NCBI GenBank assembly: GCA_904420575.1
Contig: CAJFVW010000152.1
Location: 1-42,019, forward strand
DNA length: 42,019 bases
Direction of reading: 5' to 3'
Source: an uncultured Gordonibacter sp.
GTDB taxonomy: Bacteria > Actinomycetota > Coriobacteriia > Coriobacteriales > Eggerthellaceae
A model generated the notes under the pieces. It was not told where the DNA came from and ran no database searches. It saw only the letters and a list, made by a program, of their open reading frames with translations. Position numbers and translations under genes: made by a program. This document shows positions 1-42,019 of the stretch, one piece after another (position 1 is the stretch's first letter; each line of letters starts with the position of its first letter).

Positions 1-1371
1 CGCGCGCACGTAGTCGTCGTCGTAGCCCATGGCCTCGTCGTCGCCCAGGTCCTTCGCCTCCACCTGCTTGCGGAAACGCTCGGCCTGATCCACCGGGTCG
101 TTAAGCTCGCCGAAAGCGTTGGCGTACTCGTGCCCGCAGATGAACAGCTCGAAGCGCTCGGTGAGGTTCGGGTCTCCCGCCTTCTTCTTGGCGAGCGGCG
201 ACACCTCGAGGGGATGCTCCGTCACGAACGTCGGCTGGACGAGCTTTTCCTCGGCCACGGCCTCGAAGATCTCGGCGATGAGCTTGCCTTTGCCCCACGC
301 GTCCTCGGCATGGCCGCCGTTGCGCTCCAGGATGGCCGCCAGCTCCTCGCGGGTACGCTCGAAGCTCACGTCCTCGCCTGCGCCGGCGCTCGCCAGCTCG
401 ATCATGGTGGCGCGGCGCCACGTGCCGCCAAGGTCCACCTGCTGCCCCTGGTACTCTATCTGCAGCGTGCCGCACGCGGCCTGCGCTGCGGCCTGCACGA
501 CGCCCTGCGTGAGGCCCATCATGCCCTCGAGGTCGCTGAACGCCTGGTAGAACTCCATCGTGGTGAACTCGGGGTTGTGGTAGGGATCCATGCCCTCGTT
601 GCGGAACTGGCGCCCGATCTCAAACACCTTCTCGAAGCCGCCCACGAGCAGGCGCTTGAGGTGCAGCTCGGTGGCGATGCGCAGATAGAAGTCCTTGTCG
701 AGCGCGTTGTGGTGCGTGACGAAGGGGCGCGCGTTCGCGCCGCCCAGGATGGGATGCAGGATGGGCGTCTCCACCTCGTAGAAGCCCTGTTCTTCCATGT
801 AGCGCCGAATGGCGGAGATGATCTTGAAGCGCTTCTCGAACGTGGCCTTCACCTCGGGGTTCATGACCAGGTCCACGTAGCGCTGACGATACCGCGTCTC
901 CTTGTCGGCCAGCCCGTGGAACTTCTCCGGCAAAGGCCGCAGGCTCTTGGACAGAAGCTCGAAGGAGGTCACGGCCACGGACAGCTGGCCGCGCCGCGTG
1001 CGCATCATGGTGCCGTGCGCGCCGATCCAATCGCCCACGTCCAGGTCCTTGAGCCGTGCAAACGCGTCTTCTCCCAGCGCGTTCACGCGGCAGAACAGCT
1101 GGATGGTGCCGGAGGCGTCGCGCAGTTCCAAAAACGCCACCTTGCCCTGGTCGCGCTTCGCCATGACGCGGCCGGCCACCGCCACCTCGTCTTCGGTGGA
1201 CTCGCCGTCTTCCAGCCCGCCGTAGGCGGCCTCGAGGTCGCTCACGTGGTGCGTGGAGGAAAACGCATGACCGTAGGGGTCCTGCCCGGCGGCAATGAGC
1301 GCCTCGCGCTTGGCGCGGCGCACCGCGATGGGGTCGTCTTCGATGATAGGCTGCTCAGTGGTTTCGCTCAT
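1..1371 (-). CDS. lysS: Lysyl-tRNA synthetase, class II (3' end beyond left edge)
   Basis: Charges tRNA-Lys with lysine in the cytoplasm. The reverse strand reads in one open frame from ATG at 1371 (MSETTEQPIIEDDP...) to base 1, giving 457 codons with no stop; the C-terminal end lies outside the window. The N-terminal OB-fold anticodon-binding region is followed by the class II catalytic core, including FEIGRQFRNEGMDPYHNPEF (motif 2 region) and PFVTHHNALDKDFYLRIATE. No class I HIGH/KMSKS signature is seen. GAGGAC lies just ahead of the ATG. greA lies 212 bp upstream on the same strand, a common greA-lysS order, but the gap is filled by a repeat element, so co-transcription is not certain. Identification rests on family-typical motifs and near full length. 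Confidence 0.96.
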   Translation of the reverse strand, partial: MSETTEQPIIEDDPIAVRRAKREALIAAGQDPYGHAFSSTHHVSDLEAAYGGLEDGESTEDEVAVAGRVMAKRDQGKVAFLELRDASGTIQLFCRVNALGEDAFARLKDLDVGDWIGAHGTMMRTRRGQLSVAVTSFELLSKSLRPLPEKFHGLADKETRYRQRYVDLVMNPEVKATFEKRFKIISAIRRYMEEQGFYEVETPILHPILGGANARPFVTHHNALDKDFYLRIATELHLKRLLVGGFEKVFEIGRQFRNEGMDPYHNPEFTTMEFYQAFSDLEGMMGLTQGVVQAAAQAACGTLQIEYQGQQVDLGGTWRRATMIELASAGAGEDVSFERTREELAAILERNGGHAEDAWGKGKLIAEIFEAVAEEKLVQPTFVTEHPLEVSPLAKKKAGDPNLTERFELFICGHEYANAFGELNDPVDQAERFRKQVEAKDLGDDEAMGYDDDYVRA

Positions 1372-1389
1372 AGGTTGTCCTCAAACTCA

Positions 1390-1541
1390 CAGGTTGGCGT
1401 AGTAAGTCAGCGAGGGCGGCTGAAGTGCCCGAGATTCGCGGGGCAGCGGAGGCGAAGCGCGCCCCGAAGGAAGTCCCCGTAGGGGATATTTCGGGACGCG
1501 AACCTGCGTCGCCGCGCGAAGATTGGGTGCCCCAGCCGTCC
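1390..1541 (+). repeat. Long-hairpin intergenic repeat, copy A
   Basis: First of three clear copies of one element (others at 24708-24869 and 26474-26648). It begins CAGGTTGGCGTAGTAAGTC then AGCGAGGG, and ends CGCAGCGTC (to 1549). Between these, arm GGGCGGCTGAAGTGCCC (1414-1430) pairs with GGGTGCCCCAGCCGTCC (1525-1541) at 15 of 17 positions counting G-T pairs. Further in, TTCGCG at 1435 pairs with CGCGAA at 1515, so the whole unit folds as one long imperfect hairpin. The other copies have different arm sequences that still pair. It fills the greA-lysS gap and is read in antisense relative to those genes. Confidence 0.8.
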
Positions 1542-1553
1542 GCAGCGTCGGCA

Positions 1554-1583
1554 GGTTCCGCCGTTCGGCAGAACGGCGGAACC
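1554..1583 (-). terminator. GC-rich hairpin directly after greA (no T-run)
   Basis: A perfect 13-bp stem, GGTTCCGCCGTTC with GAACGGCGGAACC, encloses a 4-base loop and touches the greA stop codon. Position suggests a role in transcript ending or 3'-end protection, but no T-run follows on the minus strand. Closely similar hairpins occur at 21318-21347, 24846-24869, 26476-26502 and 40766-40793, so this may instead be the outer hairpin of the neighbouring repeat element. Confidence 0.6.
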
Positions 1584-2054
1584 TTAATGCTCGATCTTGA
1601 GGATGTTCATGGAAATCTCGCGGCCGGTCGGGCCGGTGGCTTCCACGAGGTCGCCCTTCTTGTGGCCCAGCAGGGCCGCGCCCACGGGCGACTCGTTTGA
1701 TATCTTGCCGGCCGCCACGTCGCTTTCCGCGCCGCCGACGATGGTGAAGACGCGCTCGCGTCCGCCCATGTCCACCGTCACCGTGGAACCAATGTTCACC
1801 TTGCTCGAGCGCTTCGGCGTGTTGACGACCGTGGCCTCGGAAAGGATGCGGCTGATCTCGGCGATGCGCGCCTCCATCATGCCCTGTTCGTTCTTCGCGT
1901 CGTCGTACTCCGAATTCTCCGAGATGTCGCCGAACTCGCGCGCGACCTTGATGCGCTCGCCGATTTCGGCGCGCTTTTCCGTCTCCAGGAAGTGGAGCTC
2001 TTCTTCGAGCTTGTCCTTGCCTTCCTGCGTCAGAATGAAATTGCCGTCTGCCAT
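1584..2054 (-). CDS. greA: Transcription elongation factor GreA
   Basis: Rescues backtracked RNA polymerase by stimulating cleavage of the transcript's 3' end. The 156-residue product has the usual GreA length. It opens with MADGNFILTQEGKDKLEEEL, the start of the N-terminal coiled coil. The coil-tip region GDISENSEYDDAKNEQ carries the acidic residues that reach the polymerase active site. The C-terminal globular domain includes SPVGAALLGHKKGD. AGGTGA precedes the ATG by about 7 nt. It lies between tatA, which has its own terminator, and lysS on the same strand. No unusual feature in the protein. Confidence 0.97.
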   Translation of the reverse strand: MADGNFILTQEGKDKLEEELHFLETEKRAEIGERIKVAREFGDISENSEYDDAKNEQGMMEARIAEISRILSEATVVNTPKRSSKVNIGSTVTVDMGGRERVFTIVGGAESDVAAGKISNESPVGAALLGHKKGDLVEATGPTGREISMNILKIEH

Positions 2055-2084
2055 GGGGATTCACCTGTCTTTGTCAACAAAATG

Positions 2085-2106
2085 GCACGCTTGGCTGCAA
2101 GCGTGC
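2085..2106 (-). promoter_or_regulatory. Leader hairpin ahead of greA
   Basis: GCACGCTT and AAGCGTGC form a perfect 8-bp stem with a 6-base loop, about 30 nt upstream of the greA ATG. Read on the minus strand it is followed by CATTTTG, so it is a weak terminator candidate for read-through from tatA, or a leader structure of greA. Which of the two cannot be told from the sequence. Confidence 0.4.
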
Positions 2107-2165
2107 GAAAGTCCGATATGTCGTCCTTGGAGGGGACCTGCCTGAACGTTGCGCGGCGAGGTATG

Positions 2166-2209
2166 AAAAAGCGGTATGCGCGGCAGCCGCAGCCGCCGAC
2201 GCATACCGC
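2166..2209 (-). terminator. Intrinsic terminator of tatA
   Basis: Read on the minus strand, GCGGTATGCG pairs with CGCATACCGC across a GC-rich loop that can itself fold, and TTTTT follows at once (AAAAA at 2166-2170 on plus). It lies about 20 nt past the tatA stop. This is a standard Rho-independent terminator. Confidence 0.85.
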
Positions 2210-2227
2210 GAATCCACTGATGAAGGG

Positions 2228-2491
2228 CTATTCGGCCTTCTTCTTCGTGGTGGTGGTCTTCTTCACCGTCTTCTTGACCGGCTTCTCTTCCTCGACCTCT
2301 TCCACGACTTCTTCTTCGTCTTCGTCCTCGGCTTCTTCGATGGACTTGTTGGAGCCCATGCCGTCACGGAGGTTCTTCACGGTCTTGCCGAGCGCAGACC
2401 CCAGTTTCGGGAGGTTCTTCGGCCCGAAGATGAGCAGGATGACTGCCAAGATGATGAGCAGCTCCGGCATTCCCATACCCAGGATTTTCAT
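2228..2491 (-). CDS. tatA: Sec-independent protein translocase subunit TatA
   Basis: Forms the pore-like part of the twin-arginine translocase, which exports folded proteins. The product is 87 residues: a short N-terminal membrane helix (MPELLIILAVILLIFGPKNL) followed at once by the amphipathic helix (LPKLGSALGKTVKNLRDG), the TatA/B signature including the FGPKNLPKLG hinge. A highly charged tail follows, rich in Glu and then in Lys/Thr. The start at 2491 is chosen because GGAGG lies 7 nt upstream and because it places the membrane helix at the N-terminus; the frame is open further upstream but that part has no TatA character. No tatC or tatB is in the window. A likely Tat substrate is the flavoprotein at 21361-22986. 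Confidence 0.93.
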   Translation of the reverse strand: MKILGMGMPELLIILAVILLIFGPKNLPKLGSALGKTVKNLRDGMGSNKSIEEAEDEDEEEVVEEVEEEKPVKKTVKKTTTTKKKAE

Positions 2492-3205
2492 ACAATTCCT
2501 CCAAGTTTCCGCGTGGAACCGGTCGTTTTGCGGCCCCACCCACACTGACCCCGAAAGAGTATCACAACCACACCGAAAAGGGATATACCTTATAGAAAGA
2601 ATACATGCGAAAGCGGGAGCGCGGCGCAGGGGCGCAGCAGGTGCGCGAGAGGCGCGGAGACGGGGCGAAGTCGCGGGGACGGGCCGTGCGTGCCTGCGCA
2701 AACAGGCAAACCTCCATGGCCGGCCGCACGAGCGGCGGCGTGCCGCCCTTCGACCCCACACAGTCCGTGGTCGGCGCACGTAAGCGGCACTTTGACGGAA
2801 GATTGACGGACAAGTTGGACGAAATCGCTTCGATTCCTTATCCTTCCATGAGAGTAACTAAGTTCACCCTGCGTTGACCGGGCACTTCCAGGAAGTGCCC
2901 GGCGCAAAAACCTCCAGAAGACGCAGAATTCCACGGAATGGAGGCGATTTCGTCCACGGCCGCCCTGCGTGCACGTTGCAGGACGGCAGGGCGCTCAGGC
3001 TCGCACACGCGGGGGTGCGAGGCGCTCAGGCTCGCACACGCGGGGGTGCGAGATGTCGAGGGAGCCGTCTGCGACCTGCGGCGCGCGCAGGCTCGCGCAC
3101 GCGGGGGTGCGAGACGCGCAGGCTCGCGCACGCGCGGGGGCGCAAGATTGATTCGTACGGGAAGACCGTTCAGGAGCTCAGGCTCGCGCACGCGCGGGGG
3201 CACGC
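2492..3205. other. Gene-free stretch between tatA and the ABC permease
   Basis: About 700 bp with no convincing gene on either strand. The part nearest tatA must hold its promoter; TGTGATACT on the minus strand near 2560 could be an extended -10, but no clear -35 goes with it. The rest holds the nested inverted repeat at 2817-2955 and the 31-bp repeat array at 2991-3208, described separately. Open frames crossing it read through the repeats and have no recognisable domain. Confidence 0.6.
2817..2955. repeat. Nested inverted repeat (139 bp)
   Basis: Outer arms at 2817-2837 and 2935-2955 are 21 bp and match as inverted copies at 19 positions (core GGACGAAATCGC). Inside, CTGCGT near 2870 can pair with ACGCAG near 2921. 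At the centre, CCGGGCACTTCC and GGAAGTGCCCGG form a perfect 12-bp arm pair around one base (2878-2902). The three nested pairings make one large cruciform-capable unit between tatA and the ABC operon, with no coding content. It could be a small non-autonomous mobile element or a structured RNA. Confidence 0.75.
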
Positions 3206-3208
3206 TCA
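2991..3208. repeat. Array of about 31-bp REP-like hairpin repeats
   Basis: Two identical 31-bp units stand head to tail at 2991-3021 and 3022-3052. Diverged units follow at 3083-3113, 3114-3146 and 3174-3208. Each carries the core CAGGCTCGCRCACGCG. In units 1 and 2, CTCGCAC pairs with GTGCGAG, so each unit is a small hairpin; the later units are decayed. The last unit runs into the stop codon of the permease gene. Spacing is uneven after unit 2 and there are no unique spacers of constant length, so this is not a CRISPR array. Confidence 0.8.
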
Positions 3209-4542
3209 CTCCTGCGCGGAGAGGACGGCGGCGGTTTCCTGCCTGAGGGCCGTGCAGGTGGGAACGAGCGTCGCCACCAGCACGAGCGCGAAGCCCACCA
3301 GCGAGACGACGAGGCCTTCCGCGAAGGACAGGCCGGTGAAGAGAGGCAGGCCGTACGCGTAGGCCACCACGGCGTTCGAAACGACCACGGCCGCCACGCC
3401 CACAAGCGTGGCAGTGACGGCATGGATGCATGCCTCGCAGGCAGCCTCCGCCAGAAGCGTGGCCGGCCGGGCGCCGGCCGCAACGAAAAGCGCCACGTCG
3501 CGGGTGCGCGACCGCGACGTCATCACCACGCTGACCGCCGCCCCCACCGCGCACAGAAGCACGGGGCCGCCCAGCATGAGGACGGTCGTCGTGAAATCGA
3601 GGCCGGCGAAGTCGGCCGCCCCCTGGGCCTCGGCGTACGCCGCCGCACACGCGACGATGGAGAAGACGCCGGCCACCAGCCCGAAGCCCACCATGATGGG
3701 TGTCTCGACCGAGGTGCTGGAGGAAAGGCCGTGGCGAGCGGTGCGCCGCGCCAGGTACCAGGCGTTCCACTTTTGGGGCAGAAGCGACGTCCAGGCGGAC
3801 AGAAACGCCGAGAACGCCAGCGGGGCCAGGGGAACCATGGCGGCCACCACCAGCAGGGGGATGTACAGCGACCAGTTCAAAACCTTGTCCGGACCGTCGT
3901 CCAGCATGAGCGAGGAAACCCACCAGGCGCATGCGGCCAGGGCGACGAAAAGCAAGGCGCGCAGCCACGTCATCCCCCGGCGTTCCGGCTCCGGCTCGCG
4001 CAGGGCGGTGAGAGGCGGGGTCTTCGCAGCGCCGCGGGCGCCCTTCAGCCCTCCGCACAGAAACACGCCTGCCACCGCCAGCCAAACCGCCGGCATCGAC
4101 GAAGCGCCCACCTGGGGAGCCACCTGGGAGAATCTTCCGTGTCCGTCGAACACCAGCGAAAACAGCGGGACGAACGTCGCCGCAGAAAGCAGCGTGCCCA
4201 CGACGGCACCCACCACCGCCACCACGGCCAGCTGGGCAAGCACCACCACGCCCACCCTGCGTGGCCCCACGTTCGCCAGCTGCCATAGCGCGTAGGAACG
4301 GCGCTGCGCGACCACCGTCAGGTTCGCGGCCGACACGAGCACCGCCACGGCTGCTACCAGCGAGAACACCAACACCATGGTGGCGGCATCCTGCATGTTG
4401 CGCTGCAGGGTCCCCGCACAGAGATCCGCCGTCGCGCGGAGAGAGGCCACCCAGCCTCCAAGATAGCCGCAGGTCACGGCCACCGCGAACGCGCCGATCC
4501 AGGTGACGGCATGGTCACGCAGGTCGAAGAGCACCAGCCGCA

Positions 4543-4546
<4 letters not shown>
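3206..4546 (-). CDS. ABC transporter permease, FtsX/MacB type
   Basis: Membrane subunit of an ABC exporter or lipid/peptide-releasing complex; its ATPase lies just upstream and overlaps it by 4 nt (ATGA at 4543-4546), fixing the start and implying coupled translation. The 446 residues begin MMRLVLFDLRDHAVTWIGAF and hold about eight hydrophobic segments in two sets. An FtsX-like motif, VVAQRRSYALWQLANVGPRR, lies after the second helix and is partly repeated later (SRTRDVALFVAAGARPATLL). The substrate is not shown by the sequence. Together with the XRE gene upstream, the set resembles antimicrobial-peptide resistance or self-immunity exporters. That role is inferred from context. Confidence 0.85.
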
Positions 4547-5277
<731 letters not shown>

Positions 5278-5380
5278 GCGTCCTCCTTCAAACGGTGCCG
5301 TATGACGTCGTGTCCATGGTTGTGGGTATGGCCGTGGCTGTGGATGCGGCCGAAGTTGTTGGTGTGCGGTTTGCCCGCAT

Positions 5381-5414
5381 GGGAGGCGTCGCGGCTGCGA
5401 CCGCGACGCCTCCC
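5381..5414 (-). terminator. Perfect 14-bp hairpin after the XRE gene
   Basis: GGGAGGCGTCGCGG and CCGCGACGCCTCCC pair perfectly around a 6-base loop, 17 nt beyond the stop of the XRE gene and about 100 nt ahead of the ABC ATPase gene. No T-run follows on the minus strand. It could dampen read-through or act as an attenuator between regulator and transporter. Confidence 0.55.
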
Positions 5415-5430
5415 AAGGCAGGCCAGGCGC

Positions 5431-6393
5431 TCATTCGTCGCCTTTCATGGAGAAGAACGCGCGGATGGCCCCACAGGCCAGGCCGCCGATCGGCCAGGCC
5501 AGCCAGAACAAGCGCTGCGCGGCGGCTACGGGCGCGAACAGCAGCACCAGGCCGACGGCCGTCGCCACGCTCATGACGATCTTGTACCACGTGCCCTCGC
5601 GTCGGGCACGGCGGGCGCGCGTCTGCAGGACGCCGTCAAGGGCGCCTATCCCCTCGTCGTCCAAGCCGCGCAAGGATTTCCGGTTGTAGGCCGCCAGGTC
5701 GCACCGCACGCCCAGAAGGCACCCGCGCACGACGAAGAACACGCCCATGGCGGCGAACGCTGCAGACGCCGCGGACGCGAACCATATGTTCGCCTGCAAC
5801 AGCACGGCAGACGCCAAGGCGGCCAGAACGAACGCAGTGCCCGCCACGATCCCCGTCGACATGGCCGAACGCGCCGCGCCCTTCTGTTCGGCCGTGTAGA
5901 AGTCCTCGACGAAGGGGTGGGTCTTGCGGAACCCCGTACGGCCGAAACATGCGGGCACGACGAGCGCGAGCCCTGCCGCCAAGCCGGCGAAGACGAACAC
6001 GCTCGCATAGTATTCGATGCCCGGAACCGGCACGATCCCGGACACGAGCATGCACAGCGCCAGGCCCACAAGGGGCATGCCCGCGCCGAGCGACACTTTC
6101 AGCGCGAAGGCGCGCATAGCCTCGTCGTACCCCGTCACGTCCTGTGGGGCCTTCGCCTGCGGCATGTGGGAGGCCACATCTGTCGGGCGGCCCGTCAGAT
6201 CGCCCGACACCAGCTCGTCGAGCGTGCAGCCGAACAGGTCGCACAGCTTCAACAGCTTGTCCATCTCCGGATAGGCACGCTCGGCCTCCCACTTGGAAAC
6301 GGACTGACGGCTCACGCCCAAAAGCATGGCAAGCTGCTCCTGTGTCAGGTTGCGCGTCGCACGCAGGTGTTGCAAGTTGTCGCGAAAGCTCAT
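5431..6393 (-). CDS. XRE-family regulator with a C-terminal membrane domain
   Basis: DNA-binding protein probably controlling the downstream ABC pair. Residues 5-60 form a Cro/CI-type helix-turn-helix (LRATRNLTQEQLAMLLGVSR, then QSVSKWEAERAYPEMDKLLK). The remaining 260 residues contain about six hydrophobic segments, starting VSLGAGMPLVGLALCMLVSG and ending with LFWLAWPIGGLACGAIRAFF, so the regulator is tethered in the membrane. The start at 6393 is chosen because AGGAAGG sits just upstream and the helix-turn-helix begins at once; longer reading frames add only low-complexity Arg-rich sequence. The product is 320 residues. It precedes the ABC genes on the same strand with 153 bp between. The ligand, perhaps an envelope-acting compound, is a guess. 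Confidence 0.88.
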   Translation of the reverse strand: MSFRDNLQHLRATRNLTQEQLAMLLGVSRQSVSKWEAERAYPEMDKLLKLCDLFGCTLDELVSGDLTGRPTDVASHMPQAKAPQDVTGYDEAMRAFALKVSLGAGMPLVGLALCMLVSGIVPVPGIEYYASVFVFAGLAAGLALVVPACFGRTGFRKTHPFVEDFYTAEQKGAARSAMSTGIVAGTAFVLAALASAVLLQANIWFASAASAAFAAMGVFFVVRGCLLGVRCDLAAYNRKSLRGLDDEGIGALDGVLQTRARRARREGTWYKIVMSVATAVGLVLLFAPVAAAQRLFWLAWPIGGLACGAIRAFFSMKGDE

Positions 6394-6883
6394 GGGACCT
6401 TCCTCACGTTGCAGGATGTCAAGCCGGCCGCGCCGCGCGATGGCAGGACGACGGCAACACCGGGCGTCAAGGCGGTCGCGTCGCTGGCCACCAAGGTGGC
6501 CGACCCCCGCCGGTCGCCGCACTCGCCTCGCCGCACGGTGGCAGGGGCCGGATCCCTTGCCCACCACGCGACGTCGGAACGGCCGGTGTCCCCATCATGC
6601 CAGCACGAGGGCCCCCGATCAACCAACTTTCGGCTGCTTTTCTCTGAGTGCGCATGGCAACCAGTGGTATCCCATGCCTGGTCGGAGGCAAGGCGCCCGG
6701 AAGACGTCCATGGAACTCCCTCACGCGCCCACAAGGCGCCCTATCCGCAGCCAGCCAGAAAAGCCTTCGCTCCACGCGCCGATCGACCGCGGGGCCACCG
6801 TCAAATGCGCTGTCCGAGCGTGCTGGCCGCCCACGCAGCAGCCTATCGGCATGCTGCAGACGCTCGCCGAAGGCTGGTCGCTT

Positions 6884-6968
6884 GCAGGCGCTCGTCTCGC
6901 AGACGGGCCGTGCGTGTGCCCACGGGCAAGCGGGCCCCGCAGGCGTTCGTCTCGCAGACGAAGCCTGC
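6884..6968. repeat. Two-copy hairpin repeat with degenerate neighbours
   Basis: A 22-bp unit occurs at 6884-6905 and 6939-6960 with one difference (core TCGTCTCGCAGACG). The second copy extends into a near-perfect hairpin: GCAGGCGTTCGTCT pairs with AGACGAAGCCTGC around CGC, with one bulged base. More decayed pieces (GCTTGCAGGCGGATCC and similar) follow to about 7030. It resembles a REP-like family in a gene-free region. Confidence 0.6.
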
Positions 6969-7115
6969 GAGTCCGTTTCGCAAGCAGATCCCTGCAGGTG
7001 CCCGCTTGCAGGCGGATCCTTGCGAACGCCTGACAGCCGCCCCCCCCCGCGAGCCCCGGGCAGGCGCCTGTCCGGCCGCCCGAACGAACGCTTCACCTTT
7101 CCGTCCCTCACGGGA

Positions 7116-7339
7116 GGCAAGGCTGACCGTTATGGCTACCGAATGGCAAGGCTGACCGTTATGGCCCCGAAATGGCAAGGCTGACCGTTATGGCAGGAAT
7201 TTCGCCCGTTATGGCGGCCGGAACGAAGATAGTAGCGGCATAACCCCAGGTCGCGAAAATCACAGGAGCCTCGGAAAGCCGTCAAGAGCGCCACAGCGGT
7301 CGTCCTTGCCATTCGGAAGCCATAAAGGTCAGCCTTGCC
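7116..7339. repeat. 29-bp direct repeats plus a distant inverted copy
   Basis: A 21-bp core starting GGCAAGGCTGACCGTTATGG stands at 7116-7136, 7145-7165 and 7174-7194, a strict 29-bp period. A partial copy (CCCGTTATGGC) follows at 7205-7215. An inverted copy with one mismatch lies at 7319-7339, followed by part of another inverted unit (7303-7316). The arrangement brackets about 100 bp of unique DNA and can fold into a long hairpin. It ends 10 bp before the tRNA-Pro terminator. Function unknown; candidates are ends of a small mobile element or a binding-site array. Confidence 0.8.
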
Positions 7340-7350
7340 ATCCACGGGGA

Positions 7351-7383
7351 AAGACAAAGGCCAACCGCATGAACGGTTGGCCT
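7351..7383 (-). terminator. Intrinsic terminator of tRNA-Pro
   Basis: On the minus strand AGGCCAACCG and CGGTTGGCCT form a perfect 10-bp stem around six bases, followed by TTTGTCTTTCC. It lies 8 nt beyond the encoded CCA of the tRNA, as expected for a monocistronic tRNA gene. Confidence 0.85.
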
Positions 7384-7391
7384 GAAACTAC

Positions 7392-7468
7392 TGGTCGGGA
7401 TGACAGGATTTGAACCTGCGGCCTCTGCGTCCCGAACGCAGCGCTCTACCAAGCTGAGCCACATCCCG
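7392..7468 (-). tRNA. tRNA-Pro (anticodon CGG), CCA encoded
   Basis: The minus strand gives a complete cloverleaf. The acceptor stem is CGGGATG with CATCCCG. The D-arm contains CTCAGCTTGGTAGAG. The anticodon stem CTGCG/CGCAG surrounds loop TTCGGGA, anticodon CGG. The T-arm contains GGTTCAAATCC. Discriminator A is followed by an encoded CCA (7392-7394). It reads proline codon CCG, which is common in this GC-rich DNA. It has its own promoter (7497-7524) and terminator (7351-7383). Confidence 0.96.
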
Positions 7469-7496
7469 GGTATGCCGCTCTCAAGCAGCGAGGGCT

Positions 7497-7524
7497 ATGA
7501 TAGCACAACGGATAAAAAAGCAAA
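7497..7524 (-). promoter_or_regulatory. Promoter of tRNA-Pro
   Basis: On the minus strand an extended -10, TGCTATCAT (TATCAT at 7497-7502), follows a -35-like TTTGCT (7519-7524) with a 16-bp spacer. The predicted start lies about 25 nt before the mature 5' end at 7468. The surrounding DNA is AT-rich, unlike its neighbours. Confidence 0.6.
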
Positions 7525-7563
7525 AGGAAATCGCTGATAATTTCATGCGCCCAACCGAGACCC

Positions 7564-7630
7564 GCCGAGGCCGACCGAGACCGACCGCGCCCTGCCGAGG
7601 CCCGCCCCCGCCGAGGCCGACCGAGACCGA
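7564..7630. repeat. 21-bp direct repeat in a GCCGAGGCC-rich tract
   Basis: Identical 21-bp units at 7564-7584 and 7610-7630 (core CCGAGGCCGACCGAGACC) sit in a run of shorter CCGAGGCC and CCGAGACC words from about 7555 to 7655. The tract lies between the antiporter's 3' hairpin and the tRNA promoter. It looks like slippage-prone simple repeat DNA. Confidence 0.7.
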
Positions 7631-7667
7631 TCGCGCACGACCGAGGCCTGCCGAGGCCGCCGCGCAC

Positions 7668-7693
7668 GGCGGGCGTTCCGGAGAACGCCCGCC
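7668..7693 (-). terminator. Hairpin after the antiporter gene (no T-run)
   Basis: GGCGGGCGTTC and GAACGCCCGCC form a perfect 11-bp stem with a 4-base loop, 18 nt past the stop codon at 7712. No T-run follows. Position and strength fit a 3'-end hairpin of the kind repeated after several minus-strand genes in this window. Confidence 0.6.
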
Positions 7694-7711
7694 GATCCTG
7701 CGGCAAGGCGG

Positions 7712-9289
7712 CTAGGCGTCGCTTTCCGCAGCCAGCTTCCTTTCGTCCACGCCGATGGTCCTACGCAGCACGAACAGCGCGCCGATCACCAGCACGGCGC
7801 CGACGGCCAGGCAGATCCAGGGGTTGCGGACGAAGCCGGCCAGCACGAAGCACACAAACGAGATGGCCACCACCGTGATCACGTAGGGCAGCTGGGTGGA
7901 CACGTGCTCCACATGGTTCATGTTCGCGCCGGCCGACGCCATGATGGTCGTGTCGGAAATGGGCGAGCAATGGTCGCCGGCCACCGCGCCCGCCAGGCAG
8001 GCGGAGATGCCGATGGTGAGAAGCTCGGGGTTGTTGGCGAAGATGGGCAGCACGATGGGGATGAGGATGCCGAACGTGCCCCAGCTGGTGCCCGTGGCGA
8101 ACGCGAGTCCGCACGCCACCAGGAAGATGATGGCGGGAAGCATGCTGAACAGGCCCCCGGCCACGCCTTCCATGCAGCCGGACACGAACTCGGCAGCACC
8201 GAGCGCACTCGTCATGCCCTTCAAGGTCAGGGCGAAGGTGAGGATCAGAATGGCGGGAAGCATGCTGTTGAAGCCCGAGGTCAGGCACTTCATGGATTCC
8301 TTGAAGGCCACCACGCGGCGCAGCAGCAGGTAGACGAACGTGAAGACCAGCGCGATGAGCGAGCCCCATGGCAGGGCCAAGAACGCGTCGGTGTTGCCAA
8401 ACGCCAGGATGAGGCTCTGGTAGCCCTCAGCCGCAGGATCCCAGAATCCGCCCACGTAGAGCATGCCGACGATGCAGAACACGATGAGCACGACGACGGG
8501 GATGAGCATGTCCCACAGCCGGGCGCGCGTGTTGACGACGGGCTCGTCGTTGCCGAGCGAGCCGATGCGCCCCTCGCGGATAGCCTCCATCTCGCTTTTC
8601 GCCATGGGGCCGTAGTCGAAGCCCATGACCACGATCACGACGACGAACAGCAGCGTGAGCAGCGAATAGAAGTTGAACGGGATGGCGCTCACGAACAACT
8701 GGATGCCGTCCACGTTGAGGTCGGAGGCCACGCCCGACACGGCGGCGGCCCACGAGGACACGGGCGCGATCATGCACACCGGGGCGGCGGTCGCATCGAT
8801 CAGGTAGGCAAGCTTGGCGCGGGAAATGCGGTGCCCGTCGGTGACGGGGCGCATGACCGAGCCCACGGTCAGGCAGTTGAAGTAGTCGTCCACGAAGATG
8901 AGCACGCCGAGCGCGAACGTGGCCAGCTGGGAGCCCACGCGGCTCTTGACGTGCTTGGCCGCCCAGGTGCCGAACGCGGCCGAAGCACCCGTGACGCTGA
9001 TGAGGGCAACCAGGATGCCCAGCATCACCAGGAAGACGAAGATGCCCGCACTGTCTGCCAGCGCAGGAATCAAGCCCGTGGTGATGGCGTCCTCCTCGGT
9101 GCCGCCCGTCGGGACGAACGTCCCGCTGATGATGGCGTCCACGGTGCCGATGGGATCGAAACCCGTGAGCAACAGGGCGCCTACCAGGATGCCGATGAAC
9201 AGGGAACTGTAGACTTCCTTCGTGATGAGCGCAAGCACGATTGCGACAATCGCGGGAACAAGCGCCCAGAAGGTGTTGACGAACTCCAT
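7712..9289 (-). CDS. NhaC-family Na+/H+ (or related) antiporter
   Basis: Inner-membrane secondary transporter, expected to exchange Na+ or a small organic ion for protons. The 525 residues contain about twelve hydrophobic segments from MEFVNTFWALVPAIVAIVLA to the end. Family-typical motifs are FVDDYFNCLTVGSVMRPVTD, DATAAPVCMIAPVSSWAA and GDHCSPISDTTIMASAGA, the last two being the discontinuous-helix regions of NhaC proteins. The start at 9289 is preceded by AAGGAGA and starts the first helix at once; the frame is open further upstream but without membrane or family character. It is monocistronic between the tRNA and the kinase remnant. Ion specificity cannot be read from sequence; amino-acid or malate-lactate exchangers are relatives. 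Confidence 0.88.
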   Translation of the reverse strand: MEFVNTFWALVPAIVAIVLALITKEVYSSLFIGILVGALLLTGFDPIGTVDAIISGTFVPTGGTEEDAITTGLIPALADSAGIFVFLVMLGILVALISVTGASAAFGTWAAKHVKSRVGSQLATFALGVLIFVDDYFNCLTVGSVMRPVTDGHRISRAKLAYLIDATAAPVCMIAPVSSWAAAVSGVASDLNVDGIQLFVSAIPFNFYSLLTLLFVVVIVVMGFDYGPMAKSEMEAIREGRIGSLGNDEPVVNTRARLWDMLIPVVVLIVFCIVGMLYVGGFWDPAAEGYQSLILAFGNTDAFLALPWGSLIALVFTFVYLLLRRVVAFKESMKCLTSGFNSMLPAILILTFALTLKGMTSALGAAEFVSGCMEGVAGGLFSMLPAIIFLVACGLAFATGTSWGTFGILIPIVLPIFANNPELLTIGISACLAGAVAGDHCSPISDTTIMASAGANMNHVEHVSTQLPYVITVVAISFVCFVLAGFVRNPWICLAVGAVLVIGALFVLRRTIGVDERKLAAESDA

Positions 9290-9595
9290 CGCTTCTCCTT
9301 CCAAACCGTGCTGTGATCCATGGCTTGGCAGGAATGATGGCGTTCGTGCAAAACCATGACAGCTCTCCGCAGTGCGACAGTGCGCAGGATGTTCTCCTGC
9401 ACCCCAAGGCGCACGCAAGCGGGAACTCGCCTGGCCTTTCGGCGGTGCTCCCTTTCGCTTCACGCTTCCCGGCGTTTTCCGAAGGTACTGATGCGCACCG
9501 CGCCTCTGTCATGTAGGCCGCTCCATTGTAATGCCTGCGGCTCGGTTTTTGCACGAAAAAATCAAGGAAAGGGCCAAAAGGGGCCAGACTCCCCT
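9290..9595. other. Divergent gap between antiporter and kinase remnant
   Basis: About 300 bp without a gene. It should hold the antiporter promoter on the minus strand; no convincing hexamer pair is seen. The motif TTTTGCACGAA occurs twice: on minus at 9342-9352 and on plus as TTTTTGCACGAAAAA at 9545-9559. The same word appears as an inverted pair at 41473-41629. The N-terminal part of the kinase that should lie here is absent. Confidence 0.5.
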
Positions 9596-10621
9596 GTGGC
9601 GCGCAGGGTTCGCAGGGCCGCCGCACCCCTGCGCCCTTCCGGCCCCCCGCCGGGCAAGCCGGGCTCCTACCCTTCCTTCCTGGAAGGCGTTCCGTTCGAC
9701 CCGAACGACGTCGACCGCGTCTGCCAAACGGAAGCGGGCGGGCACGCCTACCGCGGCATCACCTTCCCGCTGGAAGAGGCGGAGCGCACCTATCTGCAGG
9801 TGCTCGTCAACGTGGATGCCGAGCTTGCCATTCTCGACGGGTTCACGCGCACGCTCGTGCTGTACCTGGCCGCAGTCGTCGTCGCGGCGGCGGCTGCCAG
9901 CTACCTGCTGTCGCGCCGGACCCTCAAGCCCATCGTCCAGAACTGGAAGGCGCAGACGGAGTTCGTGCAGAACGCCTCGCACGAGCTGCGCACCCCGCTG
10001 GCCGTCGTCCAGGCGACCGGCGAGCTGTTGCTCGACCATCCCGAAAGCCGCATCGTCGACCGGTTCGAGGACGTGAACGTCATCACGGAGGAGACGAAGC
10101 GGCTGGCCAGGCTGGTCGACAGCCTCATGGAGCTTTCGCTGGACGATGCTGGGCGCGCCCAGCCGAACCGGCAGCCCGTCGAGGTCGACGGGCTCGTGCG
10201 CGACGTTGCTGCCCTTTACGAGGACTTCGTCGCACTGCAGGGCAAGCAGGTGCGCTTCGAGCCCGGCTTCGGCGGCACGGTGCCGGCCGACGCCGACAGG
10301 CTACGCCAGCTTCTGGCCATCGTGCTGGACAACGCCGTGAAGTACACGGCGGCCGGGGACGAGATCGTGGTGACGACGGGAGCCCAAGGGCAGAAATGCT
10401 TTCTGACGGTGGTCGACACCGGATGCGGCATCGACCCAGAGGACCGCGAACGCGTCTTCGAGCGCTTCTTCCGCGCCGACAAGGCCCGGTCGCGCGCCAC
10501 AGGCGGGCACGGCCTGGGGCTCTCGCTTGCCCAAAGCATCGTGCAGGCGCATGGCGGCACCATCTGCCTGGTAGCGAACGAGCCCCGCGGCACCGTGGTG
10601 ACCATCACGCTCCCCCGCTGA
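9596..10621 (+). pseudogene. Sensor histidine kinase lacking its N-terminus
   Basis: The kinase half is intact. One membrane helix (LVLYLAAVVVAAAAASYLLS) is followed by the H-box FVQNASHELRTPLAVVQATG, N-box LLAIVLDNAVKYT, and G-boxes VVDTGCGIDPEDRERVFERF and GGHGLGLSLAQSIVQAHGG. Only the last part of the periplasmic sensor region is present, ending LQVLVNVDAELAILDGFTR, and the first membrane helix that should anchor it is missing. Upstream the frame is open but Pro/Arg-rich, with no ribosome site; the GTG at 9596 is only the nearest start. No response regulator gene is adjacent. The best reading is a 5' deletion remnant. A functional soluble-start variant is possible but unlikely. The stop lies 4 nt from that of the convergent thioesterase gene. 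Confidence 0.65.
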
Positions 10622-10625
10622 CGGG

Positions 10626-11060
10626 CTACTCCTGGCCGCGAGCGGCAGCGCGTTCGCGCTCCTTTTCGGCCAGACGCGCGAGCGGCACGATCCTCATCAC
10701 CACGACGCCCTCCGACACGACGTCGCCTTCGTCGTCGTAGGCCGCGACGTTCCAGAACTGCCTGACGCCGCCCGTCCGCGCCGGCTCGATGCGGTCGAGC
10801 TCGGCCACGCCCAGCAGGGTACCGGACGCGACCGCCTTGCGGTGGCGCACGTGCACGTCCACGCCGAAGGGACGCTCGCTCTCCAGGTCGGTGCCCTGCT
10901 GGGCGCCCAGGCTGGCCACCGTCTCCAGAAGCGCGATGGTCGCACCGCCATGCACGAACCCGAACGGCTGCAGCACGTCGGGCATGACGGGCATGACCGC
11001 CTCGACGCGTTCGTCGCGCACGCTCGCCGCTTCGATGTGCAACGTCTCCACCAGCGTCAT
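10626..11060 (-). CDS. PaaI-type hot-dog fold thioesterase
   Basis: Predicted acyl-CoA thioesterase of the PaaI/YdiI group. The 144-residue product has the family motif FGFVHGGATIALLETVASLG, in which the HGG and the following Glu form the active site, and later strands VRHRKAVASGTLLGVAEL. The ATG at 11060 overlaps the stop of the GGDEF-EAL gene by 4 nt (ATGA), so translation is coupled and it is the last gene of that operon. The link of a thioesterase to c-di-GMP signalling is unexplained. The tail AEKERERAAARGQE is charged. Substrate unknown. Confidence 0.87.
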   Translation of the reverse strand: MTLVETLHIEAASVRDERVEAVMPVMPDVLQPFGFVHGGATIALLETVASLGAQQGTDLESERPFGVDVHVRHRKAVASGTLLGVAELDRIEPARTGGVRQFWNVAAYDDEGDVVSEGVVVMRIVPLARLAEKERERAAARGQE

Positions 11061-14000
11061 GACCGCCCTCCTTCGGCGATCGAGCGAATGAGCCGCTTGA
11101 TGTCGCCGGGCACGTCCTGGGGTGCAGCCTGTGGCCTGCCCAGCAGGTAACCCTGCAGGTAGTCGGCGCCAAGCTTGATGATGCTTCGCAGCTCGGCCTC
11201 CGTTTCGATGCCTTCGGCGACCACGCTGATGCCGCGGTCGTGCGCATAGGAGATGAGGCTCTTCGCGATGTCCTGGTGATCTTTCACCGTGTCGATGTCG
11301 CGCACGATGCCCATGTCGATCTTCACGAAGTCGGCGCGGTAATCCAGAAGCGACGTCTCTCCGTTGTAGCCGCTGCCGAAGTCGTCGATGGCGAGCCGCG
11401 CCCCGAAGCGGTGTGCGAGGGCCTCTTTGTAGAGCGCCATCTCGCGGCTGTACTCGCTTTCGGTGATCTCGATGACGACCCGCTTCAGCAGATCTCCGTA
11501 GCGCTCTTGAAGTGCCAGCTCGTCGTCGGCGGAGAGCCGTTGCGTCGCGATGCTGTTGACGAACAGCGTGATGCCGTCCGATTGAGGGAACCGCGCATAC
11601 GTCTCCAGCGCCCCGAAGAACGTGACGTGTTCCACCCGGTAGAGCTTCGACTGCGACCGCGCGAGCGCGAGCACCCGGTCGGGCGTGGGAATCGACTCGA
11701 TCTGCGGGCGCATGAGCGCCTCGTAGGCCGCCACCTCGCCCGCCCGGGCGTCCACGATAGGCTGGAAGTGATAGCTGATGAGGCTTTCCTCCAACAAGCG
11801 GTTCAGCTCTTCCTTGTTGTTCAGGATGAACGATTTCTCGCGGTAGCTCTCGTCCTCGAACGTGAACAGCTCGCCCTTGCGGCTGTTCTTCGCCATGTAC
11901 ATGGCGAAGTCGGCATACTCGCGCAGGCGTGCGAAGTCCCCGGCGTCCTGGGGATAGTAGGCCACGCCCATGGACGCGCGCACCTTGAGCGTGCGCCCGT
12001 CCGGCGCTTCCAGTTCGCTCGTCTCGAGCGAATGACGGAACGCGTCGAACAGCGCGTCGATGGAGGCGCGGTCGGGACGCCGATCGACGAACACCAGGAA
12101 CTCGTCGCCAGAGATGCGTGCGAACAGGCCCGACCCCTGGAACGTGAGGGACACGGCGCGGCCTGCGGCCTTGATGTAATGGTCGCCCCAGTCGTGGCCG
12201 TAGGTATCGTTGATGTACTTGAGGTTGTCCAAATCCAGCATCATCATGGCGGCGATCGGAGGAGGGTCGTCCTCCAGCCGTTGCGTCACCTCGCACTCGA
12301 ACGCGCGGCGGTTCAACAGGCCGGTGAGGATGTCGTGATCGCGTTCATGCTCGATGCGCCGGCGCGTCTCGATCTCGTGCGTCACGTCCTCGACGAGGCC
12401 GAACACGCGGTTCTGCTCCTTGTTCTCCATGATGACGAGACGCACCCAGCAGGTCTGTCCGGGGTCGGACAGCAGGTAGCGCCAGGGAGCCTCTTCCTCC
12501 GCGTTTTCCCAGAACGCCCCCAACAAGCGGCTGAACTCGCCGTGCCGTATCACCGTGCCGGTCATGCCGTCGAGCAGCGATTCCATGCGAGGATCGGGGT
12601 GCTTGAGCAGCGAAAGCGTCGTGAAGAACCCGTCTGTGCAGGTGACGGCATCGGTTTCCGCGTTGTATTCGAACGCGCCGATCGTGCGGTCGGACAGTTC
12701 GAGGATCTGCGAGAGGCGCGATGCGGAGTAGGCCACCTCCGTGCCGAGCGTCTGAATGGCGTCCGACAGCTCGTCGATCTCGACGATGCCGGTTGAAGCG
12801 AACTCGATGGGCTGCTCGGGTCGGGCCGAACGCACCTCGCCCATGAGGTGGCGCAGGCGGGACGAGGATATCCAGGCGACCAGTCCCGCGATCACGATGC
12901 CGACGAGCAACGAGGCACCGAAGACCCCGAGCAGGTTGCGCTCGAGCGCGGTGGACGAAGAGAACAGCGCGTCCTGGGACTCAAGCCCCATGAGGGCCCA
13001 ATGCTCGGAAGCGAACGGCGACGTGCTGTCGTAGAGCGTGATCTCGCTCATGGCGACGACGGCCTCCTTGCCTCCAGCCTCCTCGCTGACCGGCCGCACG
13101 AGCGGATAGGCGCGCCCGTCGAGCACGGCGGCGATGTCCCCGTCCTCCACGTAGAGGCTTTGGGACGCGCCGGTCGTCGCGAGCACCTCGTAAGTGCGAG
13201 TCGATCCTTCCGCGGGCATCACGCCTGCGTCGCGCTCGTAGCCGCCGTCCTCGTTCGTCATGGCCAGAATATACGAGCCCGTCCCCTCGTCGTCCAGCTC
13301 GCGGTACGGCATGAAGTCGGTGACGCGGTCGAGCCGCACCTCCACGCCCAGCACGCCAACGACGGTGCCGTCCCCGTCCTGAATGGGCATGCTGTACGTG
13401 ATGGAAGACGTGCCGGCCCAGCCCAGATCGACCGGACGCCCCCAGTAGCCGAGGTCTTCCATGTCGGCCGTCGGGTGTTCGGCGGCTGCCTGCATCGGCC
13501 GATAATAAAAAGCGCTGCGCGCGTCCCCTTCGGGCGCAAGGGGGTAGGTGGCCGACCACGACGAGTCCAACGCGATGTCGAGCTTCTTGCTCACGCTGAT
13601 GGGGCAGACCGCAAGCATCAGGTCGGCCCCGTTCTCCAGATCGGCCATCGGGTTCGAGTCGCGGATGTAAAGCGCCGCGTGCACGGAGCCCTCTTCGGAG
13701 GCTGCCGCGTCCGCGCCCGCAAGCACCAGGTACAGCCCGTCGATCTCGGCACGCCGCGTGAAGAAGACCAGCCGCTTGGCCGTCGCGTCAAGGACGGCTA
13801 TCGAGGCCTCCGATCCCGGCGTCAGATCGTCGGCGGTCGCGTCCAGCGAACCAAGGACGTCGTCGATGTCCCCCTCCACCGCCTGGGCGAGAGAGTCCAA
13901 TTCGGACCATCGGAAGACCATGTCGTTCTCCAGATAGCCCGCATGGCTGGATGTTCGCTCGGAAAACAGGTCGTAGGCGTCGGCCTTCATGGTGACCGTC

Positions 14001-14134
14001 GTGCCACTGTTCGACAGCACGCCGAAGCAAATGATGCCCTGCAGCGCGATGGCGATGCAGAACGGCACGGCGACGAGGAGCGTGAACGAGATGCCTCGTC
14101 GGTCCGGCCTTCTATGTCGTGCGGTGCGACTCAT
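11057..14134 (-). CDS. Membrane-bound GGDEF-EAL protein with periplasmic sensor (c-di-GMP turnover)
   Basis: Large (1025 residues) receptor expected to make and/or degrade cyclic di-GMP. Order: membrane helix at about 15-38; periplasmic dCache-like domain to about 400 (contains ITYSMPIQDGDGTVVGVLGV); second helix at about 400-425; HAMP/PAS-like region; GGDEF domain at about 615-770; EAL domain at about 785-1015. The GGDEF signature reads SGDEF (ARISGDEFLVF), a variant often still active, and no RxxD inhibitory site precedes it. The EAL domain keeps the expected residues: EALMR, LFVNSIA, IEITESE, AIDDFGSGYNG, VKID, EGIET, LQGYLLGRP. Phosphodiesterase activity is therefore likely. It lies 56 nt after the solute-binding lipoprotein gene and overlaps the thioesterase gene. 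Confidence 0.92.
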   Translation of the reverse strand: MSRTARHRRPDRRGISFTLLVAVPFCIAIALQGIICFGVLSNSGTTVTMKADAYDLFSERTSSHAGYLENDMVFRWSELDSLAQAVEGDIDDVLGSLDATADDLTPGSEASIAVLDATAKRLVFFTRRAEIDGLYLVLAGADAAASEEGSVHAALYIRDSNPMADLENGADLMLAVCPISVSKKLDIALDSSWSATYPLAPEGDARSAFYYRPMQAAAEHPTADMEDLGYWGRPVDLGWAGTSSITYSMPIQDGDGTVVGVLGVEVRLDRVTDFMPYRELDDEGTGSYILAMTNEDGGYERDAGVMPAEGSTRTYEVLATTGASQSLYVEDGDIAAVLDGRAYPLVRPVSEEAGGKEAVVAMSEITLYDSTSPFASEHWALMGLESQDALFSSSTALERNLLGVFGASLLVGIVIAGLVAWISSSRLRHLMGEVRSARPEQPIEFASTGIVEIDELSDAIQTLGTEVAYSASRLSQILELSDRTIGAFEYNAETDAVTCTDGFFTTLSLLKHPDPRMESLLDGMTGTVIRHGEFSRLLGAFWENAEEEAPWRYLLSDPGQTCWVRLVIMENKEQNRVFGLVEDVTHEIETRRRIEHERDHDILTGLLNRRAFECEVTQRLEDDPPPIAAMMMLDLDNLKYINDTYGHDWGDHYIKAAGRAVSLTFQGSGLFARISGDEFLVFVDRRPDRASIDALFDAFRHSLETSELEAPDGRTLKVRASMGVAYYPQDAGDFARLREYADFAMYMAKNSRKGELFTFEDESYREKSFILNNKEELNRLLEESLISYHFQPIVDARAGEVAAYEALMRPQIESIPTPDRVLALARSQSKLYRVEHVTFFGALETYARFPQSDGITLFVNSIATQRLSADDELALQERYGDLLKRVVIEITESEYSREMALYKEALAHRFGARLAIDDFGSGYNGETSLLDYRADFVKIDMGIVRDIDTVKDHQDIAKSLISYAHDRGISVVAEGIETEAELRSIIKLGADYLQGYLLGRPQAAPQDVPGDIKRLIRSIAEGGRS

Positions 14135-14190
14135 GCCGAAGATGCGCCTCCGACGTCCTTTCGGTCAGCCGATGCCCGGAGACTCCTGCG

Positions 14191-15666
14191 TCATGCAAGG
14201 GCATCGGAAAGCTGGCGGTCGAGATCGGCAAGCCAAGCCTTGAAATTGTCGTCCGCGAGATACGGGGCCACGGCATCGGCACGCGACGAGCCCGCCGCCA
14301 CGGCTTCGTTCACGGCAGCGGCATCGGCATTTGCCTTCTGCGCGAGCGACGTCTCCAGGACGTTGCGCGCCTCCACGCCGCCCTCGAACGGAGGGTTCGC
14401 ATACACGCCCGCCTTGATGGTTTCAAGCGTGGCGGGAAGGTTCACCAGGTAGTTCGTCGGCTCCGTTTCCATGGCCTTCGCGGCGGCTTCGATGTTCTCG
14501 CTAGTGAGTGCATCCTTCTTGACGGGAATGTAGCCTGCCGTGATGGAGAACGCCGTGTTCTGCTGCGTGTCGGTGAACCATTTCAGGAACTCGACGCAGG
14601 CCGTTTCCGTTTTCTCGTCGGACTTCGTGACCACGAAACCTGCACCCTGCTGCGGAGAGCAGGCCACGCCGTTTTCGAACGTTGGATTGGGCAACGCGCC
14701 GAACTCAATGGGATACGTCGTCGCGTCGTCGACCGTGACTTCCCGAGGGAAGTACACCACCGACGTGGACGAGCCGATGAAGCAGACGAGGTTGCCCGTC
14801 TTCACGGCATCGGAGCGGAACTTGCCCTGATCCGAGAACCAACCTTGCACCATAGGCACGTAGTAGTTGTCCCACAGGGCGCGCATCGTAGGCTCGTCCA
14901 GCTCGACGGAGCCTTTGCCGTCCTCGATGCGGAAGATCTCGTGGCCAAGCTGCTTCGAGCCGCACAGCAGGTAGTTCGCCATGGCGTCACGGCCGTAGAA
15001 CGGCTGCCCGTCGTCCGGTTCGGGGGTGAGCGAGTCGGTCCACTCGTAGTAGCTTTGAGCCGTGCGCGTGACGCCTTCGACCGTGGCCAGATCCTCCAGC
15101 GAAGCGCCCGTCGCGCTGGAGAACTTCTCCCAGTCCGTGAGGTTGATCTGGAGCGTCTCCGTGGACTTGCAGACAGGGAACACCTTGAGGCTGCCCTTGC
15201 CGTCGATGTCGCCCTCCTGGAGGAAACTGTCTACGAACTGCGCTTTCTCCTCGTCGGTCAGGTAGCCCGACAGGTCGGCCACACGGCCCATGCCATCGAT
15301 CACGAAGGCCGTGTCAGCATACGAGAGGAAGGCGTCAGGCATGGCTGCGGCGCCGACGCGTTCCTCGGCCGCGTCCGTCACGGCCTGCGCCAGCTCGTTC
15401 ACGCCGCCTTGGCTCGCATGGGTGACCACGATGCCCAGGTCCTTGCCACGCGTGTCGTTGAATTCCTTGACCAGGTTTTCGAACGCCTCTTGCTGGGCGC
15501 CGTTGTAGTACGTCCACAACTCGATCTGAACCGGGTCGGACGGGTCGAGCACCGAAGCCTTGGCCTCGTCTTTGGCGGGCGAGGCCCCTTGCGTGCAGCC
15601 CGCCAGGGCGAGCGAGGCCGCCATCATGCAGGCAATGACGGCAGTGGCGATAGAGCGGATCCTCAC
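14191..15666 (-). CDS. Solute-binding lipoprotein (ABC family 1 type), no transporter partner
   Basis: Periplasmic or surface binding protein. The 491 residues start at GTG 15666, chosen because AGGGGGAG lies just upstream and a lipoprotein signal follows at once (VRIRSIATAVIACMMAASLA then LAGC, with lipid Cys at 24). The mature part begins VQIELWTYYNGAQQEAFENL, the usual first strand of sugar-type binding proteins. It continues with KVFPVCKSTETLQINLTDWE and ACVEFLKWFTDTQQNTAFSI. No permease or ATPase genes are present; the next gene, 56 nt on, is the Cache-GGDEF-EAL receptor. It therefore probably presents a ligand to that receptor rather than to a transporter, as NspS does for MbaA in Vibrio. 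That role is inference; ligand unknown. Confidence 0.88.
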   Translation of the reverse strand: MRIRSIATAVIACMMAASLALAGCTQGASPAKDEAKASVLDPSDPVQIELWTYYNGAQQEAFENLVKEFNDTRGKDLGIVVTHASQGGVNELAQAVTDAAEERVGAAAMPDAFLSYADTAFVIDGMGRVADLSGYLTDEEKAQFVDSFLQEGDIDGKGSLKVFPVCKSTETLQINLTDWEKFSSATGASLEDLATVEGVTRTAQSYYEWTDSLTPEPDDGQPFYGRDAMANYLLCGSKQLGHEIFRIEDGKGSVELDEPTMRALWDNYYVPMVQGWFSDQGKFRSDAVKTGNLVCFIGSSTSVVYFPREVTVDDATTYPIEFGALPNPTFENGVACSPQQGAGFVVTKSDEKTETACVEFLKWFTDTQQNTAFSITAGYIPVKKDALTSENIEAAAKAMETEPTNYLVNLPATLETIKAGVYANPPFEGGVEARNVLETSLAQKANADAAAVNEAVAAGSSRADAVAPYLADDNFKAWLADLDRQLSDALA

Positions 15667-15731
15667 GGCTCCCCCTGACTGTCCCGCATGCGCGGAACGG
15701 ACGGCGTTTTTTGTTCGAAACGAGATGTCAT

Positions 15732-15737
15732 TGTATA
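15732..15737 (-). promoter_or_regulatory. Candidate -10 of the solute-binding/GGDEF-EAL operon
   Basis: Minus strand TTTGCTATACAATG contains an extended -10 (TGC plus TATACA) about 65 nt ahead of the GTG start. No good -35 hexamer lies at 16-18 bp, which is common for extended -10 promoters. Only AT-rich spot in the gap. Confidence 0.45.
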
Positions 15738-15907
15738 GCAAAGTGGCGCTCCCGGCAGCACAAGAATGCATTTGAGCTTTTTTTGAGGTTGAGAGCGCAG
15801 GTCAGGGAGAGCGCGCCAAGCGCAGGCCGAAGCCGCCACGAGGCAGGCGCGAGGCGACGGGATCGGAGGAAGCCCGCCGTTCGTGGTCCGTCGCCCGGCG
15901 ACAGTCG

Positions 15908-17131
15908 TCAGCCGCGGCGCTCGTAGGGAGGGTGCGGAGGCCGGGGCTCGCGCTCCTTTCCGGCGGCAAGGGCGCTCGAATGCGCGGAGGCGGCCCGCAT
16001 GGGCGTGCGGGCGTCCTTGGACGGACACGGAAGCGGCGGCGCGCTCTTGACCTCGTCCAGACGCTTCGCCGTGGCCTCGACGCCTCTCATCCGGTCGCGC
16101 TTGTCGGACACGCGCACCGTCTTCTTCGCCTCGTGGCGGAACGTCTTCGTCGTCTGGATGAGGATGGCCCCGATGAGGAACGGCATCCAGAACACGATGC
16201 CGCGGTACACGAGCGCGATGGCCATGCCGGCGGCGCTCGAAACGCCAAAGGACGTGAACGCCACCAGCACGGCCGCCTCCACGACGCCGACGCCCTGCGG
16301 CGTGATGGATATCATGGCGAACAGCGTGGCCACCACATAGCCGCAGATGAGCGCTTCAGGATGGTAAACGCCGAACCCGACGCCCACCAGGCAGAAGCAC
16401 GCGAGCTCGCATGACGAGGCCACGATGGAGCAGCCGAACGTCTTGGCCGTGGCCTTGGGGTTGCGCGCGATGAGGCCGGCCGCGTCCGAGAACGAGCATA
16501 CGATGCGCTCCACCCACGGGTCGAGCGGCGCCTTCTTGAAGCGCGCGCGGATGCGGTCGACCAGACGCTCGACGGGGCGCAGGATCCGTAGGACGAGCGC
16601 AGGCCGCTTGCGGCCGAGCACGAGCACGCCCACCATGGCCGACACGAGCGCGATCACCAAAAGGCCCAGCAGGAACCACAGCGGCGAGAGCCCCACGGTG
16701 AACGCCAGGATGGCGAACCCGACGAGCATGATGGTGGCAAAGCCCGAGTCCACCGTGATCTGCATGAGCAAGGCCGCGCTCGTCGCCTTGCCGGGATCGA
16801 TGCCGCGCCGGCGCGCATCGTCCACCACCAGCGTCGTGCCCGCCAGGTTGAGCGAGGGGGCGATGGTGTTCATGAAGAACGTGCCGAACACGAGCGGCAG
16901 GGTCGAGCGCGCGTCCATGTGCTCGTCGACGGCTTCGAACGCGAAGGAGTACGCGAAGCTCTGCGAGAAGTATTTTCCCAGCTGCGTGCACAAGGCGGCG
17001 ACGAGCGGGATGGCTGCGCCCTTCTTCATGGTCTCCACCAGCTCGACCAACTGGTCGCCGCGCAGCAGCACCACCGCCAGCACGATGACGATGACCAGGC
17101 CGATCAGCAGGTTGCGGACGTTGAACTTCAC
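15908..17131 (-). CDS. LPG-synthase-type membrane protein (UPF0104), second paralogue
   Basis: Integral membrane protein related to the flippase/transmembrane half of MprF (lysylphosphatidylglycerol synthase TM family). The 407 residues begin at GTG 17131, which overlaps the stop of the ATP-grasp gene (GTGA). About eight helices follow, including NLLIGLVIVIVLAVVLL. The family pattern is APSLNLAGTTLVVDDARRRG and then ISITPQGVGVVEAAVLVAF, near-identical in layout to the paralogue at 18279-20042. The cytoplasmic tail is basic and Pro-rich, ending PPHPPYERRG. No aminoacyl-transfer domain is fused, so any enzymatic step must come from a partner, most simply the ATP-grasp protein next door. Confidence 0.88.
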   Translation of the reverse strand: MKFNVRNLLIGLVIVIVLAVVLLRGDQLVELVETMKKGAAIPLVAALCTQLGKYFSQSFAYSFAFEAVDEHMDARSTLPLVFGTFFMNTIAPSLNLAGTTLVVDDARRRGIDPGKATSAALLMQITVDSGFATIMLVGFAILAFTVGLSPLWFLLGLLVIALVSAMVGVLVLGRKRPALVLRILRPVERLVDRIRARFKKAPLDPWVERIVCSFSDAAGLIARNPKATAKTFGCSIVASSCELACFCLVGVGFGVYHPEALICGYVVATLFAMISITPQGVGVVEAAVLVAFTSFGVSSAAGMAIALVYRGIVFWMPFLIGAILIQTTKTFRHEAKKTVRVSDKRDRMRGVEATAKRLDEVKSAPPLPCPSKDARTPMRAASAHSSALAAGKEREPRPPHPPYERRG

Positions 17132-18282
17132 GGTTGCAGGAACTCCGTCAGGTCGCAGGTCTTCACGAACTCCAGCTCGTCGGCCGTGTCCTGGTCGGTT
17201 TCCAGGAACAAAAAGCCGTAGCTGCCCACCCGGTCCACGTCGAAACGCCGCATCTCCAACACGTGGGAGAACCGCTTTTCGAACGCGTCGTAGTCGAAGC
17301 GGGCGCCGGCAGGCGCGCCTGCCGGCGGCGTGAGCAGCGACATGGAGTACACCTTGCCCTCCTTGCCGCGAAACACGTCGTCCCATGCAGGGGCTTCGCC
17401 GTCCAAAAACGCCGCGTACGTGCGAAAGCCGTAGGCCAGCCAACTCACGTCCGTGCCGCCCAGCCCGGCGAAGCGCAGCGGGTTGAACTCGATGGGGCTC
17501 ACGTGCCCGTCGCGCACGCGCACCTCCACGTGCACCGGGAAATTGCGCGCGCCCACGCGGGCGTTCACGCGGTCGAGCCACGATTCGAACAGGGCCGCGT
17601 TATCGCGCACGAGAGGGGCGCTCGTCACGTAGAGGCGGTCGCTCGTGTCGGCAGGGCCGGCAAAGTCGTGCCGCAGGACGTCGAGCACATGGGCGGCTCC
17701 CGTCTCGTCGAAGTAGGCGTCCAGCGCGTACTCGGTGCCCTCCAGATAGCCTTCCAGCATGAACGACCCGGTGCCCACCACGCTTTCGGGATAGAGGTCG
17801 TGCCAAGCGGATGCGTTCTGGGCGATGTCGGAGAGCGCACGCTGCCAGTCGTCCCGGTCATGCACGGCATGCACGCCCATGCTGCAGAAGCCCACCGAAG
17901 GCTTGAGCACGAACGGCGTTTCCAGTCGTTCGAAGTCGAGTTTGAACAGCTCGTCCACCGAGCAGGTCCGGAAAAACAGGTCCGGATCGAGCGGTTTCAG
18001 CTCCTCGCGCATGCGCGCCTTGTCCTTGAACAGCTGGATGGCGTGTACGAGGCCCGGGTTGCCCACATGGTCGACGATCCACGCCAGGGCGTTCTCGGAA
18101 TTGGCGTACACGCGCTCGCCTGCGCCCAGGCGCCGCGCCGCCTCGTCTTCGGGAACCAGGTTCAGAGCACGTCCCTGCGCGGCCAGGTCGCGTGCCGGGG
18201 CGTTGTCGAGAACAGGATGCCCCGACTCCTCCAGCCAGGCCACCAAAGGTTCCGATACGTATGGCTCGTCGAGCACGATCAT
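17128..18282 (-). CDS. ATP-grasp ligase-like protein between two LPG-type membrane genes
   Basis: Predicted ATP-dependent carboxylate-amine (or -thiol) ligase. In 384 residues the ATP-grasp fold shows: a pre-domain from MIVLDEPYVSEPLVAWLEES; the nucleotide-binding strand FVLKPSVGFCSMGVHAV (Lys about 127); EGYLEGTEYALDAYF at about 177-191; and the Mg-binding stretch HVEVRVRDGHVSPIEFNPLR at about 251-270, with the Glu and Asn of the usual ENP-like motif (EFNP). The ATG at 18282 overlaps the upstream gene's stop, and its stop overlaps the next gene's GTG, so all three are translationally linked. No substrate can be assigned. Context suggests it attaches an amino acid or peptide to a lipid or precursor that the membrane partners move. 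Confidence 0.85.
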   Translation of the reverse strand: MIVLDEPYVSEPLVAWLEESGHPVLDNAPARDLAAQGRALNLVPEDEAARRLGAGERVYANSENALAWIVDHVGNPGLVHAIQLFKDKARMREELKPLDPDLFFRTCSVDELFKLDFERLETPFVLKPSVGFCSMGVHAVHDRDDWQRALSDIAQNASAWHDLYPESVVGTGSFMLEGYLEGTEYALDAYFDETGAAHVLDVLRHDFAGPADTSDRLYVTSAPLVRDNAALFESWLDRVNARVGARNFPVHVEVRVRDGHVSPIEFNPLRFAGLGGTDVSWLAYGFRTYAAFLDGEAPAWDDVFRGKEGKVYSMSLLTPPAGAPAGARFDYDAFEKRFSHVLEMRRFDVDRVGSYGFLFLETDQDTADELEFVKTCDLTEFLQP

Positions 18283-20042
18283 GAAGGCTCGTCCTCCTTG
18301 CTTGGGAATTCGACAATGGAAAGTATACCTTCCTCGCGGGCATGATGCTCGATCTCCGCGCCATTTACAGCCTGCCGTTCCCAACCCGTTTTCCGACGCA
18401 CTTCGTCAGAGGCGGACGGGCGCTCCCGCAACGAACGCACGGCCTCGGCCGCCGCATGTCCGCCCGCGGCCAATCGCTCGCGCACGGCCGCCGGCTTCGG
18501 AACGTCTGCGGAAGCCCCCTCCTGCCCGTCGTCGGGCGCGGCCTGCCCGCCTACGGACCACTCGGACGAGGCCGCGCGGGAGGCTCTGGCGGACGTGCGG
18601 GAGGCGCGCCAGGCCCGGAACCGCTCGGCGTTCTCGCGCGCCTCCCGCACCAGGCGCGCGCGGTCCTCGCGGGGAACGAGCGGCCGGTCGAAGGCGTCGC
18701 GCTTCCAGAACAAAAACAGCGCCAGCAGCACCAAGGCCACGGCCACCTGCACGGTGTTCACGAACAGGAACTCCGCGCCGGCCACCAGCACCAGCACCGC
18801 CATAACGAGGGCCCAGGCCGTGCGCAGGCGCAGGATGAGCCCCACCGCCAGCACCACCATGAACGCACCGCCTACCACCAGCGTGGGTCCCAAAAGCAGC
18901 CCGCCCATGTCGATCCACGACGTCAGGACCGTGAACGGCTCGAACGGGGCGGGAACGAGCGCCAGGCCGACGTTCACCAGCCCGATGACCAGCAGGATGG
19001 TGCCCGAAATCCAGGCAATGTCCTTTGCGCGCTGCTCTTCGGTGGGGTTGCGCTTGCCGGCGAAGAAGCCCGACTGCGACAGCAACACCGCGCCGATGCA
19101 GAACGGGATCCAGAACATGATGCCGCGGTACACCAGCGCGATGGCCGTGGCCGTGGCCAGCGAGGTGCCCTGCGCCGTGAGGATGGCTGCGATGGCGGCC
19201 TCCACCACGCCCACGCCCTGCGGCGTGGGGCTGAGGATCACCGAAATGGCCGCCACGGCGAAGGCCGCCACCAGCGCGGCCACGTCGGTGCAGCCGAACG
19301 CATAGCCGATGGCCACGAGGCACGCCATGTTGAGCACGGCCGAAAACGACGCGTAGGACACCGTGACGAGCGTCCCCTGGGGGTTGCGCGCCAGGATGGT
19401 GGCGGAGCCGACGAACGAATTGGCGGTCTTGCGGCCCCAGCCCGGCGAGAGGTGCTTCTTCACCAGGCCGAGCAGGCGGTTCAGCAGCGCTTCTGCGCCC
19501 AAGAACACGCGGAACAGGATGCGCGGCCTGCGGTAGCCCACCACGAACATACTGGACAGGATCAGAAGCGTGCCCGCCAGAAGCAGGCCGCCGACGAGGA
19601 AGAGTGCGTTCATGGATCCGGACAGAAGCATGGTCAGAAAGCCGATGATGGAGATGACCAGCACGGCGGCGAAGTAGCCGATCTGCGAGAGGATGGCTCC
19701 GCTGGTGGACTGGCCGGCGTCGGCCCCCTTGCGATGCGCGTCGTCGATGATGAACGCAACGCCGGTGGCGCCCGAGAACAGGCAGAACGTGTTGATGAAC
19801 ACGAGCGAGAAGATGAGCACGACGTTGTGCCAGAAGCCCGTCTTGTGGCCCACGGCCTCGAACGCCGCGTCGTAGGAGGCGGCCTGCACCAGATGGCGCG
19901 CCAGCATGAGCGCCACCGACACCACGAGCGGCACGAGCGCACCGGTCTTCAGGGTGTCCAGGAACTGCGCGAGGTAGTCGACGTTGGCAATGAGGAAGCA
20001 CACCGCCACGATGCCCAAGAGCAGCAGCAACGCCTTTTTCAA
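18279..20042 (-). CDS. LPG-synthase-type membrane protein (UPF0104) with extra helices and tail
   Basis: First gene of the three-gene set; 587 residues from TTG at 20042. That start is chosen because GGGAG lies 7 nt ahead and the first helix (ALLLLLGIVAVCFLIANV) follows directly; a TTG at 20066 has a ribosome site too close. Residues to about 325 match the MprF flippase-type family, with FINTFCLFSGATGVAFIIDD and ILSPTPQGVGVVEAAIAAIL. Another four or five helices follow (ISGTILLVIGLVNVGLALVP onward), absent from the shorter paralogue. A long cytoplasmic tail rich in Arg, Ala and Glu comes last. The stop overlaps the ATP-grasp start (ATGA). Likely function: lipid or lipid-linked substrate translocation. 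Confidence 0.87.
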   Translation of the reverse strand: MKKALLLLLGIVAVCFLIANVDYLAQFLDTLKTGALVPLVVSVALMLARHLVQAASYDAAFEAVGHKTGFWHNVVLIFSLVFINTFCLFSGATGVAFIIDDAHRKGADAGQSTSGAILSQIGYFAAVLVISIIGFLTMLLSGSMNALFLVGGLLLAGTLLILSSMFVVGYRRPRILFRVFLGAEALLNRLLGLVKKHLSPGWGRKTANSFVGSATILARNPQGTLVTVSYASFSAVLNMACLVAIGYAFGCTDVAALVAAFAVAAISVILSPTPQGVGVVEAAIAAILTAQGTSLATATAIALVYRGIMFWIPFCIGAVLLSQSGFFAGKRNPTEEQRAKDIAWISGTILLVIGLVNVGLALVPAPFEPFTVLTSWIDMGGLLLGPTLVVGGAFMVVLAVGLILRLRTAWALVMAVLVLVAGAEFLFVNTVQVAVALVLLALFLFWKRDAFDRPLVPREDRARLVREARENAERFRAWRASRTSARASRAASSEWSVGGQAAPDDGQEGASADVPKPAAVRERLAAGGHAAAEAVRSLRERPSASDEVRRKTGWERQAVNGAEIEHHAREEGILSIVEFPSKEDEPS

Positions 20043-20146
20043 GCAGGGGCTCCCTTCTTCGAGCAAGCCCCCTTCCCAAGGGCGGGCTCTTGGCCTTCGA
20101 CGCCTCTCGCGTGCGGTTTCCAGAGATTCGGATACGTTGGCGCTCC

Positions 20147-20152
20147 ATTATA
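20147..20152 (-). promoter_or_regulatory. Candidate -10 (TATAAT) of the LPG/ATP-grasp operon
   Basis: A perfect TATAAT on the minus strand lies about 105 nt ahead of the TTG start. No clear -35 stands at the right distance. The transcript leader would include a hairpin-forming run near 20066-20095 (AAGCCCCCTT with AAGGGCGGGCTT). Confidence 0.5.
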
Positions 20153-20206
20153 CCCCAAGCGTCGCCAACGATGGCGCAAAGCCAGGCGAGGGAGGCCGTC
20201 CACGCG

Positions 20207-20275
20207 GGGCAGCACGTCAGCGGGCGCGGCGGCGGGCAGCACGTTAGCGGGCGCGGCGGCGGGCGGCACGCCAGG
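20207..20275. repeat. 27-bp tandem repeat across the 3' end of the J-domain gene
   Basis: GCAGCACGT-CAGCGGGCGC type units recur at a 27-bp period from 20209, 20236 and 20263. The middle unit contains the stop codon TAA (minus strand 20246-20244), so the last coding codons and the 3' flank share a duplicated sequence. A slipped copy probably moved or created the present C-terminus (RAARRRAR). Confidence 0.65.
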
Positions 20276-21134
20276 CGTTGAAGCGGGTGCGCAGGTTCGC
20301 CACGTCGAAGGCGGCGGCTATCATGAATACGAGCGCCAGGCCCACGGTCACCACACCACCGCGAGGCGCCACGAACAGGGAAAGCAGCGCAAGCACCACC
20401 ATTGCCGGCACCAGGAAGCCGAAAAGGCACGTACCGAGGCGCTTCCACAACCCATAGACGAACGAGACGGCCACGTACAAAAACAGACCGGAGGACACCG
20501 CGCCCCCGATGGTCATCACCGCCAGAAGCGCCGCTTTGCCCGCAATGACGAGCGTCTCGCGCCGCAGGTCGCGCGCCGCCGCGGCCAATGCCTCTTCGCG
20601 CGTGGGCTCGGGCTCGGCGCGGCGGAACGGCGCAAAGGGGTCGAACGGGTCGAAAGGCGCGCCCGGCCCGGCCTGGGAGCCACCTTCGTACGTGCGGCCG
20701 CCGTCCCACGACGTCCACACCCAGGTGGTCCGTGCATCGCCCGGACGCCCGCCGAACGGCCAGCCTGCGAAGGGGTCGTCGGTGCCGCCTTGCCCTTGCC
20801 CGTGGCCTCGCGCGCCGCCCCTCCCGACGCCGCCCACGCCGCCGGCGGACGCTCCCCCGGGAAACGGCCAGTCGGAGGGATGGGCATAGGGGTTCGCGTA
20901 CGGGCGCGGGTCGCGCCGCGGGTCGAACTCGGGCGTCCAGGAACGGTCGAGCAGCACGTCGCGTGCCTCGTTGATGCGCTTCGTCAGCTCTTCGGCGTGG
21001 GCGCGCTCGTCGGAATCGAGCGCGAACTTGTCCGGGTGATGCGCGATCACCAGCTTGCGGTGGGCCTGTTTGACCTCGTCGTCGGTCGCGCCGTCGGCAA
21101 GCCCCAGAATCTTGAGCGCTTCGGATTTCTTCAT
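20244..21134 (-). CDS. J-domain (DnaJ-like) membrane protein
   Basis: N-terminal J-domain followed by a membrane region; 296 residues. The start MKKSEALKILGLADGATDDE places helix I at the N-terminus, and the HPD triad needed to stimulate Hsp70 ATPase is at 33-35 (AHHPDKFAL). Residues about 85-165 are Gly/Pro/Asp-rich and low in complexity. Three or four hydrophobic segments follow (LVIAGKAALLAVMTIGGAVS, FLYVAVSFVYGLWK, FGFLVPAMVVLALLSLFVAP). There is no zinc-finger or client-binding domain, so this is a type III J-protein that could recruit DnaK to the membrane. GGCAGG precedes the ATG closely. The end lies in a tandem repeat. Confidence 0.85.
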   Translation of the reverse strand: MKKSEALKILGLADGATDDEVKQAHRKLVIAHHPDKFALDSDERAHAEELTKRINEARDVLLDRSWTPEFDPRRDPRPYANPYAHPSDWPFPGGASAGGVGGVGRGGARGHGQGQGGTDDPFAGWPFGGRPGDARTTWVWTSWDGGRTYEGGSQAGPGAPFDPFDPFAPFRRAEPEPTREEALAAAARDLRRETLVIAGKAALLAVMTIGGAVSSGLFLYVAVSFVYGLWKRLGTCLFGFLVPAMVVLALLSLFVAPRGGVVTVGLALVFMIAAAFDVANLRTRFNAWRAARRRAR

Positions 21135-21304
21135 GCCTGCCACTATACAAAACGGCAACGCCCTCGTCCGCGCCTCTGCGCCGCCGTTGCCTTCCCGTCA
21201 AGGAAGGAACACAAAGCCCCGCACGACGCCGCAAGCAGAACGATGCTTCGTAGGTCAAGCTGGCCCACATGGAATCACAGGCCGACGATGCGGGACAGGG
21301 AGGA

Positions 21305-21347
21305 CGCAGCGTCGGGCGGTTCCGGCGGCCATCAAGCCGCCGGAACC
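21305..21347. repeat. Partial element D: CGCAGCGTC plus hairpin after the flavoprotein gene
   Basis: CGCAGCGTC at 21305-21313 is followed, 4 nt on, by GGTTCCGGCGGC and GCCGCCGGAACC (perfect 12 bp, 6-base loop, 21318-21347). The same order, CGCAGCGTC then GGTTCCG-type hairpin, occurs in copy A at 1541-1583. The left part (about 21250-21300) only loosely resembles the family ends and no complementary arms are clear. The hairpin lies 13 nt past the flavoprotein stop and may serve as its 3'-end structure. Confidence 0.5.
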
Positions 21348-21360
21348 TGTCAGTTGCAGG

Positions 21361-22986
21361 CTAAAGGCCCGCAACGTGCTTGCCGGCGACGTAGCCACCG
21401 GTGATGGCACGCCCGATGGAAAGCCCCAGCACGTCCATGGGGTAGTCCACGCCGCCGTAGAAGCAGCCCGACACGTTCCCGACAGCGTACAGGCCTTCCA
21501 CTGCCTCAGCGTGATTGCAAGCCTTGAGAACCTGGTTGTCGGCGTTCACGAGCAAGCCTCCGATGATGGCCGAAAGGCTGTAGCCGAAGTCGCGCGGCAC
21601 CACCACGAAGGGAGGCTGCTCGATCGCGCGCAGGAAGGCGGGATTCTTGCCGAAGTCGTCGTCGGCGCCCTTCGCGCACAGCTCGTTGTAGCGATCAACC
21701 GACGCCTGCACGGCGACGGCGTCCACGTTGTAGGCCCAGTCGGGATCGTTCGCCATGGCTTCCACGGCCTCGGCGATGGTATTGCCCTCGAAGTACACCT
21801 TGCAGTTCGACGCGTCTATTTCGGGGTCGATGGCCTTCCACTCCTCAATCTCGTCTCGCCACTTGGCGTCCATCACGCTGAACATGGTGGCCGACAGCGG
21901 GTCGCCCGTGCGGTGCACGTATTCGCGGGCGTAGTTGTTCAGGTACCCCTGCATGGGCCCTTCGCACATGAAACGCTCGCCCAGGTAGTTCACCAGCAAA
22001 AACGGAGCGTCAACGCGGCACACGCGGGCGTCGTGGAGCATCTTGGTGTGGGTGACGGGCTCTATTTCTCCCCCGGCCCACACGCCCATCTTGTGGCCGT
22101 CGCCCGTGCGGTTCGCCTGCAGCGGCGGGAAGCCCACGATGTCGGGGCAGTAATGGGCCACCATGTCCTCGTCGCTTTGGTAGTCGCCCGTAGCCAAGAT
22201 GACGCCCTTCGCGGCATTGAACAGCACGTGGTCCTTGCCGCTTTCGCACACCACGCCCGTGACTTTGCCGGAATCGTCGGTGGCAAGCTGCACGGCGGGC
22301 GTGCTGTAGAAGAACTCGACGCCGGCCTGTGCGGCCACGGGCGCAATGGCCTTCACCACTTCGCCGTGCCCGATGCCGAAGTAGGTGTTGGCGTGCAGGT
22401 ACACGTCGTAGCCGTTCACGTTGAGCACGCGCTCTGCCTGCGGCTCGTCGTCGTTCACCTCGATGCCGCCTTGGGACGCCAAGTCGCGGAACCAGTCAAT
22501 GGCCTCGAAGCTGTTGTCGGCCCACGCTTCCAGAAGCGCGCGGTCGGAGCGGTGCTGGTTCAGCTCGGTGAGGAAGCTCAGCAGCGCCTGCTTGCCCGCC
22601 TCGCCCGTCTGCTCCAAATCGACGCTTGCCGCCATGTTGCCCTGCGACGAGGGCTCGCTTTCCTTCTGCACGCACGCCACTTTGGCGCCCGCCTGAGCGG
22701 CGGACACGGCGGCGGCCATGCCCGAAACGCCGGCGCCCACAACCACCACGTCGTAGTCTTTGGTCTCGGCGAATTCGACAACGGCTTCGGGCTTGGCCAA
22801 AAATGCCGGCATGCTCGTCGTTTCCGTGCCGGTGCCCGCCGCTTCCGCACTCGACGCTTCCGCGGTAGTCGCCCCTTGGCCTGCCGATTGTCTCGGCGCG
22901 CACGATGCCAACATGCCCGCGCCCGCCACGCCCACGGCGGCCGTGCCCCCGATTTTGAACAAGTCGCGTCGACTGATGTTTCTCAT
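21361..22986 (-). CDS. Tat-exported FAD-dependent reductase-like flavoprotein
   Basis: Predicted exported flavoprotein of the fumarate reductase/flavocytochrome c superfamily. 541 residues. The N-terminus has a twin-arginine motif (SRRDLFKIGG, Arg 6-7) and then MLASC with Cys29, a possible lipid attachment site. The FAD fold starts YDVVVVGAGVSGMAAAVSAA, and the C-terminal FAD segment reads GLYAVGNVSGC. The cap-domain motif usually HTxGG is here YSLSAIIGG, so the substrate is probably not fumarate. No CxxCH haem site is present; electrons must come from a separate partner. GGAGGG precedes the ATG. The LuxR-type gene diverges from it, 144 bp away. Eggerthellaceae carry many such pairs, each probably tuned to one electron acceptor; the acceptor here is unknown. 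Confidence 0.92.
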   Translation of the reverse strand: MRNISRRDLFKIGGTAAVGVAGAGMLASCAPRQSAGQGATTAEASSAEAAGTGTETTSMPAFLAKPEAVVEFAETKDYDVVVVGAGVSGMAAAVSAAQAGAKVACVQKESEPSSQGNMAASVDLEQTGEAGKQALLSFLTELNQHRSDRALLEAWADNSFEAIDWFRDLASQGGIEVNDDEPQAERVLNVNGYDVYLHANTYFGIGHGEVVKAIAPVAAQAGVEFFYSTPAVQLATDDSGKVTGVVCESGKDHVLFNAAKGVILATGDYQSDEDMVAHYCPDIVGFPPLQANRTGDGHKMGVWAGGEIEPVTHTKMLHDARVCRVDAPFLLVNYLGERFMCEGPMQGYLNNYAREYVHRTGDPLSATMFSVMDAKWRDEIEEWKAIDPEIDASNCKVYFEGNTIAEAVEAMANDPDWAYNVDAVAVQASVDRYNELCAKGADDDFGKNPAFLRAIEQPPFVVVPRDFGYSLSAIIGGLLVNADNQVLKACNHAEAVEGLYAVGNVSGCFYGGVDYPMDVLGLSIGRAITGGYVAGKHVAGL

Positions 22987-23095
22987 GGTTTCCCTCCTTG
23001 GTCGCATTCCCGTCGGCTGCAGGCTCCCGCCTGCGCCACAGGGTGCATGATGCCTCCTCGGGCGCCGCGCGCCATCGACCACAGGGAAAATCGCC

Positions 23096-23124
23096 TGTTT
23101 ATTTTTGTAAACATCTGGTATAAA
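23096..23124 (+). promoter_or_regulatory. Inverted repeat and -10 in the divergent promoter region
   Basis: TGTTTATTTTTGTAAACA at 23096-23113 has perfect 6-bp half sites around six bases, the form of a dimeric regulator site. It is followed at once by TGGTATAAA, an extended -10 (TATAAA at 23119-23124). A start 7 nt downstream falls on the ATG at 23131, so the LuxR-type mRNA may be leaderless. The same inverted repeat lies about 110 nt ahead of the flavoprotein start and could control both genes. Confidence 0.6.
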
Positions 23125-23130
23125 CACCCT

Positions 23131-24621
23131 ATGGAAACGACAGGGGAACAGCGGCGGATGCGCAGGAGGACGCGCAAGGCATCCGGAAACGGCGAGGAAA
23201 GCGGGGCGGATGCCCTGCCCCGCATGCGCTCCGGCCTGGCCGGCATGCCGCTCGCGTTCCTGGGCTTCGCTCTGTGGCGGGCCTGGGTGTCGCTTTCCTA
23301 TGCCGCGCCCGCCTTCGACTTTCCCTTGCTCGCCGGCGGAGGCCGCCTTCTCTACGACGTCTTCCTGTCCCTGACCGCGCTCGCCGTCGCGTTCTGCGCG
23401 CGGCGCGTGGCGCCCCTGAACGACCAGCGCGCGCTGCTCGTTTTCTGCGGCGTCTCCATGACCGCCTCCGCTGCGGCGAACCTCGCGGCCCTCTACCGTC
23501 CCGAACTGGCGGCGGTCCTGTGGCTGCCGGCCATCCTGCTGGCGGGGGCGGGGTCGGCATTGCTCATTCTGGCCTGGTGCGAGGCCTACAGCTGCCTGAA
23601 CCCCGTGCGCGCCGCCGTCTACCTCTCGCTTTCCATGGCGGGCGGCGTGGGCCTCACGTTCCTTTTGCAGGGGTTCCGCGACGCGTACCTGCAGGGCTGG
23701 CTGCTCGCACTGCCCGTGCTCTCGCTGCTGCTGGCGCGCCGCGCATGGCGCTCGCTGCCCGCCGAAGACCGCCCGAGGCCATCGGGCAGCATGCTTCTGC
23801 CTTGGAAGTTCCTCGCCCTTCTGTCCATATACCAGCTGGTGGCCGGCATGTGCGCGCAGCGTCTGGGCGACGAATGGCTGGGATTGGTGGGGTCGCACTC
23901 CACACTCGCGACGCTCATTGCTGCATGCGCTCTGTTCGCCTGCGCGTACTTCTTCTCGGACCGCTTCGACTTCACCGTGCTGTACCGCAGCCCCGCCGTC
24001 ATCATGGTCTGCGGGCTGCTGCTCGTGCCGCTGTTCGGGTTCGGCGGCAGCGTGGCCGGCGCATTCTGCGTGTCGGCGAGCACGATGCTGTTCAACATGG
24101 TGGTGATGCTGTTCCTGTTCGACATATCCAAGCGGCTCGGCGTCATTGCCATCTGGCTGTTCGGGCTGGAGGAAGCGACCCTTGCGTTCGGGTGGCTGGG
24201 ACGCGGTGCCGCCCAGGCGCTGGACGGCACGCTGCCTGCAGGCTGGGGCGATTCGGCCGTCGCCGTCGTCGCGGTGGCGCTCGTTGCGGCCATGACGCTG
24301 CTTTTGCTGAGCGAGCGGGAGGTGGGCACCCATTGGGGCATCAGGTTCATGGGGAAGCAGGCGGCAGACGAAGGAACGTCGGAGCGCGCCCGCATCATCG
24401 GCATCTGCGACGATTTGGCAGCGAAGCACGGTCTCAGCCCGCGCGAGACGGAGGTGCTGCACCTGCTGGCCCAAGGCAAGAGCCTTTCCGCCGTGGCAGG
24501 CGAACTGTTCATAGCGGAGGGAACCGCGAAGGCCCATACCCGCCACATCTACGAGAAGCTGGGCATCAATGCGCGCCAAGAACTCTTCGACCTGCTGAAG
24601 GTGAACCCGAAAGGCCTCTAG
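23131..24621 (+). CDS. LuxR-family regulator with an N-terminal multi-pass membrane domain
   Basis: Membrane-bound transcription factor, probably sensing the compound used by the neighbouring flavoprotein. Of 496 residues, about 35-410 form ten to twelve hydrophobic segments (MPLAFLGFALWRAWVSLSYA to SAVAVVAVALVAAMTLLLLS). The last 65 hold a LuxR-type helix-turn-helix: GLSPRETEVLHLLAQGKSLS, then AEGTAKAHTRHIYEKLGINA. ATG 23131 is chosen because it follows a -10 by 6 nt with no ribosome site, suggesting a leaderless transcript. ATG 23158 is an alternative with a weak purine-rich stretch ahead. Divergent pairing with a Tat flavoprotein is typical of Eggerthellaceae. Ligand unknown. Confidence 0.92.
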   Translation: METTGEQRRMRRRTRKASGNGEESGADALPRMRSGLAGMPLAFLGFALWRAWVSLSYAAPAFDFPLLAGGGRLLYDVFLSLTALAVAFCARRVAPLNDQRALLVFCGVSMTASAAANLAALYRPELAAVLWLPAILLAGAGSALLILAWCEAYSCLNPVRAAVYLSLSMAGGVGLTFLLQGFRDAYLQGWLLALPVLSLLLARRAWRSLPAEDRPRPSGSMLLPWKFLALLSIYQLVAGMCAQRLGDEWLGLVGSHSTLATLIAACALFACAYFFSDRFDFTVLYRSPAVIMVCGLLLVPLFGFGGSVAGAFCVSASTMLFNMVVMLFLFDISKRLGVIAIWLFGLEEATLAFGWLGRGAAQALDGTLPAGWGDSAVAVVAVALVAAMTLLLLSEREVGTHWGIRFMGKQAADEGTSERARIIGICDDLAAKHGLSPRETEVLHLLAQGKSLSAVAGELFIAEGTAKAHTRHIYEKLGINARQELFDLLKVNPKGL

Positions 24622-24707
24622 ACGACCGCAGCTTCGAACGGTTGCGTGGGCCGAGCGGAACACGGGGGCAGAACGGAAACCGCCACAGGTCGAACAACCG
24701 CATCACC

Positions 24708-24869
24708 GGTTGGCGCTAGTAAGTCAGCGAGGGAGGCAATGGCGCCCGAGATCGTGGGGATCGCGGGTGCGACCCGTACTTGGGTACGCGAGCCCCGGGA
24801 TCGCCGCGAGGTCGGACGCCATTGCCTCCCGCAGCGTCAAGAAGTACCGGCGGCTGGAAAGCCGCCGGT
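24708..24869 (+). repeat. Long-hairpin intergenic repeat, copy B (downstream of purH)
   Basis: It starts GGTTGGCGCTAGTAAGTCAG then CGAGGG, and ends CGCAGCGTC (24830-24838). Arm GGGAGGCAATGGCGCCC (24731-24747) pairs with GGACGCCATTGCCTCCC (24814-24830) at 16 of 17 positions. An inner stem pairs GATCGTGGGGATCGCG with CGCGAGCCCCGGGATC. Arm sequence is unrelated to copy A, yet pairing holds. A second hairpin, ACCGGCGGCT/AGCCGCCGGT (24846-24869), follows, 7 nt past the purH stop. Same orientation as copy A. Confidence 0.82.
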
Positions 24870-24876
24870 GCCAGCA

Positions 24877-26451
<1,575 letters not shown>

Positions 26452-26473
26452 ATGGCCTTACATCCTTTCCTTT

Positions 26474-26648
26474 GGGTTCCGCCGTTCTACGAACGGCGGA
26501 ACGTCTCGACGCTGCGGGGCGCTGCGGCGCCCAATCTTCACACGATGCCGCAGGCTTGCGCACCAAAGAACGCGGCACCCGCGCCATCCTGCGAATCTCG
26601 GACACCGCAGGGCCCCTCGCTGACTTGCTACGCCAACCTGTACGGTCA
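26474..26648 (-). repeat. Long-hairpin intergenic repeat, copy C (between xdhC homologue and purH)
   Basis: Inverted relative to copies A and B. Read on minus it starts CAGGTTGGCGTAGCAAGTC then AGCGAGGG and ends CCCCGCAGCGTC. The arms GGGGCCCTGCGGTGTCC and GGGCGCCGCAGCGCCCC pair with few mismatches. Inner segments around GATGGCGC and GCGGCATC also pair. As in copy A, the arms flank GAGATTCGC on one side and GAAGATTGGG on the other. A hairpin of 12 perfect pairs with a 3-base loop (26476-26502) lies at its end, just ahead of the purH ribosome site. Confidence 0.8.
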
Positions 26649-26667
26649 AAAACCCACGCCTCGCACC

Positions 26668-27657
26668 CTACCTGCCCAGGCTCTTCTCGTGGCGCTCGCG
26701 CGCTTCCTCACTGTAGCGCTGTTGGTAGCGCACGTCCACCAATTCGCCGACAATGGCTATCGCCAATTCGGCCGGCGTCTTTGCGCCGAACTTCAGGCCG
26801 ATGGGGCGCTTGACGCGGGCCCAGTCGTCCTCGGTGGCGCCCGCGGCCAGCACCAGCTCGTGCACGCGGTCGTTCTTGCCGGCGCAGCCCATCATGCCCA
26901 CGTAGTGCGCGTGATGGCGCGTCGCCCACACGCAGCCTTCGGGGTCGAACATGTGGCCGCGCGTGAGCACGCACACGTAGTCCTCGGGCGTGCAGGCGAA
27001 GTCCTCGAGCGCGTCGAAGTTCCCGCCCGGCAGCACGATGCGCTCGGCTTTCGGGAACCGCGCCTCGCTCACGTAGGCTTCGTCGTAATCGACCGCCGTG
27101 ACGCGGAAGCCCACGTGGTCGGCGAGCGCCGCCACCTCGCTTGCCGCGTCGGACGCGCCGAGCAGCCACACGTGCACCTGGTCGAACAGCGGGGTGCTCA
27201 GCCAGGTGAGGCCTTCGAACTGCTCGTTGTGCATGGAGGGGCCGCGGGTGACGTCCTTCATCTGGAACACATCGCGCGGCGACGGCTCGCGCGACGCCAC
27301 GATCTCCTTGGCGTCGTTGCAGAAGAACACGAGCGGCCGCCCGTCGGCCGAGCCTACGTCGCCGTATTTCTTCGTCACCTCGTTGTCCGTGTTGCACTGC
27401 GCTTCTTCCGCGTCGTAGACCACCTTGAAGCCCAGCCACGCAAGGTCGCCCTCGTCGAGCGCGCGCAGGGCGCGCTCGAACGTGGGGACGTCGGCCTCGC
27501 CGAGTTCGGCGGCGATCACGTCCAGGTACGACGGGTCCACGTGCTGGTTGCCTTCGAGCGCTTCGGCCGAGAAGCAGGGGAAGTCCTCCGCCCGCAACGC
27601 AGGCGTGCGCCCCGCTTTCAGGTCTTCCACGATCCCTTCGAGCACTTCTCTGTCCAT
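26668..27657 (-). CDS. XdhC/CoxI-family protein within the purine gene cluster
   Basis: Members of this family bind molybdenum cofactor and deliver it to xanthine dehydrogenase-type enzymes. The 329 residues show the C-terminal Rossmann-like XdhC domain: VHVWLLGASDAASEVAALAD, ATRHHAHYVGMMGCAGKNDR and RPIGLKFGAKTPAELAIAIV. The N-terminal half keeps an XdhC/CoxI-like layout with GRPLVFFCND but lacks a clear cofactor Cys at the usual place. AGAGAGGG precedes the ATG. No molybdenum hydroxylase genes are nearby. Its place between purN and purH suggests a purine-related role, either in a remote hydroxylase's maturation or a new one. Confidence 0.82.
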   Translation of the reverse strand: MDREVLEGIVEDLKAGRTPALRAEDFPCFSAEALEGNQHVDPSYLDVIAAELGEADVPTFERALRALDEGDLAWLGFKVVYDAEEAQCNTDNEVTKKYGDVGSADGRPLVFFCNDAKEIVASREPSPRDVFQMKDVTRGPSMHNEQFEGLTWLSTPLFDQVHVWLLGASDAASEVAALADHVGFRVTAVDYDEAYVSEARFPKAERIVLPGGNFDALEDFACTPEDYVCVLTRGHMFDPEGCVWATRHHAHYVGMMGCAGKNDRVHELVLAAGATEDDWARVKRPIGLKFGAKTPAELAIAIVGELVDVRYQQRYSEEARERHEKSLGR

Positions 27658-27784
27658 GTCCGCCCTCTCTTTTCGTCGGATGTCAGAAACCGGTCGATTT
27701 GCAGCAGCTGAAAACTGCGCTTCGAACTGGGGTTATGTGGCATTATTCCAGGTCAGGTCAACGCTATAAAACCAACGATCCCTG

Positions 27785-27839
27785 CACTTCTCGCACACTT
27801 CTCGCGCACTTCTCGCGCGCTTTCCGTGCACTTCTCCCG
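27785..27839. repeat. Five 11-bp repeats downstream of purN
   Basis: CACTTCTCGCG-type units stand at 27785, 27796, 27807 and 27829, with a worn unit at 27818. The period is exactly 11 bp, one turn of the helix. They begin about 13 nt beyond the purN stop codon and end near the AT-rich leader of the xdhC homologue. No stem is formed. Confidence 0.65.
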
Positions 27840-27851
27840 CACCCCCGTGCC

Positions 27852-28469
27852 TCACGGGCGCACGTGCACCTTCCGGTCCTCCCCCACGCCGATGCGGCCT
27901 TCGGCCACGAGGCGCAGGACCTGGGGATACAGTTCGTGCTCGACCTCGTGGATGCGCGCCTCCAGCGTTTCGAGCGTGTCGTCCTCGCGCACCTCCACGG
28001 CGCGCTGCGCCACGATGGGCCCCTTGTCGTAGTCCTCGTTCGCGAAGTGGACGGTCACGCCCGTCACCTTCACGCCCGCGTCGAACGCCTCCTGGATGGC
28101 GTGCGCGCCCTTGAACGAGGGCAGCAGCGCCGGATGCAGGTTGAGCACGCGGTCGGGAAACGCGTCCAACATGACCGGCGTCACCTTGCGCATGTAGCCC
28201 GCCATGACCACGTACTGGGCGCCTGCCGCGCGCAGCGCCTCCACGATGCGCACGTCGGCGGCCTTGGGGTCGGCATACACGTCGCGGTTGAGCACCGTGA
28301 CCGGGATGCCCGCCTTCCGCGCGCGCTCGATGCCATAGGCGTCCGGCCGCGACGACACCACCTGCACGATGTCCACCGGCAGCCCGTCGTTCGCCGCCGC
28401 ATCGATGATGGCCTGCAAATTCGTCCCGCTGCCAGAAAGCAGCACCCCGATCTTGAGCGGTTCTGCCAT
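27852..28469 (-). CDS. purN: Phosphoribosylglycinamide formyltransferase
   Basis: Transfers a formyl group from 10-formyl-tetrahydrofolate to GAR (step 3 of purine synthesis). The 205 residues contain KIGVLLSGSGTNLQAIIDAA (phosphate-binding start), VVMAGYMRKVTPVMLDAFPD and the active-site region VLNLHPALLPSFKGAHAIQE, whose Asn and His are catalytic, followed by TGVTVHFANEDYDKGPIVAQ with the catalytic Asp. It begins 3 nt after the purM stop, so the two are co-transcribed. Slightly below the usual length at the C-terminus but complete. Confidence 0.97.
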   Translation of the reverse strand: MAEPLKIGVLLSGSGTNLQAIIDAAANDGLPVDIVQVVSSRPDAYGIERARKAGIPVTVLNRDVYADPKAADVRIVEALRAAGAQYVVMAGYMRKVTPVMLDAFPDRVLNLHPALLPSFKGAHAIQEAFDAGVKVTGVTVHFANEDYDKGPIVAQRAVEVREDDTLETLEARIHEVEHELYPQVLRLVAEGRIGVGEDRKVHVRP

Positions 28470-28472
28470 GGC

Positions 28473-29648
28473 CTACGCCTCCGCGTCCGCGTCGGTGCCA
28501 TACCCGTACAGGGCGCCTTCGTTCGCGTAGCGCACGGCAGCCGCGCGCTCGGGCTCGCCCTCCACGATGCGGCCGACCCGGTACGTCGTCTCGCCGGCCT
28601 CGGCGAGCGCGGCCTCCACGGCTCCCACCTGCACGGGGTCCACGACGAGCACCATGCCCAGTCCCATGTTGAACGTCTTGAGCGCCTCTCCCTCGTCCAG
28701 GTGCGCGGCGTCGCACACGAACCTCACGATGGGCGGCACGGGCCACGTCCCCAGGTCCACCTCGGCGTCGCACCCTGCGGGCAGCGCGCGGTCCAGGTTC
28801 TCGGAGATGCCGCCGCCCGTGATGTGTGCGAGCGCGCGCACGGCGCCGGGGCACGCATCCAGCACGGAACGCACGGGCTTCACGTAGATGCGCGTGGGCT
28901 CCAGAAGCGCGTCCTGCAGGCTGGAGCCGCCCAGCTCCTCGCGCTCGATGCGCAACTCGTAGTGGGTCTTGCCCTCCACGCACACCTTGCGCGCGAGCGA
29001 GTAGCCGTTGGAATGCAGCCCGCTCGAGGCCAACCCGACAAGCGCGTCGCCGGGACGGACGCTCTCGGGATCGAGCATCTTCGGCCGGTCGACCACGCCC
29101 ACGCAGAAGCCGGACAGGTCGTAGTCGTCCGGGTCCATGACGCCAGGGTGTTCGGCCATCTCGCCGCCGATGAGCGCGCATCCCGCCTGCTTGCAGCCCT
29201 CGCCGATGCCGGCCACTATCTCGGCCACGTTCTCGGCCTTGAGCTTGCCGATGGCCACGTAGTCCAGGAAGAACAGCGGCTCGGCGCCCGTGGCCAGGAT
29301 GTCGTTCGCGCACATGGCCACCAAGTCGATGCCCACGGTGTCGTGCTTGCCGGCCATCTGGGCCACCTTCAGCTTCGTGCCCACGCCGTCGGTGCCGCTG
29401 ACCAGCAGCGGATCGGCCATGTCCTTGGCCGCCGCGATGGAGAACAGGCCGCCGAAGCCGCCGATGTCGCCCACCACCTCGGGACGGTACGTGTCGTGCA
29501 CCACGCCCTTGATGGCCTCGACGGCGCGCGCGCCCTCGGCGGTGTCGACGCCCGCCTGGGCGTACGTCACGGCGTCTTCGTCCATCCAGCTGGGCATGTG
29601 GGGCCCTCCGTCGTTTTGGGCCGCGTTGACGTTGATTCTCTCGGTCAT
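28473..29648 (-). CDS. purM: Phosphoribosylformylglycinamidine cyclo-ligase (AIR synthetase)
   Basis: Makes aminoimidazole ribotide from FGAM with ATP. It has 391 residues, with about 35 more at the N-terminus than many homologues. Motifs: DIGGFGGLFSIAAA, DPLLVSGTDGVGTKLKVAQM, GIDLVAMCANDILATGAEPL, LIGGEMAEHPGVM and HITGGGISENLDRALP. AAGGAGAG precedes the ATG at 29648. It lies between purF (15 nt) and purN (3 nt) in one operon. The C-terminal end YGYGTDADAEA is short and acidic. Confidence 0.97.
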   Translation of the reverse strand: MTERINVNAAQNDGGPHMPSWMDEDAVTYAQAGVDTAEGARAVEAIKGVVHDTYRPEVVGDIGGFGGLFSIAAAKDMADPLLVSGTDGVGTKLKVAQMAGKHDTVGIDLVAMCANDILATGAEPLFFLDYVAIGKLKAENVAEIVAGIGEGCKQAGCALIGGEMAEHPGVMDPDDYDLSGFCVGVVDRPKMLDPESVRPGDALVGLASSGLHSNGYSLARKVCVEGKTHYELRIEREELGGSSLQDALLEPTRIYVKPVRSVLDACPGAVRALAHITGGGISENLDRALPAGCDAEVDLGTWPVPPIVRFVCDAAHLDEGEALKTFNMGLGMVLVVDPVQVGAVEAALAEAGETTYRVGRIVEGEPERAAAVRYANEGALYGYGTDADAEA

Positions 29649-29663
29649 CTTCTCTCCTTGTAC

Positions 29664-31154
29664 CTACGCGCCGGTTCCCTTGGCGCCCTCGGCGTACACG
29701 TCCTGGAAATCCTTCTTCGTGAGAAAGCTTTTCTTCGCCATCGCGTCGGGGATGGCCACCGGATAGTCGCCCGTGAAGCACGCGTCGCAGAAGCCCTGGT
29801 GGAGCGCGTCCGGCACGGCGGCGTGCAGACCGTCGAGCGAGATGAACGCAAGCGAGTCCGACCCGATCCACGCGTTCATCTCGTCAAGGCCCTTGTTGGC
29901 GGCGATCAGCTGGTCGCGCGTGTCGGTGTCGATGCCGTAGAAACAGGGCCATTCGACCTCGGGGCTCACGATGCGCAGGTGCACTTCCGTCGCGCCCGCA
30001 TCGCGCAGCATCTGCACGAGCTTCTTCGACGTGTTGCCCCGCACGATGCTGTCGTCGATGACGACGATCCGCTTGCCGCCGATGACCGACGGCAGCGGGT
30101 TCAGCTTCAGGCGGATGCCCAGCTGGCGCATGGCCTGCGTGGGTTCGATGAACGTGCGTCCCACGTAGCGGTTCTTCACGATGCCGTCCGCGTACGGGAT
30201 GCCGCTCTCTTGCGCGAAGCCGAGCGCCGGCGGCACGCCCGAGTCGGGCACGCCCAACACGAGGTCGGCCTCCACGGGAGCCTCCTGCGCGAGGATGCGG
30301 CCCAGGTTGCGGCGGGCCTGGTAGACGCTCTGCCCGTCGATGATGCTGTCGGGACGGGCGAAGTAGACGTACTCGAAGATGCACGACGCACGGCGGCCGG
30401 CAGGGACGCCTTGTTCGGCGTGCAGGCCGTCGGCGTTGAAGCGCACGATCTCGCCCGGCTTCACGTCGCGCACGTACGTGGCCCCCACGATGTCGAGCCC
30501 GCACGTCTCGGAGGACACCACCCAGCCGCGGCCGTCGGGCAGCGCGCCGATGCACAGCGGCCGGATGCCGTTGGGGTCGCGGAACGCGTAGAGCGAATCG
30601 GGGCTGGCCAGCACCATGGCATAGGCCCCTTCGATGGCCTGCATCGCGTGGCGGATGCCCTCGCGCAGGTGATGGCTTGTCCGCGTGACCTGGCCGATGA
30701 GCTTCGCTGCCGCCTCGCTGTCGGTGCCGGCGCGCAGCTGCACGCCCTCGCCCGCCAGCCGCGCGCGCAAGGCGTTCGTGTTCACGAGCGTGCCGTTGTG
30801 GGCAAGCGCGATCAGCACGTCGTCGATGGCAGAGATGTGCGGCTGGGCCGCTTCCCACGAGGCCGCGCCGCCGCTCGTGGAGTAGCGCACGTGGCCTACG
30901 GCCACGAAGCCCTCGAGCGCCGCCAGCGTTGCTTCGTCGAACACCTGCGTGACCAGGCCCAAATCCTTCGCCGCCACCATCGTCTCGCCATCGCCCACGG
31001 CAATGCCCGCGCTTTCCTGGCCGCGGTGCTGCAGCGCCTGCAGGCCGAAGCACGTCATGCGGGCCACGTCCTCGCCAGGAGCGAACACGCCGAACACGGC
31101 GCATTCCTCTTCCGGGCGATCGGGACGCGCTCCGGGCAGGACGGACGTGCTCAT
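29664..31154 (-). CDS. purF: Amidophosphoribosyltransferase
   Basis: First committed step of purine synthesis: PRPP plus glutamine to phosphoribosylamine. 496 residues. The start at 31154 gives a 17-residue propeptide ending PEEE before Cys18 (CAVFGVF), the N-terminal nucleophile formed by self-cleavage, as in the Bacillus-type enzyme. Other glutaminase motifs are QHRGQESAGIAV, HVRYSTSGG and AHNGTLVNT. The PRPP loop is RIVVIDDSIVRGNTSKKLV. Cysteines at CDAC and CFYG, expected for the Fe-S cluster of this subclass, are present near the C-terminus. The ATG overlaps the stop of the sortase gene (ATGA), so translation is coupled to that gene, which is unusual. Confidence 0.97.
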   Translation of the reverse strand: MSTSVLPGARPDRPEEECAVFGVFAPGEDVARMTCFGLQALQHRGQESAGIAVGDGETMVAAKDLGLVTQVFDEATLAALEGFVAVGHVRYSTSGGAASWEAAQPHISAIDDVLIALAHNGTLVNTNALRARLAGEGVQLRAGTDSEAAAKLIGQVTRTSHHLREGIRHAMQAIEGAYAMVLASPDSLYAFRDPNGIRPLCIGALPDGRGWVVSSETCGLDIVGATYVRDVKPGEIVRFNADGLHAEQGVPAGRRASCIFEYVYFARPDSIIDGQSVYQARRNLGRILAQEAPVEADLVLGVPDSGVPPALGFAQESGIPYADGIVKNRYVGRTFIEPTQAMRQLGIRLKLNPLPSVIGGKRIVVIDDSIVRGNTSKKLVQMLRDAGATEVHLRIVSPEVEWPCFYGIDTDTRDQLIAANKGLDEMNAWIGSDSLAFISLDGLHAAVPDALHQGFCDACFTGDYPVAIPDAMAKKSFLTKKDFQDVYAEGAKGTGA

Positions 31155-32272
31155 GCGACTTCTCCTGCCGCGCCGTCTATCGCGTCGGCGGCCTCGGGGT
31201 CCACCGCTCCCGCATCCGCGGATCCTGCGGGCGCGTACTCGTCGACGGAGCAGAACAGCACGTAGCGCTTGTCTTCGCTGTGGTCGTGGTCGCACGTGGA
31301 GAACGCGAACGTCTGGGAAACGTCGGCGGCGGCCGGGAATCCCTCGTCGGGCGTCACGATGCTGCGGTCGATCTTGTCCTGCACGTACGCGGCGAAGTCT
31401 TCGGGGCTGGCGAACGAGGTCTGCACCAAGGGGTCGTTGGCGAAGACGTTGACCAGAGCGAACGAAGTCAGGCGGTAGCTCCCTTGCGGAGTGAGCACAT
31501 AGACGGTCCGATGGCCGTCGTACGCCGACTCGTCGGCCATGCCGGCTATGTCGGCGAACATGGAGCCGTTCAACAGGTTGTGCCCGTACACGATGTTGTT
31601 CGTGTCCGTGAAGTCGGGCCGGTTCCCGCCCGAAAGGAACACGGCGCCATAGTCGGCCATCCACCAGCCGCCCTCGTTGCCGTAGAAGTCGCGCGTCAGG
31701 TACGTCTCGTCGTCCCCCGAATGCATGATGGGGTAGTTCACCTTGGTCCCCGGCACGTAGATCCAGCCCACGACGTCGGGGTTGATGGCACGCAGCGCGT
31801 CCCAGTCCACCGTCAGGTCCGCAAGCGACGTGCCCGCGACGTCCTCCGGCGCGTCGAAGGCCTCTTCCGCCAGCGAATCGTAGGAGTGCTGGCCCTGCCA
31901 GTAGGAAAACGCGATGGCGCCGAGCGCCGCCAGGGCGAGCACGAACACCACGAGGGCCACCCAGAAGACGACGCGCCAGGGGCCGCCCCTCTTCCCGCGC
32001 CGGCCTTTCTCGGGCATCTGGGGCATGCGGCCATGCGCGCCCGGCCTGCCGCCGCGGCCGAGGCCGCTCGTCTGCACCGGACGCACGGCACCGGTGCGCG
32101 CCTGCGGGGCGTTTGCGGCAGGCCGGACCTGATGCGCCTGCGAGGCGCCGGCAGCCGGCCGGGCTTGCCGCGCCCGCCCCGCGTCGCTTGCGCCTGAGCC
32201 TTGCCGCCGCACGGAGGGACGTGCAGGACAATCGGGCGGCGTGGTGCCACGCTGTTGGCGATCGTCGGCCAT
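31151..32272 (-). CDS. Class B-like sortase
   Basis: Membrane-anchored transpeptidase that joins sorted proteins to the cell wall or to one another. 373 residues. A Pro/Ala/Gln-rich cytoplasmic stretch of about 90 residues comes first, then one helix (VVFWVALVVFVLALAALGAI), then the sortase barrel: VVGWIYVPGTKVNYPIMHSG, NIVYGHNLLNGSMFADI with the catalytic His (about 231), FAFSTCDHDHSEDKRYVLF with catalytic Cys (about 327) and Arg (about 336). The long basic N-terminus is uncommon for sortases. No protein with an LPXTG-like sorting signal lies in the window. The stop overlaps purF. AAAGGCAG precedes the ATG. Confidence 0.9.
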   Translation of the reverse strand: MADDRQQRGTTPPDCPARPSVRRQGSGASDAGRARQARPAAGASQAHQVRPAANAPQARTGAVRPVQTSGLGRGGRPGAHGRMPQMPEKGRRGKRGGPWRVVFWVALVVFVLALAALGAIAFSYWQGQHSYDSLAEEAFDAPEDVAGTSLADLTVDWDALRAINPDVVGWIYVPGTKVNYPIMHSGDDETYLTRDFYGNEGGWWMADYGAVFLSGGNRPDFTDTNNIVYGHNLLNGSMFADIAGMADESAYDGHRTVYVLTPQGSYRLTSFALVNVFANDPLVQTSFASPEDFAAYVQDKIDRSIVTPDEGFPAAADVSQTFAFSTCDHDHSEDKRYVLFCSVDEYAPAGSADAGAVDPEAADAIDGAAGEVA

Positions 32273-32353
32273 GTCTGCCTTTCAAAACCTCCTCGGACAC
32301 GCGGCGCAAAAGGGACCGCACGTCGCCGCTCGTTGTCGTGAATCGCCTACCAT

Positions 32354-32382
32354 AATAAACAAACGCCCCCGGAAAGGGGGCG
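32354..32382 (-). terminator. Intrinsic terminator of the ppk2 operon
   Basis: On the minus strand CGCCCCC and GGGGGCG pair around TTTCC, followed by TTTGTTTATT. It lies about 60 nt beyond the stop of the 39-residue membrane peptide gene and separates that operon from the sortase-purF operon. The T-rich tail TATTAT may double as a -10 for the latter. Confidence 0.85.
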
Positions 32383-32439
32383 CAATGCGCATCGATTACG
32401 CAAATTCAACGGTCAGGGGAAGCACCACGCGAACGTGCG

Positions 32440-32559
32440 TTATTTCTTCCGCATCTCGTCGATGAAGCCCTTCGCGATGAACACCACGATGATGAGCACA
32501 ATGATGGCAATGACGACCCACACAACCCACATGGGAACGATGCCGAACAACGATTCCAT
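32440..32559 (-). CDS. Small membrane peptide (39 residues) downstream of ppk2
   Basis: Short gene of unknown function. ATG at 32559 is preceded by AAGGGG 9 nt upstream and lies 12 nt after the ppk2 stop. The product begins MESLFGIVPMWVVWVVIAII and continues with a single hydrophobic helix, then a basic tail ending DEMRKK and TAA. One helix with basic cytoplasmic end fits a single-pass inner-membrane peptide with N-out or N-in orientation not certain. The ribosome site, codon use and position between ppk2 and a strong terminator support a real gene. It could regulate a membrane partner; nothing more can be said from sequence. Confidence 0.75.
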   Translation of the reverse strand: MESLFGIVPMWVVWVVIAIIVLIIVVFIAKGFIDEMRKK

Positions 32560-32571
32560 CCTGTTTACCCC

Positions 32572-34353
32572 TTAAGTCAAGCGCTTCTGCCGCGCACGGT
32601 CACTCAAATTTGCTCCGCCCATAGTACCGCTAACTCGGGTTTCGTGCAAGCGCGCCTCAAGCGCCTCGACGATGATTTCCAAGGCCTTGACGCGGGCGTG
32701 ACGTTTGTCGTCGCTTTCCAGCACCGTCCAGGGAGCGAACGTGGTGGACGTCAGGCGGAACATGTCCTCCACGGCTTCCTTGTACTGGGAATACTTGTCG
32801 CGGTTGCGCCAGTCCTCTTCGGTGATCTTCCACTGTTTGGCCGGGTCGTTCTGACGTTCCTGGAAACGGCGCAGCTGTTCTTCGGAACTGACGTCCACCC
32901 AGAACTTCAGCAGGATGGCGCCCCATTCCACCAGGTCACGTTCGAACTCGTTGATCTCGTCGTAGGCGCGGGCCCACTGCTCGGGCGTCGCGAACCCTTC
33001 GACCCGTTCCACGAGCACCCGCCCGTACCAGCTGCGGTCGTAGATGCCCACGTGGCCGGCCTTCGGCAAGCGGGTCCAGTACCGCCACAGATGGGGATGC
33101 AGCAGCTCCGGCCTCGTGGGAGCAGGGCTGGGGAAGATGGTGTAGGCGCGGGCGTCGAGGGCCTGCGCCACGCGCTTGATGTTGCCGCCCTTGCCGGCCG
33201 CGTCCCATCCCTCGTACATGACCATGAGGGGGACGCGCTTCTGGTACATCTCGTTCTCCAAGGCGTTCAGACGCTTCTGCAGGCGCTTGAGGCGCTTGCG
33301 ATAGGTCTGCTCGTCAAGGGCCAGGGAATGATCCACCTCGTCGAGGCGGGGGCGGTCGGGCACGCCCGGGAACCGGGACGTCCGGGGCGCTTGCGCGGCG
33401 GGCCGGGACGCAGCGGCCGATGAGGCGGTTGGCGTGGCGGCGGGCGCAACATCCGAGCCCGCACAGGCGACGGCAGGCGCGGAAGGCTGCGTGGACGGTG
33501 CCGTGCAAACGCTTGAAGCAACTCCATCGTCTTCGGCGGGAAGGGCGGCCAGCGCGGACTCCAGCGCCTGCACCAGGGTCTCGGCCACGGCGACGTTCGT
33601 GCGGCGCTTGTCCTCGCCGTTGAGCAAGGTCCAAGGGGCGAATTCGAAGTCGCTGTCCTCGAGCAGCCGGTCGTAGAGGGCGTAAGCCTCTTCGTAGTTG
33701 CCGATGCGCGCCAGCTTTTCCTCGCTCACGCGCCAGCGCGTGGCGGGGTCGTCGTGGAGGCGCATGAGACGCTTCTTCTGGCCCTTCTTCGTCATGTGCA
33801 CGAAGAACTTCACCACCACGTAGCCGTCGTCGGAAAGCTGGCGTTCGAAATCGGCGATGGAGTCCACATACGCCTGCGCGGCCTGAAGCCGCCGCTCGCC
33901 CAGCGTGGCGAGCACGTGGTCTCTCGACAGGCCCTTCGGAAGCGAAAGCGTCCCGAACAGGTTGTAGAGTACCTGCTGCATGGCGGCCGTGTACCAGCCG
34001 CGGTCGTAGAAGGTGATGTCGCCGCGCGGTCCGAGCGCCTTCCAGAACTCCTGCATGACGGGAAAGAAGCCGGTGACCCCCTGGTCCGTGCCCGCGAACG
34101 AGCGAGCCGCCTCCACGTCCAGGTTCTCCGTGACGTGCACGCTGGTGGCGCGCGCGTCCAGATGGTACATGAGGTCGGAGATGCGGCTGCCCTTGCCGGC
34201 GCCGTTCCACCCCTCGAAGAGGACCACCAGCCCCACGCCCTTGTTGCGCGCCTCCTGCTGCAGCACCACCAGCCGGTCGGTCAGCTGGTCGTGGCGGCGC
34301 TTGTAGGCGTCCTTGGGCAGGTCTTCCAAAGAGAAGTCAACGGTTTCCAGCAT
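32572..34353 (-). CDS. Two-domain PPK2 (polyphosphate:AMP phosphotransferase type)
   Basis: Transfers phosphate between polyphosphate and nucleotides; fused two-domain (class II) members usually convert AMP to ADP with polyphosphate. The 593 residues have two PPK2 domains. The first has Walker A GWNGAGKG (about 48-55) and FYDRGWY. After a Ala/Ser/Pro-rich linker (about 275-330), the second has GWDAAGKGGN (about 381) and IYDRSWYGRVLVERV. The first domain's Asn-Gly in place of Asp-Ala suggests it is structural and the second catalytic, as known for the Pseudomonas enzyme. The start at 34353 follows AAAGGA. It diverges from ppx-ppk1. Confidence 0.92.
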   Translation of the reverse strand: MLETVDFSLEDLPKDAYKRRHDQLTDRLVVLQQEARNKGVGLVVLFEGWNGAGKGSRISDLMYHLDARATSVHVTENLDVEAARSFAGTDQGVTGFFPVMQEFWKALGPRGDITFYDRGWYTAAMQQVLYNLFGTLSLPKGLSRDHVLATLGERRLQAAQAYVDSIADFERQLSDDGYVVVKFFVHMTKKGQKKRLMRLHDDPATRWRVSEEKLARIGNYEEAYALYDRLLEDSDFEFAPWTLLNGEDKRRTNVAVAETLVQALESALAALPAEDDGVASSVCTAPSTQPSAPAVACAGSDVAPAATPTASSAAASRPAAQAPRTSRFPGVPDRPRLDEVDHSLALDEQTYRKRLKRLQKRLNALENEMYQKRVPLMVMYEGWDAAGKGGNIKRVAQALDARAYTIFPSPAPTRPELLHPHLWRYWTRLPKAGHVGIYDRSWYGRVLVERVEGFATPEQWARAYDEINEFERDLVEWGAILLKFWVDVSSEEQLRRFQERQNDPAKQWKITEEDWRNRDKYSQYKEAVEDMFRLTSTTFAPWTVLESDDKRHARVKALEIIVEALEARLHETRVSGTMGGANLSDRARQKRLT

Positions 34354-34384
34354 GGGCCCAGTCCTTTCAGAAGGCGACGGGCCC

Positions 34385-34390
34385 ATCTTA
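34385..34390 (-). promoter_or_regulatory. Candidate extended -10 of ppk2
   Basis: Minus strand TGCTAAGAT is an extended -10 about 32 nt ahead of the ppk2 ATG. It overlaps an inverted pair TGGGCCC/GGGCCCA at 34353-34386. No good -35 is seen. Confidence 0.4.
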
Positions 34391-34547
34391 GCACAGCGGG
34401 CCGAAAAGGCGCCGAAGCGCCGCGACATGACGCGGAAGGGCCGCAACGGGAGCGGAAGCGCCGGGTGGACGAGGCGCCCGGCGCGGACGGCGCGTCCTCC
34501 GTTTGCAAAGCGGAGGTAAAATCTCGCCGCCAAGTGCGGGGCGCGGG

Positions 34548-34576
34548 TTACGCAGGAGTCGCCGTTTGCCTAGAAT
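34548..34576 (+). promoter_or_regulatory. Candidate promoter of ppx-ppk1
   Basis: TTACGC (34548-34553) and TAGAAT (34571-34576) are separated by 17 bp and lie about 60 nt ahead of the ppx ATG. GGAGGAACCC then provides the ribosome site at 34626-34635. The hexamers deviate from consensus by two bases or so each. Confidence 0.5.
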
Positions 34577-34636
34577 GGAGGGAAAGGCCGCACGGCGGGC
34601 AGCCATCATGGTTGCTTGCCACGAACGGAGGAACCC

Positions 34637-35683
34637 ATGCCCAACTACGGCGTCATCGACCTGGGATCGAATTCGGTGCGCCTCGTCGTGTACGAGGTGA
34701 AGGACGACCGGCGTCCCGTCTACACGAACAAGGACTTCCGCAGCCTTCTCAACGACAAGGTCATGGCCGGCCTTGCCGCCTACGTGCGCGAGGCGGTGTT
34801 CACGCAGGCAGGCGTCGAGCGCGCCGCATCGGTGCTCAAGGGACACTTGAAACGCGCGCGGTACTTCCAATGCAAGCGCATCGACGTGTTCGCCACCGCC
34901 GTGCTGCGCAACTGCGACAACTCCGCCGAAGCCGTGACGGCGCTGCAGGAGGCCGCAGGCACGCGCATCGCGCTTCTGTCCGCGCGCGACGAGGCGCACC
35001 TGGGGTTCGTGGGCGCCACGTGCGACCGCGTGATCGAGCGCGGCACGCTGGTGGACATCGGCGGCGGCTCAACCGAGCTCACGCGCATCGAGGGCGGGCA
35101 CGACTTCGCGAACACGAGCATCCCGCAGGGGTCGCTGTCCTCCTATGCGGACTTCGTCGCCGCCGTCCTGCCGACCCAGCCGGAGGTGGCGGCCATCGCG
35201 CAAGCGCTGTGGGCCCAGGCCTGCGCCCTGCCCGACCCGGACGCGTACCGCGCTCCGCGTTTCTACGGCATCGGCGGCAGCGTGCGTGCGGCCGCCAAGA
35301 TGCACGCCCAGGCCTTCGACGACCCCGCGCGGCCCCGCATGCTCGCGCCGCGGCAGCTGGCCTCTCTGCTGGACCTGCTTCGCGACGACCCGGACCGGTT
35401 CGCTCACCAGGCGGTGAAGGCCGTGCCCGAACGCGTGCACACGCTGGTTCCCGGCTGCGTGATAGCGCACACGCTGCTTGCGGGGTTTGGCGCGCAGTCG
35501 CTGGAGGTATGCAAGTACGGGCTGCGGGAAGGCTACCTCGTCGAGCGCATGCTCGAGGGCGTTTCGGGACCTGGACGCCGGGCCGGCGCCGCACCAAAGC
35601 CGGAAGGCGCGCCGCCTGACCCGGCATGCGCATCGCCTTGCCACGACGAAACGACGTCCCGACGTGCGTCGGAGGGAGTATGA
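34637..35683 (+). CDS. ppx: Exopolyphosphatase / pppGpp phosphohydrolase family
   Basis: Ppx/GppA family phosphatase removing terminal phosphate from polyphosphate or pppGpp. 348 residues in the single-module short form, without the C-terminal HD-like domain of the E. coli enzyme. Motifs: MPNYGVIDLGSNSVRLVVYE (phosphate 1 loop), FATAVLRNCDN, GTLVDIGGGSTELTRIE (phosphate 2 loop), RFYGIGGSVRAAA and GLREGYLVERML at the end. A poorly conserved tail of 30 residues follows. GGAGG precedes the ATG. It overlaps the next gene, ppk1, by 4 nt (ATGA), so making and breaking enzymes are co-expressed. Confidence 0.92.
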   Translation: MPNYGVIDLGSNSVRLVVYEVKDDRRPVYTNKDFRSLLNDKVMAGLAAYVREAVFTQAGVERAASVLKGHLKRARYFQCKRIDVFATAVLRNCDNSAEAVTALQEAAGTRIALLSARDEAHLGFVGATCDRVIERGTLVDIGGGSTELTRIEGGHDFANTSIPQGSLSSYADFVAAVLPTQPEVAAIAQALWAQACALPDPDAYRAPRFYGIGGSVRAAAKMHAQAFDDPARPRMLAPRQLASLLDLLRDDPDRFAHQAVKAVPERVHTLVPGCVIAHTLLAGFGAQSLEVCKYGLREGYLVERMLEGVSGPGRRAGAAPKPEGAPPDPACASPCHDETTSRRASEGV

Positions 35684-38466
35684 TGAGACCAGCCGTTGAA
35701 AGCCACACGACAGGAAGCGGGAACGTCATGGACGAAACCACTGCGCCGAAGGCCGAGCCCTACCTGCAGAACCGCGAGCTTTCCTGGCTCGCCTTCAACG
35801 AACGCGTGCTCGACCAGGGTGCCGACGAGACGGTGCCCCTGCTGGAACGCCTGAACTTCATCTCCATCTTCTGGAGCAACCTGCAGGAGTTCTTCATGGT
35901 GCGCGTGGGCAGCCTGACCGACCTGTCGCTGGTGAAGAAGCACATCATCGACTCCAAGTCGGGCATGACCCCCGCCGAGCAGCTGGATGCCGTCTACGAA
36001 CGCTGCCACGAGCTGTATCCCGCCTACGAGCGCACGTACGAAAGCCTGCGCAGCCTGCTGCAGGAGGCCGACGTGAGCCACCTGCGTCCCGACGATCTGG
36101 ACGACGAGCAGCGCGCCTTCCTGCGCGACCATGTGGACACAAACGTGCTGCCCTTCCTTTCGCCGCAGATCATCAACGCCCGCCACCCCTTCCCCCACCT
36201 GGAAAACGGCGCGCTGTACCTGGTGGTGCGGCTGGACGAGGAAGCCGACGCCGCCGGCGGCGCGAACGCGGGCGCCGGTTCAGGAGGGGGCGCCAAGGGC
36301 AAGGGCAAGGCCTCGAAGGGCGGCAAGGACGCGCCCGACGTCAAAGCCGACAAGGGCAAGGCCGAAAAGGCGGCCACCAAGCAGGCCAAGACCGCGAAGA
36401 ACCTAGGGGCGGAAGGCGTGACGCTGGGACTGGTCCCCCTGCCCCGCCAGTGCGAGCGCGTCATCGAGCTGCCGGGCCGCGGCCTGCAGTTCATCCTGCT
36501 GGAGCACGCCATCGAGATGGTGGCGCCCGAGATATTCTCCATGTACACCGTCAAGCACACCAACGTCATCTGCGTCACGCGCAACGCCGACCTGGACGCC
36601 ACCGAAGGCTCCGACGAGGCCGACGAGGACTATCGCGAGCACATGAAGCGCATTCTGAAGAAACGCTCGCGCCTGGCCCCGGTGCGGCTGGAAAGCGAAC
36701 GCAAGCTGTCCAACACGGTAGGGCCGCTGCTGATGAAGCGGCTGAACCTCAAGGAGCACCAGACGTTCGTGACCTCGGTGCCGCTCGACATGAGCTACAC
36801 CTACGCGCTGGCGGCACGCCTGCCCGAAAAGAAGCGCGCGCCCTTGGTGAACGCGCCGTTCACGCCCCAGTGGCCGGCCTGCCTGGACCGCAAGCGCCCC
36901 GTCATCGACCAGGTGAGCGAGCGGGAAGTGCTGCTCTCCTACCCCTACGAGAGCATGGACCCGTTCGTGCAGCTCCTACGCGAGGCGGCGCACGACCCTT
37001 CCGTCATCTCCATCAAGATCACCCTCTACCGGCTCGCGCGTCAATCGCACCTGGCCGAGGCGCTCATCGCCGCGGCGGAAGCCGGCAAGGAGGTCACGGC
37101 GCTGTTCGAGCTGCGCGCGCGGTTCGACGAAAGCAACAACATCGAATGGTCGCAGCGCTTCGAGCAGGCCGGCTGCAAGGTGATCTATGGCTTCCGCGAC
37201 TACAAGGTGCATTCGAAGATCTGCTGCATCACGCGCCAGACCGACCACGGGCTGCAACACATCACGCAGCTGGGCACCGGCAATTACAACGAGAAGACGG
37301 CACGGCTCTACACCGACCTGTCGTTCGTCACCGCCGACCCCACCATCGGGCGCGACGCCGTCGAGTTCTTCCGCAACATGGGGCTGGAGAACACGTCGGA
37401 CAACTACGACATCCTGTGGGTAGCCCCGCTGCAGATCAAGCCCCAGATCCTGGAGCACATCGAAGAGCAGATGGCGCTTGCGCGCGCCGGGCGGCCTTGC
37501 GGGCTGTTCTTCAAGACCAACTCCGTGACCGACAAGGACGTCATCGAGAAGCTGGCCGAGGCGTCGCAGGCCGGCGTGCCGGTGACGCTGCTCGTGCGCG
37601 GCATCAGCTGCATCGTGCCGGGCGTGGAGGGATGCACCGAAGGCGTGCGCGTGGTGTCCATCGTCGGACGCCTGCTGGAACACAGCCGCATCTACGGGTT
37701 CGGCCCGCGCGAGGACATGAAAGTGTACCTGTCGAGCGCCGACCTCATGACGCGCAACATGGACAAGCGCATCGAGATAGCTTGGCCTGTGCTGAGCGAC
37801 GACCTGCGCGAACAGGTGCTAGGGTACCTGGACACCTGCATGGCCGACACGGCGAAGCTGCGCGAGCTTCGATCCGACCGCCGCTACACGCCGCTCGGCT
37901 TCTTCGCCAAGGAAGACGAGCAAGGACAGACGGTGCTGTTCGATTCGCAGCAATACCTGATCGAGGAGGCGCAGCGCCGGCATCTGGCTGCGGCCGAGAA
38001 AGAGGCCGCCCGCGACGCGAACCGCAGGCGCACGGCCGGCGCCGGCGCGGACGCGGCAGGGATGCCGCCGGTCGAGGCTTCGCCGACGGAAGCAGTTGGG
38101 GAAGAGGTCGCGGAGCTGGTCGAGCTGATCGAGCAGGCAGCCACGCAGGCGTCCGCGCACGAGCAGGAAGAAAGCGTGCAGCTGGGAGCCGGGGGCGTGA
38201 GCGCTGCCAGGCCGGGGGCCGAAGACGCATCCGAACGGCAGCCTGAGGCCGTGGTGGCGCCCGAACCGCAGCCTGAGGCCGTGGCGGCTCCCAAGCCACG
38301 AGCCGCGGTCGAGCCAACGGCGGCAACGCGGCCGGGGGCCGGCGCCGCGCCTACCCCTGCGGAGACTTCCGAGTCCACGAATATCCTGGTCAGCGAGCCT
38401 CCTGCGAAACGCGGTGGCAGGCCGGGCCTGCTCGTGCGGGTGCTCGCCCGCATCCTGCGCTTCTAG
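35680..38466 (+). CDS. ppk: Polyphosphate kinase 1 with a charged insert and long tail
   Basis: Makes polyphosphate from ATP, reversibly. 928 residues, longer than the usual near 690. Start chosen at ATG 35680, which overlaps the ppx stop and has GGAGGG just ahead; ATG 35728 is possible. The N-domain begins YLQNRELSWLAFNERVLDQG. Residues about 189-246 are an added Gly/Ala/Lys insert of low complexity inside the N/H region. The autophosphorylated His is in YKVHSKICCITRQ (about 511); the second active-site region is GFGPREDMKVYLSSADLMTR, followed by RNMDKRIEIAW. From about 760 a 165-residue Ala/Glu/Pro-rich tail follows, with a duplicated QPEAV segment, ending in a hydrophobic-basic stretch GRPGLLVRVLARILRF that could touch the membrane. 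Confidence 0.95.
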   Translation: MMRPAVESHTTGSGNVMDETTAPKAEPYLQNRELSWLAFNERVLDQGADETVPLLERLNFISIFWSNLQEFFMVRVGSLTDLSLVKKHIIDSKSGMTPAEQLDAVYERCHELYPAYERTYESLRSLLQEADVSHLRPDDLDDEQRAFLRDHVDTNVLPFLSPQIINARHPFPHLENGALYLVVRLDEEADAAGGANAGAGSGGGAKGKGKASKGGKDAPDVKADKGKAEKAATKQAKTAKNLGAEGVTLGLVPLPRQCERVIELPGRGLQFILLEHAIEMVAPEIFSMYTVKHTNVICVTRNADLDATEGSDEADEDYREHMKRILKKRSRLAPVRLESERKLSNTVGPLLMKRLNLKEHQTFVTSVPLDMSYTYALAARLPEKKRAPLVNAPFTPQWPACLDRKRPVIDQVSEREVLLSYPYESMDPFVQLLREAAHDPSVISIKITLYRLARQSHLAEALIAAAEAGKEVTALFELRARFDESNNIEWSQRFEQAGCKVIYGFRDYKVHSKICCITRQTDHGLQHITQLGTGNYNEKTARLYTDLSFVTADPTIGRDAVEFFRNMGLENTSDNYDILWVAPLQIKPQILEHIEEQMALARAGRPCGLFFKTNSVTDKDVIEKLAEASQAGVPVTLLVRGISCIVPGVEGCTEGVRVVSIVGRLLEHSRIYGFGPREDMKVYLSSADLMTRNMDKRIEIAWPVLSDDLREQVLGYLDTCMADTAKLRELRSDRRYTPLGFFAKEDEQGQTVLFDSQQYLIEEAQRRHLAAAEKEAARDANRRRTAGAGADAAGMPPVEASPTEAVGEEVAELVELIEQAATQASAHEQEESVQLGAGGVSAARPGAEDASERQPEAVVAPEPQPEAVAAPKPRAAVEPTAATRPGAGAAPTPAETSESTNILVSEPPAKRGGRPGLLVRVLARILRF

Positions 38467-38509
38467 CCCCGCCTTCGTCCCGTCCGCGCGCTTTCAGCCT
38501 TCCGCGAGC

Positions 38510-38538
38510 AGCGCCTCCAGCTTGCAGAAGGCGCTTTG
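38510..38538 (+). terminator. Weak terminator candidate after ppk1
   Basis: AGCGCCT (38510-38516) pairs with AGGCGCT (38529-38535) around 12 bases, followed by TTGT. It lies about 45 nt past ppk1 and touches the stop of the convergent macrodomain gene, so it could serve both directions poorly. Confidence 0.35.
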
Positions 38539-39348
38539 TCAGGACAGCAGGGCGCGATAGAGCCCTTCGTCGCGCTCGCCAAACACGTCGAACACCACCC
38601 GCAGGTCCGCGTCCTGATGGGCGTCCAGCCATGCGCGCACCGTGCGCACGGCCAGCGGCGCAGCCTCTTCCTGCGGGAAGCCGAACACGCCGGTGCTGAT
38701 GCAGCAGAACGCGACCGAGCGCGCCTTGCAGGCGACCGCCGCTTCCAGGCAGCTCCTGTAGCTCGAGGCCAACTCGAGACGGTTCCGGTCGGTTGAGCGC
38801 CCTTCGGCGATGGGCCCGACCGTATGGATGACGAAGCGCGACGGCAGGTTGTAGGCGGGCGTCACTTTGGCGCGGCCCGTCGGCTCGTCGTAGCCCTGCG
38901 CGTCCATCAGGCGTGCGCACTCCAGGCGAAGCTGCACGCCGGCAAAGGTGTGGATGGCGTTGTCGATGCAGTAGTGGCCGGGAACCCAGCAGCCCAACAT
39001 CCGCGCGTTGGCCGCGTTCACGATGGCGTCGGCAGCGAGCGTCGTGATGTCGCCGCGCCAAAGCGAGAGCCGCGCGTCCGCGGCAACAGGCGGCAGGTCT
39101 GCCACCTGCGTGACGCCGACACGCCGAACGAGCTCCCGTAACAGCGCGTCCTGTGCGGCGAGGAACCCTTCGGGTGCGGGATACGGCTCGCGCGTGTTCA
39201 CGAGCGCGCGGAAGACGTCCCACTGCTCGCCGAAGGGCTCGTCTGCGCCCGGCTCTCGCGGCGGCAGCCACCCTCCCGTGCGCTTCCGCTCTTCAAGCAG
39301 GCAGCGCACCAGGAAGGCGACCTGCTGCTGCATGGTGCGATCGTCCAT
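38539..39348 (-). CDS. Zn-type macrodomain protein (ADP-ribosyl hydrolase)
   Basis: Predicted to remove ADP-ribose from proteins. 269 residues: an N-terminal helical part of about 90, then the macrodomain from LSLWRGDITTLAADAIVNAA. The stretch GCWVPGHYCIDNAIH places Cys120, His125 and Cys127 as in Zn-macro enzymes of Staphylococcus and Streptococcus. CISTGVFGFP is the second ADP-ribose loop. In those bacteria the gene sits with a sirtuin, lipoate ligase and GcvH-like gene; none is nearby here, so it stands alone. Assignment to the Zn-macro class is by motif. Confidence 0.9.
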   Translation of the reverse strand: MDDRTMQQQVAFLVRCLLEERKRTGGWLPPREPGADEPFGEQWDVFRALVNTREPYPAPEGFLAAQDALLRELVRRVGVTQVADLPPVAADARLSLWRGDITTLAADAIVNAANARMLGCWVPGHYCIDNAIHTFAGVQLRLECARLMDAQGYDEPTGRAKVTPAYNLPSRFVIHTVGPIAEGRSTDRNRLELASSYRSCLEAAVACKARSVAFCCISTGVFGFPQEEAAPLAVRTVRAWLDAHQDADLRVVFDVFGERDEGLYRALLS

Positions 39349-39390
39349 GGATGCGCCGTCCTTTCGATGCGTCCGCGCGGGCTCGTGGCC

Positions 39391-40725
39391 CTACAGTTCG
39401 GCCTTCACCACGTCGGCAATGGCCAGGGCGTGGCGCTCGGCCTCTTCGGCGCTGGCGGCCTCCACCATGACGCGGACCACCGGCTCGGTACCGGAGGGGC
39501 GCAGCAGCACGCGGCCAGAATCGCCGAGCGCTTCCTCGGCGGCGGCCACGGCCGCCTGCACGGCGGCGTTGCCGTCCGCGGCGTGCTTGTCGTGCACCTG
39601 CACGTTGACGAGCGTCTGCGGGAAGCGCGTCATGACCGACGCCGCCTCCTCGATGGACTTGCCCGCGCGCTTGCAGGCTGCCAGGAACTGCAGCGCCGTG
39701 ACCAGGCCGTCTCCTGTGGAGTTGTGCTCCAGGAAGATCATGTGGCCGCTCTGCTCGCCGCCCACGACGAAGCCGCCCTCGCGCATGGCCTCCAGCACGT
39801 AGCGGTCGCCCACCTTCGTCTGCACGAGGTCGATGCCGGCGTCACGCAGCGCGTGCGAGAGCCCCAGGTTGCACATGACCGTGGACACGGCCGTGTTGCC
39901 GGGAAGCAAGCCCCGCTCTTTGAGGTCGATGGCGCACACGGCCTCCACCACGTCGCCGTCGATCTCGTTGCCGCGCGCGTCCACCAGCATGACGCGGTCG
40001 GCGTCGCCGTCGTGCGCAATGCCCACGTCCGCACCGATCTGGGCCACCAGGTCGCGCACGGGGCCCAGGTGGGTGGAACCGCACTGCACGTTGATGTCGG
40101 TGCCGTCGAAGTCCTCGTTGATGACCGTGACGTCGGCGCCCAGGCGGCGAAGCGCCTCGGGGCTCGTCATGCACGACGCGCCATGTCCCACGTCCAGGGC
40201 CACCTTGAGGCCTTGGAAGTCGATGCCCTCGTCGGCCACCGTGGACACCGCATGCGCGATGTAGAGTTCGCACGCCTCATCTACCGGCAGCGCCACGCCC
40301 ACGGCGTCGCCCGCCGGCAGGCTCTCCTTGGCCGCGCCACCTGCCTGCACGAACGCTTCGATCTCGTCCTCCACGGCATCGGGCAGCTTGAAGCCTTGCG
40401 CATCGAACAGCTTGATGCCGTTGTATTCCGGCGGGTTGTGCGACGCGGAGATCACGATGCCGCCGTCGCAGTGCAGGTCGCGCACCAGAAGCGCGATGGC
40501 CGGCGTGGGGATGATGCCGGCGAGCAGCGCCGTGCCGCCCATCGACATGATGCCGGCCGCCACGGCCGATTCCAGCATGTCGCCGGAAAGCCGCGTGTCC
40601 TTGCCGATGAGGATGGTCTTGCCCTGGAACGCCGCGGCAGCCTGGCCGAGCTTGAATGCCAAATCGCACGTGAGCTGCGTGTTCGCCACGCCGCGCACGC
40701 CGTCGGTTCCGAACAAACGTGCCAT
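39391..40725 (-). CDS. glmM: Phosphoglucosamine mutase
   Basis: Converts glucosamine-6-phosphate to glucosamine-1-phosphate for peptidoglycan. The 444-residue product has the usual length. Motifs: ARLFGTDGVRGVAN at the start, GIVISASHNPPEYNGIKLF with the phosphoserine (about 95), AHDGDADRVMLVD (metal binding), GGEQSGHMIF (sugar binding) and RPSGTEPVVRVMVEA (phosphate binding). The start at 40725 is chosen because AAAGGA precedes it and homologues begin there; an in-frame ATG 18 nt upstream has no ribosome site. It lies between the macrodomain gene and the hisE-like gene on the same strand. Confidence 0.97.
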   Translation of the reverse strand: MARLFGTDGVRGVANTQLTCDLAFKLGQAAAAFQGKTILIGKDTRLSGDMLESAVAAGIMSMGGTALLAGIIPTPAIALLVRDLHCDGGIVISASHNPPEYNGIKLFDAQGFKLPDAVEDEIEAFVQAGGAAKESLPAGDAVGVALPVDEACELYIAHAVSTVADEGIDFQGLKVALDVGHGASCMTSPEALRRLGADVTVINEDFDGTDINVQCGSTHLGPVRDLVAQIGADVGIAHDGDADRVMLVDARGNEIDGDVVEAVCAIDLKERGLLPGNTAVSTVMCNLGLSHALRDAGIDLVQTKVGDRYVLEAMREGGFVVGGEQSGHMIFLEHNSTGDGLVTALQFLAACKRAGKSIEEAASVMTRFPQTLVNVQVHDKHAADGNAAVQAAVAAAEEALGDSGRVLLRPSGTEPVVRVMVEAASAEEAERHALAIADVVKAEL

Positions 40726-40765
40726 TGTTATCCTTTCGCTCATAGGTCCGACAAGCCAGCGGCGG

Positions 40766-40793
40766 TTCCCGCCGCAAGGCGAAGCGGCGGGAA
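40766..40793 (-). terminator. GC-rich hairpin after the hisE-like gene
   Basis: TTCCCGCCGC and GCGGCGGGAA pair perfectly (10 bp) around eight bases, 2 nt past the stop at 40795 and 40 nt ahead of glmM. It lacks a T-run and resembles the other hairpins placed against minus-strand stop codons in this window. Confidence 0.5.
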
Positions 40794-40794
40794 G

Positions 40795-41295
40795 CTACTT
40801 CCCCCGCCGCACGTGTTCTTCGTACAGCCGGACGCCACCTTGAGGACGCTCGCCCTCGGTCATCCGGTCATTGAGCTCGGCAGCGAACTCGTCGAGGTCG
40901 ATGCCGTAGCGCTCGAGGACCACCATCAGGTGGTACACGACGTCGGCCGCCTCGTAGCGCAGGTGGTCCACCGCCTGGAAGTACTCGAGCGGCAACTCCA
41001 CCTGGATGGTTCCCTCGTCGACGTCGCGGCCCATGCTCTCTTCGAACGCCAGCCGTGAGGCGAGCGACGAGGTGGCCCAGGACTCCACGTCCTTTGCAGC
41101 CAACGCCACTTCGCAGGACTCCTCCACGACCTTCTTCAGCACGTCGTCCGGAGAGCCGGCAAGCAGGCGGTGCGTGTAGCTTTCGTCTCCGGCGTCGCGC
41201 CGAGCGGCGATGGTGACCGCAAGCGCCTCGAGCGTTGCGCCGATCTGCGACGGTGGCGGCGTCTCGTTTTCGGGAAGATAGGTTTTGACAGACAT
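40795..41295 (-). CDS. hisE: HisE-like phosphoribosyl-ATP pyrophosphohydrolase with an insert
   Basis: Expected to hydrolyse phosphoribosyl-ATP in histidine synthesis (MazG-like all-alpha fold). The 166 residues start MSVKTYLPENE after AAGAGGAG. Family motifs: IGATLEALAVTIAARRDAGD, ESYTHRLLAGSPDDVLKKVV, EESCEVALAAKD (metal-binding Glu) and YEAADVVYHLMVVLERYGID. Between the helices, about 40 residues (71-110, ESWATSSLASRLAFEES to YFQAVD) are absent from canonical HisE proteins of about 100 residues. No other his genes are in the window. A MazG-type nucleotide pyrophosphatase is the main alternative. Confidence 0.85.
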   Translation of the reverse strand: MSVKTYLPENETPPPSQIGATLEALAVTIAARRDAGDESYTHRLLAGSPDDVLKKVVEESCEVALAAKDVESWATSSLASRLAFEESMGRDVDEGTIQVELPLEYFQAVDHLRYEAADVVYHLMVVLERYGIDLDEFAAELNDRMTEGERPQGGVRLYEEHVRRGK

Positions 41296-41313
41296 GACGC
41301 TCCTCTTATCGCA

Positions 41314-41335
41314 GGGCGAGGGCCTTTCCTCGCCC
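41314..41335 (-). promoter_or_regulatory. Leader hairpin ahead of the hisE-like gene
   Basis: GGGCGAGG and CCTCGCCC form a perfect 8-bp stem with a 6-base loop, ending 19 nt before the ATG and just upstream of AAGAGGAG. It could affect translation initiation. Confidence 0.4.
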
Positions 41336-41472
41336 GACCCAACTAGGCGCTGCGGCCGGCCGCGCAACTCGGAACAATCCCTTGCGCCACACGGCGGTCG
41401 CATGCACGCTCCGACTTCTTTTCGCGCTGCAGGCCTTCCGCGTGACGGCCGCAGGCGCGTTCCAGCTTCGGT

Positions 41473-41629
41473 GCGTTTCTGCACGAAAAGTGCCGTTACG
41501 AACGGCCCGCTGCCTCGCTCGCCCTGGCGTTCACGAGAACAACCTGGGGTTTTGAGGGGTCTCACCCTTACAACCGCTCAAAAGGCCGCCGAAAACGGTT
41601 CACAACGCGCTTTTTCGTGCAGAAAACGC
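41473..41629. repeat. Inverted repeat module with central stem-loop
   Basis: Left arm 41473-41505 reads GCGTTTCTGCACGAAAAG, four bases, then GTTACGAACGG. The reverse of 41596-41629 reads GCGTTTTCTGCACGAAAA, a few bases, then GTTGTGAACCG. Between them, TTTTGAG (41550-41556) pairs with CTCAAAA (41577-41583), with an inner GGGT/ACCC stem. The TTTYTGCACGAAAA word also occurs near 9342 and 9545. Confidence 0.65.
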
Positions 41630-41774
41630 CGCCGGGACCGTCTCCCGCGCCCGCAAGCCACTCGCGGGTTGCCCGTCACTCGCGAACCACCCGCAAGCCC
41701 CCGCAGGTTGCCCGGCGCCCACTACTCGCAGGCCGCCCTCAAGTCGCCTTTACCTGCCAGCCGCTCGCGCATCG

Positions 41775-41800
41775 AAAAGGGGCGCGCCATAGCGCGCCCC
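41775..41800 (-). terminator. Intrinsic terminator of the rightmost gene
   Basis: GGGGCGCGC and GCGCGCCCC pair perfectly around four bases; on the minus strand TTTT follows (AAAA at 41775-41778). It is 9 nt past the stop at 41809. Confidence 0.8.
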
Positions 41801-41808
41801 TCGCACTC

Positions 41809-42019
41809 CTACTCCTCGGAGTCGTCGGTTTCCTCTTGCTCGCGGCTGGTCAGGCCGAAGCCGAACGAACCGACCGAGCCCAGAAGGGCGTCGAGCTCTT
41901 CCAGGTTGCGCTGGTACGAACGCGGCGGAAGCGCCTCGCCCAGCATGTCCTCGCCCGACGTGTCGAACGTGGGCGGCTCGTCGCCGCCGATGAGGATGGT
42001 GTCGTCGGGGCTGAACACC
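41809..42019 (-). CDS. C-terminal part of an unrecognised acidic protein (5' end beyond right edge)
   Basis: The last 70 or so residues of a protein whose start is probably outside the window; the GTG at 42018 has no visible upstream context. It reads FSPDDTILIGGDEPPTFDTS, later RSYQRNLEELDALLGSVGSF, and ends REQEETDDSEE. The tail is strongly acidic and has no cysteine or membrane segment. A good intrinsic terminator follows. No family is recognised; a regulatory or large multi-domain protein tail is possible. Confidence 0.6.
   Translation of the reverse strand, partial: VFSPDDTILIGGDEPPTFDTSGEDMLGEALPPRSYQRNLEELDALLGSVGSFGFGLTSREQEETDDSEE

Follow-up and report, generated by a model that had tools for sequence, protein, structure and literature searches.

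The ATP-grasp gene described here is probably an independent gene that was inserted into a conserved chromosomal block already holding synthase-less MprF-type scramblases, with which it is locally co-translated. The window, a 42,019-nucleotide stretch of DNA from an uncultured Gordonibacter sp., carries this gene (B) between two genes for related membrane proteins (A and C), all on the minus strand. The three-gene order is real and partly conserved among relatives, and its parts come from known families. No paper on an A-B-C gene set was found in our literature search, and the remark in the first-pass annotation that no system with this order has been described therefore stands for the literature searched.

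Gene A (18279..20042, minus strand, TTG start codon) encodes a 587-amino-acid protein that comprises an MprF-type translocase region (PF03706 plus extra transmembrane helices) and a hydrophilic tail of ~130 amino acids, without a synthase domain. Gene B (17128..18282, minus strand, ATG start codon) encodes a soluble ATP-grasp enzyme (PF13535) of 384 amino acids. Gene C (15908..17131, minus strand, GTG start codon) encodes a 407-amino-acid PF03706/TIGR00374 membrane protein, which likewise is without a synthase domain. The stop codon of A overlaps the start codon of B by 4 nt (ATGA, 18279..18282, minus strand), and the stop codon of B overlaps the start codon of C to the same extent (GTGA, 17128..17131, minus strand). 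These coordinates, the strand and both overlaps had been reported in the first-pass annotation and were correct on re-check, as was its reading of the three genes as translationally coupled at this locus. A Shine-Dalgarno-like sequence for B, AAGGAGGA, is located within the 3' end of A (18292..18299, minus strand), and this motif recurs upstream of B in several relatives.

Of the two overlaps, A/B is the better conserved. The 4-nt A/B overlap is also present in loci from Gordonibacter, Eggerthella sinensis, Raoultibacter and Candidatus Rubneribacter, and the combination of ATGA with AAGGAGG in the end of A is found in the window, Gordonibacter, Candidatus Rubneribacter avistercoris and Raoultibacter. 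In Eggerthella sinensis the ATGA overlap is kept, and the Shine-Dalgarno sequence differs (AAAAAGGAG). GTGA is found at the B/C junction in the window and in loci L047 and L048, and the other adjacent B-C junctions have a short gap, mostly of ~26-90 nt and at most ~250 nt. Gene B is not a chance occurrence, because it has full-length relatives with 36-74% identity in which 30 residues are invariant (n=74), and because its overlap with A is recurrent.

Both A and C match the Pfam family LPG_synthase_TM (PF03706; cut-off 33.4 bits), with 63.4 bits (E 3.3e-17) for A and 105.5 bits (E 4.7e-30) for C, which bears out their initial description as MprF/LPG-synthase-type membrane proteins. The two are 34% identical across 313 amino acids and are the sole PF03706 proteins of the source genome, in which no PF09924 synthase domain was found (86%-complete assembly); PF09924 is present in only 4 of 61 relatives. 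A bifunctional MprF requires this C-terminal aminoacyl-transferase domain, which is absent from both A and C as had been noted at the outset, and their scores against the bifunctional MprF model NF033480 (81.7 bits for A and 72.6 bits for C) are below its cut-off of 600. Two motifs had been described as common to A and C; the first, TPQGVGVVEA, is indeed present in both, but the second is looser than claimed, reading FSGATGVAFIIDDAHRKG in A and LAGTTLVVDDARRRG in C (DDARRRG).

Several observations place A and C close to the translocase of MprF, as known from P. aeruginosa (PaMprF) and R. tropici (RtMprF). A profile built from A and C aligns with PaMprF (E 1e-4), and the GVGV-EA and YR motifs line up. 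The Glu-Arg gating pair is kept, with E281/R306 of A and E285/R310 of C aligned to E295/R319 of PaMprF; it is invariant across 18 aligned A and C sequences, and the Tyr-Arg that follows is also present. The published MprF salt bridge is E295-R319 in PaMprF and, equivalently, Glu280-Arg304 in RtMprF (PMC8131360, PMC11980842). A spans positions 11-435 of the 841 positions of the MprF profile, including the next transmembrane helices, whereas C is missing the second transmembrane subdomain, and A differs from MprF in its variable hydrophilic tail. For A, the AF2 model has low confidence (pLDDT 68) and served for fold assignment only; its five best Foldseek matches are all MprF. PaMprF is a promiscuous scramblase, and we infer from family membership that A and C move lipids.

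Two known proteins offer further comparisons. HexF, encoded in the hexSDF operon of C. difficile, is a synthase-less MprF-like flippase co-encoded with other enzymes (PMC10128005), an arrangement that A and C resemble. However, the partners of HexF are a glycosyltransferase-type synthase and a deacetylase that act on a glycolipid, whereas the partner here is an ATP-grasp ligase. E. coli YbhN resembles C in being a stand-alone MprF-type transport domain (PMC11980842), although YbhN lies near cardiolipin synthesis genes and C near purine genes and an ATP-grasp gene.

B is matched by ATP-grasp_4 (PF13535) over model positions 2-160 of 160 (E 5e-57, 192.4 bits against a cut-off of 27). The original proposal that B is a soluble ATP-grasp protein with the ATP and Mg residues of ligases is upheld, in that K86, K127, E177, E253, E265, N267 and R270 are among the 30 residues invariant in its 74 homologues. 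With an AF2 model of high confidence (pLDDT 92), the top Foldseek matches are the L-amino-acid ligases BL00235 (3VOT) and BacD/YwfE (3VMM), with RizA (4WD3), another L-amino-acid ligase of the ATP-grasp superfamily, close behind. By sequence, too, B matches BL00235 and BacD alone among PDB entries, and BL00235 is the best of all by sequence profile (E 1.4e-13) and by structure (E 3e-16). B shares with these ligases the ATP-grasp core and the conserved Lys, Glu, Asn and Arg positions, but is only 12-18% identical to them over the fold (TM ~0.6-0.7), is ~40 residues shorter than BL00235 and ~90 shorter than BacD, and carries signatures of its own (HDFxxxxDTSDR and PIEFNPLRFAG). Its score against the NCBIfam equivalog for BacD is 21.8, compared with a cut-off of 850. 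On the basis of fold and conserved residues, B may work like an amino-acid ligase: it would activate a carboxylate as an acyl phosphate and then join this to an amine, and its substrate would most likely be soluble. A function as a D-Asp-ligase-type peptidoglycan cross-bridge ligase was considered and rejected, as the murein of Eggerthella lenta is of type A1-gamma, which has no cross-bridge.

The three genes have been gained and lost as modules, and they occur apart from one another. We surveyed 140 Eggerthellaceae genomes for the presence and arrangement of A, B and C and found B in 58. A-B-C is contiguous in 15 of these genomes, B-C is present with A undetected genome-wide in 14, A-B is present with no adjacent C in 4, and A and C are located 2-12 kb downstream of B in 5, where pilin-like genes intervene in the loci read; the arrangement is looser or dispersed in the remainder. 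C is lacking altogether in 2 genomes with A-B. Among genomes without B, 50 of 82 retain A and/or C. Co-occurrence with B is above that expected for independent genes for C (50/58 genomes with B versus 33/82 without; Fisher p 3e-8) and for A (33/58 versus 20/82; Fisher p 2e-4), with shared ancestry ignored in both tests, and 57 of the 58 genomes have at least one of A and C. However, because PF03706 is near-universal within Eggerthellaceae, this co-occurrence is weak evidence for a functional link.

The block in question reads purM-purN-XdhC-purH ... thioesterase-tatA-greA-lysS. In genomes without B, C resides between purH and the thioesterase, tatA, greA and lysS genes at 9 of the 15 C loci examined, and A resides beside DnaJ, purH or thioesterase genes at 8 of 11 A loci. 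A congener (G001) carries on one contig XdhC, a PurH-like gene, C (92% identical), thioesterase, tatA, greA and lysS, with neither A nor B between them, and no B orthologue was found in this genome (an 84%-complete MAG in which the C stretch itself is contiguous). Elsewhere, B-C-thioesterase is contiguous beside rpsF-ssb-rpsR-rplI and off the usual block (L069, with gene names taken from protein starts), and in L052 the thioesterase follows B, with C missing between. In the scenario that we favour, the purH-lysS block would anciently have held A and/or C, and B would have entered beside them in part of the Eggerthellaceae. B would be co-translated with A and co-expressed with C, and its chemistry would depend on neither. 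A and C would move bulk membrane lipids between leaflets and perform no head-group chemistry of their own, as proposed for YbhN and HexF.

Beyond this family, B stands apart from MprF-like genes in the loci examined. Homologues of B are found in Eggerthellaceae, Desulfovibrionaceae, Opitutales, Negativicutes, Clostridia, Methanocorpusculum and others, and the Actinomycetota sequences form a single group in the B tree (100/99). The first-pass annotation had advised a search for the gene order across Coriobacteriia and beyond; among the Eggerthellaceae genomes and 33 B loci from outside the family, A-B-C was recovered in the 15 Eggerthellaceae genomes given above and in none of the 33 loci. No MprF-like open reading frame was found near B in these 33 loci (562 kb) with the A and C profiles, even at E 10, and the neighbours of B there are varied and unrelated; by the terms that the first-pass annotation had set (homologues routinely apart, with unrelated neighbours), this counts against its proposal outside Eggerthellaceae but not inside. 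These neighbours were also considered as a source of functional clues, and none recur save among near relatives. Across anaerobes, Methanocorpusculum among them, the B family occurs widely and is seemingly solitary (L078-L118).

The cytoplasmic tail of A carries a conserved motif, WExQAxxG (TGWERQAVNGA, amino acids 552-562 of A; 18357..18389, minus strand), that follows a variable linker. Among A proteins linked to B, 12 of 14 have the motif, against 2 of 11 among those from genomes without B, as counted by eye and with ancestry as a confounder. This enrichment hints at a partnership between A and B, and the motif is a possible candidate for a docking peptide for B on A. However, it is absent from A in L033 and L082 even though A and B are adjacent there. 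The idea that the motif is strictly dependent on B was rejected, given variants in L139 and L141 (no B) and in L148 (B elsewhere).

Some of these results count against the independence of B, namely the retention of the 4-nt A/B overlap across several genera, the co-occurrence of B with A and C, the contiguity in L069 and the tail motif. A rival reading is a split MprF. B would then stand in for the tRNA-dependent synthase domain by coupling an amino acid or peptide to the head group of a lipid or to a lipid-linked precursor, and A and/or C would bring this product to the outer leaflet, perhaps with B bound to the tail of A. The absence of PF09924 from the source genome and its rarity in relatives, the translational coupling of A and B, the 57 genomes in which B is accompanied by A or C, and the enrichment of the tail motif are consistent with this arrangement. 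There is also precedent in HexF, encoded with lipid-modifying enzymes (PMC10128005), and in the suggestion that the transport domains of MprF work with many different lipid-modifying partners (PMC11980842). Nevertheless, we regard a split MprF as unlikely, given that B is solitary outside Eggerthellaceae, that 14 genomes keep B-C without A and the congener keeps C without B, and that PF03706 is near-universal in the family. Moreover, E. lenta, a genus-mate of the A-B-C-bearing E. sinensis, is reported to have no lipids other than phosphatidylglycerol, diphosphatidylglycerol and four uncharacterised glycolipids (PMC3035228). B may have a lipid product. A fuller version, in which the ligase binds the WExQAxxG tail of the synthase-less MprF and passes on to it an amino-acid- or peptide-modified lipid made on the inner leaflet, would amount to tRNA-independent lipid aminoacylation in gut Eggerthellaceae, and we give it an outside chance.

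Similarly improbable is a reading in which the product of B is a soluble amide or dipeptide used in envelope metabolism, and shared operon regulation is the sole tie of B to C and the thioesterase. B is structurally near dipeptide ligases, and contiguous B-C-thioesterase is seen across many genera and also at another chromosomal location; however, C-thioesterase is kept in genomes without B, the thioesterase follows B without C in L052, and no further pathway gene recurs. The first-pass annotation had suggested that the ligase and the two paralogues form one pathway, or that the paralogues form a heteromeric translocase. A heteromer requiring both A and C is very improbable and has been largely refuted by the genome survey. 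The two are 34% identical paralogues co-encoded in 15 genomes, but they co-occur no better than chance (29 genomes with both, 24 with A only, 54 with C only; p 0.48), many 99%-complete genomes have just one of them, and many genomes without B hold A and C in the same block. The modular history, with B-C in the absence of detected A, A-B in the absence of C, and C alone in the congener, is at odds with a heteromer or a three-step pathway that is obligate, and it fits an optional partnership. Because this sister species keeps C without A and B, a dedicated three-part lipid machine is unlikely. Origins in defence or phage were rejected (no PADLOC match at E <= 0.01 for A, B or C, and no PHROGs match), as was recent plasmid transfer, for which a plasmid collection yielded only partial matches of 27-30%.

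We therefore return to an independent B in a conserved block as the favoured reading. It implies that no obligate common pathway is needed for a striking three-gene order with overlaps to arise in such a block. B also points to a widespread and apparently uncharacterised ATP-grasp family of anaerobes, spread over the bacterial groups listed above and Methanocorpusculum, and A and C are synthase-less MprF proteins from human gut genera, about whose lipids little is known. A split MprF, if true, would provide a new way of making modified membrane lipids.

Other features of these loci were also recorded. A thioesterase homologue of the hotdog fold (4HBT/DUF4442) is present in the window at 10638..11075 on the minus strand, these being the coordinates of a tblastn match with no gene called. 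Such a gene is located closely 3' of C (or A) in many Eggerthellaceae, with or without B (for example, L062:16221-16715 and L046:12362-12802). In the window, genes for an SBP_bac_8 lipoprotein and a GGDEF-EAL protein (11057-15771, minus strand) separate C from the thioesterase. The same insert is found in Eggerthella, Gordonibacter, Paraeggerthella and Enteroscipio loci, and in Raoultibacter L049, where no C is adjacent, the pair comes after B.

Upstream of A, the window carries a gene for a DnaJ-domain protein with putative C-terminal transmembrane helices (20244-21134, minus strand), and a DnaJ-domain gene often adjoins A in relatives, including genomes without B. The purH position is occupied either by a 524-amino-acid bifunctional PurH or by a divergent gene, and these alternate even inside one genus (L119:4994-5749; L047:250-1428; L058:7986-9164; L060:7927-9108). 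The divergent gene product is ~392 amino acids long in L047, L058 and L060, and the G001 version is 25% identical to the C-terminal half of PurH. In Adlercreutzia, the genes between B and A and/or C were considered as candidate lipid genes, and this was rejected because those tested are pilin-like (FctA, SpaA). They encode surface proteins with FctA/SpaA domains and FAQTGD-type C-terminal anchors (L058:11355-20516, L061:11439-13043, L062:11284-13053 and L073:11328-13388).
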